From: Thomasclavelia cocleata
GTDB taxonomy: Bacteria > Bacillota_I > Bacilli_A > Erysipelotrichales > Coprobacillaceae
DNA: 64,000 nt
Direction: 5' to 3'
Assembly (NCBI RefSeq): GCF_900102365.1
Contig: NZ_FOIN01000009.1
Location: 1-64,000, forward strand
Shown: positions 1 through 64,000 of the stretch, in pieces
Position numbering within the stretch: the stretch's first letter is position 1
Layout of the letters: the number at the start of each line of letters is the position of its first letter
Program-made: the position numbers and the translations under genes
Notes under the pieces: generated by a model
What the model was told of the DNA's origin: nothing
Seen by the model: the letters and a program-made list of their open reading frames with translations, nothing else
The model's database searches: none

Positions 1-165
1 CCTATGGAAGGTTATAATAGAACTCCTAAAGATTTCAAAAGAAATTCCAGAGGATTAGATAATTTTGAATATGCACGTAGCAGATTGATTTGGGCCAACA
101 GAAAAAACGAATCCATTCTCTCTACTCCAAAATCCAAAAAAGAAGTTTATAAATTTAAAAAATAA
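1..165 (+). CDS. C-terminal fragment of an ISL3-like transposase (cut by window edge)
   Basis: Only the last 54 codons are in the window; the frame is open from base 1 to the TAA at 163-165. The fragment reads PMEGYNRTPKDFKR followed by a G-x-x-N-F-E-x-A-R-S-R pattern. This resembles the end of the ISL3-family DDE catalytic domain, where a G-P-x-E-G-x-N segment carries the last acidic residue and is followed by a G-[YL]-x-N-F-x-x-x-R-x-R helix. The element would mobilise itself by cut-and-paste transposition. Whether the rest of the gene is intact cannot be seen. The family assignment rests on this short motif only. Confidence 0.6.
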   Translation, partial: PMEGYNRTPKDFKRNSRGLDNFEYARSRLIWANRKNESILSTPKSKKEVYKFKK

Positions 166-192
166 AATATAAAAGTATCTAGACGAAATAAA

Positions 193-220
193 GGGGAACA
201 ACCATTTTTGATTGTTCCCT
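193..220 (+). terminator. hairpin downstream of the transposase
   Basis: GGGAACAA (194-201) pairs with TTGTTCCC (212-219) across a 10-base loop, 28 bases after the transposase stop. There is no good T-run after it, so it may be a weak terminator or part of the end of the insertion sequence. Confidence 0.4.
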
Positions 221-253
221 ATTGAACTTCTTTATTCATCAGTTTTAGGTTAT

Positions 254-352
254 CCCCTAAAGTGTCCCCTAAATTTCAACAGACTTTTTTTAGCACCCCT
301 AAAGTTGACCCCCAAATAATTTGGCTTTCCCCCTAAATTATTTGGTTACCCC
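254..352. repeat. cluster of short CCCCTAAA-type repeats
   Basis: CCCCTAAA occurs at 254-261, 266-273, 296-303 and 330-337. Variants are ACCCCCAAATAATTTGG (about 308-324) and ACCCCTC near 350. CCAAATAATTTGG is itself a palindrome. The spacing is irregular, so this is not a CRISPR. Multiple short repeats of this kind are seen at the ends of some insertion sequences, notably IS21-type ends where the transposase binds several sites, but the element is not identified. Confidence 0.55.
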
Positions 353-865
353 TCTCGCCAAAATTGAGTTTCATCTTGTATGATAATAATAAAATATCAC
401 AAAAAACCAATACCATTAATTGATATATTTATTCTTCTGTCAGTAATTTCTTGCTTTTTTCATCTATTCACTGTCAATTTGGTTTAATGGTTCATACTTA
501 TTATTTTAGATATCAAATATGATTTTTCTTTATCCCTATTAAGGCATATCATTTCATATAATAATATTTGTATACATATAACATCTATTGTGACTGATTT
601 ATAGTTCTTATTTTAACAGTTGTAAATAGTGGAATATATTTTATTCTTTTTTATGGGATGAATGTAATAGTGAATACTGTATTCTATTTTAACAGTTAAT
701 ACTATTATAATAATAAAAATGGCTAAAATAGTAGAAATAAATTTTTTATAATATTATTAATATATTTTCAACAATATTAATATCCATTTTTGATTATGAT
801 ATTATTTGATGAGATGTTTGTTTGGAATAAAATTATTATCACTAAAATATTTTTAAAGACAGATA
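353..865. other. AT-rich non-coding stretch
   Basis: No convincing gene, RNA or terminator was found. Two TTTTAACAGTT stretches (about 611-621 and 687-697) include one match to the general LytTR half-site form at 692-700, but the copies are 76 bases apart and are not a proper pair. Confidence 0.4.
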
Positions 866-1558
866 TTAAATTTGGTTCTTAATAAAAATTGTATATATTT
901 TCTTGCATTCAGTTAAATAAGTTCTGCTTATTGGTAAATATTCTTGGTCTATTTTAATTGTATTGTATCTAAATTCTTCAACATATTGCCAATTTACGAT
1001 TATTGATTGATGAATACGAGAAAAATTCTTACTAGTTATTTTTAAAAGAATATTGCTAATAGTATCACGAACTTTATATATTTCATCTGTTGTAAAGAAT
1101 AAGCAATAGTGTTTATCACTTTTAATATATTTTATGCTATTTACTTGTATATCAATTAAACCAATATCAGTTTTAACAGATATATATGCATTATTAATAT
1201 CTATTTTATTAATTAGTGATTTAATAACTTTTGAAATAGTACTTTTTAAATATTCTTTTTTAATAAAATAAAATGGATGTACATCAAATGTATCAAATAC
1301 TCGTTCAATATTATTACTAATAAAAATGATTTTTGTTGTTTTATGATATTTAAGATATTCTTTTGCTAGTTCAATACCATCTTTTGGCATTTCAATTTCT
1401 AAAAATAGAACATTATAATATTTGTTAAAATCTAATGTTAATGGATTATCTATTTTTTCAATAATAAAATTAGAAGTATATTTTTGTATTTCATTTTTAA
1501 TGAAAGAATTAGTAATATCTAACTCTTCATTATTACTATCAATTAATGCAATTATCAT
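866..1558 (-). CDS. orphan LytTR-family response regulator with a degenerate receiver
   Basis: This 230-aa protein has an N-terminal CheY-like receiver (about residues 1-120) and a C-terminal LytTR DNA-binding domain (about 130-228, with the IKYIKSDKHYC and FSRIHQSIIVN segments typical of the fold). LytTR regulators of the AgrA/ComE/VirR type control quorum-sensing, bacteriocin and virulence genes by binding paired direct repeats. The usual phospho-acceptor aspartate in LFLD-IEMP is glutamate here (LFLEIEMPKDG, Glu54), and the acidic pair near the N-terminus is reduced to one Asp (LIDSNNEE). The receiver is therefore probably not phosphorylated in the normal way. No histidine kinase or peptide gene adjoins it. 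A GGGAGAG site lies 9 bases before the ATG. It sits beside the bacteriocin locus and is its likely regulator (inference). Confidence 0.85.
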   Translation of the reverse strand: MIIALIDSNNEELDITNSFIKNEIQKYTSNFIIEKIDNPLTLDFNKYYNVLFLEIEMPKDGIELAKEYLKYHKTTKIIFISNNIERVFDTFDVHPFYFIKKEYLKSTISKVIKSLINKIDINNAYISVKTDIGLIDIQVNSIKYIKSDKHYCLFFTTDEIYKVRDTISNILLKITSKNFSRIHQSIIVNWQYVEEFRYNTIKIDQEYLPISRTYLTECKKIYTIFIKNQI

Positions 1559-1804
1559 GATTATGTTCTCTCCCTATTATTTACTGTATATATTAATATT
1601 GTAAGAAAAGGGAGTTTGATTGTCAACTTTTTCTTTTCAATGCAAATATTTTATGAATACTTGGATAATAAATTCAAATATTCTATTTAACTTTAATAAA
1701 GTATTAAATAACATATATTATAATAAAAATGTTATTTAATGAATTAAGATAAACAAATACTTTATATGAAATATACTAAAGATACTGATACTATTTTCAT
1801 ATTT

Positions 1805-2045
1805 ATGAAATTGTTAATATTGATTATTCTTTCTGGACCTTATATAACACTTATAATAATTATATACAAGCTTTCTAGATTTGATTTAACTAAACAAGAT
1901 GGTAAAATTGATGAATTTAAAAGAGTTTCAAATGTATACTGATATGGATTTAGAGCAAATAAATAAGCTAATTTTAGAATTTGAAAAACGAATGAAACAA
2001 ATAGATTTAATAATTACTAATATAGTTATAAAAGAGATTGAGTAA
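1805..2045 (+). pseudogene. frameshifted small single-TM protein (PspB-like shape)
   Basis: Frame one starts at ATG 1805 (MKLLILIILSGPYITLIIII, one hydrophobic segment) and stops at 1940-1942. A second frame overlaps it and runs to TAA 2043-2045, encoding a charged helix (MDLEQINKLILEFEKRMKQ). Removing one A from the AAAA run at 1919-1922 joins them into one protein of about 80 residues: N-terminal membrane helix, linker, amphipathic helix. That layout recalls PspB/PspC-type envelope proteins, but only in form. In copy B the equivalent start is followed at once by TAA and the rest is deleted, so the gene seems to be decaying in both copies. Confidence 0.5.
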
Positions 2046-2081
2046 AGTGATTTTAAGACATATTTTTAAATAAAATGTGTT

Positions 2082-2111
2082 ATTCGTGCCAAAAATATGT
2101 CATATGTGCCA
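2082..2111 (+). promoter_or_regulatory. paired direct repeat, candidate LytTR-type binding site (copy A)
   Basis: ATTCGTGCCA (2082-2091) is followed exactly 20 bases later by ATATGTGCCA (2102-2111), then by -10-like CATAGATT. Pairs of about 9-bp direct repeats spaced roughly 20-22 bp are the known form of LytTR sites. A LytTR gene lies 0.5 kb away. The nearest gene downstream starts at 2471. Confidence 0.5.
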
Positions 2112-2163
2112 GAGACATAGATTTAGTGTTTAGAATATATTAATATGTAAGTAAGATATAGCT

Positions 2164-2470
2164 ATAATATAAACAGATTAAAATAATTTTTAGTATTTTT
2201 TGTTCTATTATTGTGTATTTAAAACATTTGTTTAATATATTTGTAAAGGTAATACCATATTTAGAATTTAATGAGCTGTTAAATAAAGGAGAGATATTAT
2301 TCTAGAAGTTTATTTTTTATTTCAAATTTTATAAGTTAATTATCTGCAATAAAATTTACTAATATAAATTTAAAATTATAAAAACATATCTAACTTTGAT
2401 GAAGAATGCAAGTCTACAATAATTAATCATAGATAAAGGTTGATAGAAAGGAAAATATATATTATATAGT
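2164..2470. other. AT-rich leader of the 2471 gene
   Basis: About 300 bases without a gene. There is a faint similarity around 2250-2300 to the bases just upstream of the bacteriocin gene (GGTAATACCAT...AATTTA...AAATAAA), so the duplication may extend this far in decayed form. A ribosome site (AAAGGAAAATA) precedes 2471. Confidence 0.35.
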
Positions 2471-3112
2471 ATGAAAATAAAAAAATATATTTTATATACA
2501 ATTGTACTAATTGCTGTTATTGTTACTCTAGGAATGACAGAATTTCTGATTAAAGCTTACTATAATCCTAGAGAAAAAAATTTTTATTTATCTACAAAAG
2601 GGTGTTTAGTCTATGATTTGGCTGAAAGTGATTATGAAATTATTGAAACAGAAGTAGTAGGGGAGAATCTTGATTATTTATTTAATAATAAAAATGATGT
2701 TATTCAAGGTAATATCTTAGTAAATGGATTTAGTATTTTTTCACAAAAAGAAGTATATTATGATTCTAAAAGTTCTTTTGATTATGATAATGGTTTCTTT
2801 TATAGTGAATTTTATGATAACTCTATATATACAAGTATAGGGATAGGGAATAAGGAATCAATATGTAAAATAATTGCTGCATCAAAGTCATGGGATATGT
2901 TAGTATGTTGCATAGTTATTGATGAAAATGTAGATGATAAAGTAAAACAGGTAATAAAAAAGGATGCGTTATTAGTGATACCAGCTGATAATTTAATTAA
3001 AGCTAAGGAACTTATTGATAAAGCAACATCAAATTCAACACACATGGATGATTGGTTAAAAGAGAGGGGAGGATTTTATACTAATAAAAAGGGGGATAGT
3101 AATATAAACTAG
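2471..3112 (+). CDS. unknown membrane-anchored protein of the bacteriocin locus
   Basis: This 213-aa protein is not recognised. Residues about 5-28 (YILYTIVLIAVIVTLGMTEF) form one N-terminal membrane helix or uncleaved signal, and the remaining 185 residues are polar, acidic and predicted outside. No lipobox or catalytic motif is visible. It follows repeat copy A and its candidate LytTR site, and it precedes the second copy with the bacteriocin gene. Immunity or accessory roles are plausible from position only. A gene fragment related to the remnant at 7318-7602 starts at its stop codon in another frame. Confidence 0.6.
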   Translation: MKIKKYILYTIVLIAVIVTLGMTEFLIKAYYNPREKNFYLSTKGCLVYDLAESDYEIIETEVVGENLDYLFNNKNDVIQGNILVNGFSIFSQKEVYYDSKSSFDYDNGFFYSEFYDNSIYTSIGIGNKESICKIIAASKSWDMLVCCIVIDENVDDKVKQVIKKDALLVIPADNLIKAKELIDKATSNSTHMDDWLKERGGFYTNKKGDSNIN

Positions 3113-3211
3113 ATGTTTTGGTGCAATGTAATGTATGTAAAAGGGCAGTAAGAGATGTAGATTTTTTTAGAAAATATACAGGTCAAAGGATAATAAGATA
3201 AAAAGGTAGTG
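3112..3211 (+). pseudogene. gene fragment related to the remnant at 7318-7602
   Basis: In frame with 3112 the bases encode KRAVRDVDFFRKYTGQ and then stop. The remnant at 7318-7602 encodes KRSVREVDLFYREYTDQ in the same order, and the DNA around both is also similar. The piece has no start codon of its own, so it is a leftover of a duplicated small gene of the locus. Confidence 0.5.
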
Positions 3212-3212
3212 T

Positions 3213-3246
3213 TGAAAACCAATAGATGTTTGATTCACACTACCTT
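3213..3246 (+). terminator. hairpin after the 2471 gene
   Basis: AAGGTAGTGT (3213-3222) is perfectly complementary to ACACTACCTT (3237-3246), and GAA/TTC inside can extend the stem. There is no strong T-run, so it is a possible terminator or a boundary of the duplicated block that begins 8 bases later. Confidence 0.5.
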
Positions 3247-3253
3247 CTATAGA

Positions 3254-3673
3254 TATTAATATTGTAAGAAAAGGGAGTTTGATTGTCAACTTTTTCTTTT
3301 CAATGCAAATATTTCATGAATACTTGAATAATAAATTTAAATATTCTATTTAACCTTAATAAAGCATTTAATAACATATGTTATAATAAGAAAAGATTAA
3401 AGGATTTTATATCAATGAAATGTTATTTAATGAATTAAGATAAACAAATACTTTATATGAGATATGATAAAGAAGCAGATACTATTTTTCATATTTATGT
3501 AATTGTTAATATTGATTATTCTTTCTGGACCTTATATAACACTTATAATAATTATATACAAGCTTTCTATATTTACTTTTAAATAAAATGTGCTATTCGT
3601 GCCAAAAATATGTCATTCGTGCCAGAGATATAGATTTAGTGTTTAAAATATATTAATATATAAGTAAGATATT
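3254..3673 (+). repeat. direct repeat, copy B (promoter region of the bacteriocin gene)
   Basis: This is the second copy of the 1591-2163 block. Shared landmarks are GGGAGTTTGATTGTCAAC near the start, TTCTTTCTGGACCTTATA in the middle and the GTGCCA repeats at the end. It lacks the small gene of copy A and ends about 85 bases before the bacteriocin-like ORF. Confidence 0.85.
3595..3624 (+). promoter_or_regulatory. paired direct repeat, candidate LytTR-type site for the bacteriocin gene
   Basis: Two identical ATTCGTGCCA decamers start at 3595 and 3615, exactly 20 bases apart. They are followed by a -10-like TATAGA (3629-3634) or TAGATT (3631-3636). The gene starts at 3759. The perfect repeat here and the imperfect one in copy A suggest this is the functional copy. 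Confidence 0.55.
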
Positions 3674-3758
3674 GAAATATTTAAAATTATTAAGAGATAA
3701 TACCATTTTATAATATTTTTTGAATTTATTAATGGATCAAATAAAAAGAGTCTAATTT

Positions 3759-4085
3759 ATGTTTATTTTAGGATTAATCATGTTTGAGAATTCTATTTAT
3801 GCTGTTGATGCAGGAATAGGGTGTAAAACATCAAGAAATGTTGCTGAAGCAACAATATCTACACCTGATGAAACTTATACAATGTTTATTGTAGGAAAAT
3901 ATACAGGAAGTTCAGATAGATATACTTATATAATGAGATTGCGAGATACAGCTTCGATAAATGGCCCAGTTTTGGCTAGTGGTGGTATTGATGCTGGAAA
4001 GAAAGATACTGATGTACATTATAATTATCAATATATATTAAATAATACTAATCATTGTCATACATATATGAAGTATACAAATTAA
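3759..4085 (+). CDS. lactococcin-972-like small secreted peptide, leader possibly broken
   Basis: The 108-aa product starts with a short hydrophobic stretch (MFILGLIMFENSIYA) and a plausible cleavage site before VDA. The rest is polar and rich in Gly, Thr, Tyr and Asn, with Cys22 and a C-terminal NHCHTYMKY. It directly precedes a DUF1430-type membrane protein and matching ABC ATPase, the standard partners of lactococcin-972 bacteriocins; that context, not clear sequence similarity, is the basis of the call. The same frame upstream reads ATG (3732) M-D-Q-I-K-R-V and then TAA (3753-3755). The basic start of the signal peptide is thus separated by one nonsense codon. With the start at 3759 there is no positive n-region and only a weak ribosome site. 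Confidence 0.55.
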   Translation: MFILGLIMFENSIYAVDAGIGCKTSRNVAEATISTPDETYTMFIVGKYTGSSDRYTYIMRLRDTASINGPVLASGGIDAGKKDTDVHYNYQYILNNTNHCHTYMKYTN

Positions 4086-4093
4086 ACCCTAAT

Positions 4094-4126
4094 AAATGCT
4101 TTTCCTTAAATGTGAAAAGCATTTTT
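4094..4126 (+). terminator. terminator between peptide and exporter genes
   Basis: AAATGCTTTTC (4094-4104) pairs perfectly with GAAAAGCATTT (4114-4124) across a 9-base loop and ends in TTTTT. It would let the peptide be made in excess of the downstream exporter. Confidence 0.8.
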
Positions 4127-4155
4127 AAGATAAGTTGTTAAGGTGGTGAAAGAAA

Positions 4156-6210
4156 ATGAAGAAGTTATTAATGGTAGTAGTTATGCTTATTTCTTTTTCA
4201 TTAGTATATTATACGTTTAATGAAAAAAATATTGATGAGGCATCTAAATTAAATGAATTAAATTTGAGTGTAAAAGCTGATCTGAAATTAAATAACTTTA
4301 ATGTATATGTATCATTTGAAAATAGTAAATTTACTGATATTTATCAACAGATTGGATTATATGCTAAGGAGAATGATTTAGTAGTTATTGCATTAGATAA
4401 TACTCTTGATGATGCAGGATTATACACAAATCAAAATTATTATATATATTCTAATCATTCTGATTTGTTAAATGGTATATGTATTGATGTTGATGGTAAA
4501 AAAATAGATTTTTCTGATTTAACAGGTAAGCAGTATTATTCTACTCATAATAGTAAAGAAAATGTAGGAAAAATTAAGATATTAAATAATAGTTTTTTTG
4601 ATAAAATCAAAAGAAAAATAAATATTTATCAATATAATGCTTTAGATAATACAGGATTTGAACAGTTAAAATATTTATATTTAACTATATATAGTAAAGA
4701 TGATGGTTTTATAAATGATTTGCAAGAATATTTACAAAAAACAGATAATAGTGTTTCTGTATCAAATGAAACACGAGTACATGATGAAGATATTGAGAAT
4801 AATTATATTTTTGATAATTTAAAAAATGCATTAATAATATTAATAATTATTTTTGTTACAGTTATGTCTACGATTATTATTAGAAAAAATCGCCAGTATA
4901 TGATTAGAAGAATGATGGGAACATCTTCTATAAAAATAGCTGGATATGAGTTTTTTAGAATAATATTTATATCTCAAATTATTTTTATAATTACTAATTT
5001 ATTGTCTTATTTTGTTTTATGCCAGGATATTAATAAGGCTACTATTGAATTATTGAAAATGATTTTACCATTTAATATTTATTTTGCTGGAATTTTATTG
5101 ATTATTTTTCTATTTAACTGGATTTTTATTTATTTGAGCTGTAATTTAAAATATTTAAATAATAAAAATTATTTTCAAAGATTATTTAATATGCAAATGA
5201 TTATTAAAATAGTTATGATTATCTTTTTAATGACACCATTTATTACTTCATTAAAAGAATCATTACCATATTTAATGAACTATTTGAAAGTTAAAGGTTT
5301 AAAAGAAGAAATAACAGACTTATATTTTTTAAATGAAGTACCAGAAAAGAGTAAAGAAATATTTGCATACTATAAAGATGATTGTTATTATGCTGATTTT
5401 ACAGATTATTTTGCAAATATTAAGGTAGCAGAATTAACTAATGATTATGAAAGTATCTATCCATATCCGTATATTCATGCAAACGAATATTATTTAAGAA
5501 ATCATAATATTAAAACGTTAGATGGAAAGAAATTTGATTATAATAAGTATCCACATGGGACATTGTTGGTGCCTGAAATGTATAAAGATCAAGATTTATC
5601 ACGTTATCCATCTAGTGTGGAAATCGTATATATTAAAAATCCTGGAGAGTTTTTAAATTATCATATTGAAGATATTTATTATTTAACAAACCCAATTATT
5701 TTATTGGAAACAGAATATTCAATTTTTGAAACAAGGATTACAAATTTAGGAATTAAAACTGATAATGTTAGTGAATTGAAAAAAGAATTAGAAGAATTAA
5801 ATGGAATAAAGGTTAATATTATCAATGCCAAATATTATTATGATTATTTCATGGATCAAAGTAAATCTGCATTGATTGAGTTTGGAGTTAATTTGGGAAT
5901 TTATTTAATTGTTTATCTGACTTTAGTATTTCAAAGTATCTTTACTTATTTAGAGGAAAAGGGTAAAGAAATATCAATTAATTATATTTTTGGTTTTTCT
6001 AGAATTAAAAGGCATACTAATTTATTTATGCTTAATTTGTTAGCTTATGCAATAATATTATTTGGAAGTTTTAAGCTAAATCTCTCTTTTAATAATCGTA
6101 TTTTATTTGTAAGTTGTTTTATGTTGATGGAAATAATAATTGAAATAATATGTATAATTTATTTTGAAAATAAAAAAATGGTTAATTGGCTGAAAGGAGA
6201 GAAATTATAA
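4156..6210 (+). CDS. bacteriocin-associated integral membrane protein (DUF1430/TIGR01654 type)
   Basis: This 684-aa protein has the layout of the large membrane protein of lactococcin-972 systems. It has an N-terminal membrane helix (residues 1-19), an outer domain to about 220, a block of four helices (about 225-375, including LIILIIIFVTVMSTIII), a second outer domain, and three C-terminal helices (about 575-670). This resembles an FtsX/MacB-like permease with its two large extracytoplasmic domains. Together with the ATPase that starts 1 base after its stop it should form an exporter or immunity transporter for the peptide at 3759. A ribosome site (AAGGTGGTG) precedes the ATG. The family call rests on architecture and operon context. 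Confidence 0.8.
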   Translation: MKKLLMVVVMLISFSLVYYTFNEKNIDEASKLNELNLSVKADLKLNNFNVYVSFENSKFTDIYQQIGLYAKENDLVVIALDNTLDDAGLYTNQNYYIYSNHSDLLNGICIDVDGKKIDFSDLTGKQYYSTHNSKENVGKIKILNNSFFDKIKRKINIYQYNALDNTGFEQLKYLYLTIYSKDDGFINDLQEYLQKTDNSVSVSNETRVHDEDIENNYIFDNLKNALIILIIIFVTVMSTIIIRKNRQYMIRRMMGTSSIKIAGYEFFRIIFISQIIFIITNLLSYFVLCQDINKATIELLKMILPFNIYFAGILLIIFLFNWIFIYLSCNLKYLNNKNYFQRLFNMQMIIKIVMIIFLMTPFITSLKESLPYLMNYLKVKGLKEEITDLYFLNEVPEKSKEIFAYYKDDCYYADFTDYFANIKVAELTNDYESIYPYPYIHANEYYLRNHNIKTLDGKKFDYNKYPHGTLLVPEMYKDQDLSRYPSSVEIVYIKNPGEFLNYHIEDIYYLTNPIILLETEYSIFETRITNLGIKTDNVSELKKELEELNGIKVNIINAKYYYDYFMDQSKSALIEFGVNLGIYLIVYLTLVFQSIFTYLEEKGKEISINYIFGFSRIKRHTNLFMLNLLAYAIILFGSFKLNLSFNNRILFVSCFMLMEIIIEIICIIYFENKKMVNWLKGEKL

Positions 6211-6211
6211 A

Positions 6212-6841
6212 ATGAAAGTTATTAAAATAATTAATATGAATAAATCATATCAAGATAATATAATATTTGATAAATTTAATTTTGAAGTTGAAGAAAATAC
6301 TTTTAATGTTGTAATGGGAGTATCAGGTTCTGGGAAATCAACATTATTAAATATTATTGGTTTACTTGATAAAGCTGATAGTGGGGATGTTATTTTATTT
6401 GGTGAAAAAAACATTAAACCATTTTCTAGAAAGGCAGAAAAAATGTTAAGAGAGAAAATAGGTTATCTTTTTCAAAATTTTGCATTAGTTGAAAACGAGA
6501 CAGTAGAGTATAATCTTAAGTTAGCGCTAGATAATATAAAAGCTGATAAAAAAGAAAAAATAAAAGAAGTACTAAAAGAGGTTCAGTTAGAAGGTTATGA
6601 AAATAAGAAAATATACAAATGTTCAGGGGGAGAACAACAAAGAGTAGCAATTGCTAGATTATTATTAAAACAGTGTGATTTAATTTTAGCTGATGAACCC
6701 ACAGGATCACTTGATGAAAGTAACAGAGAAATAATAATTAAACTATTAAAAAGAATGCAGGATAGTGGTAAAACAATTGTAGTTGTTAGTCATGATCCAG
6801 TTTTTAAAGATATTGCTGATCAAATTATATATTTAAATTAG
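6212..6841 (+). CDS. ABC transporter ATPase of the lactococcin-972 group
   Basis: The protein is 209 aa. It has Walker A GVSGSGKST (about residues 36-44), Q-loop FQNFALVENETVEYN, signature CSGGEQQR (about 137-144), Walker B LILADEPTGSLD (about 156-167) and switch His in VVVSHD. The FQNFALVENETV segment is typical of the small ATPases paired with DUF1430 proteins (TIGR03608). It lies between the membrane protein (1-base gap) and a small membrane protein and energises the exporter. Confidence 0.9.
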   Translation: MKVIKIINMNKSYQDNIIFDKFNFEVEENTFNVVMGVSGSGKSTLLNIIGLLDKADSGDVILFGEKNIKPFSRKAEKMLREKIGYLFQNFALVENETVEYNLKLALDNIKADKKEKIKEVLKEVQLEGYENKKIYKCSGGEQQRVAIARLLLKQCDLILADEPTGSLDESNREIIIKLLKRMQDSGKTIVVVSHDPVFKDIADQIIYLN

Positions 6842-6851
6842 GATGATAGGT

Positions 6852-7277
6852 ATGAAAAAATATAAAGTATTGTTAATAGTGATGGTTATTATTTTAATGA
6901 TAGTGGGTTTAGTTTATTATCGCAATTATTATGTTAAAGATTTGTTATTGAATCAAAAACCTTATTCATATGAAATTAATCAAGAAGATTCTTCAGAAGT
7001 TAGTGTGACAATGTGGCTTGGTGGAGCTGATAAAATGGTTAAATATATTTTTGAAGATGATAGGGCGATACAATATCATTATAGTAATTTGTCTATAAGT
7101 ATGGATAATGAATTAATTGTTCAAGCAAAGGATAATATTATATTATCAAAAAATGAAGAAGATAGTAAGTTATGGCAGGATTTCAATGATTGGTTGAAAG
7201 AGTTAGGAATTAGTAAAAGAGAGTTAATTAAGTTTATTGAAAAGTATTTACAAGAATATAAAGAAGATGGTAAATAA
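6852..7277 (+). CDS. small membrane-anchored protein, last gene of the bacteriocin operon
   Basis: The product is 141 aa from the ATG at 6852; an upstream in-frame ATG at 6843 lacks room for a ribosome site, while TAGGATG serves 6852. Residues about 4-24 (YKVLLIVMVIILMIVGLVYY) form a single membrane helix, and the rest is acidic and probably outside the cell. No known family is recognised. Its place immediately after the exporter ATPase suggests an immunity or accessory role (inference). Confidence 0.6.
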   Translation: MKKYKVLLIVMVIILMIVGLVYYRNYYVKDLLLNQKPYSYEINQEDSSEVSVTMWLGGADKMVKYIFEDDRAIQYHYSNLSISMDNELIVQAKDNIILSKNEEDSKLWQDFNDWLKELGISKRELIKFIEKYLQEYKEDGK

Positions 7278-7317
7278 ATATATTAATTCCATATTATTTT
7301 AATTAATATAGAAAGGA

Positions 7318-7602
7318 CTGTTATAAAAAGGTATTTATTAGTTTTATTGGTTTAGATGTTGATATCTTGCATAATAGTAAAGAGATCTAGCAAAGCAATT
7401 TGAGTTTGTAGAATTTAATGATTTTTATATAAAGATCATTATTTTGTGTGTTTAAGTTATACCGATGATAAGTTAGATGGTTTTGGGGTAATGTATAATA
7501 AGGATGGTAAAAGATCGGTAAGGGAAGTAGATTTATTTTATAGAGAATATACAGATCAATGGATAATTAAAAAGGGTAGTATTGTAAATGGTTCTTACTA
7601 AA
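7318..7602 (+). pseudogene. decayed small lipoprotein-like gene
   Basis: The frame begins with a leader-like KRYLLVLLV, a stop, then MLISCI, and continues through several stops and frame changes. The last intact part reads LSYTDDKLDGFGVMYNKD, then KRSVREVDLFYREYTDQ, ending at TAA 7600-7602. The end is related to the fragment at 3112-3211, so a small gene of the locus was duplicated and both copies decayed. Confidence 0.55.
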
Positions 7603-7606
7603 AAAT

Positions 7607-7677
7607 GGGTAAATAGGAGATTTTAAATATTATTGAATTAATTGATAATATAAGAAGTCTCCTTTAAAAGTTTACCC
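7607..7677 (+). terminator. long hairpin closing the bacteriocin region
   Basis: GGGTAAA (7607-7613) pairs with TTTACCC (7671-7677), and GGAGA (7616-7620) pairs inside with TCTCC (7658-7662). No T-run follows directly. The stretch from here to 7810 holds no gene. Confidence 0.45.
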
Positions 7678-7810
7678 TAGAGTAAGAGAGGACCTTATAA
7701 ATCAATACTGTCTTTTTTTATAAAATGAGAAAATTCTTATTTTATTATTATCATTTTTTAAGCAATAATTATTAAAAAAAGGTTATGATATAGATGGAAA
7801 GGAGATATAG

Positions 7811-8116
7811 ATGGAAAAGTTAATAAATTATAAAAAACAAATTATTATTATTGCAATCTTGTTAATAGTCATTGTTATAGGATCTGGTATTTATATTTTA
7901 CATACAACTTTAAATAATATTAATTATTCAAAAAGTGAGGCTCATGTAGCAGCATTAAAACAATTTCCAGGAACAATCATATCTTCTTCAATAGAATATG
8001 AAAATATGAAAATATTTTATGAAATTGAAATAGAGAATCAACAGCAAGATTATATTGAAGTTAGTGTAGATGCTAAAAGTGGAAAAATTATTGGATATGA
8101 ATATAAGGAGAGGTGA
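7811..8116 (+). CDS. membrane-anchored PepSY-domain protein
   Basis: This 101-aa protein has one membrane helix (residues about 10-31, IIIIAILLIVIVIGSGIYIL). A single PepSY domain follows (SEAHVAALKQFPG...EIEIENQQQDYIEVSVDAKSGKIIGYE). PepSY domains occur on the outer face of membranes and in protease propeptides and are thought to modulate peptidases or sense the envelope. The stop overlaps the start region of the response regulator gene, so the four genes 7811-10333 form one operon. A GGAGATATAG ribosome site precedes the ATG. Confidence 0.75.
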   Translation: MEKLINYKKQIIIIAILLIVIVIGSGIYILHTTLNNINYSKSEAHVAALKQFPGTIISSSIEYENMKIFYEIEIENQQQDYIEVSVDAKSGKIIGYEYKER

Positions 8117-8118
8117 AA

Positions 8119-8772
8119 ATGGCAATATTAATAATTGAAGATGAAAAAAATATGTCAGATTTATTAAAACTTGAACTGACTCATTCAGGTTATCAGTGTG
8201 ATCAGGCATTTGATGGTGAAAAAGGATTATTAATGGCTTTAAAAAATGATTATGAACTAATTTTGTTAGATCTGATGTTGCCGCGAATAAATGGAATTGA
8301 ATTATGTCGACGTTTAAGAGAAGTTAAACAGACACCAGTGATTATGTTAACTGCTCGTGATGAAGTAATGGATAAGGTAAATGGACTACAGGTTGGAGCA
8401 GATGATTATTTAGCTAAACCATTTGCAATGGAAGAGTTATTAGCTCGAATCAGTGCGTTATTGAGAAGAATAAACATTCAAAAAGCTGAACTTGAGTATA
8501 GTTATAGTGATATAAGAATAGATACTAGTAAACGGAAGGTTTATTTTAAGGATAAAGAAATAGTTTTAACAGCAACTGAATTTGATCTATTAACTTTATT
8601 AGTTAAAAATGGTGGTAATGTTGTTAGACGAGATATGATTTTAGATGAAGTTTGGGGCTATGATGATGAAGTATCAACTAATGTGGTGGAAGTATATATT
8701 CGTTATTTAAGAAATAAAATAGCTGGTATTAAAATTGAAACAGTTCGTGGTGTTGGGTATCGTTTATCATGA
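8119..8772 (+). CDS. OmpR/PhoB-family response regulator
   Basis: The product is 217 aa from ATG 8119, 8 bases after AAGGAG; an in-frame GTG at 8113 is too close to that site. The receiver has the acidic IIEDE pocket, phospho-acceptor Asp51 (LILLDLMLP), Thr in MLTARD and Lys in YLAKPF. A C-terminal winged helix (about 120-217, ATEFDLLTLLVKN, VVEVYIRYLRNKI, IETVRGVGYRLS) binds DNA. It is encoded between a PepSY protein and its histidine kinase, whose start overlaps its stop. It probably controls envelope or PepSY-linked genes. Confidence 0.95.
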   Translation: MAILIIEDEKNMSDLLKLELTHSGYQCDQAFDGEKGLLMALKNDYELILLDLMLPRINGIELCRRLREVKQTPVIMLTARDEVMDKVNGLQVGADDYLAKPFAMEELLARISALLRRINIQKAELEYSYSDIRIDTSKRKVYFKDKEIVLTATEFDLLTLLVKNGGNVVRRDMILDEVWGYDDEVSTNVVEVYIRYLRNKIAGIKIETVRGVGYRLS

Positions 8773-9830
8773 AATTAAAATCGTTACGTCAACAATTAAT
8801 TAGGAGTACTTCAAGTATTATCATGGCAGTAATTATTGTCTTTAGTTTGATTATTCTTCTTTATATGGGATATTATATGTTGATTATTGGTAAAATCTAT
8901 GCAATGGATGAGAATTTGATTACACCTGTGGCGGGAATTGTTATTTTGTTATTAGGTATTTTAATTGTAGTTGCATTGTTTGCTAGTATAATTTGTAGTG
9001 TGATGATTAGTAAAAGATTTCTTAAAACTGTTGATCAATTCACAAAAAATATACAAGAAATTAAAAATAAAGGGTTAAGTCGCCGATTAGTTATTGAGGG
9101 AAATGATGAATTAGCTTTATTAGGTAGAGAATTCAATGAAACATTAGATCAGGTTGAGCGCTCTATGATGCAACAAAATCAGTTTGTAAGTGATGCTTCT
9201 CATGAATTGAAAACACCACTAGCAATCATAAAAGGTAATCTTGACATGCTTCAACGATGGGGGAAAGATGATCTAACTATTTTAAATAATTCTCTTGAAG
9301 TGACAAGTAAGGAAGTTGGACGCTTAGCTCAATTGTGTAATGAATTATTGCATTTAACAAGAGATGTGGATACTAGTTGTGAAGAGCCAGTTGATTTATC
9401 TATTGTAATTAAAGATACGATTAGTGATTTTAAAGAAGTTCATCCTGAGTTTGATTTTGATATTTATCTTAATTCAGCTACTAAAATTTGGATTCGTTTT
9501 GAACATTTAAAACAACTTTTAATTATTTTGATTGATAATGCTATTAAATATGCTAAAGAAGATAAAGGTAGAATAGAAATATATTATGATGGTATTGAAT
9601 TAAAAATAAAAGATTATGGTATTGGTATTGCTGAAGAGAAAATCCCATATATATTTGATCGGTTTTATCGAGTGGATGAAGCCCGAAGTCAAAGTAATAA
9701 TAATTTTGGATTAGGTTTAGCAATAGCTAAAAGAATATGCAGTTATTATGGATATGAAATTAGTGTTGAAAGTATTATTAATGAATATACAATTTTTACA
9801 ATTATATTTGAGAAGAGGACAGAAAAATGA
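8769..9830 (+). CDS. sensor histidine kinase
   Basis: This 353-aa protein has two membrane helices (about 17-41 and 51-82) with only a very short outer loop. A HAMP region, HisKA domain with His145 (SDASHELKTP) and HATPase domain follow: N-box LIDNAIKYAKE, G1 DYGIGI, F-box YIFDRFYRVD, G2 FGLGLAIAK. The short external loop suggests it senses within the membrane or through a partner such as the flanking PepSY proteins. Starts and stops overlap by four bases on both sides (ATGA), so it is translationally coupled. Confidence 0.95.
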   Translation: MKLKSLRQQLIRSTSSIIMAVIIVFSLIILLYMGYYMLIIGKIYAMDENLITPVAGIVILLLGILIVVALFASIICSVMISKRFLKTVDQFTKNIQEIKNKGLSRRLVIEGNDELALLGREFNETLDQVERSMMQQNQFVSDASHELKTPLAIIKGNLDMLQRWGKDDLTILNNSLEVTSKEVGRLAQLCNELLHLTRDVDTSCEEPVDLSIVIKDTISDFKEVHPEFDFDIYLNSATKIWIRFEHLKQLLIILIDNAIKYAKEDKGRIEIYYDGIELKIKDYGIGIAEEKIPYIFDRFYRVDEARSQSNNNFGLGLAIAKRICSYYGYEISVESIINEYTIFTIIFEKRTEK

Positions 9831-10333
9831 AAAAAATTATATTATTAGTTTTAATTACAATTGCTTTAGTTGGGTGCAATCAAAAAGTTAATGCTTTAAC
9901 TATAGAAGAAGCTCAAGAAATTGCTTTAAAAGAAGTCGCAGGAAAGGTTTTAAAAGCTAAGGAAGATAAAGAAGATGGAGTAAGTTACTACGATTTTACA
10001 ATTATCACAGATACTGAAAAATATGAAGTAGAAATAGATGCAAATAGTGGTAAAGTTTTAAAAATGGAAAAAGATGATGATTATATAAAAATAAATTCTA
10101 ATCCAGTTGAACCAGCAAATACAAATACATTAATCACTATTGAACAAGCACAGCAGATTGCTTTAGAACGTGTTGGTGAAGGTTATTTAACTAAAAGTGA
10201 ATTAGATTATGATGATGGTATTAAGAAGTATGAAATAGAAATCAAAAATGGTAATAAAGAATATGAGATTGAAATTAATGCAGATACTGGTGAGATTATT
10301 AAGTATGAAGAAGATAATGATTTAAGGGATTGA
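9827..10333 (+). CDS. lipoprotein with two PepSY domains
   Basis: The 168-aa product has a lipobox leader (LLVLITIALVGC, Cys16). Two tandem PepSY repeats follow: TIEEAQEIALKEVAGK...YEVEIDANSGKVLKME and TIEQAQQIALERVGEG...YEIEINADTGEIIKYE. It should be anchored on the outer membrane face after lipidation. As the last gene of the PepSY-regulator-kinase operon, it may be part of the sensory arrangement or the main output of the system; similar PepSY/two-component clusters are common in Bacillota. Confidence 0.88.
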   Translation: MKKIILLVLITIALVGCNQKVNALTIEEAQEIALKEVAGKVLKAKEDKEDGVSYYDFTIITDTEKYEVEIDANSGKVLKMEKDDDYIKINSNPVEPANTNTLITIEQAQQIALERVGEGYLTKSELDYDDGIKKYEIEIKNGNKEYEIEINADTGEIIKYEEDNDLRD

Positions 10334-10353
10334 TTAGATCAATTCCTTTTTTT
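10326..10353 (+). terminator. terminator of the PepSY/two-component operon
   Basis: GGGATTGAT (10326-10334) pairs with ATCAATTCC (10338-10346, one G-T pair) and is followed by seven T. The stem includes the stop codon of the lipoprotein gene. Confidence 0.85.
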
Positions 10354-10500
10354 GTTAATAATTAGTTATGAATCTATCATAATTAGACAAAATATTTAAA
10401 TAAAATATGGTTAAGTAGATAGGTAGTCTTTTAGTTAATTGCATAAATTAGTATTTCATGAATATAGATAGAGTAGATAGTCAATATGGAGGTTAAAAAT

Positions 10501-10704
10501 ATGTCAATAAAACCATTGATCTTAGGTGTATCTATTACACTAGGTCTTTTAGCAATAACTGTAACTTTAAGGTTTATTATATATCCTCTTTGGATAATGT
10601 GGATTCAAAGAAAAGAAGAATTAGAAAAGGAAGTTATGTTGACAAATGATTATCAAGATAAAACTATAGAAATTAAAATAAATGGTAGAAAATTAATCAA
10701 CTGA
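10501..10704 (+). CDS. small single-TM protein, unknown
   Basis: The product is 67 aa from the ATG at 10501, 8 bases after a GGAGG; the in-frame ATG at 10486 lies upstream of that site. It has one membrane helix (about 5-30, ILGVSITLGLLAITVTLRFII). A YPLWIMWIQRKEELEKE boundary follows, then a polar tail that ends DKTIEIKINGRKLIN. The topology recalls PspB-like or PspC-like small envelope proteins, but no motif secures it. It is followed by a weak hairpin and the 10759 gene. Confidence 0.6.
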   Translation: MSIKPLILGVSITLGLLAITVTLRFIIYPLWIMWIQRKEELEKEVMLTNDYQDKTIEIKINGRKLIN

Positions 10705-10713
10705 TTTTGACTA

Positions 10714-10732
10714 CATAGTAAAATTTTTTACT
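10714..10732 (+). terminator. weak AT hairpin between two small genes
   Basis: ATAGTAAAA and TTTTACTA can pair around 10714-10732, but the stem is nearly pure AT, so termination is doubtful. Confidence 0.3.
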
Positions 10733-10758
10733 AAGTATTTTTTGAAAGGAGCATTATT

Positions 10759-10980
10759 GTGATAGATTTGTTAGTTGATAGTGAAAGCTTTGATATGATA
10801 GAAAGAGGTTCAATAAGTCATTTAATTGTTTGTAAAGAAGAAGGAATTCAAATGGGGGATCTTGTATCTTTACATGATGATAATAATAAAGTAAATTGTG
10901 TTGTAAAGGTTAATTATATTGATTGTGAGGGGTCTGGAGTAGATGAGAATTATTGTATTTTAAATGTAAAAAAATTATAA
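10759..10980 (+). CDS. small ASCH/DUF3850-like protein
   Basis: The 73-aa protein starts at GTG 10759, 7 bases after AAGGAG. The order S-E-S-F-D-M-I-E-R-G, then G-I-Q-M-G-D-L-V-S-L, then a beta strand CVVKVNYID ending in CILNVKK matches the small PUA/ASCH fold of DUF3850-type proteins. In these a residue pattern after an F-x-x-V-x-x-G helix is followed by G-D-x-L. ASCH domains are proposed to bind RNA or modified nucleosides. The match is by pattern only and the function is unknown. Confidence 0.5.
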   Translation: MIDLLVDSESFDMIERGSISHLIVCKEEGIQMGDLVSLHDDNNKVNCVVKVNYIDCEGSGVDENYCILNVKKL

Positions 10981-10983
10981 AAA

Positions 10984-11003
10984 AAGCCCTTATTGAAGGG
11001 CTT
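10984..11003 (-). terminator. terminator of the ABC-F gene
   Basis: AAGCCCTT (10984-10991) and AAGGGCTT (10996-11003) form a perfect 8-bp stem with an ATTG loop. Read on the minus strand it is followed by seven T. The stem covers the ABC-F stop codon. Confidence 0.85.
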
Positions 11004-12843
11004 CCCATTCTTCCATTAATTCATTTAAATTATTTTCTAATAAATTAATTTCATCATTGATTTGATTGTACTTTTGATAATCATTTAATACAGATTCATC
11101 TTGTAATTGATTATTTAACATATTAATTTGATTTTCTAAGTTAGAAATTTGTGTTTCTACTTTTTTTATTTTATTTTGTTGTTTACGATACAATGCATTT
11201 TGTTGTTTCATATTTAAATAATCAACGTTTTCTTTTTTTACAGGCTGATTAATAATTTTATTACTAAAATATGTATCATAATTACCATCATAGCTAATAG
11301 CTTTGTTATTAGTGAGTTCAATAACTCTAGTAGCTACTTTATTGATAAAATAGCGGTCATGACTGATAAAGAAAATAGTTCCTTCAAATTGATTTAAAGC
11401 ATCTTCAAGTACTTCTTTAGATGCTATATCTAAGTGGTTAGTAGGTTCATCAAGAACTAAAAAATTAGCCTGTTTTAATAAGATTTCTGTTAAAACAACT
11501 CGTCCTTTTTCACCACCAGATAAAAGAGAGATTTCTTTAAAAACATCATCGCTTTTAAAATTAAATAAAGCTAAACTGTTACGGATTTCAGTATTAGTCA
11601 TTTTAGGAAAGTTATCACTGATTTCATCAAAAATTGTTTTATTCATTGATAGTGTTTGATGTTCTTGATCATAATATGCTAAATCTACTTTACTGCCAAA
11701 CTTTATTTTTCCTTGATAAGGAAGAAGGTCATTTAAAATGGTTCTAAATAAAGTTGTTTTACCAATTCCATTATCTCCTACAAGAGCAACACGTTCTTGT
11801 TTTTTTATATCAATATTAATATTCTTAAATAATATTTCATCAAATTTTACAGCTAAATCTTCTATTTTTAGAATATCAAATCCTGCTTCTCTTTTAGGTT
11901 TAAAACTAATTGTAATAGTATCAGGTAGATTTTCTGGACGTTCAATACGTTCAATTTTTGCTAATTGTTTTTCTTTAGATTCAGCTCTTTTTACTTGTTT
12001 TTCACGATTATATGATTTTAAAGTATCAATACTTTCTTGAATTCTTTTAATCTCCTTTTGTTGATTTAAATAATGCTTTAAGTCAACTGCTCGTTGTTTC
12101 TTTTTTAAAAGAGAATATTCATCATATTTACATTTATATGTTTTAGATTTCCCATTTTCAATTTCAACTATTTTATTTGAAACCTGATCAATAAAATAAC
12201 GATCATGGCTAACAATTATAACTGCATGGGGATAGTTTTTTAAATATCCCTCTAAAAAATTAATTGCCATACTATCAAGGTGATTAGTAGGTTCATCAAG
12301 TAACAATAATTTTGGTTCTTGTAATAGCATTTTAGCTAGTGCTAATCTTGTTTTCTGTCCACCAGACAACATAGATACTTTATAGTTTAGCTCTTCTTTA
12401 CTAAATCCTAAGCCTTTTAAGACACCAGTTAATTTACTTGGATAACTATAACCATCACATTCTTGAAATTCATGTGATAACCTGTCATATTCATTTAATA
12501 TTTTTTCACTATGATCATATGACATTAAAGCTTCTAATTCATGTAGTCTATTTTCTATAGCAATTAATGGCGCAAATACATCTAAACCGATTTCATATAC
12601 AGTTTTATCCATTTTCAAATCGTGCTGTTGTTTTAAATATCCCAAAGATAATTCTTTATTACAAAAAAGATTACCATTATCATATTCTTCTTCACCAGAA
12701 ATAATTTTGAGTATTGTAGTTTTTCCGGCTCCATTGACGCCGATAATTGCGACTTTATCATGATCATCAATTTTAAAAGTTATGTCTTTTAATAAGGGAA
12801 TTCCTTGAAAAGATTTTGTTATATTTGAACATTCAATTAACAT
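10990..12843 (-). CDS. ABC-F family ATPase (ribosome-associated type)
   Basis: The 617-aa protein has two nucleotide-binding domains and no membrane segments. Domain 1 has GVNGAGKTT, LSGGQKTRLALAK and LLLLDEPTNHLD. Domain 2 has GDNGIGKTT, LSGGEKGRVVLTE and FLVLDEPTNHLD. A charged linker (YLNQQKEIKRIQE...) lies between them and a C-terminal coiled coil follows (about 545-615). Such proteins act on the ribosome (EttA/Uup/YdiF class); the C-terminal coiled coil favours a Uup/YdiF-like member over the short EttA. Resistance-type ABC-F proteins cannot be excluded. ATG 12843 is preferred over GTG 12852, which overlaps the GGTGAT ribosome site. Confidence 0.9.
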   Translation of the reverse strand: MLIECSNITKSFQGIPLLKDITFKIDDHDKVAIIGVNGAGKTTILKIISGEEEYDNGNLFCNKELSLGYLKQQHDLKMDKTVYEIGLDVFAPLIAIENRLHELEALMSYDHSEKILNEYDRLSHEFQECDGYSYPSKLTGVLKGLGFSKEELNYKVSMLSGGQKTRLALAKMLLQEPKLLLLDEPTNHLDSMAINFLEGYLKNYPHAVIIVSHDRYFIDQVSNKIVEIENGKSKTYKCKYDEYSLLKKKQRAVDLKHYLNQQKEIKRIQESIDTLKSYNREKQVKRAESKEKQLAKIERIERPENLPDTITISFKPKREAGFDILKIEDLAVKFDEILFKNINIDIKKQERVALVGDNGIGKTTLFRTILNDLLPYQGKIKFGSKVDLAYYDQEHQTLSMNKTIFDEISDNFPKMTNTEIRNSLALFNFKSDDVFKEISLLSGGEKGRVVLTEILLKQANFLVLDEPTNHLDIASKEVLEDALNQFEGTIFFISHDRYFINKVATRVIELTNNKAISYDGNYDTYFSNKIINQPVKKENVDYLNMKQQNALYRKQQNKIKKVETQISNLENQINMLNNQLQDESVLNDYQKYNQINDEINLLENNLNELMEEWEALQ

Positions 12844-12958
12844 TTTTATCACCGCATGTATTTTAACATATTTTTAGAGTTATTAATATGTAAATTTAAT
12901 AGTTGTAATAATAATGTTTCATTTTTAGAACATTTTATGTGAAATTTCAATCAAAGGG

Positions 12959-12997
12959 TTGTAATAAGGATTGTTTTTTTGTATAATTGTATGCAAT
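12959..12997 (+). promoter_or_regulatory. promoter of the aconitase operon with candidate GntR operator
   Basis: TTGTAA (12959-12964), a 17-base spacer and TATAAT (12982-12987) form a clean vegetative promoter. The dyad ATTGTATGCAAT (12986-12997) overlaps the -10 end and the likely +1. Dyads of the TTGTATACAA kind are typical of FadR-subfamily GntR repressors, and such a regulator is the third gene of the operon. Confidence 0.65.
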
Positions 12998-13021
12998 ATA
13001 AGAAGATGGGGGTATACCGCA

Positions 13022-14947
13022 ATGGGTATGAATTTAGCATATAAAATTTTAAGCAGTAAACTTAAAGATGGAGAACTTATTCCTGGTCAACAAATTGGAA
13101 TTCAAATTGATCAAACATTGACACAAGATTCTACAGGAACTATGGCATATCTTCAATTAGAGGCAATGAATATCAAACATGTTGCAGTTGAAAAAGCAGT
13201 AGCATATATAGATCATAATATGTTACAAACAGGATTTGAAAATATGGATGATCACGAATTTATTCGCAGTGTGGCGAAAAAACATGGAATTGTTTTTTCA
13301 AAACCAGGAAATGGTGTTTGCCATCAATTACAATTAGAAAACTTTTCAAAACCAGGGAAAACTTTGGTTGGTTCTGATTCTCATACACCTACTTGTGGCG
13401 CAATGGGAATGATTGCTATTGGGGCAGGGGGACTAGATGTCGCTGTAGCAATGGCAACTGGTAAATATTATTTACAGTGCCCTAGTGTAGTTAAAGTTAA
13501 TTTAACTGGTAAAAAAGCACCATGGGTAAGTGCTAAAGATATTATTTTATATATTTTACAGCAATTAACCGTTAAAGGTGGCGTTAATAAAATTATTGAA
13601 TATACAGGAGAAGGAATTGCTTCATTATCACTTACTGATCGTGCAACGATTTGTAACATGGGAGCTGAGCTTGGAGCTACTACATCAGTTTTTCCAACTG
13701 ATGAAAGAACAAAAGAATACTTAGTACAACAGGGACGTGAGGAAGATTATATTGAAATGAAAGCAGATGAAGATGCTGCATATGATCAAGAGTTAGATGT
13801 TGATTTAAGTAAACTGGTACCAATGACAGCTAAACCTCATAGTCCAGATGCAGTAGTACCTGTAAAAGAACTTGAAGGAATGAAAGTAAATCAGGTAGTA
13901 ATTGGAAGTTGTACTAATTCATCATTTGCTGATATGATGAAAGCTGCCAAGATTTTAAAAGGGCGTAAAGTTGCTAATCATGTTTCTTTAGTAATTGCGC
14001 CAGGATCAAGTTCAATTCTAGCAATGCTTTCACAAAATGGAGCATTAGCTGACATGGTTCAGGCAGGAGCTAGAATTCTTGAATGTGGTTGTGGACCATG
14101 TATTGGAATGGGACAGGCACCACTTTCTAAAGGAGTATCTTTAAGAACGATCAACCGTAATTTTAAAGGACGTTCAGGAACTAATGATGCTAGTGTGTAT
14201 TTAGTATCACCTGAAATCGCAGCTTTAAGTGCGATTAAAGGATATATGTCAGAAGAATTTAAGGATGATATGTATTTAGATGAAGTACCTAATACACCAT
14301 TTGTTAAAAATAGAAATTTCTTTATTGATGAATATGATGAAAATAATGAAGTATATATGGGTCCAAATATTAAACCAGTTCCTCGTGGTGATAAGATTAG
14401 CGATGAGATTAGTGGTAAAGTGGTTTTAAAAGTTGGAGATAATATTTCAACTGATCATATTGTTCCTTCAGATAGCAAATTATTACCATATCGTTCAAAT
14501 GTTCCGCATTTAGCTAAATTCTCATTTAGTAAAGTTGATCCAGAATTTTATGATCGAGCAATTGCTAATGATGGTGGTTTTATTGTTGGAGGAGATAATT
14601 ATGGTCAAGGAAGTTCGAGGGAACATGCTGCATTAGTGCCAAATTATTTAAAAATTAAAGCAATTTTTGCTGTATCTTTTGCAAGAATTCATCGTTCAAA
14701 TTTAATTAATAATGGTATATTACCATTAGTTATTGAGGCAAAGGATCAAGATTTCTTTAATGATCAAGATAATTATAAAATTGTAAATATTAAAGAAGTT
14801 GTTGATCATAATGGCAAGGTAAAAGTGATTAATGAGACTACTAATGAATCAATTGAGGCATCATTAACATTATCACCTCGTGAAAAGGTTATGATCAATT
14901 ATGGTGGTTTATTAAATGCAATTAAAGAACTAGGAGGGGAATTTTAA
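13022..14947 (+). CDS. acnA: aconitate hydratase
   Basis: The 641-aa enzyme interconverts citrate and isocitrate. Fe-S ligands are visible as CTN in VVIGSCTNSS and as C-G-C in LECGCGPCIGMG. Other signatures are GSDSHTPTCGAMGMIAIGAGG and the C-terminal swivel motif DNYGQGSSREHAALVPNYL. The length is short of the 750-900-aa classical AcnA and corresponds to the compact hydratase form of Bacillota; the exact subfamily is uncertain. ATG 13022 (MGMNLAYK) lies 9 bases after GGGGG; the upstream open frame has no ribosome site. It is the first gene of an operon with isocitrate dehydrogenase and a GntR regulator, supplying 2-oxoglutarate. Confidence 0.92.
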   Translation: MGMNLAYKILSSKLKDGELIPGQQIGIQIDQTLTQDSTGTMAYLQLEAMNIKHVAVEKAVAYIDHNMLQTGFENMDDHEFIRSVAKKHGIVFSKPGNGVCHQLQLENFSKPGKTLVGSDSHTPTCGAMGMIAIGAGGLDVAVAMATGKYYLQCPSVVKVNLTGKKAPWVSAKDIILYILQQLTVKGGVNKIIEYTGEGIASLSLTDRATICNMGAELGATTSVFPTDERTKEYLVQQGREEDYIEMKADEDAAYDQELDVDLSKLVPMTAKPHSPDAVVPVKELEGMKVNQVVIGSCTNSSFADMMKAAKILKGRKVANHVSLVIAPGSSSILAMLSQNGALADMVQAGARILECGCGPCIGMGQAPLSKGVSLRTINRNFKGRSGTNDASVYLVSPEIAALSAIKGYMSEEFKDDMYLDEVPNTPFVKNRNFFIDEYDENNEVYMGPNIKPVPRGDKISDEISGKVVLKVGDNISTDHIVPSDSKLLPYRSNVPHLAKFSFSKVDPEFYDRAIANDGGFIVGGDNYGQGSSREHAALVPNYLKIKAIFAVSFARIHRSNLINNGILPLVIEAKDQDFFNDQDNYKIVNIKEVVDHNGKVKVINETTNESIEASLTLSPREKVMINYGGLLNAIKELGGEF

Positions 14948-15942
14948 TGAAGGCTGTATTGATTCCAGGTGATGGAATAGGTAAAGAAATATCTAAAAGT
15001 GTAGTTGATATTACTAAAGCGATGAATCTTGATATTGAGTGGGTAGAATATCAGGCAGGTGCTGAATATGCAACAAAGACAAAAGAGGTTTTTGAACCTG
15101 GTTTAGTAGATGCAATTAAAGAGTATAAATGGGCATTAAAAGGGCCTACAGCTACGCCAATAGGAACAGGATTTAGAAGTGTTAATGTAGCATTGCGTCA
15201 GCAATTTGCAACTTATGCAAATGTTCGGCCAATCAAATCTTTTAAAGGAATTAATTCCCGTTATGAAGATATTGATTTAGTTATGATTCGTGAAAATACA
15301 GAAGATTTGTATAAAGGGATTGAATATATGATCAATCCAAATATGGCAAATGGAATCAAATTGATTACTCGTGAGGCAAGTGAAAAGATTTGTCGTTATG
15401 CTTTTGATTATGCTAAAAATAATGGTCGTAAAAAAGTTACTGCTGTTCATAAAGCAAATATTATGAAATATACAGATGGTTTATTTTTAGAGGCTTTTAG
15501 AGAGGTTGCCAAAGAATATCCAGAAATCGAACCACAAGAAGTTATTGTTGATAATATGTGTATGCAATTGGTAATTCGTCCAGAAACTTTTGATGTATTA
15601 GTAGCTCCAAATTTATATGGTGATATTGTTTCTGATTTATGTGCAGGTTTAGTTGGTGGTTTAGGATTTGCACCTAGTGGAAATATTGGTGATGAATATC
15701 GAATTTATGAAGCTGTTCATGGTAGCGCACCAGATATTGCTGGTAAAGGTATTGCTAATCCAAGTGCATTATTATTAGCTTTTGTATTGATGTTAGAAGC
15801 ACTAGGAAAATTAGATGATGCAAATAGATTGAAAGCTGCATTAGCTGCTGTAGTAGAAGAAGGTGTTACAATCACTCCAGATATTGGTGGAAATGCTTCT
15901 ACTGAGGAATTTACAGCTGCAATCATTAGAAAGTTAGGGTAA
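14947..15942 (+). CDS. isocitrate dehydrogenase, NAD-type
   Basis: The 331-aa protein belongs to the beta-decarboxylating dehydrogenases: GDGIGKEI at the start, TPIGTGFRSVNVALRQQF substrate-binding region, RENTEDLYKGIEY, K-A-N-I-M-K, LYGDIVSDL and the nucleotide loop EAVHGSAPDIAGKGIANPSA. The short form and the loop resemble NAD-dependent isocitrate dehydrogenases of anaerobes; isopropylmalate or homoisocitrate dehydrogenase are less likely given the adjacent aconitase. Its ATG shares one base with the aconitase stop (TAATG), so it is translationally coupled. It makes 2-oxoglutarate, presumably for glutamate synthesis. Confidence 0.88.
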   Translation: MKAVLIPGDGIGKEISKSVVDITKAMNLDIEWVEYQAGAEYATKTKEVFEPGLVDAIKEYKWALKGPTATPIGTGFRSVNVALRQQFATYANVRPIKSFKGINSRYEDIDLVMIRENTEDLYKGIEYMINPNMANGIKLITREASEKICRYAFDYAKNNGRKKVTAVHKANIMKYTDGLFLEAFREVAKEYPEIEPQEVIVDNMCMQLVIRPETFDVLVAPNLYGDIVSDLCAGLVGGLGFAPSGNIGDEYRIYEAVHGSAPDIAGKGIANPSALLLAFVLMLEALGKLDDANRLKAALAAVVEEGVTITPDIGGNASTEEFTAAIIRKLG

Positions 15943-15945
15943 ATT

Positions 15946-16635
15946 ATGACAAAGAACTTATTAGAAAACACAGGACATGGGTCATTAGGAAATAAAATTT
16001 TTACCGTACTTCGTGATAAAATTTTAAATGAGGAATACACACAAGGTCAAAAACTTAATGAAGTTGCTTTATCTAAAGAGTTAAATATTTCTAGAACACC
16101 GATTCGTGAAGCTTTAAAGCAATTAGAATTAGAAGGTTTAGTAAAAAGTATTCCTAATAAAGGTGTTTATGTTTTAGGATTTTCACATCGTGATATTGAT
16201 GATATGCTTGAAATTCGTTATGCATTAGAAGGATTAGCGATTCAATTTGCGATAGAGAGAATAAATGATGAAGAATTAAAAAAGATTAAAGAAGTATATG
16301 ATTTAATGGAATTTTATGCTGTAAAAGGAGATCAGGAGAGGTTTAATGAAGTTAATATAGCTTTTCATGAGGCAATTTATCGTTGTACTCAATCAAAATA
16401 TTTTGAACAATTGCTAACAGATATAAATTATTATATTCATGTAACTTCTAGGCATTCAATTCGTCAACCAGATCGCTTAGTATCGGCAGCTAAGGAGCAT
16501 CGTGAAATATATGAAGCGATTTTAGCTCGTGATAAAGAACTAGCTAAAGAAAAGATTCAACATCATATTAGAAAAACACAGATGTTAGTAAGAAATTACT
16601 ATGAGAAAAAAAATAAATCAGAGGATAAAGGCTAA
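15946..16635 (+). CDS. GntR-family regulator (FadR/FCD subfamily)
   Basis: The 229-aa protein has an N-terminal winged helix (about 15-80: LNEVALSKELNISRTPIREALKQLELEGLV) and a C-terminal helical FCD effector domain (about 88-222). The metal/ligand histidine pattern of FCD is visible in IAFHEAIYRC, and in the conserved EHREIYEAI and KEKIQHHI. It is in the same operon as aconitase and isocitrate dehydrogenase (3-base gap) and probably represses it through the dyad at 12986-12997, responding to a carboxylic acid such as citrate (inference). Confidence 0.88.
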   Translation: MTKNLLENTGHGSLGNKIFTVLRDKILNEEYTQGQKLNEVALSKELNISRTPIREALKQLELEGLVKSIPNKGVYVLGFSHRDIDDMLEIRYALEGLAIQFAIERINDEELKKIKEVYDLMEFYAVKGDQERFNEVNIAFHEAIYRCTQSKYFEQLLTDINYYIHVTSRHSIRQPDRLVSAAKEHREIYEAILARDKELAKEKIQHHIRKTQMLVRNYYEKKNKSEDKG

Positions 16636-16650
16636 ATGGCCTTTTCTTTT
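16627..16650 (+). terminator. terminator of the aconitase operon
   Basis: AAAGGC (16627-16632) pairs with GCCTTT (16639-16644), followed by TCTTTTT. The stem covers the end of the GntR gene. Confidence 0.8.
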
Positions 16651-16832
16651 TGTATATGTTATATTACAAAGTTTAAAAAGTAGTAAACTAGACCTAAGAA
16701 TAATAGTAATATTATTTCCTTTATGAATTAGGATTTAATATAAATCTATTATTTTACCTAAAGAGATTATGGTATAAACTTTTAATATATATTATAATTA
16801 AAATACAAAATAAAATATCTAGGGGTGAGAAA

Positions 16833-18065
16833 ATGAATCCACAAGCGTATAAGTTACAATATACTAAATTAAAAGATAGCAAAGTATTTAGGGATGCCAT
16901 ACATAACTATATTCATGTTGATCAACCAGTTATATTAGAACTAATTAATTCAAAAGAGATGCAGCGTTTAAGAAGGATCAAACAGTTAGGTGGGACTCAT
17001 CAAGTTTATCAGAGTGCAGAACATTCAAGATTTTGTCATTCACTAGGGGTTTATTTTATTGTACGAAAAATGATTTTTAATAGTGATATTGGTGAATATA
17101 TTAATGATTATGATAAACTGACAGTTATGTGTGCAGCTTTATTACATGATATTGGTCATGGTCCATTTTCACATTGTTTTGAAGGAGTATTTAGCTTAAA
17201 CCATGAAGATTTTACAATTAAGATCATTAATGGAGATAGTGAAGTTAATCATATATTAGAGAATTTTGATTCTGGATTTTCTAAAAAAGTAAGTAGTATT
17301 ATTGAAAAGAAGCATCCTAATAAAATATTAATTCAAATGATATCAAGTCAATTAGATGCTGATAGAATGGATTATTTATTAAGGGATTCATATTTTACAG
17401 GAACAACTTATGGTCATTTTGATTTATATCGGATTTTAAGAGTGATGAAAGTGGTAAATAATAAGATTGTGTATAAATATTCTGGTGTTCAAGCAATAGA
17501 AAATTATATTTTAGCTCGGTATCATATGTATTGGCAAGTATATTATCATCCCACATCAAGAAGTTATGAGCAGTTATTAATTAGTATTTTTAGAAGAATG
17601 AAGGATCTTTATATTAAAGGATATGAGTTTGGGGATATTCGTTATTTAATGCCTTTTTTAGAAGATAGAGTAGATGAAGTAGCATATACTAAGTTAGATG
17701 AAAATATAGTGTTATATTATTTTAGAATACAAAGTGAAGGAAAAGATAAAATTTTAGCTGATTTATGTAATCGTTTTTTAAATCGTAAATTATTTTTGTA
17801 TCATGATTTAAGAAGTAATGAAGAAAAGTTAAAATTAATGGAATTTTATTGTCAAAAGGGGTTTGATCCACGCTATTATGTAGTTAGTGATGATCAAAGT
17901 CAGATTCCTTATTTGTATTATAATAATGGAAGTGAAATAGGGGAGATAGAGATATTGGTAAACCGAGAATTAAAGGTTTTACCTGAAGTGTCAGAGATTG
18001 TTGGGGCAATAACTAATTCTACTAAAAATAAAATTGATCATAAAATATTTTATCCGGAATTATAG
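16833..18065 (+). CDS. HD-domain phosphohydrolase (YwfO/dGTPase-like)
   Basis: This 410-aa protein begins FRDAIHNYIHVDQPV, typical of YwfO-type enzymes. It carries HD metal ligands in HSRFCHSLG, LLHDIGHGPFSHCFE and the later SSQLDADRMDYLLRDS, the four positions H...HD...D of the superfamily. Relatives hydrolyse (d)NTPs or act as nucleotide triphosphohydrolases; the substrate here is not known. A GGGGTGAG ribosome site precedes the ATG. It is a single gene, ending in a terminator shared with the convergent PBP gene. The 16652-16832 gap has no other feature. Confidence 0.88.
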   Translation: MNPQAYKLQYTKLKDSKVFRDAIHNYIHVDQPVILELINSKEMQRLRRIKQLGGTHQVYQSAEHSRFCHSLGVYFIVRKMIFNSDIGEYINDYDKLTVMCAALLHDIGHGPFSHCFEGVFSLNHEDFTIKIINGDSEVNHILENFDSGFSKKVSSIIEKKHPNKILIQMISSQLDADRMDYLLRDSYFTGTTYGHFDLYRILRVMKVVNNKIVYKYSGVQAIENYILARYHMYWQVYYHPTSRSYEQLLISIFRRMKDLYIKGYEFGDIRYLMPFLEDRVDEVAYTKLDENIVLYYFRIQSEGKDKILADLCNRFLNRKLFLYHDLRSNEEKLKLMEFYCQKGFDPRYYVVSDDQSQIPYLYYNNGSEIGEIEILVNRELKVLPEVSEIVGAITNSTKNKIDHKIFYPEL

Positions 18066-18076
18066 TAATTCCGGAT
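18052..18076. terminator. bidirectional terminator between HD and PBP genes
   Basis: ATCCGGAATTA (18052-18062) pairs perfectly with TAATTCCGGAT (18066-18076) around a three-base loop. Both stop codons lie in or beside it. Confidence 0.8.
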
Positions 18077-19953
18077 TATTCTTTCTTAAACCAATAAATT
18101 ATTCCATTTTCATCAAAGTCCCCTGTAAGGGGATTAATTGCAATTGCTTGAATGTTTTTAGTAGGCTGATACCAAGTAACATCCTTATTTTCATTGGTAT
18201 AGTTTAAAACATCAACGACTGTTTTTTTAGCAACTGTCTTATCATTAGTACTTTTCATTTTTCGATTATCATCGTAACCTACCCAGCTAGCTACTAAAAT
18301 ATTAGGATTATAAGCAACAGCAAGATTATCAAAATCTGTACTTCCTGTTTTACAGGCATTAATGTTATCTAATTGATATGCAGCCATCGTTGCTTGAAGG
18401 TAGGTACTATATGTACTATCAAAAGTTGCTGTTAAAAGTTGTGATAGTTCTAAACAGGTATCTTGATTTAACATTTGTTTATCTTCAGCTTTGTGCTGAT
18501 ATAAAATATCGCCTTCATTATTAGTGATTTTTTCAATTGTATATACATGGTTATATATACCTTCACTAGCCAAAGTATTATACATATTAGCTAAATTATA
18601 GATATTGGTATTAACTGTACCTAGAGCTAATGAAGCATTTGATTTAACATTTTTAATATCAAACTTTTTAATTAATGAAGCAAGATTATCTGTGCCTAAA
18701 AATAAATGAGTTTTAACTGCAAAAATATTATCAGATACTGCAATTGCTTGTGCTAAAGTAATATCTTTATAAGCATATTTATTATTGTAATTACTTGGAC
18801 TATAAGTAGTGTTATCTTCTAGTTTAAAAGTTGTTGGTTCATCTAAAAAGGTAGTAGATGGAGTAAAGCCATTTTCTAATGCAAGGTAGTATAACAAGGG
18901 TTTAACAGTACTGCCGATTTGGCGATTTGATTTAGTAGCACGATTAAATTGTGAAATAGTATAGTCTTTACCACCAATCAAGGCAAGTATTTTACTTGTA
19001 TAAGGTTCTACGACAATACTAGATGTCTCTACTTCACTATCTTTTGTATAATCTTTAGCACTTTTTTCAAGTACTTTTTGATATCCTTGATTAAAGGTAG
19101 TATAAACATTTAATCCTTGATTTAAGTAAGTATTGTTATAATATCCTAATTCTTCTAATTCATCTATGACAGTATCTTTATAAAAATTATTAGCTAGATT
19201 ATCATTAATTTTATGTTCTGTTGCTAAATTAAGATCACTTTTTAATACCTGCTGTTTTTGCTGATTATTAATTTTATTACAATCAATTAGAGCGTTTAAG
19301 ACAATAGTTTGTCTTTTACGAGCTGCCTTTTGATCATTAAGAGGAGAAAAGTATGTTGGTCCATTAACAACACCTGCTAACATACTGCTTTCATTCAAAT
19401 CTAGTTCTTTAGCACTCTTACCATAAAAGTATTGTGCTGCATTTTCAATTCCATATATCCCATGGCCAAAATAGACGTTATTAATATAACCTTCTAAGAT
19501 ATCATCCTTGTTAAGATGTGTTTCTAATTGCATTGTTAGAAATGCTTCTTTAAATTTTCTAGACCATGATTTTTCATTAGTTAAATATAATAAGCGAGCA
19601 TATTGTTGAGTAATTGTACTTGCCCCTTGTGATTTTTTTTGATTGGTTAAGTTTACTTTTATAGCACGCATAATTCCAATTGGATCAAATCCACGATGCT
19701 CATAAAAACGCTGATCTTCAATAGCAACAATACTATCTATAAAATATTTACTAACATTATCTAATGTTACATAATGACCTGTATAATCATTGATTGACTG
19801 ATAATATATTTCCTGGTTATCATCATATAGTTTTAAATATCGATTTTTATTTAAATCTGGTGCTCCCATAGAGTAAGCAATAATGTAGAATGACAAAAGT
19901 ATACCGGCTAAACTAGCTAAAATAGTTATAAATATTTTTATTAATTTTTTCAT
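18076..19953 (-). CDS. class A penicillin-binding protein
   Basis: This 625-aa bifunctional enzyme polymerises and crosslinks peptidoglycan. It has an N-terminal membrane anchor (about 7-28). The GT51 transglycosylase domain has catalytic Glu in AIEDQRFYEHRG (about 79) and the GASTITQQYAR motif. The transpeptidase domain has STVK (Ser348), SDN (407-409) and KTGS (535-538). There is no long C-terminal extension. It is a single minus-strand gene, divergent from the DUF1934 gene with 55 bases between the starts, so the promoters are close or overlapping. Confidence 0.95.
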   Translation of the reverse strand: MKKLIKIFITILASLAGILLSFYIIAYSMGAPDLNKNRYLKLYDDNQEIYYQSINDYTGHYVTLDNVSKYFIDSIVAIEDQRFYEHRGFDPIGIMRAIKVNLTNQKKSQGASTITQQYARLLYLTNEKSWSRKFKEAFLTMQLETHLNKDDILEGYINNVYFGHGIYGIENAAQYFYGKSAKELDLNESSMLAGVVNGPTYFSPLNDQKAARKRQTIVLNALIDCNKINNQQKQQVLKSDLNLATEHKINDNLANNFYKDTVIDELEELGYYNNTYLNQGLNVYTTFNQGYQKVLEKSAKDYTKDSEVETSSIVVEPYTSKILALIGGKDYTISQFNRATKSNRQIGSTVKPLLYYLALENGFTPSTTFLDEPTTFKLEDNTTYSPSNYNNKYAYKDITLAQAIAVSDNIFAVKTHLFLGTDNLASLIKKFDIKNVKSNASLALGTVNTNIYNLANMYNTLASEGIYNHVYTIEKITNNEGDILYQHKAEDKQMLNQDTCLELSQLLTATFDSTYSTYLQATMAAYQLDNINACKTGSTDFDNLAVAYNPNILVASWVGYDDNRKMKSTNDKTVAKKTVVDVLNYTNENKDVTWYQPTKNIQAIAINPLTGDFDENGIIYWFKKE

Positions 19954-19984
19954 TATCTCACCAAAAGTATTCTTGACGGATTTG

Positions 19985-19993
19985 TGTTATAAT
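19985..19993 (+). promoter_or_regulatory. extended -10 promoter of the DUF1934-cls pair
   Basis: TGTTATAAT is an extended -10 (TG-N-TATAAT). No -35 lies at the right distance: the nearby TTGACG at 19973 is only 9 bases upstream. Transcription would start about 8-10 bases before the 20009 start codon. Confidence 0.55.
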
Positions 19994-20008
19994 ATGCACG
20001 GTGATATA

Positions 20009-20389
20009 ATGAAAAAAGTAATTAAAGTTAAATATCGTAATATTTTTAAATATGAAGATCATCAAGAGGTAATTAAGTTTGATGAAAAAGGTTATTTAGA
20101 AGAAAGTGGGAATCATAAAATAATTAGTTTTATGACCGATAAATTAATTAGAATTGAAATTAAAGCAAATGAAATTATTTTATATAATGGAAATAGTATT
20201 TTACGGTTGATTTCAGGAAGAGATGTTTTAAATCAATATCAAACTGATTATGGTGAAATCTCATTAAGGACACGACTTATATATTATGAAATTGGCAATA
20301 CTATTAAAATAAAGTATGAATTATATGATGGTCCTAATTTGATTAGCCAGGTATATATGATGCTTTCTTATATGATATTGGAGAATTGA
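20009..20389 (+). CDS. DUF1934 (YwiB-like) beta-barrel protein
   Basis: The product is 126 aa from ATG 20009 (MKKVIKVKYRN) after a GGTGAT site; an upstream open stretch covers the promoter. The alternating strands and the pattern GEISLRTRLIYYEIGN...IKYELYDGPNLISQVYMMLSY match DUF1934, a calycin-like barrel family of unknown function in Bacillota that is often placed next to argS and rpoE. Here cls intervenes and argS follows. The cytoplasmic role is unknown. Confidence 0.7.
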   Translation: MKKVIKVKYRNIFKYEDHQEVIKFDEKGYLEESGNHKIISFMTDKLIRIEIKANEIILYNGNSILRLISGRDVLNQYQTDYGEISLRTRLIYYEIGNTIKIKYELYDGPNLISQVYMMLSYMILEN

Positions 20390-20390
20390 A

Positions 20391-21911
20391 ATGAAGTTAT
20401 TAAAGTTTTTATCTAATCGAATAGTTGTATCAATTATTTTAATTGTTATTCAAATGATTTGGATTGCATCATTTATGCATTTTCTTTTCATTGATTCAAG
20501 TACTTTACGCTGGTTATTTATTGCTTTAAGTATGTTTGTTACTTTATATATAATAAATAATGATGATGATGATCCTGGGTATAAGATTATTTGGTTGATT
20601 CCAATATTGTCTTTTCCAGTTTTTGGTGGTTTATTGTATGTTGTTTTTGGTAATAAGAAACCAGCTAAAGGATTACAGACTGCCTTTGATAAGCAAAATG
20701 AAGCGGTTAGCCCTTATATATATCCTAATAATATAATAGATGAAATATCTGATCCAATTATAAAAGGACAAGTTAATTATTTAGTAAATGAAAAGTTTCC
20801 TGTTTATAATAATAGTAAGATCAAATATTATTCATTAGGTGATGATGCTTATCCAGATTTATTAGTGGAACTAGCAAAAGCTAAGCACTTTATTTTTATG
20901 GAATACTTTATTGTTGAAGAAGGGAAAATGTTTGATGCTGTTTTAAATATCTTGAAACAAAAAGTTAAAGAAGGCGTTGAGGTACGTTTTATGTATGATG
21001 ATGTAGGTTCATTAACAATGCTTCCTTTTAGATATTATCGAGAACTAGAAAATTATGGAATTAAATGTATTGCATTTAATCATTTTGTTCCTTTTCTTTC
21101 AGCGGTAATGAATACACGTGATCATCGGAAAATAACTGTTATTGATGGAAATGTTGGTTTTAGTGGAGGATTTAATTTGGCTGATGAATATATTAACGCT
21201 AAAGTTAAGTATGGTCATTGGAAAGATACTGGTGTAATGATACAAGGAGAAGCAGTCTGGAATTTAACATTAATGTTTTTGACAACATGGAATGCTTCTT
21301 TAAAAACATATGAAGATTATGATAAATATCATCCTCGTCATTATCCAATGCATGTCTTAAAGCCAACAGGCTTTATACTACCTTATGGAGATTCACCTCT
21401 TGATAATAAACCAGTTGGTAAGAATGTTTATTTGAATATGATAAACCAGGCTCAAAAATATATATATATTGATACACCATATTTAATTATCAATGATGAA
21501 TTAAAAAATGCTCTTTGTTTGGCAGTTCAACGTGGAGTAGATGTAAGAATTGTGACACCAGGAATACCTGATAAAAAGATTGTATTTAAGGTAACACGTT
21601 CTTATTATGAACCTTTAGTAAAGGGTGGGGTAAAAATTTATGAATATACTCCAGGATTTATTCATGCTAAAAACTTTGTAAGTGATGATAAAGTTGCAAC
21701 AGTAGGAACGATAAATATGGATTATCGTAGTTTATATTTACATTTTGAATGTGGGGTATATATGTATGATGTACCTGCAATTAGAGATATTAAACAAGAT
21801 TTTTTAAGGACGATTGCTTTAAGTAAAGAGATAACAGAGGATACTGTAAGAAGGGGAAAATTTAGGGGCTGGTTAGAAGGAATTCTTAGGTTATTTGCTC
21901 CATTGTTGTAA
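20391..21911 (+). CDS. cls: cardiolipin synthase
   Basis: The 506-aa membrane enzyme condenses two phosphatidylglycerols into cardiolipin. Two N-terminal membrane helices (about 10-30 and 38-55) and a third (67-86) precede two phospholipase-D HKD motifs: HRKITVID (His245, Lys247, Asp252) and HAKNFVSDDK (His425, Lys427, Asp432). The length is that of typical bacterial Cls. It starts one base after the DUF1934 stop with GGAGAATTGAA as ribosome site, so the two are co-transcribed. Confidence 0.93.
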   Translation: MKLLKFLSNRIVVSIILIVIQMIWIASFMHFLFIDSSTLRWLFIALSMFVTLYIINNDDDDPGYKIIWLIPILSFPVFGGLLYVVFGNKKPAKGLQTAFDKQNEAVSPYIYPNNIIDEISDPIIKGQVNYLVNEKFPVYNNSKIKYYSLGDDAYPDLLVELAKAKHFIFMEYFIVEEGKMFDAVLNILKQKVKEGVEVRFMYDDVGSLTMLPFRYYRELENYGIKCIAFNHFVPFLSAVMNTRDHRKITVIDGNVGFSGGFNLADEYINAKVKYGHWKDTGVMIQGEAVWNLTLMFLTTWNASLKTYEDYDKYHPRHYPMHVLKPTGFILPYGDSPLDNKPVGKNVYLNMINQAQKYIYIDTPYLIINDELKNALCLAVQRGVDVRIVTPGIPDKKIVFKVTRSYYEPLVKGGVKIYEYTPGFIHAKNFVSDDKVATVGTINMDYRSLYLHFECGVYMYDVPAIRDIKQDFLRTIALSKEITEDTVRRGKFRGWLEGILRLFAPLL

Positions 21912-21991
21912 TCAAGGAAGTTAGATGATAAAGAAACTTAAATTGTCGTATTTTAAGATATGAACTATTTGGATAAATTACTTTAAAAACA

Positions 21992-22020
21992 TTGACTTAA
22001 TAAGGGTTTAATGGTAATTT
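21992..22020 (+). promoter_or_regulatory. candidate promoter of argS
   Basis: TTGACT (21992-21997), a 17-base spacer and TAATTT (22015-22020) lie about 38 bases before the argS start. The rest of the 146-base gap shows no T-box structure. Confidence 0.5.
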
Positions 22021-22057
22021 AATTAAGATATGTGGTAAAAACGTAAGGAGGACAATA

Positions 22058-23719
22058 ATGGCAATTAATAAGATAGAAACAACTTTAAAAAGTGTGTTAA
22101 AAGAAGCGATTATTACATGTGGATTTGTTGAAGAATATGATCAAGAAAATATCACGATTGAAATACCTAAGGATAAGTCACATGGTGATTATTCAACTAA
22201 TTTAGCAATGCAGTTGACAAAGTTATTAAAAAGAAATCCTCGTGAAATAGCTAATACAATAGTTGAGTCATTAAATAAAAAAGCTGCCAATATTGAAAAA
22301 GTAGAAATTGCAGGACCAGGATTTATCAATTTATTTTTAGCTAAAGATGCAATGACTTCAATCATTAAAGAAGTTTTAGAAGAAAAAGAAAACTATGGGA
22401 AAACAAAATATGGTAATGGTATTAAATATAATGTTGAATTTGTTTCTGCAAATCCAACAGGAGATCTTCATTTAGGACATGCAAAAGGGGCTGCAGTAGG
22501 TGATAGTATTTGTAGAATCATGGATGCTGCAGGTTATGATGTGACAAGGGAATATTATATAAATGATGCAGGAAATCAAATTCATAATTTAGCATTATCA
22601 TTATATGCACGCTATAAGCAGGCGTTTGATCAAGAAGCAGTAATGCCTGAAGATGGATATCATGGTAAAGATATAATTGATATTGCAAATAAGATTAAAG
22701 AAACTGATGGGGATAAATATTTAAATTTATCCAAAAAAGAGGCAATTGCGTTTTTTAGAGCTAAAGGAACTGAATATGAATTACAAAAAATAAAAGATAT
22801 ATTAAATGAATTTAGAGTTTCATTTGATATATGGTTTTCTGAGACTTCTTTATATGAAGAAAATAGAGTCATTCCGACAATTGAAAAACTTAAACAAGCT
22901 GGTTATACTTATGAAGAAGATGGAGCTTTATGGTTTAAGTCAACTGAATTTGGTGATGATAAAGATCGGGTTTTAATTAAGGGAGATGGTTCATATACTT
23001 ATTTAACACCTGATATTGCTTATCATTTAAATAAATTAGATCGTGGTTATGAATATCTAGTTGATTTATTAGGGGCTGATCATCATGGTTATATTAATCG
23101 AATGAAAGCTGCGATTCAAGCATTAGGATACAATGCTGATCAATTAAATATTGACATTATTCAAATGGTTAGAATGATGAATGATGGAGAACCAGTAAAA
23201 ATGTCAAAGAGAACAGGAAATGCTGTGACAATCAAAGATTTAATTGAGGAAATTGGGGTTGATGCAACACGTTATTTCTTTGTTTCTAAAGCAGCTAATA
23301 CACCATTTGACTTTGATATTGGTTTAGCGAAATCTAAATCAAATGAAAATCCAGTTTATTATGCTCAGTATGCCCATGCAAGAATGTGCTCGATTAAAGC
23401 CCAAGCTGCTAAAGCAAATGTAACATATAGTCAAAACTATGATTTATTAATTAATAATAAAGAAATTGAATTAGTTAAACATATTAATGAATTTAGAGCT
23501 ACAATAATTGATGGAGCAGTTAATCGGGCTCCACATAAAATTGCTAACTATGTACAAAGATTAGCGCAATTATTTCATAGTTTTTATAATGAATGTTATG
23601 TTATTGATGAAAATAATTTAGAATTAAGTGGGCAAAGATTAGCTTTAGTTGAAGCTACAAGAATTACTATGGCTAATGCTTTAAGTTTAATTGGGGTAAG
23701 TGCCCCAGAAAAAATGTAG
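22058..23719 (+). CDS. argS: arginine--tRNA ligase
   Basis: The 553-aa class I synthetase charges tRNA-Arg. The N-terminal additional domain ends in the catalytic core with ANPTGDLHLGHAKG (HIGH, about 134) and KMSKRTGNA (KMSKR, about 379). A C-terminal DALR-like anticodon domain ends in NALSLIGVSAPEKM. An AAGGAGG site precedes the ATG. The rpoE gene follows directly, a common pairing in Bacillota. Confidence 0.95.
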   Translation: MAINKIETTLKSVLKEAIITCGFVEEYDQENITIEIPKDKSHGDYSTNLAMQLTKLLKRNPREIANTIVESLNKKAANIEKVEIAGPGFINLFLAKDAMTSIIKEVLEEKENYGKTKYGNGIKYNVEFVSANPTGDLHLGHAKGAAVGDSICRIMDAAGYDVTREYYINDAGNQIHNLALSLYARYKQAFDQEAVMPEDGYHGKDIIDIANKIKETDGDKYLNLSKKEAIAFFRAKGTEYELQKIKDILNEFRVSFDIWFSETSLYEENRVIPTIEKLKQAGYTYEEDGALWFKSTEFGDDKDRVLIKGDGSYTYLTPDIAYHLNKLDRGYEYLVDLLGADHHGYINRMKAAIQALGYNADQLNIDIIQMVRMMNDGEPVKMSKRTGNAVTIKDLIEEIGVDATRYFFVSKAANTPFDFDIGLAKSKSNENPVYYAQYAHARMCSIKAQAAKANVTYSQNYDLLINNKEIELVKHINEFRATIIDGAVNRAPHKIANYVQRLAQLFHSFYNECYVIDENNLELSGQRLALVEATRITMANALSLIGVSAPEKM

Positions 23720-23732
23720 GAGGAGTATGGAA

Positions 23733-24080
23733 ATGGATAGTATGAATAAGTATTATAATATGTCTATGGTTGATGTGGCATATGAGTTGATGTCTAAAAA
23801 GAAATCAGCTGTTAATTTTTATAAATTATGGGAAGAAGTTTGTCAAATGAAGAAATTTGATGATGTGCAAAAAGATGATAAAGAATCATTATTTTATACT
23901 AATATTACATTAGATGGACGTTTTATAACAGTTGGTGAAAATAATTGGGATTTGAGAAGTCGTCATAAATTTAGTGATGTTCATATTGATATGAATGATA
24001 TTTATGCGGATGATGAAGAAGAAGCTTCTGAAGAATTAGAAGAAGATGTTGATTCAACAATTGAAGATGATTATAATTAA
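23733..24080 (+). CDS. rpoE: RNA polymerase delta subunit
   Basis: The 115-aa protein has a HARE-HTH globular domain (about 1-80, MVDVAYELMSKKKSAVNFYKLWEEV...FYTNITLDGRF). An extremely acidic tail follows (YADDEEEASEELEEDVDSTIEDD), as in delta, which displaces nucleic acids from RNA polymerase and sharpens promoter response. ATG 23733 is 9 bases after AGGAGG; ATG 23727 is too close, and the open frame into argS is not used. Confidence 0.9.
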   Translation: MDSMNKYYNMSMVDVAYELMSKKKSAVNFYKLWEEVCQMKKFDDVQKDDKESLFYTNITLDGRFITVGENNWDLRSRHKFSDVHIDMNDIYADDEEEASEELEEDVDSTIEDDYN

Positions 24081-24105
24081 GCAAGACATTTAGTTTTGCT
24101 TTTTT
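24079..24105 (+). terminator. terminator of argS-rpoE
   Basis: AAGCAAGA (24079-24086) pairs with TTTTGCTT (24094-24101, one G-T pair) and runs into six T. Confidence 0.85.
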
Positions 24106-24123
24106 ATAAGTGTGGAGTATAAA

Positions 24124-24561
24124 ATGATTAGAAAAGTAACAAAAAGTGATTATGAAACAATTACTAGATTATTAATTAAAGCATTTAAAAATCCCCCTTG
24201 GAATGAAGAATGGGATTATCATCGAGCACTTCAAAGAGTAGAACAGTTAGATGATGGTAAACATACAAGATGTTATGTTTATTTGATTGATAATAAAATA
24301 GCTGGAGTAATGTGTGGAAAAATAGTAACATATATTAAAAGTGTAGATTTGATGATTGAAGATTTTTATGTGGATCCTGAGTATCAAAGAATGGGGATTG
24401 GACATAAAATGATGATTTTATTAGAAAAAGAGTTAGATGAAGTTGATAACTTTACGTTATTAACAGGGAAAAATTTTTATAGTGTTAATTTTTATCAAAA
24501 AAATGGTTTTTCAATAAAAGATGAAGTTGTTTTTATGAATAAAAAATTAAATAATTCATAG
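24124..24561 (+). CDS. GNAT-family acetyltransferase
   Basis: The 145-aa protein has the GNAT order: N-terminal helix pair (SDYETITRLLIKAF), central strands, the acetyl-CoA loop in DFYVDPEYQRMGIGHKMM (R/Q-x-x-G-x-G type), and a C-terminal YSVNFYQKNGFSIKDEV. The substrate cannot be told. ATG 24124 is 6 bases after GGAG. It follows the rpoE terminator closely and may be partly read through. Confidence 0.8.
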   Translation: MIRKVTKSDYETITRLLIKAFKNPPWNEEWDYHRALQRVEQLDDGKHTRCYVYLIDNKIAGVMCGKIVTYIKSVDLMIEDFYVDPEYQRMGIGHKMMILLEKELDEVDNFTLLTGKNFYSVNFYQKNGFSIKDEVVFMNKKLNNS

Positions 24562-24567
24562 AATGCA

Positions 24568-24598
24568 TTGACAAATTTTTTAGATGATTTATTATAAG
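24568..24598 (+). promoter_or_regulatory. promoter of the 41-aa ORF
   Basis: TTGACA (24568-24573) and TATAAG (24593-24598) are separated by 19 bases, or 18 to TTATAA. They are placed about 25 bases before the small ORF's ATG. Confidence 0.55.
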
Positions 24599-24623
24599 GT
24601 AAGTTAGAGAAGGGAAATATGGT

Positions 24624-24749
24624 ATGCTAAATAGATTTAAGGGAATTAAATTAAAGTGGTATCATTTTGTGGTTTTTTGGTTGCCAGGAGGAATGTTCTG
24701 GTTATCATGCTTGATAGCTTATCAATATAAAAATACTAAAGTAATATAA
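24624..24749 (+). CDS. 41-aa hydrophobic small protein
   Basis: The ORF MLNRFKGIKLKWYHFVVFWL-PGG, then a second hydrophobic half ending YQYKNTKVI, has its own promoter, an AGAAGGGA ribosome site and a terminator directly at its stop. It has a basic start and one or two short membrane-inserting segments rich in Trp and Phe. The family is unknown. The complete transcription unit around it is the main reason for calling it a gene. Confidence 0.55.
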   Translation: MLNRFKGIKLKWYHFVVFWLPGGMFWLSCLIAYQYKNTKVI

Positions 24750-24777
24750 AAGACATCAATTATATTTGGTGTCTTTT
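24748..24777. terminator. bidirectional terminator, small ORF / clpP
   Basis: AAAAGACATC (24748-24757) pairs with GGTGTCTTTT (24768-24777) with a short AT loop. It serves the small gene on the plus strand and clpP on the minus strand. Confidence 0.85.
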
Positions 24778-25348
24778 ATATTATTTCATCAATTAAGCCA
24801 TAATTTAATGCTTCATCGGGTTCTAAAAAATGATCACGATCTGTATCAACAACTATTTTATTTAGTGGCTGATTTGTATTTTGACTTAAAAGTTTATTTA
24901 ATTTTTCTTTTTGTTTTAAAATACGTTTAGCACTGATTTCTATATCACTTGCTTGGCCTTCAAAAGCACCTAATGGCTGATGGATCATAATTTCACTATT
25001 TGGTAGACTACAGCGCTTTCCTTTTACTCCAGCACTAAGTAAAAAAGCAGCCATGCTTGCAGCCATTCCTATTACAATAGTGGAAACATCGCATTTAATA
25101 AAATTCATGGTATCATAAATGGCCATTCCAGCATTAATACTACCTCCTGGCGAATTTATATACATGAAAATGTCAGCATTACTATCAATAGACTCTAAAT
25201 ATAGAAGCTGAGCAACGATACTGCTTGCCATTTTATCATCAATGGTACCTGTTAATAAAATAATTCGATCTTCTAAAAGTCGTGAGTAAATGTCATATGC
25301 ATATTCACGCTGGTTTGTTTTTTCAATTACTGTAGGAACTAAATGCAT
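24776..25348 (-). CDS. clpP: ATP-dependent Clp protease proteolytic subunit
   Basis: The 190-aa protease subunit has catalytic Ser98 (GMAASMAAF), His123 (MIHQPLG) and Asp172 ([15 protein letters not shown]), with the [12 protein letters not shown] oxyanion segment. It assembles into a tetradecamer that degrades proteins unfolded by ClpX/ClpC. A GGAGGTAAGATA site lies upstream. No CtsR-type GGTCAAA tandem was seen in the upstream gap. It is monocistronic. Confidence 0.95.
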
Positions 25349-25527
25349 TATCTTACCTCCATATTTAAGTATAGTGATTTAAATAATAATTATTCATTTT
25401 CTCTTTTATTTAGTTAAATTGAGTTTATGATAAGGTGCAAAAAAAGTAATATAAAAGATATGTATGTAGATATAAGGAAATTTAGTTTTATTTTTTAAAT
25501 ATTTTTTAATGAAACCCATTACATTAG

Positions 25528-25573
25528 TTGCTTTTCTTAGCTTTCTGGAATATAATATGTTCATAAAGAACAT
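25528..25573 (+). promoter_or_regulatory. gap promoter with adjacent inverted repeat
   Basis: TTGCTT (25528-25533), a 17-base spacer and TATAAT (25551-25556) form the promoter. ATGTTC (25557-25562) and GAACAT (25568-25573) form a perfect 6-bp dyad across ATAAA exactly at the expected start of transcription, so it may be an operator or a stabilising 5' hairpin. Confidence 0.65.
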
Positions 25574-25592
25574 TCAAGGAGGAATAAAAAGA

Positions 25593-26609
25593 ATGGCAGT
25601 AAAAGTAGCAATTAATGGATTTGGACGCATTGGACGTCTTGCATTCAGACAAATGTTTGGTGCTGAAGGATATGAAGTTGTAGCAATCAACGATTTAACT
25701 GATCCAAAAATGTTAGCGCATTTATTAAAATATGATTCAGCACAAGGTAGATATGCATTAGCTGATAAAGTTGTAGCTGGTGAAGATTCTATCACTGTTG
25801 ATGGAAAAGAAATTAAAATTTATAGTGAAGCAGACGCTTCTAAATTACCTTGGGGAGAAATCGGTGTAGATGTAGTATTAGAATGTACTGGTTTCTATGT
25901 ATCTAAGGCTAAATCTCAAGCACATATTGATGCTGGGGCTAAAAAAGTTGTTATCTCTGCTCCTGCAGGAAATGACTTACCAACAGTTGTATTTGGTGTA
26001 AATGAAAACATCTTAACTGCTGATGATACTATTATCTCTGCAGCATCTTGTACAACTAACTGTTTAGCACCTATGGCTAATGCTTTAAATAATTTAGCTC
26101 CAATTAAATCTGGTATCATGTTAACAGTTCATGCTTATACTGGTGACCAAATGGTATTAGATGGACCTCATAGAAAAGGTGATTTAAGAAGAGCTCGTGC
26201 AGCTGCAGTAAATATTGTACCTAACTCAACTGGTGCAGCTAAAGCTATCGGATTAGTAATCCCTGAATTAAATGGAAAATTAATTGGTTCAGCTCAACGT
26301 GTACCTGTTCCAACTGGATCAACTACAATTTTAACTTCTGTTGTTGAAGGTGAAGTTACAGTTGATGAAGTAAATGCAGCTATGAAAGCAGCAGCAACTC
26401 CTTCATTTGGATACACTGAAGAACAATTAGTATCTTCTGATATTATCGGAATTACTTATGGATCATTATTTGATGCAACTCAAACAATGGTTAAACCATT
26501 AGATAACGGAACTACTGAAGTTCAAACAGTTGCTTGGTATGATAACGAAAATTCATATACTTCTAACATGGTTAGAACAATCAAATATTTCGCTGAATTA
26601 TCTAAATAA
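25593..26609 (+). CDS. gap: glyceraldehyde-3-phosphate dehydrogenase
   Basis: The 338-aa enzyme oxidises glyceraldehyde-3-phosphate with NAD and phosphate. It has the Rossmann start [11 protein letters not shown], catalytic Cys153 in [11 protein letters not shown], His in TVHAYTGDQ and the C-terminal [12 protein letters not shown]. The start at MAVKVAING follows AAGGAGG; the open frame upstream overlaps the promoter. Codon choice has more C-ending codons than its neighbours, as expected for a highly expressed gene. No CggR or pgk neighbour is present in the window. Confidence 0.97.
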
Positions 26610-26627
26610 TTAATTGAAACTTAATGC

Positions 26628-26654
26628 AAAGACTAGTCGTTGACTAGTCTTTTT
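26628..26654 (+). terminator. gap terminator
   Basis: AAAGACTAGTC (26628-26638) pairs perfectly with GACTAGTCTTT (26642-26652), with a three-base loop and a T5 tail. Confidence 0.92.
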
Positions 26655-27227
26655 CGTTAGTTTATTTATATTAAATTGTGTATTCTTATATAAGTATAAA
26701 AAATATATGAAATAATATTTGTGAAAAATAACATCATATAAATAATTTTAATATTAAAAATATAATAAATTCTTTTTATATTGAAAAGTACTATTTGTAA
26801 GTGCTATACTTTGAATAGAAGAAGTCTACTTTTTAACAGGAAAATTACTAGGCAAGTAAAATACAATCATGATAGTAATAGATACTGCATATTTTTAAGT
26901 TTTTAGTGGAAATAACTATAAATTGATTTAAAAAGGTTAAATTGGTAAAGATAATGGATCTTTATAAGCTGTTATATAATTATCGGGAATTTATATGAAC
27001 ATATCTTGGTATTATTGGTGTTTATAACATTTTTATGTGATAATAACTGAAATCGTCATAAATCTGAAATAATCTTAGAAATTTTATTATAAATGATTTA
27101 ATTCGTTGTAGTTGTCTAGTATAGAGTGGTTAATATATTGTTTTGTTAGCTATACTTTGATTTACTGTGAGATAAAAAGTTTTGATTTTAAATGTATATT
27201 AGGTGCATAAGAAAGGAACTAATTTTT
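26655..27227. other. long leader of the esterase gene with candidate promoters
   Basis: About 570 bases without a gene. TTGAAA (26781-26786), 18 bases and TATACT (26805-26810) make a good promoter. The dodecamer GCTATACTTTGA at 26803-26814 recurs at 27149-27160, where the second TATACT has no clear -35. A 5' leader of about 400 bases would result from the first promoter. Confidence 0.45.
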
Positions 27228-29759
27228 ATGAAAAAAGTGAAATTAATTTTTACATTTTTAATTGTTGTAACAATACTCACTAGTTATTTTGCAGTTACAG
27301 CGCCATCTGTATTTGCTAAGAAGGCAGAGGTAACTGAAGATTCAGGGATATTTCAGCAAGTGAATATTGATGGAGTAAAAGCAGATGTATATTCGTATAC
27401 TGCACCTGTCATCAATAATCCTGCCCCTATGATGACACCTGTTATTTTTGTGTATAGCAATCATGGATATCAAAACCAGGATGATGCGTATGTTGCATTA
27501 GTTGATATGGGACTAAAAGAAATTGCAGATACAGCAAGAGGAGGAGTATTTTTGTTATCACCTGAAAATGGTGACAGCTGGAGTGAAGAGGATGTAACTG
27601 CATATTGGAATATTATTGCAAAAATCACAAAAAGTAGTGCGATTGAAGAATTAGGATATTTTACATATACTAATTTAGTTTATGCAATTGGAGAAGGAAA
27701 TGGAGCAACATTTATTCATAATGTCTTATCTCAAAATGCAAATAGAATTGCTGGTGTTGCAACATTTGGTGGAGAAATTGATAATCCAGAAAACTTAATG
27801 GCTTTACCAGCATATTTGGTGGGAGCAAATGATGATGTTATTAATTTCTATAAATCAATTAATGAAGCAACTGAGGAAACAATGATAGGTGAAAACCAAT
27901 GTTTCTATAATTCTACATTAGATGTAAAAAAAGTTATTATTAATGAATTGGCTGATACAAGATTTAATAAAGAGTTAATTAAAGATGCATGGGTAAACTT
28001 ATTAAGAAAAACTACTAGAAATGTTATTGAAGAATGTATCTGGTATATAGATGCTATATTGGGACGTCAATCTCAAGAAATATTTACTTTGATGGATAGA
28101 GCTGTATATTCAGAAGAAAAATTAATATTTAATGAAATTAACTATGTAATGGATCAATCGGGGTATTTTGAATGGGTTCCAGAGGAAGCTTTAACAGAAG
28201 ATAATACTAAAACATATCCTTTAGTTGTGACTTTCCATGGTTCTGGAGATCATCCAGTATTTGAAGCAGAAAGCCAAGGCTGGGTTAAATTAGCAGGAAA
28301 AGAACGATTTATTGTTATTGCACCTGGAAACAATGCTGGTGCTGGTGCACAAAAAGCTTTAATTGAAGAGGTATGTGCTAAATATCCTGTAGATAAATCT
28401 AGAATTTATTGTACTGGATTTTCAATGGGTGGTGTTGAAGCTGAAAAAATGGTTAATGAATATCCAGAATTATTTGCAGCTGTTGCACCAATGGCAGCTT
28501 TCCCTGAAATTACTTATTCTGGAAATGTTCAATTACCGATTTTCTATGGACTTGGGGAAAAAGATATATTTATGACTCGTCCTACTGATTTTTCTGGTGC
28601 TGGAGATATTCAGTATACTGGGGAATCATTTATGGATCCGGAAATTGTCAGTCGTGTTATTAATCCCGCTTTAAGAATTAATGGTATTGATAAGCAGGTT
28701 GATTCTAGTAATTTAAATTTTGTAAAATATCCATTTGTTGGATTTGATATAGAGGCACTAGCCAGTGAAACTAAAACAATCACTACAAAACATGGTATAC
28801 AAGAAACTATTTCAGATTTTAAAAATGATGCTGATGTAACTGTTTTTAAATATGTTACTGTAGCTGACTATGATCATAATCATTATGAAGGCTGGGCAGA
28901 ACAAATTTGGAATTTCTTTAAACCGTTCTCTAGAAATACAGAAACAAATGAATTAATTATTTCAACAGAAGGAAACCAAGTTGAAACAAATAAAACAGCA
29001 TTAGCTATTGCTATAGAAATGGCAGAAAATGCAAGTTTAGAAAATGTAGTACCAGCAGTAGTAGAAGAATTCAGTGCAGCATTAGAAAATGCTCAAACAG
29101 TTTATGCAAATGATAATGCAACACAAGAAGAAGTAGATGAAGCATTTGATAGATTAGCTAGTGTAATGCATATGTTAGACTTCTTCAAAGGAAATAAAGA
29201 ATTATTACAAAAACAAGTAGAACAAATTAATAGCTTAGTAGAAGAACAATATATACCATCTACATGGAGTGCAATGTTACCAGTATTAGAAAAAGCAAAT
29301 GAAGTACTAGGTAATGAAAATGCAATGCAGGAAGAAATAGATGAAGTATATAGTGAATTAGTAAGAGCATTTATTAATTTAAGATTAAAACCAAATAAAG
29401 ATTTATTACAAGGTTTAATCAATCAAGCAAACGGATTAAATAGAGAAAACTACTCTGCAGCGTCATTAAAAGCGGTAGATGATGTAATGACAAGAGCAAA
29501 AGAAGTATTAAATAATTCAAAAGCAACAAAAGAAGAAGTAGAAACTGTAGTAGCAGCTCTAACAAAAGCATTATCAGGATTAGAAGTAAGTCCAAGCAAT
29601 CCAATAGTAGATAATAAACCTGTAGAAACAGTAAAACCAGGAGATACAACAGTAAGTGTAAAAACTGGAGATACAACAAATTTATTATATCCAGTAGCAG
29701 GAATGTTGTTAGCTTCATTTGTTTTAACTGTAAATAAGAAAAGAAAAAATTTAAATTGA
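27228..29759 (+). CDS. large secreted esterase-like protein with FIVAR repeats and a TGD-type sorting tail
   Basis: The 843-aa protein has a signal peptide cleaved after about residue 30 (PSVFA). A first alpha/beta-hydrolase-like half lacks an evident nucleophile. A second PHB-depolymerase/feruloyl-esterase-like domain has VTFHGSGDHPVF, nucleophile Ser399 in GFSMGG and a candidate His near 550 in DYDHNHYEGW. Three FIVAR-type helical repeats follow (about 585-655, 660-725, 727-795). The end VKTGD, hydrophobic stretch (LLYPVAGMLLASFVLTV) and KKRK tail form a non-LPXTG sorting signal of the KTGD type. It is probably displayed on the wall to deacylate a polysaccharide or mucin (inference). ATG 27228 follows GAAAGGAAC. 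Confidence 0.82.
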   Translation: MKKVKLIFTFLIVVTILTSYFAVTAPSVFAKKAEVTEDSGIFQQVNIDGVKADVYSYTAPVINNPAPMMTPVIFVYSNHGYQNQDDAYVALVDMGLKEIADTARGGVFLLSPENGDSWSEEDVTAYWNIIAKITKSSAIEELGYFTYTNLVYAIGEGNGATFIHNVLSQNANRIAGVATFGGEIDNPENLMALPAYLVGANDDVINFYKSINEATEETMIGENQCFYNSTLDVKKVIINELADTRFNKELIKDAWVNLLRKTTRNVIEECIWYIDAILGRQSQEIFTLMDRAVYSEEKLIFNEINYVMDQSGYFEWVPEEALTEDNTKTYPLVVTFHGSGDHPVFEAESQGWVKLAGKERFIVIAPGNNAGAGAQKALIEEVCAKYPVDKSRIYCTGFSMGGVEAEKMVNEYPELFAAVAPMAAFPEITYSGNVQLPIFYGLGEKDIFMTRPTDFSGAGDIQYTGESFMDPEIVSRVINPALRINGIDKQVDSSNLNFVKYPFVGFDIEALASETKTITTKHGIQETISDFKNDADVTVFKYVTVADYDHNHYEGWAEQIWNFFKPFSRNTETNELIISTEGNQVETNKTALAIAIEMAENASLENVVPAVVEEFSAALENAQTVYANDNATQEEVDEAFDRLASVMHMLDFFKGNKELLQKQVEQINSLVEEQYIPSTWSAMLPVLEKANEVLGNENAMQEEIDEVYSELVRAFINLRLKPNKDLLQGLINQANGLNRENYSAASLKAVDDVMTRAKEVLNNSKATKEEVETVVAALTKALSGLEVSPSNPIVDNKPVETVKPGDTTVSVKTGDTTNLLYPVAGMLLASFVLTVNKKRKNLN

Positions 29760-29780
29760 TTAAGATAGATTATTATAATT

Positions 29781-29828
29781 AGAGGCTGATATTAATTAAT
29801 GAAGAGTTAATATTATAGTCTCTTTTTT
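29781..29828 (+). terminator. terminator of the esterase gene
   Basis: AGAGGCTGATATTAA pairs, with small bulges, with TTAATATTATAGTCTCT and is followed by TTTTTT. Confidence 0.8.
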
Positions 29829-29981
29829 ATTTAAGATAGTTGATTTAACTATTCTTTAAGAAAAAAGATAATTAGAAATAAATAAAACTTACATTTTAAT
29901 AGTAAATATGCAACTAAGCTGATAGTAGTGGTGCTATTGTAAAAAAATAAAAAGACAAGTAAATAAAATATGAGATAAAAT

Positions 29982-30011
29982 AAAAAGTATGAAATTAACT
30001 TCATACTTTTT
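29982..30011. terminator. second, bidirectional terminator
   Basis: AAAAAGTATGAA (29982-29993) pairs perfectly with TTCATACTTTTT (30000-30011). It lies between the esterase and the minus-strand lrgAB and has T-runs in both directions. Confidence 0.8.
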
Positions 30012-30107
30012 TGATTAAAGATTAAGTATATTAATGTTATTTAAGATTATTATTAAGCATATAATTATATTATAAAAAATATATATAGATTTATAAAATT
30101 TTTATAG

Positions 30108-30800
30108 TTAAAGTAATGTCGCTACTAAAGGAGCGAAAATAACAGTTAATAGACCAGCGATAACAATTGATAAGCTACTCATAGCCCCTTCGATTTCCCC
30201 AAATTCAAGAGCTTTAGCTGTCCCAATAGCATGGGCACTATTTCCCAATGCTAAACCAATTGCTACAGGATGACTGATTTTGAATGCTTTGCAAATACTT
30301 TTAGCAATAATTGCTCCTAAGATACCTGTAACAATCACTACCCCTACAGTGATAGTAGAGTTACCACCAATTTTATCAGAAACTCCAATTGCTATTGCAG
30401 TTGTAATAGATTTAGGTAATAATGAATGATAAATAACAGGATCAACTTTCATTAATAAAGACATAATAAATATTGAAGTTAGACCAGCTATACAGCCGCT
30501 TAATAGACTGATAATAATTGCGGTAAGATGTTGAAGCAGTATTCTTACTTGTTTGTATAAAGGTACAGCTAGACATACAGTTGCTGGTGTTAATAACATG
30601 GTAATAAATTGAGCACCTTTATTATATGTATCAAAGTTAATATCAAATACAACTAAAATTACAATACAAATGATTGCACTAATTAAAAGTGGATTAAAAA
30701 TAGGAAAAGGTAATTTCTTTCTTATTTGCACAGCTATCCAATATGATAAAAAACTAATAACAAGTCCAAAATATATTGTTTCTACAAGTATCTTATCCAT
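30108..30800 (-). CDS. lrgB: LrgB-family membrane protein
   Basis: The 230-aa protein has about seven membrane helices and the LrgB/YohK pattern: FNPLLISAI near the start, SLLPKSITTAIAI-VSDKIGG in the middle, and ALGNSAHAIGTAKALEFGEIEGAMSSL near the end. LrgAB/CidAB proteins modulate murein hydrolase activity and transport small organic acids such as pyruvate. ATG 30800 follows AAGGAG; an upstream in-frame TTG is not used. Its start overlaps the lrgA stop by eight bases. Confidence 0.9.
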   Translation of the reverse strand: MDKILVETIYFGLVISFLSYWIAVQIRKKLPFPIFNPLLISAIICIVILVVFDINFDTYNKGAQFITMLLTPATVCLAVPLYKQVRILLQHLTAIIISLLSGCIAGLTSIFIMSLLMKVDPVIYHSLLPKSITTAIAIGVSDKIGGNSTITVGVVIVTGILGAIIAKSICKAFKISHPVAIGLALGNSAHAIGTAKALEFGEIEGAMSSLSIVIAGLLTVIFAPLVATLL

Positions 30801-31155
30801 TTTTATTTTGCTCCTTCCTTTCAATTATTGATTGAGCAACTTTTCCTGTAGCTATCATAACAACAATAGTACTAATTAAAGTGATGATACTAATGACAAA
30901 AATATCTTTCATTAAAGCTTCGCTTACATTGATTAAACTAACAGCAGAGGGAACAAATAGTACTGGCATGATTAAAATCAGCCAGTCCGCTACTTCTTCA
31001 ATTTGATGTAGCTTTATAATACCACTAAATAAACAAATTAACATAATTCCTAATCCATAAACACTAGCAGGAATTGGTAATGGTATTATTAGACCAAGTA
31101 ATTCTCCAATAAAGGAAATTGTTAGAATAATTAAAAATTGATGTATATATTTCAT
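30793..31155 (-). CDS. lrgA: LrgA/CidA-family holin-like protein
   Basis: The 120-aa protein has four membrane helices and the family signature FIGELLGLIIPLPIPASVYGLGIML, then EVADWLILIMPVLFVPSAVSLI. It forms a membrane complex with LrgB. A GGGGGTTATT site precedes ATG 31155. Two genes for cell-wall hydrolases (31244, 32681) lie upstream on the same strand, behind a terminator. Confidence 0.9.
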   Translation of the reverse strand: MKYIHQFLIILTISFIGELLGLIIPLPIPASVYGLGIMLICLFSGIIKLHQIEEVADWLILIMPVLFVPSAVSLINVSEALMKDIFVISIITLISTIVVMIATGKVAQSIIERKEQNKNG

Positions 31156-31177
31156 AATAACCCCCATTCTTTGAATG

Positions 31178-31206
31178 ATTATAGCACTATGTTTGTTACA
31201 TTTGAA
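31178..31206 (-). promoter_or_regulatory. promoter of lrgAB
   Basis: On the minus strand TTCAAA (31206-31201), a 17-base spacer and TATAAT (31183-31178) lie about 22 bases before the lrgA start. Confidence 0.65.
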
Positions 31207-31220
31207 TATATAAATAAAAA

Positions 31221-31245
31221 AACACTGATTATTTTAATCAGTGTT
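31221..31245 (-). terminator. terminator of the first NlpC/P60 gene
   Basis: AACACTGATTA (31221-31231) pairs perfectly with TAATCAGTGTT (31235-31245). A T-run follows on the minus strand, and the stem covers the stop codon. Confidence 0.88.
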
Positions 31246-32560
31246 AGCTAACTCTTCTTATTGTAGATATTCTAGAGTAGTAATAAGAACCAGGTTCTAA
31301 AGATGATATTTTTACACATGCATTTGGATCATCGCCATGAGTAGAACTATCTCCACCACCAGCATGAATCATTGATCTAGAACCATTTGAATTGACAATT
31401 ACGATTCCTATATGATAAGCAGGATTACCAAAACATACAAGATCACCAGTTTTTGAATTAGAGAAACTTACACTTGACCACATTTTAGAATATCCAGCAG
31501 CAGTGTTTCGTCCTCCGCTCACTCCAGCTTGTTTTAGGCTCCAATATACAAATCCAGAACAATCAAAGTATGTAGGACCTTGTGCTCCCCACCAATAGCG
31601 AGCTCCTAGCTTAGTATAAGCAGCAGCATAAATTCTTTCACCTAAATCTCCGTTATTTGGAATATCTCCATTATTATTGTTATTGTTTTCATCATTGTTG
31701 TTGTTGTTATTTCCACCATTGTTTCCATTGTTATTGGAATTACTTCCATTATCAGGTTTACTAGGTTTAGGAGGAGGAGGTGGTGGTGTTGGAGTTTCAT
31801 ATGCATTTTTATTAAATTCTTCAATTGCAGCACTTAAAGTATCTGTCATTTCACCATAGTCATAAATAGCATTTTGAGTAGAAGCAATATTTTTATTTTG
31901 TTCTTCTAATAGAGCAGTGTATTTACTTTGCAATGCTTTTTGTTCATTTTGTTGATTTAATAGTATTGCTTTTGCATCTTCAAGTGTTTTTTGTTGCTCT
32001 TGTACTTGTTTTCTTTGACTATTTAATTCTTCAATCAATTCTTTATCATTTTTAGTTAGTTCATTAAACCCTTCAATACGTGCGAACATATCAGAAAAGT
32101 TTGATGCACCAAAGATAAAATTAATGATTGTATTTTCATTAGTATAAGACTGCATAGAATACATACGGTCTTTTAATATTTGGGTATTTTTTTCTATATT
32201 AGCTTGAAGGTTAGCTATTGTAGTAGTTAAATAACTAATCTCTGCTTCACGATCACTAATTTGTTTGTTTAAAGATTCTAATTGTTTTTGAACACTTTCA
32301 AGTGTTGCTTTAGTATCATTTGCAGCTTCTTTTTGCTTTGCTAATTGCACAGTTAAATCATTATTTTTCTTTTTAAGATATTTATTAAATTGTTCACATG
32401 TAGACTTATTACTATTAGAAATATTTGAAGAAGAGCATAAATTCATATATTTATTTTCATTGCCTTCAAAATCAACAGCCTTTATTGGCAATGCATTAGA
32501 ATAAGTAGTTGTAAATATAGATAGTACTAATATTGTTGATATAGATTTCTTTATTTTCAT
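31244..32560 (-). CDS. secreted coiled-coil NlpC/P60 peptidoglycan hydrolase (PcsB/CwlO-like)
   Basis: The 438-aa protein has a signal peptide (about 1-28). A conserved block follows (F-E-G-N-E-N-K-Y-M-N-L-C-S-S-S with a second Cys in STCEQF), then a long coiled coil (about 60-245) and a Pro-run plus Asn/Gly-rich linker (about 257-305). The C-terminal NlpC/P60 domain has catalytic Cys in YFDCSGFVYW, His in AYHIGIVIV and a third polar His in MIHAGG. Such enzymes cleave stem peptides and, like CwlO and PcsB, are usually held inactive until FtsEX engages the coiled coil. It is a tandem paralogue of 32681-33883 with a different linker and catalytic-domain insert. Confidence 0.9.
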   Translation of the reverse strand: MKIKKSISTILVLSIFTTTYSNALPIKAVDFEGNENKYMNLCSSSNISNSNKSTCEQFNKYLKKKNNDLTVQLAKQKEAANDTKATLESVQKQLESLNKQISDREAEISYLTTTIANLQANIEKNTQILKDRMYSMQSYTNENTIINFIFGASNFSDMFARIEGFNELTKNDKELIEELNSQRKQVQEQQKTLEDAKAILLNQQNEQKALQSKYTALLEEQNKNIASTQNAIYDYGEMTDTLSAAIEEFNKNAYETPTPPPPPPKPSKPDNGSNSNNNGNNGGNNNNNNDENNNNNNGDIPNNGDLGERIYAAAYTKLGARYWWGAQGPTYFDCSGFVYWSLKQAGVSGGRNTAAGYSKMWSSVSFSNSKTGDLVCFGNPAYHIGIVIVNSNGSRSMIHAGGGDSSTHGDDPNACVKISSLEPGSYYYSRISTIRRVS

Positions 32561-32660
32561 TTAATCACCTCGATACACAGTCATTATCCTATAAAAATCG
32601 ACATAAGTAAATAGTCTTTATAAGTTTTTTGATATAAAAGAGAAAACTTGTCAAAATAAA

Positions 32661-32682
32661 AAGATAAGCAATTGCTTATCTT
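32661..32682 (-). terminator. terminator of the second NlpC/P60 gene
   Basis: A perfect 22-base palindrome (AAGATAAGCA and its complement) covers the stop codon. It is followed on the minus strand by TTTTTATTTT. Confidence 0.82.
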
Positions 32683-33883
32683 AATATAGTCTTCGAACAT
32701 CATACCAGTTTGCTTGATAATAACCACTACTCAATGATGCTATCTTAACTACATCACCAGTTTGTGGAGCATGTACCATATTACCACCACCAATATAAAT
32801 ACCAACATGATGTATACCACTGGCACTTCCGTTTTTACTAAATAGAATAATATCGCCTGCCTGCATACTACTGCGTGATACAGAAATACCTTTTTTTGCT
32901 AGCGTTTTAGTACTGTTGCTACCAATATTTACACCTGCTTGATAGAAAGCCCAGCTAACTAAACCAGAACAGTCAAAAGTAGATTGATTTGGATTAGCGA
33001 TTTCTGACATACTATGACAAGCACCATATACATAAACGCTGCCCCGTTTACTTAATGCTTTATTAGCAATAGCATTTCCAATTTCAGAATTACCAGAAAC
33101 AACACTACCACTTGGAAGCTCAGATTCTTTTACAGCAGCTGCAAAGGCAGCTAAGTTATCATCAATTTTTTCACTACTGTTTTTAGCTTGTAGCGCAGCT
33201 TTTTCTTGGGCAATTGCTTCAGCATTTTGTTTTAGATACAAAGCCTGGAATTGTTCTTGTAATGATTTTTTAGAGGCTCTTTGAGTCTCGATGTTTGCTT
33301 TTGCAGAAACTATAGTAGCTTTTTGAGATTCTACTTGCTTTTTTTCATCTGATAATTGGGAAACTAATTCTTTATCATAAGAAGTTAATTCATTGATACT
33401 TTCAATTCGAGAGAACATATCAGAAAAGTCTGATGCACCAAAAATAAAATCTATGTAAGAGTTGTTATTCATGTAAGATTGCATTGAGTACATTCGTTCT
33501 TTAAGTTCTTCTTCTTTTTTCGAAATACTTGTTTCTAAATTAGCGATAGAGGTTTGTAAGTAATTGATTTCAGCTTCTTTTTGAGCAATTTCATCATTTA
33601 AAGAAGTGATTTCATTAGTGATACTGTCAAGATTAGCTTTAGTGTTAGAAGCTTGAGCTTTACTTTCATTAACTTGATTTTTTAGAGCTTTATTTTTTCT
33701 TTTTAAATAAGAATTAAACTCTTTACAAGTGTTTAAATTACTATTAGATAAACTGGATGAAGAACATATCTTCATATATTTATCTTCTTGACCCTCGAAA
33801 TCTGTAGCCTTTATAGGTGCTGGAAAGATAGTTAATGTTAATACTGTACAGACGCCTAAGGCATAAATGAATAATTTTTTCAT
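32681..33883 (-). CDS. secreted coiled-coil NlpC/P60 peptidoglycan hydrolase, paralogue
   Basis: This 400-aa protein has a signal peptide (about 1-26), the same FEGQEDKYMKICSSS...NTCKEFNSYLK block as its neighbour, and a coiled coil (about 55-240). The linker is short and has no poly-Asn. NlpC/P60 follows with Cys in STFDCSGLVSWAF, His in IHHVGIYIG and a third His in MVHAPQTG. The two genes arose by tandem duplication and have diverged mainly in linker and hydrolase domain. A strong AT-rich promoter region and GGAGGTAAATTAA lie upstream. It is divergent from the GH25 gene. Confidence 0.9.
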   Translation of the reverse strand: MKKLFIYALGVCTVLTLTIFPAPIKATDFEGQEDKYMKICSSSSLSNSNLNTCKEFNSYLKRKNKALKNQVNESKAQASNTKANLDSITNEITSLNDEIAQKEAEINYLQTSIANLETSISKKEEELKERMYSMQSYMNNNSYIDFIFGASDFSDMFSRIESINELTSYDKELVSQLSDEKKQVESQKATIVSAKANIETQRASKKSLQEQFQALYLKQNAEAIAQEKAALQAKNSSEKIDDNLAAFAAAVKESELPSGSVVSGNSEIGNAIANKALSKRGSVYVYGACHSMSEIANPNQSTFDCSGLVSWAFYQAGVNIGSNSTKTLAKKGISVSRSSMQAGDIILFSKNGSASGIHHVGIYIGGGNMVHAPQTGDVVKIASLSSGYYQANWYDVRRLY

Positions 33884-34070
33884 TTAATTTACCTCCGATT
33901 TATAATATATAATATTAATTTTTATATTCGATTTTAATAGTACGTTTAATAAGACCATACCACTGTGATTATAGCACAATATTACTATTTTATCATTAAA
34001 ATGATGAAAATGTTGTTTAAGTCACACATTTTTTTTTAACCTTCATATATTAAAATTGGGAGGAAAAATA

Positions 34071-35099
34071 ATGGCACAAAGAACAGATGTATTGACATAT
34101 GGAATTGATGTTTCACAATATCAGGGATTAATTAATTGGGAGGTAGCAAAAGATCATATAGATTTTGCTATTATTAGGTGTGGTTATGGGCAGGATATTC
34201 CAGGTCAGGATGATAATTTATTTAAACGAAATGCTGATGAGTGTACAAGATTAGGAATTCCTTTTGGAGTATATTTATATTCATATGCAAAAAATAGTAG
34301 TGATGCAAAGGGTGAAGCTCGTCATGTAATGCGATTAGTTGAAAATTATAAAATGGCGTATCCTATATATTATGATTTGGAAGATGAAAATACTACTGGA
34401 AAACAATCAAATGAGGTTATTGCTAATATTGCAAAAACTTTTGCTGATGAACTAGAAGCAAACGGCTATTTTGTAGGAATATATGCTTCATTGTATTGGT
34501 GGAGAACAAAACTTACTAGTGATATATTTGATCAATATACACGTTGGGTTGCTAATTATGCTTCAGAACTAAATTTTGATAAACCATATGATATGTGGCA
34601 ATTTTCTTCAACAGGTAGAGTAGAAGGTGTACCGTCAATTGTTGATGAGAACTATTGTTATGAGGATTTTCCTGCAATAATAAAAGCTGCTGGGAAAAAT
34701 AATTTTGATAAAATTACCCCATTAGAACGATATAATATAGGTGATACGGTTAGATTTAATTATGTCTTTTTAACTAGTGAATCTACTAATCCACTACGTC
34801 CATATCGAAATGTGGGAAGAATAACTAGAATTGTTAGAAATGCTCGTAATCCATATCTTATTGGAGAAGATCAAGGATGGGTTAATGATCAGGTAATTGA
34901 GGGAAGAGTTAATTATTTGTCAAATCCAAATTATGTAGGAGATAGTTTTGTTAATGCATTAAAACAAATTGGTGAAGATATTAGTTTTGAAAATCGACGG
35001 CGTTTAGCAAACTTAAATGGGGTAACTAATTATGTAGGTAGTGCTGCTCAGAATCTAGAATTATTGCAGCTATTAAAAGAAGGGAGACTAATTAGTTAG
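34071..35099 (+). CDS. GH25 (Cpl-1-like) lysozyme without signal peptide
   Basis: The 342-aa protein starts at ATG 34071, 7 bases after GGGAGG. It begins directly with the GH25 fold: YGIDVSQYQGLINW (first catalytic Asp) and YPIYYDLEDENTTG (catalytic Asp-x-Glu) cover about residues 1-205. The middle (about 220-285, YNIGDTVRFNYVFL...VGRITRIVRN) looks like a small beta-rich SH3-type cell-wall module, and the end is helical (VNALKQIGEDISFENRRRL). No secretion signal is present, as in phage endolysins released by a holin. LrgAB and two wall hydrolases are encoded nearby. Confidence 0.88.
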   Translation: MAQRTDVLTYGIDVSQYQGLINWEVAKDHIDFAIIRCGYGQDIPGQDDNLFKRNADECTRLGIPFGVYLYSYAKNSSDAKGEARHVMRLVENYKMAYPIYYDLEDENTTGKQSNEVIANIAKTFADELEANGYFVGIYASLYWWRTKLTSDIFDQYTRWVANYASELNFDKPYDMWQFSSTGRVEGVPSIVDENYCYEDFPAIIKAAGKNNFDKITPLERYNIGDTVRFNYVFLTSESTNPLRPYRNVGRITRIVRNARNPYLIGEDQGWVNDQVIEGRVNYLSNPNYVGDSFVNALKQIGEDISFENRRRLANLNGVTNYVGSAAQNLELLQLLKEGRLIS

Positions 35100-35123
35100 T
35101 TTATCTAACTAATTTAGTCTCCC
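35082..35123. terminator. long convergent hairpin containing both stop codons
   Basis: The arm 35082-35099 (GGGAGACTAATTAGTTAG) is complementary to 35105-35123 except for one extra base. The stop codons of the lysozyme gene and of the convergent ferritin-like gene lie within it. It should terminate in both directions, though the T-runs are modest. Confidence 0.75.
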
Positions 35124-35601
35124 ATTGTTTTAAGATTTTTATATGCAATTTTTCATCTTCAATAATTCTTTTTAAAATATCTACAATATGTAGATCTTTA
35201 ATTATACTAGCTTGATACATATACTTATTAATTGCTTGGTACTCATTGTCTATTGCGTTTTGAAGAACTTCAGAAACTTGATTAGGATAGTTTAAATATG
35301 ATGGAGACCAATAACAGCATTGGTCATCTAAACAAGTCCACCAACGAGGATTCATTCCTAGTTTTAATGATAATTCCATAAAGATATCTAAATGATGCAT
35401 CTCAACCATTGAAATATTTAAAAATGTTTGTTTTAGATCGTTAAAATCTTCTCCTGCAATAGCATGATTATAAATATATTGACAAATGGCAGATGTTTCA
35501 GAATTCATACCACCAACATTATCAAGAATCATTAATCCATATGTTTCGTTTGGTGCTTCGACCTCTACTTTAGGGTAGGGTTTATTAACTTTATATTCCA
35601 T
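35101..35601 (-). CDS. ferritin-like di-iron protein
   Basis: The 166-aa protein shows the four-helix di-metal pattern: ETSAICQYIYNHAIA (first Glu, Tyr), MVEMHHLDIF (E-x-x-H), EYQAINKYMYQA (third Glu) and EDEKLHIKIL (E-x-x-H). This matches rubrerythrin, manganese-catalase and CotJC-like families; there is no rubredoxin tail. A CLDDQCCYW insert between helices 2 and 3 is unusual. It may handle peroxide or iron. ATG 35601 has a GAGGTGAAATT site. Confidence 0.75.
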   Translation of the reverse strand: MEYKVNKPYPKVEVEAPNETYGLMILDNVGGMNSETSAICQYIYNHAIAGEDFNDLKQTFLNISMVEMHHLDIFMELSLKLGMNPRWWTCLDDQCCYWSPSYLNYPNQVSEVLQNAIDNEYQAINKYMYQASIIKDLHIVDILKRIIEDEKLHIKILKQWETKLVR

Positions 35602-35811
35602 AATTTCACCTCATTTGAAAATATGCAAATCAGAAGTAAATATGAATAAAAAAATAATATATGTTACATCTTTTAATGATTAAAGATATTAATAATATAA
35701 ATAATACATTTAATTACTAAAATAATGGTGATTATTATATTAAAAATATAGATTTAATCTTTTATTATAAATTATTATTATACTGCATAGAATATGGTGA
35801 GGGGGAATTAT

Positions 35812-36621
35812 ATGTTTTATCTAAAGTCATCAGATAATACAAATTTGGCAGTAGAAGATATAAATCCACATTGCCAAAAAACAGTAGTTTTAGTACATGG
35901 GTGGCCTATTTGCCAGGATATGTATGAATACCAAAAAAATGTTTTAAATGATAGGCGGTATCGAATTATTAGTTATGATATTCGAGGGTTGGGAAAATCT
36001 CAGGTTACTGGAAGTGGTTATGATTATGATCAATTAGCTACTGATCTTCACTGTATTTTAAATATTTTAAATGTTTATAATGTAACTTTGGTAGGATTTT
36101 CAATGGGTGGTGCTATTTGTGTTCGGTACATGAGTAAATATAATAATGAAAGAGTTAATAAACTAGTTTTAATAGGAGCAGCAGCACCATCATTTACATG
36201 TACAGTTCATAATCCAGATGGCAAAACTATTGATGAAGTAAATCATCTAATTGAGCAGTGTTATATAAATCGTCCAAAATTAGTTTATGATTTTGGTCAG
36301 GATGTTTTTGCTTTAAATCATGGAAATGAATTTATGAATTGGTTTTCTTCGATTTGTTTAACAGGGTCAGGAATTGGAACAATTCGAACGGCTGTCTCTT
36401 TACGTGATGAGGATGTTTATCAAGATTTATTTAATATCAAGGTTAGAACTTTAATAATGCATGGTGTATTAGATAAAATTTGTCCATTTTCATTTGCTTT
36501 AATTATGCATGAATGCATTGAAAATTCATGTCTTTGTAAATTTGAATACAGTGGACATGGGATATTTTATGATGAGTTAAAAAGATTTAATCAAGTATTA
36601 ATTGATTTTATTGAACAATAA
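35812..36621 (+). CDS. alpha/beta hydrolase
   Basis: The 269-aa protein has the fold signatures VLVHGWPICQDMYEYQ (oxyanion HG), ISYDIRGLGKSQ, nucleophile Ser in VGFSMGG, Asp in MHGVLDKICP and His in YSGHGIFYDE. It resembles non-haem chloroperoxidase/esterase-type cytoplasmic hydrolases; the substrate is unknown. ATG 35812 follows GAGGGGG. The 210-base gap before it shows no other feature. Confidence 0.85.
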   Translation: MFYLKSSDNTNLAVEDINPHCQKTVVLVHGWPICQDMYEYQKNVLNDRRYRIISYDIRGLGKSQVTGSGYDYDQLATDLHCILNILNVYNVTLVGFSMGGAICVRYMSKYNNERVNKLVLIGAAAPSFTCTVHNPDGKTIDEVNHLIEQCYINRPKLVYDFGQDVFALNHGNEFMNWFSSICLTGSGIGTIRTAVSLRDEDVYQDLFNIKVRTLIMHGVLDKICPFSFALIMHECIENSCLCKFEYSGHGIFYDELKRFNQVLIDFIEQ

Positions 36622-36639
36622 AACCTGCATTGGCAGGTT
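36622..36639. terminator. hairpin between convergent genes
   Basis: AACCTGC (36622-36628) pairs with GCAGGTT (36633-36639). The T-run is better on the minus strand (GNAT gene). Confidence 0.65.
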
Positions 36640-37132
36640 AAAGGATTTTTTCATATGCACGACGAGTTTCTTTATTTTCTAAATAGATAGTACCACAATG
36701 TGTAAATCCATATTTAGTTAAAAAACGCTGCATTGATAAGTTATCATCATGGGTATCTATTCTAATACTAGGCAGTTTGGGATATAGTTTGGTTGCTTCA
36801 TCCATAATTATTTTTGCTAATCCATTACCTTTTTGATCATTTCTGATTGCTATACGATGGACAGTAATATAGTTGGCATTTTGAAGCCATTTTCCATCAA
36901 TATAATTGTAGTTTGGTTCAAGTGCTTTAGAAATCATAGCAGTTGCGACTATTTCACCATTAATTTCAAGTACGTATGCTTCTTGATGATCAATATCATT
37001 AAGAATAGAATTTTCATTGGGATAGCCATCTTGCCATTGGTTGATTCCTTGTTCTTTAAAATATTTTTTAGCTTGATTGATAATTGTCATAACAGCATTT
37101 AAATCATTAGTTGTAGTCAATCTTAATTTCAT
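36638..37132 (-). CDS. GNAT-family acetyltransferase
   Basis: The 164-aa protein has the usual order. An N-terminal helix region (DLNAVMTIINQAKKYFKEQGINQWQDGYP) is typical of a group with a conserved QW-x-x-GYP. Then come YITVHRIAIRNDQKGNGLAKIIM (acetyl-CoA loop, Q-K-G-N-G-L) and RIDTHDDNLSMQRFLTKYGF. It probably acetylates a small molecule or peptide N-terminus; the substrate is unknown. Confidence 0.82.
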   Translation of the reverse strand: MKLRLTTTNDLNAVMTIINQAKKYFKEQGINQWQDGYPNENSILNDIDHQEAYVLEINGEIVATAMISKALEPNYNYIDGKWLQNANYITVHRIAIRNDQKGNGLAKIIMDEATKLYPKLPSIRIDTHDDNLSMQRFLTKYGFTHCGTIYLENKETRRAYEKIL

Positions 37133-37249
37133 TTAATCACATCCTTGGTTATTAATATAGCATAACTATATTAAAATGGAAATTGCTATTTAGAATAATA
37201 GTAGAGAATTGTTGATAAAGAGCATATAATGAAAGCTGGAGGTGGTTAG

Positions 37250-38026
37250 ATGATTGACTTAATAAATGCTAAAAGAGTATTTGATGAATATGTTAATGAT
37301 TTTGATAAAAATAATCAAAAAATTGTTTTGAAGATAGAACATACTTATCGAGTTATGGAAGCTGCTAAAAATGTTGCAATATCACTAAATTTAACTCAAG
37401 ATGATATTGAAATAGCAACATTAATTGGGTTATTACATGATATTGGGAGATTTGAACAATTAAAGCGTTATAATTGTTTTATTGATAGTAAAACAGTTGA
37501 TCATGCATTATTAGGAGTACAAATTTTATTTGATGATGGCTTAATTGATAAATTTAATATAAAACAAAAAGATTATCAATTAATCTACAAAGCAATTTTT
37601 AATCATAATAAATACGAAGTTGCTAAAGATTTAAATGAATATGAGTTACTTCATTGTAAAATAATTCGAGATGCTGATAAAATTGATATTTTTAAGACAG
37701 GATTACTTGAAACATTTGAGGCATTTTTAGATTCAAATCAGTGTGTTTTAGAAAATGATATTATTAGTGAACAAATATATCAAACATTTATGAATAATAA
37801 GTCGATTCTTAGTACTACTCGTAGAACAGATTTAGATCGATGGGTATCATTTCTGGCTTTAATTTTTGATTTAAATTATCAATACAGCTGTAATTATGTT
37901 TATCAACAAGATTATATTACAAAGTTAGTAAAACGGTTAAATTATAAAAATGGTGATACTCACAAAAAAATGATTAATATAATGAATCATGCTAATAAAT
38001 ATTTGAAAGAAAAGAGTAATTTTTAA
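37250..38026 (+). CDS. HD-domain phosphohydrolase
   Basis: The 258-aa protein has HD motif ligands in IEHTYRVMEAAKN (His), LLHDIGRFEQL (His-Asp), then VDHALLG and, further on, IIRDADKIDIFK (Asp). This is a stand-alone HD phosphohydrolase; members act on nucleotides or other phosphoesters. A GGAGGTGGTTAG site precedes the ATG. It is a single gene with no clear partner. Confidence 0.8.
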   Translation: MIDLINAKRVFDEYVNDFDKNNQKIVLKIEHTYRVMEAAKNVAISLNLTQDDIEIATLIGLLHDIGRFEQLKRYNCFIDSKTVDHALLGVQILFDDGLIDKFNIKQKDYQLIYKAIFNHNKYEVAKDLNEYELLHCKIIRDADKIDIFKTGLLETFEAFLDSNQCVLENDIISEQIYQTFMNNKSILSTTRRTDLDRWVSFLALIFDLNYQYSCNYVYQQDYITKLVKRLNYKNGDTHKKMINIMNHANKYLKEKSNF

Positions 38027-38113
38027 CTTAATTCTTTCTTGTTTTCTCTTGAAGAGTGAAAAAATAAAGTGTTGTATATATTATAAATCATGATGTTGGG
38101 GATTGATATTTTA

Positions 38114-39010
38114 TCAAAATAAACTTAATTGTTCAGGTAGTAAAGAGGGATGTTTATAACCAGCTATAATATCTTCCATTTTATAAGTTAAATTATATTT
38201 TTGACATTCTTTAATAAATACTTTTTTTAATTCATAAAGACGAGGACTATTGCATAAATAATTATTACCGAACTGTTTTATGTAGTATTCTTTAAGACCA
38301 GGGAATAGTTTATCAAGCTGAGCGTAAAAATACTCACGCTGACGATCTCGTAAAGTTACACCAAACATAGGATAAATAAAATTTGCATTGGCTAAATGGG
38401 CTTGGTAGATGATTTCTTTGATGTTTTCAGGAGTATCATTTATAAAAGGTAAAATTGGTGTCATTAAAACTCCTGTATAGATACCTTGTTGACGTAATAA
38501 TTTGATGGTTTTAAAACGTTTTGATGAAGGAGAAACATTTGGTTCAACTTTTTTTGAAAGTAGATCATTGCCACAAGTAATTGTCATGCAAATTAGTACA
38601 GATTGTTTGGCATTTATTTGTTTTAGGAGTTCGAGATCATTGATAATTGTATGACTTTTAGTTGTTAGCATTACTCCAAAATTAGTTTGGTTAATTATTT
38701 TTAGAGCTTGATGGGTTATTTTTAATTGTTGTTCATAATGATTATAGGGATCTGACATTGCACCAATTGCAATGATACCTTTTCTTCTTTTAGCACAAAG
38801 TTCTTTTGAAAGCAGTGGTATGACATCTTTTTTTACTTTGACTTGATCAAAGTTTTCAATATGATAACATTCACTTCGACTATCACAATATATACAACCA
38901 TGATGACAGCCTTGGTAGAGGTTCATATTATAGTCGAATCCGAACCATAGATGTTTTTTATCAACTTTATTTTGGATAATTGTTTTGGTCTTAATTTCTG
39001 GTATTTTCAT
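38114..39010 (-). CDS. radical SAM protein (SplB/Rv2578c-like)
   Basis: The 298-aa protein carries the 4Fe-4S motif C-x3-C-x2-C in YQGCHHGCIYCDSRS (about residues 35-42). SPL-like features follow: GAMSDPYNHYEQ, VMLTTKSHTI and MTPILPFINDTPENI. Members of this family resemble spore photoproduct lyase but are widespread in non-sporulating bacteria with unproven roles in nucleic-acid repair or modification. It is a single gene with a ribosome site AGGAGGACTT. Confidence 0.8.
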   Translation of the reverse strand: MKIPEIKTKTIIQNKVDKKHLWFGFDYNMNLYQGCHHGCIYCDSRSECYHIENFDQVKVKKDVIPLLSKELCAKRRKGIIAIGAMSDPYNHYEQQLKITHQALKIINQTNFGVMLTTKSHTIINDLELLKQINAKQSVLICMTITCGNDLLSKKVEPNVSPSSKRFKTIKLLRQQGIYTGVLMTPILPFINDTPENIKEIIYQAHLANANFIYPMFGVTLRDRQREYFYAQLDKLFPGLKEYYIKQFGNNYLCNSPRLYELKKVFIKECQKYNLTYKMEDIIAGYKHPSLLPEQLSLF

Positions 39011-39120
39011 TAATAAGTCCTCCTAAAAAAGAATATAACATAAAAAAGTTGATTAAAACATAAAAAAAATTCCTTGATTTTACTAGTGCTTTCAATTATC
39101 GGCTAAGATTCGATAAAAAT

Positions 39121-39133
39121 TTTGAACATCAAA
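39121..39133 (+). promoter_or_regulatory. FabT-like operator upstream of acpP
   Basis: TTTGAACATCAAA is a perfect 5-3-5 palindrome just upstream of the acpP -35. It matches the TTTGA-N3-TCAAA form of FabT sites known in lactic acid bacteria and streptococci. Confidence 0.75.
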
Positions 39134-39136
39134 CTA

Positions 39137-39164
39137 TTTACAAATATTTAGTTTTTGTTATAAT
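39137..39164 (+). promoter_or_regulatory. acpP promoter
   Basis: TTTACA (39137-39142) and TATAAT (39159-39164) are 16 bases apart and start about 33 bases before the GTG start. Confidence 0.75.
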
Positions 39165-39196
39165 GTACGCGTAATATACACGAGGAGGAAGAAAAC

Positions 39197-39424
39197 GTGG
39201 AATTTGAAAAAGTAAAAGAAATAATTGTTGATTCTTTAAGTTGTGATGAAGATGCAGTAACTTTAGAAGCTAATTTGAAAGAAGATTTAGATGCTGATTC
39301 ATTAGATGCAGTAGAACTAATTATGGCAGTTGAAGAAGAATTTGATATTGAAATACCAGATGATAAAGCTACTGAAATCAAAACAGTTCAAGATATCGTA
39401 GATTACATTAAAGCAAATGCTTAA
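39197..39424 (+). CDS. acpP: acyl carrier protein
   Basis: The 75-aa acidic protein carries Ser35 in [13 protein letters not shown], the phosphopantetheine site, and the typical [13 protein letters not shown] helix. The start is GTG 39197, 8 bases after AGGAGG. It carries growing acyl chains for the fab enzymes downstream. It has its own promoter and strong terminator, so it is transcribed apart from the accB-fabZ operon, but both sit behind the same type of palindrome. Confidence 0.95.
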
Positions 39425-39460
39425 AATTATTACCCAGGATAGCTGGGTAATAATTTTACT
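39423..39460 (+). terminator. acpP terminator
   Basis: A perfect 15-bp stem (39423-39437 with 39443-39457) with loop GATAG is followed by TTTT within the arm. Confidence 0.9.
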
Positions 39461-39470
39461 AAAAAAATAT

Positions 39471-39528
39471 TTTGATGTTCAAAGTATGAACATTTATTTT
39501 TTTAACAAAATTTACTTTGATATTCAAA
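39471..39528 (+). promoter_or_regulatory. two FabT-like operators upstream of accB
   Basis: TTTGATGTTCAAA (39471-39483) and TTTGATATTCAAA (39516-39528) are perfect 5-3-5 palindromes 45 bases apart, start to start. A -35/-10 pair can be drawn inside the first (TTGATG at 39472, TATTTT at 39495), so binding would block the accB promoter. Confidence 0.75.
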
Positions 39529-39543
39529 ACAAAGGAGAATGAC

Positions 39544-39984
39544 ATGAAAATAGATTTAGTAAAACAACTTATTAATGAATTTGAAAACTCAGAAGTTTTT
39601 AAAATGAAAGTAGAGATAGATGATATAAAATTAGAATTAGAAAAAACACCAATAGCGCCTGTAAATGTAGTAAGTACTCCTATTACAACTCAAGTAACAA
39701 ATACGGAAATTGTAAATGAACCAGTTAAGCAAGAGCCTGAGATAAATGGGACACCTGTTAAATCACCAATCGTAGGTGTTTATTATGCAGCTAGTTCACC
39801 AACTGCTAAACCTTATGTAGAGGTAGGAAGTAAAGTAAAAGCAGGACAGGTATTGTGTATTGTTGAAGCGATGAAGGTAATGAATGAGATTAAAGCACCA
39901 ATTGATGGAACTGTTACATCAATTATGGCTAATAGTGAAGATTTAGTTGAATATGATCAAGTATTAATGATCATTGAAGGGTAA
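39544..39984 (+). CDS. accB: biotin carboxyl carrier protein of acetyl-CoA carboxylase
   Basis: The 146-aa protein has an N-terminal docking helix, a Pro/Thr/Val-rich linker (about 35-72) and a C-terminal biotinyl domain with the biotin Lys111 in VEAMKVMNEI. ATG 39544 is 7 bases after AAGGAG. It is first in the operon accB-accC-accD-accA-fabT-fabH-fabK-...-fabZ. Confidence 0.95.
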   Translation: MKIDLVKQLINEFENSEVFKMKVEIDDIKLELEKTPIAPVNVVSTPITTQVTNTEIVNEPVKQEPEINGTPVKSPIVGVYYAASSPTAKPYVEVGSKVKAGQVLCIVEAMKVMNEIKAPIDGTVTSIMANSEDLVEYDQVLMIIEG

Positions 39985-39990
39985 TTTGTT

Positions 39991-41343
39991 ATGTTTAAAC
40001 GAATTTTAATTGCTAACCGTGGCGAAATTGCGGTAAGGATTATTAGAACTTGTCAGGAACTTGGGATTGAGGCAGTGGCAGTTTATTCAGATGTTGATAG
40101 TACTTCATTACATGTACAATTAGCTGATCATGCAGTTTGTATTGGTCCAGCTAAGGCGGCAGATAGTTATTTAAATATGAAAAATATTTTAAGTGTTGCA
40201 ACAGCACTTGGATGTGATGCAATTCATCCTGGATTTGGTTTTTTGTCTGAAAATTCAACATTTGCTCGTTTAGTTGAAGAATGTGGCATTACTTTTATTG
40301 GTCCAAGTGGTGATGTTATTGATATGATGGGGAATAAAAGTATGGCACGTCAAAAAATGATTGAGGCTGGAGTACCAGTTGTACCAGGAAGTGATGGCAG
40401 TGTTAATACTTTAGAAAAAGCAAGAGCAGCAGCTAATCGAATCGGTTATCCAGTCTTAATTAAAGCTTCGGCTGGAGGTGGCGGACGTGGAATGCGTAAA
40501 GCTTTTAGTGAAGAAGAATTTGATGATGCATATTTAACTGCTAAGGCGGAGGCGAAAGCTTGTTTTGGTGATGATGATATGTATTTAGAAAAATTAATTT
40601 TAAATCCTAAACATATTGAATTTCAGATTTTAGCAGATAATTATGGCAATGTAATTCATTTGGGAGAACGTGATTGTTCAATTCAACGTCGCAATCAAAA
40701 GATGATTGAAGAAGCACCAAGTAAAGCATTGACGCCATTACTTCGCCAAAAAATGGGTGAGGATGCTATTAAAGCAGCTAAGGGAGCTGGTTATCGTAAT
40801 GCTGGAACTATTGAATATGTTCTTGATCAAGATGGAAATTATTATTTTATTGAAATGAATACACGAATTCAGGTAGAACATCCAATTACAGAGATGGTAA
40901 CAGGAGTAGATTTGATTAGAGAACAAATTAGAATTGCAGCTAATCAAAAGTTAACTTATAAACAAAGTGATATTCATTTAAATGGACATGCCATAGAATG
41001 TCGTATTAATGCTGAAAATCCACGGGAAGGATTTAGACCATGTCCAGGGATAGTTAATAGTGTTCATTTACCTGGAGGGCTTGGTGTAAGAATAGATACA
41101 ACTTTATACCAGGGATATAAAGTATCATCGCACTATGATTCAATGATTGCTAAAGTAATAGTACATGGTTCTAATCGTTTAGAAGCAATTAGAAGAATGC
41201 GTAGAGTTTTGGCAGAGCTAGTCATTGATGGAATTGATACAAATCAGGAATTACAATATTTGATTTTGCATACAGGTGAATATGTAAAAGGGAATTTTGA
41301 TACTGGTTTTATTGAAAATCACTTAGATAAGTTGGTGGGATAA
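39991..41343 (+). CDS. accC: biotin carboxylase subunit of acetyl-CoA carboxylase
   Basis: The 450-aa ATP-grasp enzyme starts FKRILIANRGEIAVRI, with the Gly-rich ATP lid SAGGGGRGMRKA, HIEFQILADNYGNVIHLGERDCSIQRRNQK and FIEMNTRIQVEHPITEMVTG. The length is normal. It carboxylates the AccB biotin using bicarbonate and ATP. It starts six bases after accB and is coupled to it. Confidence 0.97.
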   Translation: MFKRILIANRGEIAVRIIRTCQELGIEAVAVYSDVDSTSLHVQLADHAVCIGPAKAADSYLNMKNILSVATALGCDAIHPGFGFLSENSTFARLVEECGITFIGPSGDVIDMMGNKSMARQKMIEAGVPVVPGSDGSVNTLEKARAAANRIGYPVLIKASAGGGGRGMRKAFSEEEFDDAYLTAKAEAKACFGDDDMYLEKLILNPKHIEFQILADNYGNVIHLGERDCSIQRRNQKMIEEAPSKALTPLLRQKMGEDAIKAAKGAGYRNAGTIEYVLDQDGNYYFIEMNTRIQVEHPITEMVTGVDLIREQIRIAANQKLTYKQSDIHLNGHAIECRINAENPREGFRPCPGIVNSVHLPGGLGVRIDTTLYQGYKVSSHYDSMIAKVIVHGSNRLEAIRRMRRVLAELVIDGIDTNQELQYLILHTGEYVKGNFDTGFIENHLDKLVG

Positions 41344-41346
41344 TAA

Positions 41347-42219
41347 ATGGAAGAGTTATTTAAAGCGCGAAAAGAGAAGTTAAATTTATTTAAATCAATT
41401 CGTAATAAAATGCAGGATAAAAAAAGAATTGATGTACCTGATGGTATTTATACCAAGTGTGATACTTGTGGAGAATCTATTTTGAGTGAAGTCTTAAAAG
41501 AAAATTATTATGTTTGTCCTAGCTGTGGTGCTCATTTAAAAATGAGAGCTTATACAAGATTAAATCTTTTATACGATGGTCAAAAGTATAAAGAGTTATA
41601 TAAGAATATTAAATCTAATGATCCATTAATGTTTCCAGGTTATAAAAATAAATTAGAAAAATTAGAAGAAACAACTAGTCTTGGCGAAGCGGTTGTTTGT
41701 GCAACTGGAAAAATTGATGGAAAAAAAGTAGTTGTTTGTGTGATGGATTCACGTTTTTTAATGGGGAGTATGTCAGGGGCGGTAGGTGAAAAGATTACTA
41801 AAGCTATTGAACATGCAACAAAACGTAAATGTCCAATTATTATTTTTACTACTTCAGGGGGAGCCAGAATGCAAGAGGGAATTATTTCATTGATGCAAAT
41901 GGCTAAAACTAGTGCAGCATTAGCAAAACATCATGAAGCAGGATTGCTGTATATATCATATATTACGCATCCTACAACAGGTGGTGTAACTGCTTCATTT
42001 GCGATGCTTGGCGATATTATTATTGGGGAGCCAAAAGCCTTAATAGGTTTTGCAGGACCAAGAGTAATTGAATCAACGATTAAACAAAAATTACCTGAAG
42101 GTTTCCAGAGAACTGAGTTTATGCAAGCTCAAGGTTTTATTGATATGATTGTAGAACGCTCTAAAATGCGGGAAACAATTATAAAGTTATTAAAAATGCA
42201 TAGCAGGGGGGCACAATAA
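41347..42219 (+). CDS. accD: acetyl-CoA carboxylase carboxyltransferase beta subunit
   Basis: The 290-aa protein has an N-terminal zinc ribbon (Cys38, Cys41, Cys57, Cys60 in CDTCG and CPSCG) and a crotonase-fold carboxyltransferase core with TSGGARMQEGI and TTGGVTASFAMLGDI. It pairs with AccA to move carboxyl from biotin to acetyl-CoA. The stop overlaps the accA ATG (TAATG). Confidence 0.97.
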   Translation: MEELFKARKEKLNLFKSIRNKMQDKKRIDVPDGIYTKCDTCGESILSEVLKENYYVCPSCGAHLKMRAYTRLNLLYDGQKYKELYKNIKSNDPLMFPGYKNKLEKLEETTSLGEAVVCATGKIDGKKVVVCVMDSRFLMGSMSGAVGEKITKAIEHATKRKCPIIIFTTSGGARMQEGIISLMQMAKTSAALAKHHEAGLLYISYITHPTTGGVTASFAMLGDIIIGEPKALIGFAGPRVIESTIKQKLPEGFQRTEFMQAQGFIDMIVERSKMRETIIKLLKMHSRGAQ

Positions 42220-43169
42220 TGTCGCTGCAGGAAAAAGAAATTAAAATAAAAGAAATTGAGTTAGAATTGTTAAAACTAAAAGATGATCAAGAAATAGATC
42301 ATACTTTACAAATTCAAGACTTAGAAAATACTAAAATAAAAATAGAAGCCGAGGCTTATAAAGATATTAGTGCTTATGATCGTGTTTATCTTGCAAGAAA
42401 GGCAGATCGTCCAAATGTTTACGAATATATTGATAATCTATTTGATGATTTTATTGAGTTGCATGGTGATCGCTTGTATAAGGATGATGGTTCGATTGTT
42501 GGTGGTCTAGCAATGTTTAACAATATTCCTTGTACAGTAATTGGACATTTAAAGGGTCGAACTTTAGAAGAAAATCTTCATTGTAATTTTGGAATGTCTT
42601 CACCAGAAGGATATCGTAAAGCAATGCGTTTAATGAAACAGGCAGAAAAGTTTAATCGCCCAATCATTACCTTTGTTGATACACCAGGAGCGTATCCTGG
42701 TTTAAAGGCAGAAAAACATGGTATTGGTGAAGCTATTGCTCGTAATTTAATGGAAATGTCACAGTTAACAGTACCAATTATTGTAATTGTAATTGGTGAA
42801 GGGGGAAGTGGTGGAGCACTAGCTTTAAGTATTGGTGATCGCATGGTAATGTTAGAAAATAGTGTTTATTCAGTTTTATCACCAGAAGGATTCTCTTCAA
42901 TTTTATGGAAAGATAAAGATGGTTCACGTGTTCAGGAAGCTGCCGAGTTAATGAAATTGACAGCCGAAGATTTATATGAAATGAAAATTATTGATAAGAT
43001 TATTAAAGAACCTCGTGGAGGTATTACAAAGAATCGTGAGTATGTATATAAACGTTTGAGAATATATCTTCGAGATAATTTAGAAGAGTTAATGAAGTTA
43101 TCAAAAACATCATTAATAAATAAACGCTATAATAAATTTAGAGAAATGGGTCGAATTAATAATGACTAA
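42219..43169 (+). CDS. accA: acetyl-CoA carboxylase carboxyltransferase alpha subunit
   Basis: The 316-aa protein has an N-terminal coiled helix (about 1-50), ARKADRPNVYEYIDNLFDDFIELHGDR, FVDTPGAYPGLKAEKHGIGEAIA and the GEGGSGGALAL oxyanion region. It completes acetyl-CoA carboxylase for malonyl-CoA synthesis. Its last eight bases overlap the fabT start. Confidence 0.97.
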   Translation: MSLQEKEIKIKEIELELLKLKDDQEIDHTLQIQDLENTKIKIEAEAYKDISAYDRVYLARKADRPNVYEYIDNLFDDFIELHGDRLYKDDGSIVGGLAMFNNIPCTVIGHLKGRTLEENLHCNFGMSSPEGYRKAMRLMKQAEKFNRPIITFVDTPGAYPGLKAEKHGIGEAIARNLMEMSQLTVPIIVIVIGEGGSGGALALSIGDRMVMLENSVYSVLSPEGFSSILWKDKDGSRVQEAAELMKLTAEDLYEMKIIDKIIKEPRGGITKNREYVYKRLRIYLRDNLEELMKLSKTSLINKRYNKFREMGRINND

Positions 43170-43623
43170 TCGTGATATCTTAAATAGAGAATTAATTAAT
43201 CATCTGTTTGTAAGATTATTTAACCAAATATTGGATATTGAAGCTCAATATATGGTTGGTCATGGGGTCGAAGATTTAAGTTTGTCTGAGCTGCATATTA
43301 TTGATGCAATTAGCTCACTTTCAAATCCCACAATGTCAACAATTGCTTCAAAGGCAACTTTATCTAATGGTACGATTACTATAGCAATAAAAAAATTAGA
43401 AGCTAAGGGATATGTTAAGCGACGTAAAGATGATATTGATCGTCGAGTTATTAGAGTTGAGTTGACAACAAAAGGGAATCGTGTTTGTAAAGTTCATCAC
43501 GAATTTCATGAAGAAATGGTTAGTCGAATATGTGAAGATAGTCATGTTCTTGATGATGAATTATTGATAAAATCTTTACAACAGCTGGTTTATTTCTTTG
43601 AAGATATCAAAGAAAAATATTAG
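43162..43623 (+). CDS. fabT: MarR-family regulator of fatty-acid synthesis (FabT-like)
   Basis: The 153-aa MarR-type dimer has a winged helix: LSLSELHIIDAISS, TMSTIASKATLSNGTITIAIKKLEAKGYVKRRKDDIDRRVIRVELTTKG. Its location inside the fab operon, overlapping accA and followed by fabH, is that of FabT, which with acyl-ACP as co-repressor represses fab genes in Lactobacillales. The three 5-3-5 palindromes upstream of acpP and accB are its likely targets (inference). It differs from the classic streptococcal order, in which fabT lies near fabH-acpP. Confidence 0.85.
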   Translation: MTNRDILNRELINHLFVRLFNQILDIEAQYMVGHGVEDLSLSELHIIDAISSLSNPTMSTIASKATLSNGTITIAIKKLEAKGYVKRRKDDIDRRVIRVELTTKGNRVCKVHHEFHEEMVSRICEDSHVLDDELLIKSLQQLVYFFEDIKEKY

Positions 43624-43631
43624 GAGATTAT

Positions 43632-44573
43632 ATGAATGGATTAAAAGTAATATCAACTGGTTATTATGCACCACAAAATGTTCTTAATAACTTCGATTTT
43701 GAAAAAATGGTCGAAACAACAGATGAGTGGATAGTTTCTAGAACTGGGATAAATAAAAGACATATTGCTAAAAAGGAAAGTTGTGTTGATCTTGGGTATC
43801 AGGCAGCATTAAAAGCAATTGAAAAAATAGATAAAAATAAAATTGGATTAATTATTTGTGCTACGATGACACCTGATTATTTTACACCAAGTACAGCATG
43901 TTTAATTCAAGAAAAACTGGGGTTAAATGATCAAGAGATAATGTGTTTTGATTTAAGCGCAGCTTGTAGTGGTTTTGTATATTCATTAACAGTAGCTCAA
44001 GCATTATTGCAAAATCTCGATGATAAATATGCCTTAGTTATAGGTAGTGAAGAAATTTCTAAAATAATTGATTTTACTGATCGCAATACTTGTGTACTGT
44101 TTGGTGATGGAGCAGGAGCTGTAGTGGTTGGTAAAGGGACAGGAGTATTTGCAAGTTATAATAATTCAGCTGGAAATTTAGAAGCTTTAAAAGCTCCTGC
44201 TATTGGCAAAATGAATGAAAATCATTATCTTAGTATGGCTGGACAGGAAGTGTTTAAGTTTGCAATTAAAGTAATTCCTGAAAGTATTAATGCGGTTTTA
44301 CAAAAGGCTAATTTAACACTTGATGATATTGATTATGTTGTTTGTCATCAGGCAAATTATCGAATTATTAAAAATGTTTATAAGAAGATGAAGTCATCTG
44401 AAGAAAAGTTTTATATGAATTTACAAGAATATGGAAATACATCAGCTGCCAGCATTCCTCTTGCTTTAGGTGAGATGGATGAAAAAGGACTGCTAAAATC
44501 AGGAAATAAAATAATTTGTGTTGGCTTTGGTGGTGGACTTACTTGGGGTGCAGTATTAATGGAATGGAGTTAG
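43632..44573 (+). CDS. fabH: 3-oxoacyl-ACP synthase III
   Basis: The 313-aa condensing enzyme starts chain synthesis from acyl-CoA and malonyl-ACP. It shows Cys112 in FDLSAACSGFVYS, His in VCHQANYRI (about 239) and Asn in YGNTSAASIP (about 269). The ribosome site AGGAGATTAT lies between fabT and the ATG. Confidence 0.96.
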   Translation: MNGLKVISTGYYAPQNVLNNFDFEKMVETTDEWIVSRTGINKRHIAKKESCVDLGYQAALKAIEKIDKNKIGLIICATMTPDYFTPSTACLIQEKLGLNDQEIMCFDLSAACSGFVYSLTVAQALLQNLDDKYALVIGSEEISKIIDFTDRNTCVLFGDGAGAVVVGKGTGVFASYNNSAGNLEALKAPAIGKMNENHYLSMAGQEVFKFAIKVIPESINAVLQKANLTLDDIDYVVCHQANYRIIKNVYKKMKSSEEKFYMNLQEYGNTSAASIPLALGEMDEKGLLKSGNKIICVGFGGGLTWGAVLMEWS

Positions 44574-44576
44574 AAG

Positions 44577-45509
44577 ATGAAATTAAATGAATTATTAAAT
44601 ATTAAATATCCTTTGATTCAAGGGGGAATGGCAAATATTGCTACTGGCGAGTTTGCTGCTAGTGTATCTAATGCTGGGGCACTTGGTTTAATTGGTGCAG
44701 GTGGTATGGATACTGCAACATTAAAAAAGAATATTGAAATTTGTCGTAGTTTAACTGATAAACCTTTTGGGGTCAATATTATGTTAATTAATCCTTGTGC
44801 TGATGAAATGGCACAATTAGTAATTGATGAAAAAGTTCCAGTTGTAACAACTGGTGCTGGGAATCCTGGAAAATATGTTGAAGCTTGGAAAGAAGCAGGA
44901 ATTAAAGTATTACCAGTTGTACCAAGTGTAGCGCTGGCAAAGCGTTTAGAAAAATATAATGTTGATGCAATCATTGTTGAAGGAACTGAGGCAGGTGGAC
45001 ATATTGGGGAACTTACTACAATGGCACTTGTTCCTCAAGTAGTTGAAGCTGTTAATGTACCAGTTGTTGCAGCAGGTGGCATTGCTAGTGGTAAACAGGT
45101 TTTAGCAGCTTATGCTTTGGGTGCTTGTGGAGTTCAGGTAGGAACATGTTTACTTGCAAGTGAAGAATGTCCAATTCATGATAATTATAAACAGGCAGTA
45201 ATTAAAGCTAAAGATACGAGTACTGTAGTTACTGGTCGAATTGCGGGAACACCAGTAAGAATAATTAAAAATAAAATGGCTAAAGAATATGTCAAACGTG
45301 AAAAAGAAGGCGTGGATATGTTGGAGTTAGAAAAATATACTTTAGGATCACTTAGAAGAGCTGTTTTTGAAGGCGATATTGATACTGGTTCATTAATGGC
45401 TGGTCAAGTAGCTGGAATGATTAATGAAATAAAACCAATAAAAATAATTATTAAAGAATTATTTGATGATTGTGCAACTGAATTTAAAAAATTGGAAAGT
45501 GAGTTTTAA
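44577..45509 (+). CDS. fabK: enoyl-ACP reductase II (FMN-dependent)
   Basis: The 310-aa flavoprotein starts YPLIQGGMANIATGEFAASVSNAGALGLIGAG. It has GTEAGGHIGELTTMALVPQVV with the catalytic His and VVAAGGIASGKQV at the FMN phosphate. FabK replaces FabI as enoyl reductase and is not inhibited by triclosan. No fabI or fabL is in the window. A second related gene follows directly. Confidence 0.92.
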   Translation: MKLNELLNIKYPLIQGGMANIATGEFAASVSNAGALGLIGAGGMDTATLKKNIEICRSLTDKPFGVNIMLINPCADEMAQLVIDEKVPVVTTGAGNPGKYVEAWKEAGIKVLPVVPSVALAKRLEKYNVDAIIVEGTEAGGHIGELTTMALVPQVVEAVNVPVVAAGGIASGKQVLAAYALGACGVQVGTCLLASEECPIHDNYKQAVIKAKDTSTVVTGRIAGTPVRIIKNKMAKEYVKREKEGVDMLELEKYTLGSLRRAVFEGDIDTGSLMAGQVAGMINEIKPIKIIIKELFDDCATEFKKLESEF

Positions 45510-45511
45510 AA

Positions 45512-46576
45512 ATGAAAAAAGTTAATATTGGTGAAATGGCTCTTGATGTACCAATTATTCAAGGTGGTATGGGAGTTGGGATTTCACTTGGAAATTTAGC
45601 TGGTCATGTTGCATTAAATGGGGGAATGGGTGTTATCTCAACTGCTCATCCTGGATATCGAGCTGATGATTTTGAAAAGAATCCACTTGAAGTCAATAGA
45701 CGAGAGTTAGCTAATGAAATAAAAAAGGCTAAAGAAATTGCTAAAGGCAAGGGAATGGTAGCAATTAATGCTATGGTAGCAATTACTGATTATGCTGCTT
45801 TAGTTGAAGTTGCAGTTAAAAATAAAATTGATGCAATTATTTCTGGAGCTGGATTACCTTTAAATCTACCAAGTTTTGTTAAGGGAACAAAAGTAAAGAT
45901 TGCACCAATTGTTTCTAGTGGTAAGGCTGCTAAGTTGATTTGTAAAACATGGGATCGTAAATTTAAAGTTGTCCCTGATTTTGTTGTTATTGAGGGTAGT
46001 GAGGCAGGTGGACATTTAGGATTCCATAAAGAAGATGTTTTAAATAAAACAACAGCAAAATTAACAGATATTTTTAAAGAAGTAAAAGAAACGATTCAAC
46101 CATTTATTGATAAATATCAAAGAGAAATACCGATTTTTGTTGCTGGTGGCATATATGATAGTAAAGATATTCAGGATTATTTAGATTTAGGTGTAGATGG
46201 TGTTCAAATGGCAACACGCTTTATTTGTACTGATGAATGTGATGCAGATATAAAATATAAACAAGCTTTTATTAATGCCAAAAAAGAAGATATTGAAATT
46301 GTTAAATCACCAGTTGGGATGCCAGGAAGGGCAATCATGACAAAGCTTACAGAAAAACTAAGGAATGATGAAAAAATAACAGTTAAAAGATGTTATAACT
46401 GTTTAATTCCATGTGATGTTAAGACTACACCATATTGTATTAGCGGGGCATTGATCAATGCAGCTAAAGGTAATCTTGATGAAGGTTTAGTTTTTAGTGG
46501 TAGTAATGGGTATCGTAATAATAAAATCGTTTCTGTCAAAGCGTTGATGGAAGAATTAAAGAGAGGATTAAAATAA
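45512..46576 (+). CDS. second FabK-like/nitronate-monooxygenase-type flavoprotein with a Cys cluster
   Basis: The 354-aa FMN TIM barrel is related to FabK: VPIIQGGMGVGISLGNLAGHVALNGGMGVIS, VVIEGSEAGGHLG and IFVAGGIYDSKDIQDYLDLGVDGVQM. It has a C-terminal Cys set absent from its neighbour: C294-x2-C297-x3-C301-x7-C309 in RCYNCLIPCDVKTTPYC. These could bind a metal or Fe-S cluster. It lies between fabK and fabD with gaps of 2 and -1 bases, so it is fully part of the operon. Nitronate oxidation is the textbook role, but a function in lipid synthesis is more likely from context. Confidence 0.82.
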   Translation: MKKVNIGEMALDVPIIQGGMGVGISLGNLAGHVALNGGMGVISTAHPGYRADDFEKNPLEVNRRELANEIKKAKEIAKGKGMVAINAMVAITDYAALVEVAVKNKIDAIISGAGLPLNLPSFVKGTKVKIAPIVSSGKAAKLICKTWDRKFKVVPDFVVIEGSEAGGHLGFHKEDVLNKTTAKLTDIFKEVKETIQPFIDKYQREIPIFVAGGIYDSKDIQDYLDLGVDGVQMATRFICTDECDADIKYKQAFINAKKEDIEIVKSPVGMPGRAIMTKLTEKLRNDEKITVKRCYNCLIPCDVKTTPYCISGALINAAKGNLDEGLVFSGSNGYRNNKIVSVKALMEELKRGLK

Positions 46577-47508
46577 TGGGGAAGATTGGATTTGTATATG
46601 CTGGTCAAGGTAGCCAGGTAGTAGGTATGGGAAAATCATTCTATGATAATTATCAAGTGGCTAGAGATGTTTTTGACAATATTGATTTGGATATAGATAT
46701 TAAAAAATTATGTTTTGAAGGTCCTCTTGAAGAACTTTCTAAGACTAGTAATACCCAGCCTTGTATGGTTGCTGTTGCTGTTGTTGCAACTAAGTTACTA
46801 AAAGAAAATGGAGTTGTTCCTGATTATGTTGCTGGATTAAGTCTTGGTGAATATTCTGCTTTAAATGCATCTGGTGTTTTGGATGATCAAATGGCAATTA
46901 ATTTAGTTCGTTTTCGTGGTCAGGCAATGGAAAGAGCAGCTGTTGGAATTGAAAGTAAAATGATTGCGATTATTGGTTTGGATCGGGAATTATTAAATGA
47001 AGCAGTTGATGAAGCGAGTAATCTAGGAGTAGTATCCATTGCTAATTACAATTGTCCTGGGCAATTAGTAATTGGTGGCGAAGCTAATGCAGTAAATAAA
47101 GCTAGTGAATTAGCTTTAGAAAAGGGAGCAAGACGAGCTATCCCATTAAATACAAGTGGACCATTCCATACTAGCTTATTAGTGCCAGCAAGCTTAGAAT
47201 TAAAAGAAAAGTTTGCTAGTGTAGAATTTAAAGAGATGAAAATACCAGTTGTTTTTAATAGTTCAGCTAAAGAATTAGAGGCTGATGAAAGTGTTGCTAA
47301 GATGTTAGAAAAACAAGTTATGTCTTCTGTTTATTTTGAGGATAGTGTTCGTTATATGATTGCTAATGGTGTTGATACAATTATTGAAATCGGTCCTGGT
47401 AAAGTATTATCTGGATTTATTCGTAAAATTGATAAGACAATAAAGACTTATCAAGTCGAAGACCAAGCATCATTGGAAAAAACATTAGCTGGATTGAAAG
47501 GAGAATAG
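46576..47508 (+). CDS. fabD: malonyl-CoA-ACP transacylase
   Basis: The 310-aa acyltransferase has FVYAGQGSQ, nucleophile Ser89 in GLSLGEYSA, Arg in RFRGQAM and His in SGPFHTSLL (about 200). It loads malonyl onto ACP. The ATG overlaps the previous stop by one base. Confidence 0.97.
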   Translation: MGKIGFVYAGQGSQVVGMGKSFYDNYQVARDVFDNIDLDIDIKKLCFEGPLEELSKTSNTQPCMVAVAVVATKLLKENGVVPDYVAGLSLGEYSALNASGVLDDQMAINLVRFRGQAMERAAVGIESKMIAIIGLDRELLNEAVDEASNLGVVSIANYNCPGQLVIGGEANAVNKASELALEKGARRAIPLNTSGPFHTSLLVPASLELKEKFASVEFKEMKIPVVFNSSAKELEADESVAKMLEKQVMSSVYFEDSVRYMIANGVDTIIEIGPGKVLSGFIRKIDKTIKTYQVEDQASLEKTLAGLKGE

Positions 47509-47509
47509 G

Positions 47510-48262
47510 ATGAAATTAAAAGATAAAGTAGTTTTAGTAACTGGTGGAGCTCAAGGAATTGGAAAAGAAATTTGTATAACATGTGCTCGTGAAGGAGCTA
47601 AAATAGTTGTAAATTATGTTGATTTTGGTGAAAATGAAACTATTGCTAAAGCAACAAAAGAAGAACTAGAAGCATTAGGAGCAACAGTTATGCTAGTACA
47701 AGCAAATGTAGCTTCATTTGAAGAGACTGAAACAATGTTTAAAACTATAATTAAAGAATTTGGGCGAATTGATGTTTTAGTTAATAATGCAGGAATTACT
47801 AAAGATAATTTGTTAATGAGAATGAAAGAAAGTGATTTTGATGCTGTTATAGATGTAAATTTAAAAGGAACTTGGAATTGTATGAAACATGCTGCTAAGT
47901 TTATGATGAAACAGCGTTATGGTCGAATTATTTCAATGTCTTCAGTAGTTGGGGTTATGGGTAATGCAGGACAAGTTAATTATTCTGCTAGCAAGGCTGG
48001 AATTATTGGGATGACAATGTCATTAGCACGTGAAGTTGGTAGTCGTGGAATTACGGTTAATGCTATAGCACCAGGGTTTATTCAAACAGCAATGACAGAT
48101 GTTTTACCTGATGAAATTAAAGAGAGTATGGCTAAACAAATCCCATTAGGGACATTTGGTCAAGTAAGTGATATTGCAAATACAGTAGTATTTTTAGCAA
48201 GTGATGATGCTAGATACATAACTGGTCAAACTATCCACGTTGATGGTGGAATGGCAATGTAA
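47510..48262 (+). CDS. fabG: 3-oxoacyl-ACP reductase
   Basis: The 250-aa short-chain dehydrogenase has [11 protein letters not shown] (NADPH), NNAGITKD, catalytic Ser in [15 protein letters not shown] (Tyr/Lys) and the C-terminal [12 protein letters not shown]. It reduces 3-oxoacyl-ACP in each elongation cycle. It starts one base after fabD. Confidence 0.97.
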
Positions 48263-48273
48263 GGAGAGAAATA

Positions 48274-49515
48274 ATGGAAAAAAGAAGAGTTGTAGTAACA
48301 GGACTTGGAGCAATTAATGCGATTGGTCATAATGTTGAAGAAACTTGGAGAAGTATTAAAGAGAGTGTTTGTGGAATTGCGGAAATCACAAACTATGATA
48401 AAGAACTAACAAAAGTAAAAATTGCTGGTGAAGTAAAGAATTTTAATCCAGCTGATTATTTAGATAAAAAGGCTATTCGTAAAATGGATCGTTTTACTCA
48501 ATTTGGAGTAATTGCTGCTAAAGAAGCATTTAAAGATTCTGGTTTAAATAGTGAAGAAATTGATGCTGATCGTTTTGGTGTAGTTGTTTCTAGTGGAATC
48601 GGTGGGCTAGCAACAATTGAAAAAGACCATACTAAAGGTTTAGAAAAAGGCTATGATCGAGTATCACCTTTCTTTGTTCCGATGTCAATCACTAATCTAG
48701 CGGCTGGAAATATTGCAATTGAATTAGGTGCAAAAGGATTATGTACTTGTCCAGTAACTGCATGTGCTGGTGGAACTAATGCAATTGGTGATGCTTTTAG
48801 AAATATTCGTGATGGTTATCAAGATATCATGGTAGCTGGTGGTGCTGAAGCTAGTATTACACCACTTGGAATTGGTGGATTTTCATCAATGAAAGCACTT
48901 TGTGATAATAATGATCCTAAAAGAGCATCAGTTCCATTTGATGCAAATCGTTGTGGTTTTGTTATGGGGGAAGGCGCTGGGATTATTGTTCTTGAAGAAT
49001 TAGAACATGCTAGAGCTCGTGGTGCTCATATTTATTGTGAGATGGCTGGTTATGGTGTTAGTTGTGATGCTCATCATATTACCGCACCATTAGAAGATGG
49101 TTCAGGTGGTGCAAAAGCAATGATTAATGCGCTTGATGATGCTAATTTAAAACCAGAAGATGTAACTTATATTAATGCCCATGGTACAAGTACACCTTTA
49201 AATGATAAGGGCGAAACTATGGCGATTAAAACAGCTTTAGGTAAAGCTGCTAATAAAGTTGCTGTTTCTTCAACTAAAGGTAATACTGGACATTGTCTAG
49301 GTGCCGCTGGGGGAATTGAAGGAGTTATTTGTGTAAAAGCAGTTGAGGAGGGATTTATTCCACCAACAATTAATTATCAAACACCTGATCCGCTTTGTGA
49401 TTTAGATATAGTACCAAATACTGGTAGAAATCAGGAAGTAAATGTAGCAATGTCAAATTCACTAGGTTTTGGCGGACATAATGCTACTATTGTATTTAAG
49501 AAATATGGAGAATAA
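48274..49515 (+). CDS. fabF: 3-oxoacyl-ACP synthase II
   Basis: The 413-aa elongating condensing enzyme has Cys164 in [12 protein letters not shown], His in [13 protein letters not shown] (about 304) and His in [12 protein letters not shown] (about 341). An AGGAGAG site precedes the ATG. The length and motifs are those of FabF. Confidence 0.97.
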
Positions 49516-49519
49516 AAAT

Positions 49520-49945
49520 ATGGAATTAAATAGTAATCAAATTCAGGCAATTAATCCTCATCGTTATCCTTTTGCATTAGTAGATCGAATTACTGATTTT
49601 GAACCTGGGCAGTGGGCGAAAGGAATTAAGTGTGTAAGTGTTAATGAAATGCATTTTTGTGGACATTTTCCTGAGCATCATGTGATGCCTGGTGTTTTAA
49701 TTGTAGAGGCATTGGCACAAGTGGGATGTATTGCGATTCTTTCAAAAGAAGAAAATAAAGGTAAAATTGCTTTTTTTGGAGGAATTAATAAATGTAAATT
49801 TAAGGGTCAAGTTACACCTGGTGATGTATTAGAGATGGAATGTGTTTTAACAAAGCAAAAAGGACCAATTGGTATTGGTGAAGCAGTTGCAAAGGTAAAT
49901 GGAAAAGTAGTTTGTAAAGCAGAGTTAACTTTTGCAGTTCAGTAA
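49520..49945 (+). CDS. fabZ: 3-hydroxyacyl-ACP dehydratase
   Basis: The 141-aa hot-dog fold enzyme has HRYPFALVDRI and the active-site FCGHFPEHHVMPGVLIVEALAQ (His and Glu). ATG 49520 lies four bases after the fabF stop; an in-frame ATG at 49505 lies inside fabF. It is the last gene of the operon. No fabM or fabN isomerase is in the window, so how unsaturated chains arise is not evident here. Confidence 0.95.
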   Translation: MELNSNQIQAINPHRYPFALVDRITDFEPGQWAKGIKCVSVNEMHFCGHFPEHHVMPGVLIVEALAQVGCIAILSKEENKGKIAFFGGINKCKFKGQVTPGDVLEMECVLTKQKGPIGIGEAVAKVNGKVVCKAELTFAVQ

Positions 49946-50027
49946 GATAAAAAAACAGCTAACATTGATTTTGCTCTGTTATATTATGTGTGTAATAAAT
50001 CGGAGTGACTATAGCTTTAGTTGAACT

Positions 50028-50065
50028 AAAAACAGAGATACAATCAATTGTAATCTCTGTTTTTT
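50028..50065 (+). terminator. terminator of the fab operon
   Basis: AAAAACAGAGAT (50028-50039) pairs with ATCTCTGTTTTT (50053-50064); ACAA/TTGT inside extends it, and T follows. The 80 bases between fabZ and this hairpin contain no gene. Confidence 0.88.
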
Positions 50066-50088
50066 AAATATAATGAAACATTATTATA

Positions 50089-50214
50089 TTATTTTCTTTT
50101 TAAAAATTTAAAAAGTTTTGAAAAGTTTTCACAGTTAAAATAATTTTCACTTTGAACCCAAGCAGGGCAAGTTTCAAAATTATCAGTTATTACAAAATAT
50201 CCATAAATATCCAT
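50089..50214 (-). CDS. 41-aa small protein
   Basis: On the minus strand ATG 50214 is preceded by GGAGGGACATTAA. It encodes MDIYGYFVITDNFETCPAWV, then a Phe/Lys-rich half ending KLFKFLKRK. Cys16 and Cys28 and the aromatic content are notable. There are no membrane helices. No family is recognised. The strong ribosome site and an AT-rich promoter-like stretch upstream support expression. Confidence 0.5.
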   Translation of the reverse strand: MDIYGYFVITDNFETCPAWVQSENYFNCENFSKLFKFLKRK

Positions 50215-50310
50215 TTAATGTCCCTCCTAAATGTTCGTTTTTTAATACATCTATATTATAAGATATTTTATAAATTATTATAGAGACATAAATAATAAAA
50301 AAAGTGTATT

Positions 50311-50333
50311 CAATTGTGCGTTTTGCACAATTG
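50311..50333 (+). promoter_or_regulatory. perfect inverted repeat in the pucR-like leader
   Basis: CAATTGTGC (50311-50319) and GCACAATTG (50325-50333) are perfect 9-bp arms around GTTTT. They lie about 31 bases upstream of the regulator start and just before a GATAAT (50343-50348). No T-run follows, so an operator is more likely than a terminator. Confidence 0.6.
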
Positions 50334-50363
50334 TTGTAAGATGATAATTAAGAGGTGATAATG

Positions 50364-51533
50364 ATGGGGTTTACGATTGAAGATGCTTTGATTCAAAATC
50401 AGAAACAATATCAATTAAAGTTATTAGCTGGACATGGAGGTTGTTCAAACGCAATGAGTTGGGTTCATATGATTGAAGATACTACAATCATCCAACAATT
50501 GTGGGGAAAAGAATTAGCAGTTACAACTGGATTAGGTTTTCAAAGCCATGATGCATTATTTGAATTTATTAAATGTTTAATCAAATATCATAGTGTAGGA
50601 TTAGTGATTAATACTGGAAAGTATATTTTTGATATACCACAGGATATTATTGATTATTGCAATGAGCAGGATTTTCCTTTATTAACTACGCCATGGGAAG
50701 TGCATATGGCTGATTTAATAAAAGATTTTAGTATGCGTTGTTTATATTCTCAAAAGGAAGATAATGAAATATCTAAGTTGTTTCAAAAAGCATTTTCAAT
50801 GCCACAATTGATTGAAGAAATACGACAACAGTTAATGGGGGCCTTTGATGTTGATGGCTCTTTCCAGGTTGTTTTAATTGGAATTGAAGATTCTGATCAA
50901 TTTGATGCAATTGAACGAAGACGAGTGGCTTTTCAATTGGAATTGTGTTTTGAGAAAATAGAAAGTTCATACGCCTTTTTTTGGTTTGATGGATATTTTG
51001 TTTTGGTTGTGAATAATTTAGATTCAGAAATATTAGAATCAATAATTGATAAAATGTATAAACGGACAAAAAAACGGATGCCATCAAGATTTATTCATTT
51101 AGGAATAGGAACTCAAATGCATGATCTTCACCAAGTTATTTTAAGCTATAAGCGTGCTAAAGCAGCAGTAACCATGGCTGAACAGTTTAAATATCCAATG
51201 GTTTTATTTGAGGAAATGGGTGTTTACCAAATTTTATTTTCAATTGAAGATAAACGGATTTTAATTGAAATGTATCAAAAACTGTTACAACCTCTTATTG
51301 ATTATGATCAAAAGCATCATGGCGAATTAGAACATACACTTTACTATTATTTGCTTTATGATGGTAGTCAGGTAGCTATGGCTAAAAATCTTTATATGCA
51401 TCGTAATACAATAAATTATCGAATGATAAAGATAAAAGAATTATTAAATTGTCAGTTAGAAACATTTGATGAAAAAATGTCATATATGTTGGCTTTATAT
51501 ATAAAAAAGATGCTTGATGCTAGTAAAGATTAA
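50364..51533 (+). CDS. PucR-family transcriptional regulator
   Basis: The 389-aa protein has a PucR-type N-terminal domain (about 1-125, LKLLAGHGGCSNAMSWVHMIEDTTIIQQLWGKE in part) and a central degenerate cyclase-like region. The C-terminal helix-turn-helix is DGSQVAMAKNLYMHRNTINYRMIKIKELL. PucR relatives control purine and amino-acid catabolism or sugar-diacid use. ATG 50364 is 7 bases from GAGGTG; GTG 50355 and ATG 50361 are in frame alternatives. No catabolic operon adjoins it; the inverted repeat upstream suggests autoregulation. Confidence 0.82.
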   Translation: MGFTIEDALIQNQKQYQLKLLAGHGGCSNAMSWVHMIEDTTIIQQLWGKELAVTTGLGFQSHDALFEFIKCLIKYHSVGLVINTGKYIFDIPQDIIDYCNEQDFPLLTTPWEVHMADLIKDFSMRCLYSQKEDNEISKLFQKAFSMPQLIEEIRQQLMGAFDVDGSFQVVLIGIEDSDQFDAIERRRVAFQLELCFEKIESSYAFFWFDGYFVLVVNNLDSEILESIIDKMYKRTKKRMPSRFIHLGIGTQMHDLHQVILSYKRAKAAVTMAEQFKYPMVLFEEMGVYQILFSIEDKRILIEMYQKLLQPLIDYDQKHHGELEHTLYYYLLYDGSQVAMAKNLYMHRNTINYRMIKIKELLNCQLETFDEKMSYMLALYIKKMLDASKD

Positions 51534-51613
51534 TGAATAATTGAGTTTTCTTATAAGGGTTGTGTTATACTAAATAAGTAGTTTTATGAATATATGATAG
51601 GATTAGTGATAAG

Positions 51614-52756
51614 ATGAAATGTTTGATTGAAAAAAAGTGTGGTAGTTGTAAATATATTAATACTGATTATCAAAAACAATTAAATATTAAAATGAATTAT
51701 TGTAAAAAGTTATTAAATGATCAGAAATTAGATATGTATAAAGTGGAAAATACGATTGGGATGGAATATCCTTATGGGTATCGTAATAAAATAATTGTTG
51801 CTTTTAATCATAAATATGAATTTGGTTTTTATGAAGAAGATAGTCACAGAATTATTCCTTATAATCGTTGTTTATTACATGAAGAAGTAAGTGATTTGAT
51901 TATAAAGAAAATTCAAAGTTTATTAAAAAGATACCGAGTTAGTATTTATGATGAAAATCGTAATCGTGGCTTGTTAAGACATGTTTTAATTCGTAGAGCA
52001 GTTATTGCAGATCAAACAATGGTGGTTTTGGTTTGTAATGATAATGTGTTTAAAGGATCTAAGAATTTTTGTAATGAGTTGATAAAGAGTTTTCCTAGTA
52101 TTAAGACAGTTGTTTTAAATGTTAATAAAAGAAAAACGAGTATTGTTTTAGGGAATGATGAAAAGGTACTTTATGGTAAAGGGTTTATTGTTGATGAATT
52201 ATGTGGTTTGAAATTTAAGATTTCACCGAAATCATTTTATCAGATTAATCATAAACAATGTGAAATACTTTATTCTAAAGCGATAGATTTATTAGAATTA
52301 AAGGGTAATGAAGTTGTTATTGATGCATATTGTGGAATTGGTACAATTGGAATGATTGCTTCAAGTAAAGTAAAAGAAGTAATTGGAGTAGAAGTAAACA
52401 AGGATGCTGTTAAAGATGCAATTAATAATGCTAAGATGAATAAAATAAATAATATTAGATTTGTTAATGATGATGCTAGTGCTTTTATGGTTAAATTAGC
52501 AAAGCAAAAAATGAAAGTTGATTGTGTTATTATGGATCCACCTCGTAGTGGTAGTACTAAGGAATTCATTGATGCTATAAAAATCTTGAATCCAGGCAAG
52601 GTCGTTTATATTTCTTGTGATCCAAGTACTCAGGTTAGAGATATTAAATATCTAGCAAAACTAGGATATCGTGGCAATATTATGTATCCAGTTGATATGT
52701 TTCCACAGACTGTACATATAGAGACTTGTGTGTTGCTACAAAGACGAACTATGTAG
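51614..52756 (+). CDS. 23S rRNA (uracil-5)-methyltransferase, RlmD/RlmCD-like
   Basis: The 380-aa SAM enzyme has an N-terminal Cys set (CLIEKKCGSCKY plus Cys29 and Cys86-type positions) for a 4Fe-4S cluster and no TRAM domain. It has a SAM-binding segment VVIDAYCGIGTIGMIAS and catalytic motifs MDPPRSGSTKEF and YISCDPSTQVRDIKYL. It methylates U747/U1939-type positions. Directly after its stop the sequence turns into remnants of an integrative element; the 3' end of this kind of gene is known as an integration site, so this may be the attachment region (inference). Confidence 0.9.
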   Translation: MKCLIEKKCGSCKYINTDYQKQLNIKMNYCKKLLNDQKLDMYKVENTIGMEYPYGYRNKIIVAFNHKYEFGFYEEDSHRIIPYNRCLLHEEVSDLIIKKIQSLLKRYRVSIYDENRNRGLLRHVLIRRAVIADQTMVVLVCNDNVFKGSKNFCNELIKSFPSIKTVVLNVNKRKTSIVLGNDEKVLYGKGFIVDELCGLKFKISPKSFYQINHKQCEILYSKAIDLLELKGNEVVIDAYCGIGTIGMIASSKVKEVIGVEVNKDAVKDAINNAKMNKINNIRFVNDDASAFMVKLAKQKMKVDCVIMDPPRSGSTKEFIDAIKILNPGKVVYISCDPSTQVRDIKYLAKLGYRGNIMYPVDMFPQTVHIETCVLLQRRTM

Positions 52757-52803
52757 AAATCCTTAATTTTAGGTACTTTTTCAAGCATATCGTATTTACA
52801 AGT

Positions 52804-52893
52804 GAGGGCGATAAAATCCGAAATAAAGAGATTAAAAACTATATCAATGTTTCAGTAGTAGTTGATATAGAGTGTGGGAAGACAAGAAACTAA
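52804..52893 (+). pseudogene. C-terminal scrap of an unknown coding sequence
   Basis: An open 29-codon stretch, EGDKIRNKEIKNYINVSVVV then DIECGKTRN, ends in TAA without a start codon. Its composition is richer in G than the neighbours and it is followed by two terminators, like the 3' end of a transferred gene. Its origin is not recognised. Confidence 0.35.
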
Positions 52894-52904
52894 ATATTCA
52901 ATTT

Positions 52905-52934
52905 AAGGGGTACTTGTAAAAAAGTATCCCTTTT
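52905..52934 (+). terminator. first of two tandem terminators
   Basis: AAGGGGTACTT (52905-52915) pairs with AAGTATCCCTT (52922-52932, one G-T pair) and ends in TTTT. Confidence 0.75.
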
Positions 52935-52941
52935 CAATATA

Positions 52942-52970
52942 AGACGTCCAAAATTGAGCGTCTGTTTTTT
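52942..52970 (+). terminator. second of two tandem terminators
   Basis: AGACG (52942-52946) pairs with CGTCT (52959-52963), followed by GTTTTTT. Confidence 0.7.
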
Positions 52971-53003
52971 ACCCAAAAATAAAACGAAAGGAGCATCTAA
53001 GGT

Positions 53004-53139
53004 ATGAAAAAGATATTAAAACGATTGTGTATGGGCTTCCTTGCCTTTGCGACTGTCGTTACCGCTTTACCGGGCAGTTCATGCGTCAGGTACGCAGTAT
53101 TGGACGAAAAGTGATGAGCAAAAAACCGCAGCGGTTTGA
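53004..53139 (+). pseudogene. N-terminal fragment of an ICE-type surface protein
   Basis: ATG 53004 follows GGAGCATCTAAGGT and encodes a signal peptide MKKILKRLCMGFLAFATVV-TALP, then stops at 53112-53114. Shifting frame gives QYWTKSDEQKTAAV and another stop at 53137-53139. This start matches the thioester/Cna-type surface proteins carried by Tn1549-like elements. Only the first 45 or so residues remain. Confidence 0.55.
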
Positions 53140-53239
53140 GTAGCCAGCACAACTACTTATTAAGACAGTTGGTTGTCTGGCAAAGATTGAGCGTTCATCT
53201 TGGCTGGTAATGTGACAACGTGCGAGCTTCCTATGATGA

Positions 53240-53593
53240 AATCTCAAAACTTTTGGAGTAGTGAAATTCTCTGCACTTCGACATGAGGTTCGTTTAGAAA
53301 ATGAGGACGGAACGACAAGTGATGAAATTAAGCGTCGTACTTATGATTTGAAATGTAGTGTGCAGGAACGCATGATACAAGTGACAATCCCCGCTGATGT
53401 TTCCGTAAAGGACTATCCTTATAATGTGGAAGTGGAGTTAATCAATCCCGTAGCTGATACGGTGGCAAATGCCAACTTTAGAGGGACTATGGTTGATTGG
53501 TATATCAAGGCTGATGATATTGTATTGAAGAACAAAGGCGATCAGGCTGGAAATACACAGAACCATGCTCCGCAGGGACAGCCGAAAAAATAA
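53240..53593 (+). pseudogene. DUF961 (YdcP/Tn916 Orf22-23 type) protein, N-terminus lost
   Basis: The frame encodes NLKTFGVVKFSALRHEVR, then DEIKRRTYDLKCSVQERMIQV and FRGTMVDWYIKADDIVLKN, the conserved body of DUF961 proteins encoded at the leading end of Tn916/Tn1549 elements. A TGA at 53237-53239 removes the normal N-terminal 15-20 residues; GTG 53261 could give a 110-aa product. No other conjugation gene follows, so it is a relic. Confidence 0.75.
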
Positions 53594-53670
53594 ATCAATA
53601 TCATTGAAAAAAATAAATGGCACAGTTATAATTTGTACCATATATGTAAATTGAAAGAGAGGTATAATCT

Positions 53671-54120
53671 ATGACACCAGATAAGATATTACAATACTGT
53701 CTTAATAACTTGGAAGGTACTGTTTTAGTAAATAGCTGGGGAGAAAAAGGTATATTTTACAATCCTAATAATACGCTTAAACGTGGGGTGTATATTCTTA
53801 CTGTTAAAGAAAAAGACGGCGAGAATGATAAAAGCTCTAATCTTGATAGAGAAAACATATACCGTGTAAATATGGGGTTGAGAAAAAATACATTTGTAAA
53901 TATGTTTGGCGGTATCCCTAAGCGACCAATAAAAGGCGGTATCGTAGAAATGGAATATGATTTTACTTCCAGCAATCAACTAATGCCACACCCTATATAC
54001 GCATGGATGGGCTGGGTCTGTATTTTAAATCCTACAGAGCAAAAATTTGAAGAATTGAAACCACTTATTCAAGAAGCCTATGAATATGCAAAGGAAAAAT
54101 TTAAGAAAAGGAAGATATAA
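53671..54120 (+). CDS. DUF6194-family protein
   Basis: The 149-aa protein (MTPDKILQYCLNNLEGTVLV, then GVYILTVKEKDGENDKSSNLDREN, and MPHPIYAWMGWVCILNP) matches a family of unknown function in which the order of these segments is conserved. It is intact, with a GAGAGGTATAATCT ribosome site. It lies inside the remnant element and was probably brought in with it. There are no membrane helices or known catalytic motifs. Confidence 0.7.
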   Translation: MTPDKILQYCLNNLEGTVLVNSWGEKGIFYNPNNTLKRGVYILTVKEKDGENDKSSNLDRENIYRVNMGLRKNTFVNMFGGIPKRPIKGGIVEMEYDFTSSNQLMPHPIYAWMGWVCILNPTEQKFEELKPLIQEAYEYAKEKFKKRKI

Positions 54121-54143
54121 GTATTAGAATTTGCAATGATATA

Positions 54144-54788
54144 ATGTGGTTATATTCGGATATTCAAAGAGCCAACGATATTATCGTTGTTGTATTGCTT
54201 GCAAAGGCTGGCGAAAAGCACTTTAAGCCAGAACAGCGTGTAAAACTTATCAATCCAAAGATTATCAAAAAGAGTAAACTTGTGGATATGCGTTTAGAAG
54301 AAATTATTGATAAGGAAACCTACGAAAGAAAATATCCCGATTTAGTAAGCAAACAAGAACAGCTTGTCGAAGAAAGAAAAAAATTACAAGAAACTTCTGA
54401 TAATGAGAAAGACATCAAAAAACGTCTGAAAGAGTTTAAGAAAACTCTGGAACAGAATGAAGTTCTTGATAAATTTGACCGCTATGTGTTTGAAAGTATT
54501 GTTGAAAAAGTAATTGTAGGTGGACTTGATGAAAATGGAAATGTTGACCCTGCACAGTTAACGTTTGTTTATAAAACGGACTTGAAGAATAGTGTAGATG
54601 GTGCTAAATTTAAACCACAAAGAAAAAATGCAAGAGGACGACATAGGACTGCTGAATTGTGTTCACATGACAGCAACGAGGTTGGTAAAATGTGTTCTGA
54701 TAGTAGTAACGACACATGTGGAGACGGTTGTAATGCTTTCACACAAAAAACAAATGCAATTAAACAAGTTGTAAATAAGAAATCATAA
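54144..54788 (+). pseudogene. C-terminal fragment of a large serine recombinase
   Basis: A 214-codon open frame lacks the catalytic domain. Residues about 50-150 (LVDMRLEEIIDKETYERKYPDL in part, EQLVEERKKLQET, ...LDKFDRYVFESIVEKVIVGG) have the coiled-coil and DUF4368-like end of ICE-type serine recombinases. The Cys/Ser-rich tail (SSNDTCGDGCNAF) is also typical. The first 45 residues (IIVVVLLAKAGEKHFKPEQR) appear to come from a different gene. The remnant therefore carries a recombinase without activity. Confidence 0.65.
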
Positions 54789-54804
54789 TATGATTTAAGA
54801 CTGA

Positions 54805-54831
54805 GAGATAGCAAAAATGTTATCTCCTTTT
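54805..54831 (+). terminator. terminator after the recombinase remnant
   Basis: GAGATAGC (54805-54812) pairs with GTTATCTC (54819-54826, one G-T pair), then CTTTT. Confidence 0.65.
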
Positions 54832-54879
54832 CATTGTTTTCAAGCTAGGCTAAGAAGGGAGTTAGTAAACTTTCATAAT

Positions 54880-55214
54880 TTAAACATCATCTTTATTAGA
54901 AGTCCTATCAAGTAGCAAAGAATGAATTTGCCATATTTCTTTTGATAGATGTTCTATTTGATTTTTTAGATCTTTGATATCGTCGTTATAAATAACGCTA
55001 GTAGAATTTACACACTTAGCTATCTGATTAACACTATTTGTATATCTTGCAAGTGGACCTTGTATTTTTTTAAGGTTGTAAATTTACAACATAAATATCT
55101 GATTCAGATACAACTTTTCTTAAAAAATAGTTCATAGTTTTACAACGTGTCATCTTCATTTTCTTCTTGTGTTAGTTTAATTTCAAGTCGTTCATTTTGT
55201 ACTTTATTTGTCAT
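54880..55214 (-). pseudogene. mobC: mobC-like mobilisation protein with frameshifts
   Basis: On the minus strand ATG 55214 (site AAAGGAGG) encodes MTNKVQNERLEIKLTQEENE and then meets a stop. Other frames continue with KTMNYFLRKVVSESDIYVVN and IQGPLARYTNSVNQIAKCVN, then DLKNQIEHLSKEIWQIHSLL to TAA 54880-54882. The order matches MobC proteins that help relaxases nick oriT. At least two frame changes disable it. No relaxase gene is left. Confidence 0.75.
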
Positions 55215-55486
55215 GGTTAAAGCCTCCTTTGAAAGTATTTTTGGTCTCCCTAACAAATTTAAAATTAATAAAAAAGAAGCAGTTTCATACCACTGGCTTC
55301 ATGCTAAATTACTACCCTTTGTTTCAATGCTTCATGTACTGCTTTATTGATTGTAAAGTTCAGTGTTGGCAGTCCCGCCATTATTAATATCACATAGTTT
55401 TTTGAATCATAATAGTCAAGCTGGCAATTTACAGAACTATACATCATAAGGACGCCGAAAAAATAAAATAGAAGTTTAGATTTTTA
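55215..55486. other. remnant DNA without intact genes
   Basis: On the minus strand a short stretch near 55300-55375 reads AGLPTLNFTINKAVHEALKQ, a fragment of an unidentified coding region. Near 55450 the bases GACGCCGAAAAAATAAAA resemble the end of the DUF961 gene at 53575-53595, as if a second copy had been joined here. Confidence 0.35.
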
Positions 55487-55515
55487 TTGTAACTTATATA
55501 TGGAAACGATATAAT
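55487..55515 (+). promoter_or_regulatory. upstream promoter of the XRE gene
   Basis: TTGTAA (55487-55492), a 17-base spacer and TATAAT (55510-55515). Confidence 0.65.
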
Positions 55516-55552
55516 TAGTCAAAAAGAACTGTTTTTAGCCATGTAAAATCAT

Positions 55553-55614
55553 TTTGACAAGAAAAAAAGGCAATGTCAAAGGCTTTTGACAGACAAATAA
55601 TATATATTTATATA
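55553..55614 (+). promoter_or_regulatory. second promoter with repeated TTTGACA motifs
   Basis: TTTGACA (55553-55559), its inverse TGTCAAA (55574-55580) and TTTGACA again (55585-55591) surround a promoter TTGACA (55586-55591), 17 bases, TATACA (55609-55614). This arrangement fits autoregulation by the XRE protein starting at 55636. Confidence 0.55.
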
Positions 55615-55635
55615 CAATAAAGGGGAAGATTCAAG

Positions 55636-56223
55636 ATGGATATTGGATTACAAATCAAGAAATTTAGAGAACAACAAAAGATTTCTCAAGAAGAACTGGC
55701 TTTTAAAATATTTGTTTCAAGACAAACCATTTCAAATTGGGAAACAAATAAAAGTTGTCCAGATGTTAAAAGTTTAATTGCTTTATCTAATATCTTCAAT
55801 GTATCTTTAGATAATTTTATAAAAGAAGATATAAAGGAGATGAGGGAAATTGTAGAAAAAACAACAATTAAAAAGTTTAATGTGATGAGTTTTGTTTTTC
55901 TGGTTGAATTGATAATTGTAACCATAAGTGCTTATCCTTTATTTAGTGTTGATGGGTATACTGGAATTATTATTTGGCTATGCTTGTTTACTGTAGCACT
56001 ATATACAGCAAGTAAGATTGAAAGATTTAAAAAGAAGTATGATATTCAAACATATAAAGAAATTCTGGCATTTATTGACGGAAAACAATTAACTTATGAT
56101 GAAACACAACAAGAAATAGGAAAAAGAAATTATCAAAAAATCATATTTGCACTTTTAGCAGGTGTAATCGCACTTATTGTATGTATAATTGTAATTTTTA
56201 TTTGCCAATATTTAATAAATTAA
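55636..56223 (+). CDS. XRE-family regulator with C-terminal membrane helices
   Basis: The 195-aa protein has an N-terminal helix-turn-helix (about 5-58, QISQEELAFKIFVSRQTISNWET in part, typical YgaV/Rgg-free Cro-like type) followed by three membrane helices (about 85-105, 110-130, 168-192). Such membrane-bound XRE regulators are common in Bacillota and may transmit envelope signals. A GGGGAAG site precedes the ATG. A 34-aa membrane protein follows in the same unit. Confidence 0.85.
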   Translation: MDIGLQIKKFREQQKISQEELAFKIFVSRQTISNWETNKSCPDVKSLIALSNIFNVSLDNFIKEDIKEMREIVEKTTIKKFNVMSFVFLVELIIVTISAYPLFSVDGYTGIIIWLCLFTVALYTASKIERFKKKYDIQTYKEILAFIDGKQLTYDETQQEIGKRNYQKIIFALLAGVIALIVCIIVIFICQYLIN

Positions 56224-56235
56224 GGAGGAAGAAAT

Positions 56236-56340
56236 ATGGAGTTTTGGATTATAATGATAGTTTTTATAGCTATGGGCGGAACTTGTTCATTAACAGGTAC
56301 ATGGTGGGATAGAAAGAAGGAAAAAGAAGATAAGAAATAA
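56236..56340 (+). CDS. 34-aa membrane protein downstream of the XRE gene
   Basis: ATG 56236 follows GGAGGAAGAAAT. The ORF has one hydrophobic helix (FWIIMIVFIAMGGTC), then WWDRKKEKEDKK. Small proteins ending in such a charged tail are often encoded directly after membrane-bound XRE regulators. The gap is 12 bases, so they are co-transcribed. The function is unknown. Confidence 0.65.
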   Translation: MEFWIIMIVFIAMGGTCSLTGTWWDRKKEKEDKK

Positions 56341-56420
56341 TAAAATTTACATTTTATTGTTGATTAATTATAATAATGTAATTACAATGAAAAACGCATT
56401 TATGAAAGGATCAAAAATGT

Positions 56421-56513
56421 TTAATTCATTTCACTAAATGTTCAACTGGTGTAGAAGATATGACAAAAGAGATTGAAAAAACAGCTGAAGAAATGTTAAA
56501 AAAGCACCAATGA
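56421..56513 (+). pseudogene. short coding remnant
   Basis: The frame reads LIHFTKCSTGVEDMTKEIEK then TAEEMLKKHQ to TGA 56511-56513. An ATG (56418) in another frame starts just upstream and stops after six codons. It looks like the end of a small helical protein, not identified. Confidence 0.3.
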
Positions 56514-56647
56514 ATTGGTCACTATGCCAATGGTTAGGACTGATAAAGCAATTTTAGTCTTTAAGCTGTAATCTAATAAACTCATGTTCTACATACAAAA
56601 AAGTAGTTAGTCTGTATTAATGACTCAATGTCGTAAATTTAACATTA

Positions 56648-56697
56648 AAAAAGGATATAATCTGTATTTGTTGATATACAATATATCCTTTTTCTTT
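56648..56697 (+). terminator. strong hairpin in the remnant region
   Basis: AAAAAGGATATA (56648-56659) pairs perfectly with TATATCCTTTTT (56682-56693); TGTAT and ATACA inside extend the stem, and CTTTTT follows. Confidence 0.8.
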
Positions 56698-56835
56698 TTA
56701 TTTTATTGATAAATCGTAAAATATGTAAAAAAAGCTCATAAATATCCCAATAATATTTCGTTTTCTCTTAACTAATACCATTGTATAAAATACAATGTTT
56801 TTTACTGATCTGTAAAGTAGATCAAGGGAAAGAAT

Positions 56836-57060
56836 CGTCTGTTTTCTCCTTGTGGTTTAAATTGCGAGCTATGTCCTATGTTTTTAGGATAATATTGTAG
56901 TGATTGTGATAATGGTAATCAATTCAGCAAAATTGCTAAGTATAGTTTTGAGCATGGGAAAATCAAATATTGATAAATTCACCTTTTTTATTACACATAA
57001 ATATCAAAAATTAGATTTAGAAAGAGGGCAAACTATAGGTATTGAACAACACTAAAAAGT
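56836..57060 (+). pseudogene. DUF3795-like Cys-rich protein, decayed
   Basis: The bases encode VFSPCGLNCELCPMFLG, a stop, YCSDCDNGNQFSKIAKYSFEHGKIKY and two stops; further on, in a shifted frame, HKYQKLDLERGQTIGIEQ follows. The CGLNCELCPMFL-G-YC-x2-C pattern is that of DUF3795 proteins. At least three stops and one frame change make it non-functional. The rest of 57061-57368 has no gene. Confidence 0.65.
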
Positions 57061-57368
57061 GGTAGTAAATCTGGGAATTTGTATAGAAGATCATGGATGC
57101 GTCAACAAATAGAAATGTGCTAGTCGAATCAAAAAAAGTCCTATGACAATATAGCTATAAGACATATTTGAATTGCATATTAGATTTTTAAAAATAACTT
57201 AAAATGTAAGAAAAAGCAAAGCTTAGAAATAATAAGGATTAATTACGAAATATTTTGAATAAGATATTTAAAAATAGTAAAAATATAATCATACTTAAAT
57301 TAAAAATTATGATATAATTTTATATTAGGTAATGGCCTAATATTTTTATGTATAAGGAGGATATTGAA

Positions 57369-58271
57369 ATGTATGATATGATTATTATTGGTGCAGGACC
57401 AGCAGGTATTAGTGCAGCTATTTATGGCAAAAGCAGAGGAAAAAAAGTTTTGGTCTTAGAAAAAAATCAGGTTGGTGGTTTGATAGGAACAGTATCTACA
57501 GTTACTCACTATACAGCAATTGTGCAAGAAGAATCTGGTATTACATTTGCTAAAAGGATGAAAGAGCAGGCACTTAGTGCTGGGGTGGAGATTCGTTATG
57601 AAAATGTCATAGAAACAAAACTTTCAGGTAAAATAAAAAAAGTCATTACAGATAAAGAAACTTATGAATCTAAAACTCTAGTTTTAGCAAATGGTGGTTC
57701 TGGTCGTATGTTAGGTATTCCTGGAGAAAATTTGAAAGGTGTTAGATTAAATGCCCCAAAAGATGGCTTGAATTATAAAGATAAGAATGTTTATGTAATT
57801 GGTGGAGCAGATGGGGCAGTAAAGGAAGCACTTTATTTAGCCAAGATAGCAGGAAAAGTAACAATCGTATGTGTGGAGGATGAGCTTGCATGTATACAGG
57901 AATTTAAGGATAAAGCTGCTGCTTATGATAATATTGAAATCATGCCACATTCAAGTCTTACGGCAATATATGGTAACAAAACGGTAGAAGAACTTGAATT
58001 TACAGATAATAAAACTGGAATGAAGCAGATTGTAAAAGATACAGAGTGTGGAATATTTATATATGCAGGGATTGTTCCAAATACACAAATGTACACAGAA
58101 CTAAAATTAGATAATGGTTATATTCCAGTTGCTGATTGTATGCAAACAGAAATCCCTGGAGTATTTGCAGCTGGAGATATTTGTGTAAAAAAGGTTAGAC
58201 AGGTAGCTACAGCAGTTGCTGATGGAGCAATTGCAGGTATTCATGCAGCTGCAGTGTGTGATATTGATTAA
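57369..58271 (+). CDS. thioredoxin-reductase-like flavoprotein lacking the redox CxxC
   Basis: The 300-aa protein has the FAD motif IIIGAGPAGISAAIYGKSRG, the second dinucleotide motif YVIGGADGAVKEALYLA and the C-terminal GVFAAGDICVKKVRQVATAVADGAIAG as in TrxB. Where TrxB carries CATC, it has NAPKDG after GIPGENLKGVRL, so it cannot reduce thioredoxin by the normal mechanism. It may be a ferredoxin/flavodoxin reductase-like or sulfide-related NAD(P)H oxidoreductase. ATG 57369 follows AAGGAGG. It is a single gene flanked by remnant DNA. Confidence 0.8.
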   Translation: MYDMIIIGAGPAGISAAIYGKSRGKKVLVLEKNQVGGLIGTVSTVTHYTAIVQEESGITFAKRMKEQALSAGVEIRYENVIETKLSGKIKKVITDKETYESKTLVLANGGSGRMLGIPGENLKGVRLNAPKDGLNYKDKNVYVIGGADGAVKEALYLAKIAGKVTIVCVEDELACIQEFKDKAAAYDNIEIMPHSSLTAIYGNKTVEELEFTDNKTGMKQIVKDTECGIFIYAGIVPNTQMYTELKLDNGYIPVADCMQTEIPGVFAAGDICVKKVRQVATAVADGAIAGIHAAAVCDID

Positions 58272-58283
58272 ATCTATAGTATG

Positions 58284-58318
58284 TACCTAGAAGGGTTAAT
58301 ACCTTCTAGGTATTTTTC
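58284..58318 (+). terminator. terminator of the flavoprotein gene
   Basis: TACCTAGAAGG (58284-58294) pairs with CCTTCTAGGTA (58302-58312) and is followed by TTTTT. The 58319-58568 gap shows only AT-rich leader sequence. Confidence 0.9.
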
Positions 58319-58568
58319 TTTAAATGAGTTTTTTAGAATTGATACCTGTTTACTGGAAAGTATTAATTAGATATTTTTGAACTAGATAATTATTAGTTGA
58401 AGTTTTTATAATTATTCTTTTCAAGAAAAAAATATTAAGTTATACTATGCGTGTAATGTTCTTTTCCACTTATTATCCCAATAATATAATAAAAGGGCTT
58501 TACATTGTCGATTGGTTTTATCCAGGTTTTTAGTCGACTTTTTTAATATTTAAGAAAGGAGGCAAAAA

Positions 58569-59243
58569 ATGATTGCGATAATTGATGATGATCTCTTATT
58601 TGCGAGTATTTTAAAAGAGAAGTTATTGCAATACAATAAAGATTATAATATAAAGATATTATCCTATTTTGATGAAGAATTTCTAGATAATAATGATATA
58701 AAAATACTATTCCTTGATATTGAATTAGGAGATCAAGATGGTATAGAGTTAGCAAGCAGATACCGTGAAAAAGGACATGATAAGGTTGAAATAGTTTTTG
58801 TTTCTATACATAATGGACTAGTATTTCATTCTATGGTGGCATACCCTCGCTATTTTGTAAGAAAGTTAAATCTTGATCAGGATTTAGATGAATGTATGCA
58901 TGTAATTAGAAATAGGAATAGAAGGAAAAATGCTAAGATTTTAGTAAATGATGAAATGATTATGATAACAGATATATTGTTTATAAAGTCTAAAGGAAAC
59001 TATGTTTATTATACTTTGCTTAATAGAGAAATAATTAAACAAAGGACAAAAATTTCTATAGTAGAAGAGGTATTAAAAGAATATAACTTTGTTAGGTGTC
59101 ATCTATCGTATTTAATAAATGTTGCTTATATAGAAAGTGTTGGAAAAGACTTTATTGTTTTAAAAAACAGTTTTCATATTTCTGTAAGTAAATCAAGGTT
59201 TAATGAAGTTTTAAATGCTTACCGGCAATATCGGTTTCAATAA
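58569..59243 (+). CDS. orphan LytTR-family response regulator
   Basis: The 224-aa protein has a receiver (about 1-115) with IIDDD and phospho-acceptor Asp50 (LFLDIELGDQDG). A LytTR domain (about 125-222) contains DILFIKSKGNYVYYTL and FVRCHLSYLINVAYI. Unlike the 866-1558 paralogue the Asp is kept. No kinase is adjacent. An AAGGAGG site precedes the ATG. A matching pair of direct repeats lies directly after its stop, upstream of the next gene, which is its likely target. Confidence 0.9.
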   Translation: MIAIIDDDLLFASILKEKLLQYNKDYNIKILSYFDEEFLDNNDIKILFLDIELGDQDGIELASRYREKGHDKVEIVFVSIHNGLVFHSMVAYPRYFVRKLNLDQDLDECMHVIRNRNRRKNAKILVNDEMIMITDILFIKSKGNYVYYTLLNREIIKQRTKISIVEEVLKEYNFVRCHLSYLINVAYIESVGKDFIVLKNSFHISVSKSRFNEVLNAYRQYRFQ

Positions 59244-59250
59244 ATATAAA

Positions 59251-59295
59251 AAGCGCCCCTAAAAATATAAAAGCGTCCCACATTATCTATATAAT
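59251..59295 (+). promoter_or_regulatory. paired direct repeat plus -10, candidate LytTR site
   Basis: AAGCGCCCCT (59251-59260) and AAGCGTCCCA (59271-59280) are spaced exactly 20 bp, followed by TATAAT (59290-59295). The second repeat sits at the -35 position. The core CGT-S-CCA is shared with the repeats at 2082-2111 and 3595-3624, also spaced 20 bp. Confidence 0.6.
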
Positions 59296-59360
59296 AGATT
59301 TTATAATTGTTAGAATGTATTCATAGACAATATAGACAAAATTATTAAGGGGTAAAAATT

Positions 59361-59576
59361 ATGAATGAGAAAATATTAAAAATGGGTAAAGATGAAAAAG
59401 AAGGGAATGATAGAAAAAGGATGATAAACACTATTATAAATATATTGAATATTGTTGATAATAATGATTTAGAATATATTTATATTATAGTTATTAGTAG
59501 GCTGTTACGAGTTGAATCTGATTTTGATAAAGGATATATATTAGCATTGCTACAAAGTAATAAAATAAATCAATAG
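59361..59576 (+). CDS. 71-aa protein, likely target of the LytTR regulator
   Basis: The soluble small protein starts MNEKILKMGKDEKEGNDRKR, followed by a helical half (MINTIINILNIVDNNDLEYIYIIVISRLL) and end RVESDFDKGYILALLQ. The second half resembles short helical regions found in regulators of phage or mobile DNA, but no family is secure. AAGGGGTAAAAATT serves the ATG. A convergent XRE gene ends 31 bases away. Confidence 0.6.
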   Translation: MNEKILKMGKDEKEGNDRKRMINTIINILNIVDNNDLEYIYIIVISRLLRVESDFDKGYILALLQSNKINQ

Positions 59577-59604
59577 ACCACTGTTAAATAAGCAGTGGTC
59601 TATT
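59572..59604. terminator. bidirectional terminator between the 71-aa gene and the XRE gene
   Basis: AATAGACCACTG (59572-59583) pairs perfectly with CAGTGGTCTATT (59593-59604). Confidence 0.75.
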
Positions 59605-59606
59605 AG

Positions 59607-60140
59607 TTAAAAATCAATATTTATTTTATTATCTCTCAAATCTAGCATAGCACTTATAAAACCTAATACAAATTCAATTGATATATTTAAAGTTTTTAAA
59701 ATATTATCAATTTTATCAATATCTAGCATATCATTATAACTTTCAAACCTTAAATATTCATCAATATCAATATTTGATAAATCAGATACCATTTTTTCTG
59801 TCCAATCAAATTGGATTCTCTTATGTTTACATAATCGTACTAAACTTTTATATGCCAATTCAGATTCAGTATCAATTATTTTTTTTAGTGTTTCTAAATT
59901 AAAGGGTTGAGATTCTTTTTTTCTATTATTTATTTCAGAATCTAATCCCATTAAGGCAGAAGGGTTAGTATTTAGAGCATTTGCTATTAGCGTTATTTTT
60001 GATATCGGTAAATCAACTTCTCCGTTTTCGATTTTTGCTATTGAAGATCTAGAAGTGTAGCCGGTTTTTTTTGCTAATTCTTGTTGTGACATCCCTAAAT
60101 TTTTTCTTAAATTTCTAATTTGTAAATATAACGGATCCAA
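59607..60140 (-). CDS. XRE-family regulator
   Basis: The 177-aa protein has an N-terminal Cro/CI-type HTH (about 3-60, LGMSQQELAKKTGYTSRSSIAKIE in part, then IANALNTNPSALMG) and a C-terminal helical region without known motif. TTG 60140 has a good spacing to GAGGTGAT; GTG 60149 lies within that site. It diverges from the 52-aa Cys protein, with a dyad between them. It may be a phage-type or mobile-element regulator. Confidence 0.8.
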   Translation of the reverse strand: MDPLYLQIRNLRKNLGMSQQELAKKTGYTSRSSIAKIENGEVDLPISKITLIANALNTNPSALMGLDSEINNRKKESQPFNLETLKKIIDTESELAYKSLVRLCKHKRIQFDWTEKMVSDLSNIDIDEYLRFESYNDMLDIDKIDNILKTLNISIEFVLGFISAMLDLRDNKINIDF

Positions 60141-60250
60141 ATTTATCACCTCAATAGAATAGTAACATTAAGTATAATTAAATTCAACAAATATTTACAT
60201 ATAGATATTTCTATGTTGACTAAAATTCACTAAAATGATATTTTATATAA

Positions 60251-60276
60251 TATAAGTGAATTATATTCAACTTATA
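60251..60276. promoter_or_regulatory. dyad between the divergent XRE and Cys4 genes
   Basis: TATAAGTGAAT and ATTCAACTTATA form a near-perfect inverted repeat around about 60263, overlapping a TATAAT (60246-60251). A tandem ACTAAAAT repeat lies just upstream (about 60220-60238). This is a candidate operator of the XRE protein. Confidence 0.5.
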
Positions 60277-60311
60277 TAAACTATTAGAATATTTAAGAGG
60301 TAGTTATTAAG

Positions 60312-60470
60312 ATGTCAATGGAAGAGGAAAATAATTTCATAATAATTGAAAATACTAGAGAGGATATACAAAAATGTGATGATTGCTGTAACGAGTCGTC
60401 AAGTTTAATTGAAACAGAAATTGGGTATTTATGTCCCAAATGTTTTAATGATTTTATAGAAAGAGGATAG
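60312..60470 (+). CDS. 52-aa Cys4 (zinc-ribbon-like) protein
   Basis: ATG 60312 follows GAGGTAG. The ORF encodes MSMEEENNFIII, then CDDCC at 22-26 and CPKC at 41-44. The pattern C-x2-C-(C)-x14-C-x2-C is that of a small zinc ribbon. It is divergent from an XRE regulator. The target is unknown; binding of nucleic acid or protein is usual for such mini zinc ribbons. Confidence 0.65.
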   Translation: MSMEEENNFIIIENTREDIQKCDDCCNESSSLIETEIGYLCPKCFNDFIERG

Positions 60471-60495
60471 AAGTATTTAAAGTAAGTATGAATTT

Positions 60496-60610
60496 GTATT
60501 TAGGCGATAGTAGAAAAGGTACTAGATTACATTGAAAGGAGTTTGCAGGATAAATAATTAGATTTAGAAATTATATTTATTATGTTAGATGATTAAATTA
60601 GGATTGCTGG
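60496..60610 (+). pseudogene. possible start of an AraC-like gene, decayed
   Basis: Near 60500 the bases encode MNLYL and, after a frame change, AIVEKVLDYIERSLQDK, stop, LDLEIIFIML. The phrase V-L-D-Y-I-E-x2-L-x-D-x-L-D-L-E resembles the beginning of AraC-type HTH domains. The piece is too short for a firm call. Confidence 0.25.
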
Positions 60611-60687
60611 TTTATGAAAAAAATATGATTGAATGATAAAGTTGTTTGGAGTCAATTTTGATTAAATAAATATTTTTATTTACACAT

Positions 60688-60709
60688 AAAAAAGCGCAAT
60701 GCGCTTTTT
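60688..60709. terminator. terminator of the GTPase pair (bidirectional)
   Basis: AAAAAGCGC (60689-60697) and GCGCTTTTT (60701-60709) form a perfect stem with loop AAT, covering the stop of the minus-strand gene. Confidence 0.9.
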
Positions 60710-61649
60710 AGTCAAAAGTTACATATTCATTTTTTAATGGAGAGACAACATTTAAATTTTCAACAGTTAGAACGGGAATGTTAATTTGATATTCTTGATC
60801 AAGAACAGTTGAAACTTTACCTTTTACCACGATCCATTCATCAGGAATTAGTTTTTTAGCTAGTTTACTAATACAAACTAGACCAATCAATGATGTATCC
60901 TCTTCACAACAAACCATAGCTTGTCTACCTAAAACAAAACCATCTTCAATAACTCTATCTAATCCAATAAACTTTCCCTTTATTTTAATTGTTTTATCAT
61001 TATACTTCTCAGGATGATCCATTACATCCATACAAAAAATACCAAAATCATGATCTTTAATCTCTAAATAATCTTTTTGTATATCATAAGGTAATTCTAC
61101 TTCAGGATGCATTGTATCAATAGTGCCATTAGGAAATTCATAAATTATTTGGGTATTACTGTTTATTGCTTTTATATTATTTCTTAACATTGATTTTTTA
61201 ATGTTTTGATTATAACGATTAAAAATGACAAGATCACTAAATATAACTTGTCCATATACTAATGAACGCATATTATTTAAATACATTGAAAAGGTTGTAG
61301 CATCAAAGGTTGTTAAAACTTGAACAACTTTCCAATTTTCTGGAATAATTTCTTTAACAAAAATATTTAGATCCATCATTCCATTGGCTTCAATCATAAT
61401 TTGTGTAGGATGATATTCTAATTCTAGGTGCTTTAAATCGTATGTAGTAAAGTTTTCGTAATCTAAAGTAGCTAGTGAAGTATTAGATTTTTTTAAATAT
61501 ACTTTATCATAAGAAATTTCACCACTTTCAAAACTTATTAATAAAGTATCCTCATCACTATAAAAGTCAGGATTCATCAAAGTATCATTTATGAACGAAG
61601 TTTTACCACTATCTAAAAAACCTGCAAAAATATATACTCTTGTTTCCAT
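60708..61649 (-). CDS. CobW/COG0523-type GTPase fused to a TIGR03943-like domain
   Basis: The 313-aa protein starts with a P-loop VYIFAGFLDSGKTSFI as in CobW/COG0523 GTPases, but it has no CxCC motif (LISFESGEISYD instead) and only NRYN in place of NKxD. From about residue 205 the sequence (FGIFCMDVMDHPEKYNDKTI, IKGKFIG..., GRQAMVCCEEDTSLIGLVC, DEWIVVKGKV) matches the C-terminal domain of TIGR03943/DUF1980 membrane proteins that accompany metal-responsive permeases, including the CC pair. Its ATG overlaps the stop of the other GTPase gene by one base, so both act together, probably in zinc allocation. Confidence 0.8.
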   Translation of the reverse strand: METRVYIFAGFLDSGKTSFINDTLMNPDFYSDEDTLLISFESGEISYDKVYLKKSNTSLATLDYENFTTYDLKHLELEYHPTQIMIEANGMMDLNIFVKEIIPENWKVVQVLTTFDATTFSMYLNNMRSLVYGQVIFSDLVIFNRYNQNIKKSMLRNNIKAINSNTQIIYEFPNGTIDTMHPEVELPYDIQKDYLEIKDHDFGIFCMDVMDHPEKYNDKTIKIKGKFIGLDRVIEDGFVLGRQAMVCCEEDTSLIGLVCISKLAKKLIPDEWIVVKGKVSTVLDQEYQINIPVLTVENLNVVSPLKNEYVTFD

Positions 61650-62635
61650 TAAGCAACCTCATCAAATAAATTATTTAATTTTTGTTCATCTAACTTTTCA
61701 CCAATTATACAAATTTGACCAGTAAAATTGGCTTTTCCTATACGAATCTCATATTCCCCTGGAACTAGGTCAAAATACAACCAATTATTTTCAAAACTAT
61801 CTACATAGCCTTTAGCCCTTAGAATATTTCCATAGTTTGAATTCTCACTAAGTTTTTTTAAGATTGTCTCTAATTGAATTTTAGTATATTTTTTTGGTGT
61901 TTGTTTACTCCAGCTAGTAAATATTTCATCTGCATGATGATGTTCATGTTTGCATTTATGATTATGGTGGTGTTCATGATTATGATTGTGACCACACTCA
62001 GGACAAATATCTAATTCATTGAACAATTGGTTACGAAGATTATCACTATGATCAAAAGCAGCAACTAATGTTTCTTGGGTTAATTGATTCCAAGTGGTTG
62101 TAATTATATTGGCTTTATTGTTATGTTCTTTAATTATTTTAATACATTCATTAAGTTGAAATTCTGTTATATCTTCAGTTCTGCTTAAAATAATTAATGA
62201 GGCATATTTGATTTGATTATTAAAAAATTCACCAAAGTTTTTAGTATATAGACGACATTTTTTAGCATCAATTACAGTCATATGATTGTCAAGTGATAGT
62301 TCATCACTATTAACTTCATTTACAGCTTTTATTACATCAGATAATTTACCTACTCCAGAAGGTTCAATAATAATACGGTCAGGATGATACTTTTCAATAA
62401 CTTCCACTAACGAAGTTTCAAAATCATCTACAAGACTGCAACAGATACATCCAGAGTTGATTTCAGTTATTTCGATTCCAGAATCATGCATAAATGTTCC
62501 ATCGATTCCAATTTCACCAAATTCATTTTCAATCAATACAATTTGTTCATCAAGATATATTTCTTTAATTAATTTTTTTATAAAAGTTGTTTTTCCAGCT
62601 CCAAGAAAACCAGATATGATATCTACTTTTATCAT
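61649..62635 (-). CDS. CobW/COG0523 metal-chaperone GTPase with His-rich loop
   Basis: The 328-aa GTPase has the P-loop SGFLGAGKTTFIKKL, Walker-B-side IENEFGEIGIDG, the metal-binding GCICCS (Cys63, Cys65, Cys66) and EPSGVGKL. SRTED (151-155) stands where NKxD guanine specificity is expected. A His/Cys-rich segment (211-234, CPECGHNHNH then EHHHNHKCKHEHHH) lies before the CobW C-terminal domain. These proteins move zinc to client enzymes under zinc limitation. No Zur box was recognised upstream, and no zinc transporter is adjacent. Confidence 0.88.
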   Translation of the reverse strand: MIKVDIISGFLGAGKTTFIKKLIKEIYLDEQIVLIENEFGEIGIDGTFMHDSGIEITEINSGCICCSLVDDFETSLVEVIEKYHPDRIIIEPSGVGKLSDVIKAVNEVNSDELSLDNHMTVIDAKKCRLYTKNFGEFFNNQIKYASLIILSRTEDITEFQLNECIKIIKEHNNKANIITTTWNQLTQETLVAAFDHSDNLRNQLFNELDICPECGHNHNHEHHHNHKCKHEHHHADEIFTSWSKQTPKKYTKIQLETILKKLSENSNYGNILRAKGYVDSFENNWLYFDLVPGEYEIRIGKANFTGQICIIGEKLDEQKLNNLFDEVA

Positions 62636-62830
62636 CTAATTCATCTCCTATCTAAGATATTATAACATTAAGTTTTTTATGGTTCAAATATTGAAGTTGT
62701 TAAAATTATTACCATTATTTAAAAAACTAGAACAAAATTAATTCTATATTAAACAGATTTTTAAAATATGACAAGAATAGTAACATAACTCAAAATATGT
62801 TAGAATATAAGGTATAGAGGAGGAATATTT

Positions 62831-63418
62831 ATGAGTAAAAAGGTTATAACCATTGCAAGAGAATATGGCTCTGGGGGAAGGTTGATTGCTCAAAAAGTCG
62901 CAGAAAAATTAGGAATAGTTTATTATGATAATGAAGTTATTGATTTAGCTGCTAAGGAAATGGGATTTGATGTAGATGTGATTAGAAAAGTTTCAGAAGA
63001 AAAATCATCAGGATTTATGTATAGTCTATCTTCTAGTGCATTTACTCTTCCTTTAAACGATCAAGTATACACGATGCAATCAAAAATTATTCGTCATCTA
63101 GCAAGTTATGATGCTTGTATTATTGTTAGTGGTTGTGCTGATTATATTTTGGAAGATTTTGATAATGTTTTGAAGGTTTTTATTCATGCACCATTAGAAT
63201 CAAGAATCCGTCGGGTTAAAGAAGATTATAAAGAAAATCATAGTGATTTAAAAAAATATGTGGTAAAGAAGGATAAAACTAGGAGTAATTATTATAATTA
63301 CTATACAACTAAAAAGTGGGGACAATTAAAAAATTTTGATTTAACAATTAATAGTGATTTGGGTATTAATGAAGCGGCAGATATAATTTCGAAATTATAT
63401 TTAGAGGGAAAATTTTAA
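62831..63418 (+). CDS. cytidylate-kinase-like P-loop protein
   Basis: The 195-aa protein has ITIAREYGSGGRLIAQKVAEKLG (P-loop variant of the Cmk-like family), YYDNEVIDLAA and a C-terminal Arg-rich lid RIRRVKEDY plus DKTRSNYYNYYT. The family is widespread in anaerobes as a stand-alone protein or fused to other domains; kinase activity on nucleotides is assumed but not shown. An AGAGGAGGAATATTT site precedes the ATG, and its stop overlaps the MATE start (TAATG). Confidence 0.82.
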   Translation: MSKKVITIAREYGSGGRLIAQKVAEKLGIVYYDNEVIDLAAKEMGFDVDVIRKVSEEKSSGFMYSLSSSAFTLPLNDQVYTMQSKIIRHLASYDACIIVSGCADYILEDFDNVLKVFIHAPLESRIRRVKEDYKENHSDLKKYVVKKDKTRSNYYNYYTTKKWGQLKNFDLTINSDLGINEAADIISKLYLEGKF

Positions 63419-64000
63419 TGGCTACAGAAAATAAAATGGGTGTAATGCCTGTAAATAAACTATTAATTACAATGTCTTTACCAATGATAATTTCAATGTT
63501 AGTTCAAGCAATGTATAATATTGTTGATAGTATATTTGTTGCTCAAATTAGTGAAAATGCACTAACAGCAGTTTCTTTAGCTTTTCCCTTGCAAAACTTA
63601 ATGATTGCTTTTGCAGGGGGAACAGCTGTAGGGGTTAATGCTTTATTGTCTAGAAGCTTAGGGGAAAAGAATCAAGATAATGTAAATAAAACAGCGACAA
63701 ATTCAATTTTCATTTATTTAATTACAGCATTAATTTTTATGATTGGAGGATTGCTGATATCTAATATATTTTTTAGTATTCAAACTACTAATCAAGAAAT
63801 CATAAATCATGGAAAGGTTTATATCTCAATTGTTGTAGGGAGTTCATTTGGTTTATTTGGACAGTTTTTATTTGAACGGCTTTTACAAGCTACAGGAAGA
63901 ACAATGTTTACGATGTTTACCCAAGGTATTGGGGCAATAATCAATATAATATTAGATCCAATCTTTATTTTTGGTTTATTTTCAGTGCCCAAAATGGGTG
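63418..64000 (+). CDS. MATE-family multidrug efflux transporter (cut by window edge)
   Basis: 194 codons are visible. NKLLITMSLPMIISMLVQAMYNIVDSIFVAQI and LTAVSLAFPLQNLMIAFAGGTAVGVNALLSRSLG are typical of MATE (NorM/DinF-like) antiporters, with six membrane helices begun. It would export cationic drugs with Na+ or H+. It is coupled to the preceding kinase-like gene by a one-base overlap. Confidence 0.92.
   Translation, partial: MATENKMGVMPVNKLLITMSLPMIISMLVQAMYNIVDSIFVAQISENALTAVSLAFPLQNLMIAFAGGTAVGVNALLSRSLGEKNQDNVNKTATNSIFIYLITALIFMIGGLLISNIFFSIQTTNQEIINHGKVYISIVVGSSFGLFGQFLFERLLQATGRTMFTMFTQGIGAIINIILDPIFIFGLFSVPKMG

Follow-up and report, generated by a model that had tools for sequence, protein, structure and literature searches.

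A stretch of 64,000 nucleotides from the Thomasclavelia cocleata genome (the window) carries, at positions 60708-62635, two adjacent genes that a preliminary description had taken for paired CobW-type GTPases, possibly forming a two-part zinc transfer complex. The COG0523 proteins known so far are stand-alone proteins bearing a CxCC motif; here the putative metal motifs are redistributed over a fixed pair, found at no fewer than 80 loci. Both reading frames were confirmed in place, each with a match to the cobW profile, and the layout around them is as follows:

61649..62635, minus strand: ORF1, 328 aa, CobW/COG0523-type G3E GTPase (partner subunit); cobW 7.6e-39, CobW_C 2e-6
60708..61649, minus strand: ORF2, 313 aa, divergent G3E GTPase with DUF1980_C; cobW 7.2e-10, DUF1980_C 6.5e-20; AlphaFold2 mean pLDDT 88.5
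61649..61651, minus strand: TAATG overlap of the ORF1 stop and the ORF2 start, with one base (61649) in common
62659..62687, minus strand: candidate promoter of the pair, just 5' of ORF1; TTGAAC, 17 nt, and TATAAT preceded by TG
60689..60709, minus strand: terminator-like stem-loop across the ORF2 stop, its 9 bp stem running out into a series of U; -9.5 kcal/mol, z -3.4

The shared base, the promoter-like site, the closing stem with its U run and the divergent orientation of the gene upstream of the pair point, by sequence, to a two-gene operon. Independent expression of the two genes had been named beforehand as an outcome contrary to the proposal; the layout predicts a single transcription unit instead. 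A similar promoter-like site was recognized by eye upstream of the pairs of relatives in the genus, and promoter-like sites across the whole region showed no enrichment (16 found vs. 18.1 expected). A consensus terminator scan called none at the 3' stem-loop of the pair, and comparison with plasmid DNA gave no matches.

ORF1 scored above the curated cut-offs for both of its domains (cobW, 133.6 vs. 20.7 bits; CobW_C, 28 vs. 22 bits), and its closest solved relative by sequence was E. coli YjiA (1nij, 1.2e-19). A Walker A motif (GFLGAGKTT) and the Walker B glutamate (IIIEPSG) are both present, together with the CxCC motif and the His-rich loop already attributed to the upstream GTPase in the preliminary description:

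62438..62452, minus strand: GCICC (CxCC) metal motif of ORF1, residues 62-66; in 17/17 aligned partners
61925..62005, minus strand: His/Cys-rich loop of ORF1, residues 211-237; length strongly variable among relatives
62171..62185, minus strand: G4-like SRTED of ORF1, residues 151-155; SR[TS][QE]D in 16/17 aligned partners

The 17 aligned partners contained between 16 and 47 histidines per whole protein. The structural model of ORF1 had a mean pLDDT of 72.9, with values below 50 at residues 39-44, 51-70 and 219-237, stretches into which the region of the CxCC and the greater part of the His loop fall. An intact NKxD is absent from ORF1, which has SRTED at this place, the relatives having SR[TS]QD; among the partners, S151 was kept in 17/17 and R152, Q154 and D155 in 16/17 each. 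In the excerpted text of Haas 2009 (PMC2770081), G3E proteins are characterized by the Walker B glutamate and an intact NKxD, and COG0523 proteins by CxCC; judged by its motifs against these excerpts, ORF1 is a COG0523 protein with an altered G4.

In the NCBIfam comparisons, ORF1 remained below the cut-offs for ZigA (69.7 vs. 600) and CobW (TIGR02475, 106 vs. 332.1 bits), and no CobN (PF02514) was found in the T. cocleata genome. A true cobalamin-synthesis CobW was ruled out by this sub-cut-off TIGR02475 score and the lack of CobN. The genome holds six cobW matches, among which only ORF1 and ORF2 look COG0523-like, the other four reading as FtsY, Ffh, Der and Era.

ORF2 combines a cobW domain (residues 5-168; 39.2 bits vs. 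a cut-off of 20.7) with a second, C-terminal domain. Conservation was followed in an alignment of 58 fusions, comprising the window, 12 of 30 loci (L008-L037) and 45 of 80 loci (L039-L118), and the following features were located:

61596..61622, minus strand: P-loop of ORF2, residues 10-18; G10, F11, L12, S14, G15 and K16 in 58/58, D/E at 13 and T/S at 17
61380..61400, minus strand: Walker B region of ORF2 with Glu87, residues 84-90; E87, N89 and G90 in 58/58
61209..61223, minus strand: G4-like FNRYN of ORF2, residues 143-147; N144 and R145 in 58/58
60720..61085, minus strand: DUF1980_C of ORF2, residues 189-310, predicted OB-like fold; 6.5e-20, 71.7 bits vs. a gathering score of 25.9
60897..60917, minus strand: MVCCEED of ORF2, residues 245-251, candidate metal site Cys247-Cys248..Asp251; kept in 58/58 fusions

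Both cobW and DUF1980_C were matched at E <= 0.001 in all 58 aligned fusions, so the fusion is not due to chance. The residues C247, C248, D251 and W272 were likewise found in 58/58, and residue 206 was Cys in 13 and Tyr in the other 45. The downstream GTPase had been described as lacking CxCC; indeed, none of the 58 aligned fusions has this motif in its first 120 residues (0/58), and by the excerpted criteria of PMC2770081 ORF2 is, on its motifs, G3E-like and devoid of the CxCC of COG0523. Its NKxD is not intact (NRYN), the Asp position being variable and occupied by Asp in 19/58 fusions. The two G4 sequences, SRTED and NRYN, had thus been quoted correctly as abnormal, but they turned out to be conserved family versions and not marks of decay. 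With key residues kept among the aligned partners for the one and among the aligned fusions for the other, both motifs are, as far as the alignments tell, stable family variants with Arg in place of Lys, and a reading of the pair as decayed GTPases was ruled out by this conservation in relatives.

In fold comparisons, the best alignments of model residues 1-185 of ORF2 were with HypB (2wsm, Z 14.4) and YjiA (1nij, Z 13.4), and residues 193-302 aligned with archaeal MCM (1ltl; Z 10.4, rmsd 2.9, 95 aligned). SSB proteins were also returned by Foldseek, and the OB-like match of DUF1980_C was taken from these searches with whole ORF2. The C-terminal domain had been called TIGR03943-like, with the lack of any significant match set down as evidence against it. 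A strong DUF1980_C match was obtained, also for residues 205-313 alone (2.7e-18), but the likeness to TIGR03943 concerns its C-terminal part and not the whole. ORF2 reached 64.8 bits against the TIGR03943 cut-off of 88.8 and covered only positions 108-221 of the 221 in the profile; two of six scanned relatives passed the cut-off (95.2 and 89.5 bits), over positions 94-220 and 94-219 only. The TIGR03943 permease-linked membrane proteins (DUF1980 plus DUF1980_C), of the B. subtilis YcgQ type, share with ORF2 a DUF1980_C with CC..D. However, no match to the N-terminal DUF1980 was detected in ORF2 and no permease gene adjoins it, the genome's only PF03773 match lying on another contig (C32). A whole TIGR03943 permease subunit was ruled out, since only the C-terminal half of the profile matches.

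Matches to ORF2 were found in 47 of 60 relatives' genomes. A broader scan of genome contigs, with patterns from both halves, retrieved at least 586 relatives, not all of them confirmed fusions; 80 were kept, the fusion being present at all 80 loci, and the record titles of these loci were mostly Erysipelotrichaceae, Lachnospiraceae and other Clostridia. In profile-based counts over three locus sets that overlap in genomes, the gene immediately upstream of the fusion, on its strand, was the partner in 30/30, 76/80 and 31/31 fusion-holding loci. The last set corresponds to 33 class/phylum loci minus L163, which is cut at a contig end, and L190, which encodes a permease-type protein. A stricter earlier count had given 65/80 where the profile gave 76/80, and of the four remaining misses, two are explained by the end of a contig and the other two show the partner by eye, one of these with an apparent interruption of its frame in the His tract. 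Occurrence across whole genomes followed the same trend: the fusion profile matched in 33 of 198 class genomes (28 at >= 200 bits) and the partner profile in 40 of 198 (28 at >= 185 bits, the next best at 132.5 bits), and, with thresholds set after inspection of the score lists, the genomes with a strong fusion and those with a strong partner were the identical 28 of 198. The pairing of ORF1 and ORF2 looks obligate. Such an interruption is seen at L104:2378-3617, where the partner frame seems broken within its His-rich tract, by an assembly error or a real repeat change.

In a phylogenetic tree, 20 of 20 sampled fusions formed a single clade (100/99), apart from 25 partners and six other COG0523 proteins, the latter being those that passed the CxCC filter out of 16 regions with other cobW matches. 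The fusion clade sits on a long branch that drew a long-branch warning, and support for the partner group was 75/97. An origin of ORF2 as a recent duplicate of ORF1 was unsupported, as the fusions form a separate clade, although the long branch, the 75/97 support and the CxCC-filtered sampling bear on this result.

The C-terminal domain also occurs in other settings. DUF1980_C was matched in 62 of 392 genomes, seven of which, with odd frame sizes or second matches, were inspected individually. At six loci, a DUF1980_C lipoprotein is encoded directly after znuA-znuC-znuB:

L157:5566-6123: DUF1980_C lipoprotein
L158:5493-6038: DUF1980_C lipoprotein
L159:5089-5631: DUF1980_C lipoprotein
L160:4721-5248: DUF1980_C lipoprotein
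L162:5069-5641: DUF1980_C lipoprotein
L180:5941-6573: DUF1980_C lipoprotein

A Fur-family gene precedes znuA in four of these six loci. Pfam confirmed FUR, ZnuA, ABC_tran, ABC-3 and DUF1980_C at L157, and ZinT as an additional domain of ZnuA at L180 (Subdoligranulum); at L158, L159, L160, L162 and L180, the other transporter genes were assigned from sequence similarity, and the lipobox was recognized by eye. These lipoproteins resemble ORF2 in the domain, in CC..D and in a similar C-terminal end, but have a lipobox-type N-terminus in place of the GTPase domain. A third setting is next to permeases: in Priestia and Pontibacillus records, a DUF1980_C protein annotated as TIGR03943 adjoins a permease, and at L161 a similar protein lies beside an ArsP_1 permease. 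Across 13 rows drawn from the fusion, lipoprotein and membrane forms, C247, C248, D251 and W272 were the sole invariant columns. Lipoprotein and pair are separable, as one genome (G055) has the lipoprotein without the fusion and T. cocleata shows the reverse.

The proposed two-part zinc transfer complex was supported in part. A metal transfer unit fits the operon layout, the tight pairing, the CxCC/His loop and the CCxxD, and zinc gains support from the lipoprotein encoded after znuA-znuC-znuB; no sign of metal-responsive regulation and no Zur box were found. Our reading leans towards a two-subunit cytoplasmic metallochaperone, with zinc as the most likely metal, preferred mainly because DUF1980_C, with its invariant CC..D, recurs after znuA-znuC-znuB. 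The CxCC and the His/Cys-rich loop of ORF1 would collect the metal, and binding and hydrolysis of GTP would gate its release from ORF1, although the altered NKxD of both subunits argues, at the level of motifs, against assuming GTP specificity. ORF2, which keeps the P-loop and the Walker B glutamate, would use the Cys-Cys-x-x-Asp of DUF1980_C, instead of a CxCC, to take over, sense or pass the metal, with transfer presumably running between the subunits in one direction or the other. By analogy with HypB, UreG and the SRP GTPases, the two subunits would most likely pair through their G domains as a heterodimer. HypB and UreG are nucleotide-gated metal proteins, acting on nickel as homodimers; among solved structures they rank with those nearest in fold to the ORF2 G domain, but they have no DUF1980_C. 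Compared with the COG0523 proteins YciC/ZagA, ZigA and YjiA, the likeness comprises the P-loop, Walker B glutamate, CxCC, CobW_C and His-rich loop of ORF1 and the G3E-like fold of ORF2, whereas the differences lie in the two linked genes, the second without CxCC and with DUF1980_C, in the altered G4 and in the failure to find a Zur box.

More tentatively, DUF1980_C might be an unrecognised zinc-binding OB-like domain that acts at successive zinc-handling steps (the ZnuABC lipoprotein, the permease partner and the cytoplasmic GTPase), and the pair an obligate hetero-GTPase whose metal sites are split between CxCC/His loop and Cys-Cys-Asp; this wider proposal is possible rather than probable. 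Literature searches found no description of a split-site hetero-GTPase architecture for G3E metallochaperones. If true, metal hand-over could be traced between separable proteins, and DUF1980_C, an unnamed domain, would gain a testable function.

The same two-subunit arrangement could serve nickel, cobalt, iron or manganese instead, and the solved structures whose fold is most like that of the G domain in ORF2, namely HypB structures (one with zinc) and YjiA, would be in keeping with this, as would the failure to find a zinc-responsive site upstream of the pair. Among the G3E relatives, HypB and UreG serve nickel and CobW serves cobalt, and His-rich loops are also found in the nickel protein HypB, so that such a loop agrees with another metal too. 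Nevertheless, the genome has no CobN, none of its six cobW-family matches reads as HypB or UreG, and DUF1980_C recurs after znuA-znuC-znuB, which makes another metal rather unlikely. A role of ORF2 as a regulatory partner and not a metal carrier, with a G domain that only dimerises with ORF1 and an OB-like domain that binds RNA, tRNA or a protein client, appears unlikely: it would accord with the OB-type matches to SSB and MCM proteins, with a tRNA_anti-codon match below threshold (0.033 when the domain is taken by itself) and with tgt as the next gene in 6/80 loci, but only Cys, Cys, Asp and Trp are kept in all three settings of the domain, and in one of these settings the domain belongs to an exported lipoprotein, which is unlikely to bind nucleic acids.

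The neighbourhood of tgt also suggests a dedicated chaperone that metallates the queuosine enzymes TGT or QueH, TGT being a zinc enzyme. At 10 of the 80 loci (L042-L045, L049, L051-L053, L055 and L056), the pair is followed on its own strand by tgt-queA-queH, as identified with Pfam. In six of these, tgt is the adjacent gene, no more than 97 bases off, and in the remaining four a distance of 0.55 to 4.25 kb separates it from the pair. However, the fusions at these ten loci are closely related, with 48-55% identity to ORF2, and may reflect one ancestral gene order, so the association is a lead only; moreover, L058 has tgt on the opposite strand at a distance of 5.2 kb, and in the window the pair does not adjoin these genes. 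We regard this specialised role as very unlikely. In general, the neighbours of the pair were mixed across loci, common ones being limited to tgt-queA-queH in near relatives.

Returning to the zinc metallochaperone reading, control by Zur was assessed separately. No Zur box was detected upstream of the pair in the window and 15 relatives, the best site having 4/14 mismatches to a Bacillus-type consensus that may not fit this class. No Fur, ZnuB or separate ZnuA turned up near the pair in single-sequence searches of the 80 and 12 further pair loci, many of which extend for less than 10 kb on either side; eight weak ZnuA matches at the position of the partner gene were read as matches to its His-rich loop, and 38 ZnuC matches near pairs as other ABC proteins. 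The T. cocleata genome yielded no ZnuA, and its sole above-cut-off Fur-family gene, beside a rubrerythrin-like gene, looks PerR-like, which together render Zur control doubtful here. The zinc gene set of this genome is in itself unusual, with two ZIP-type genes, a single Fur-family match above cut-off and no ZnuA.

The two-gene unit is real and conserved, and its function is unstudied as far as the searches show. No paper found in the literature searches joins COG0523 with DUF1980 or mentions TIGR03943; any of DUF1980, COG3689, PF09323, PF21537 and TIGR03943 was present in just two papers of the literature searched, and the passages retrieved that mention DUF1980 or COG3689 give no function. 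The available portion of the ZepA paper (PMC10957091) contains no DUF1980, and in that of PMC9508795 COG0523 appears once, in the reference list. The annotation of the pair in a Vescimonas record goes no further than "CobW family GTP-binding protein" and "GTP-binding protein", and, since some fusions pass the TIGR03943 cut-off by its C-terminal half, some may carry that name in databases. Proteins of this type also appear under phage entries: three faecal "Bacteriophage sp." records (MT835785, MT835561 and MT838432) encode a protein resembling the whole fusion at 34-38% identity and are probably bacterial contigs filed as phage, and two Listeria phage records (OR848279 and OR846789) match the DUF1980_C part only (residues 190-310; 25% identity, E 6e-4), at the end of the record.
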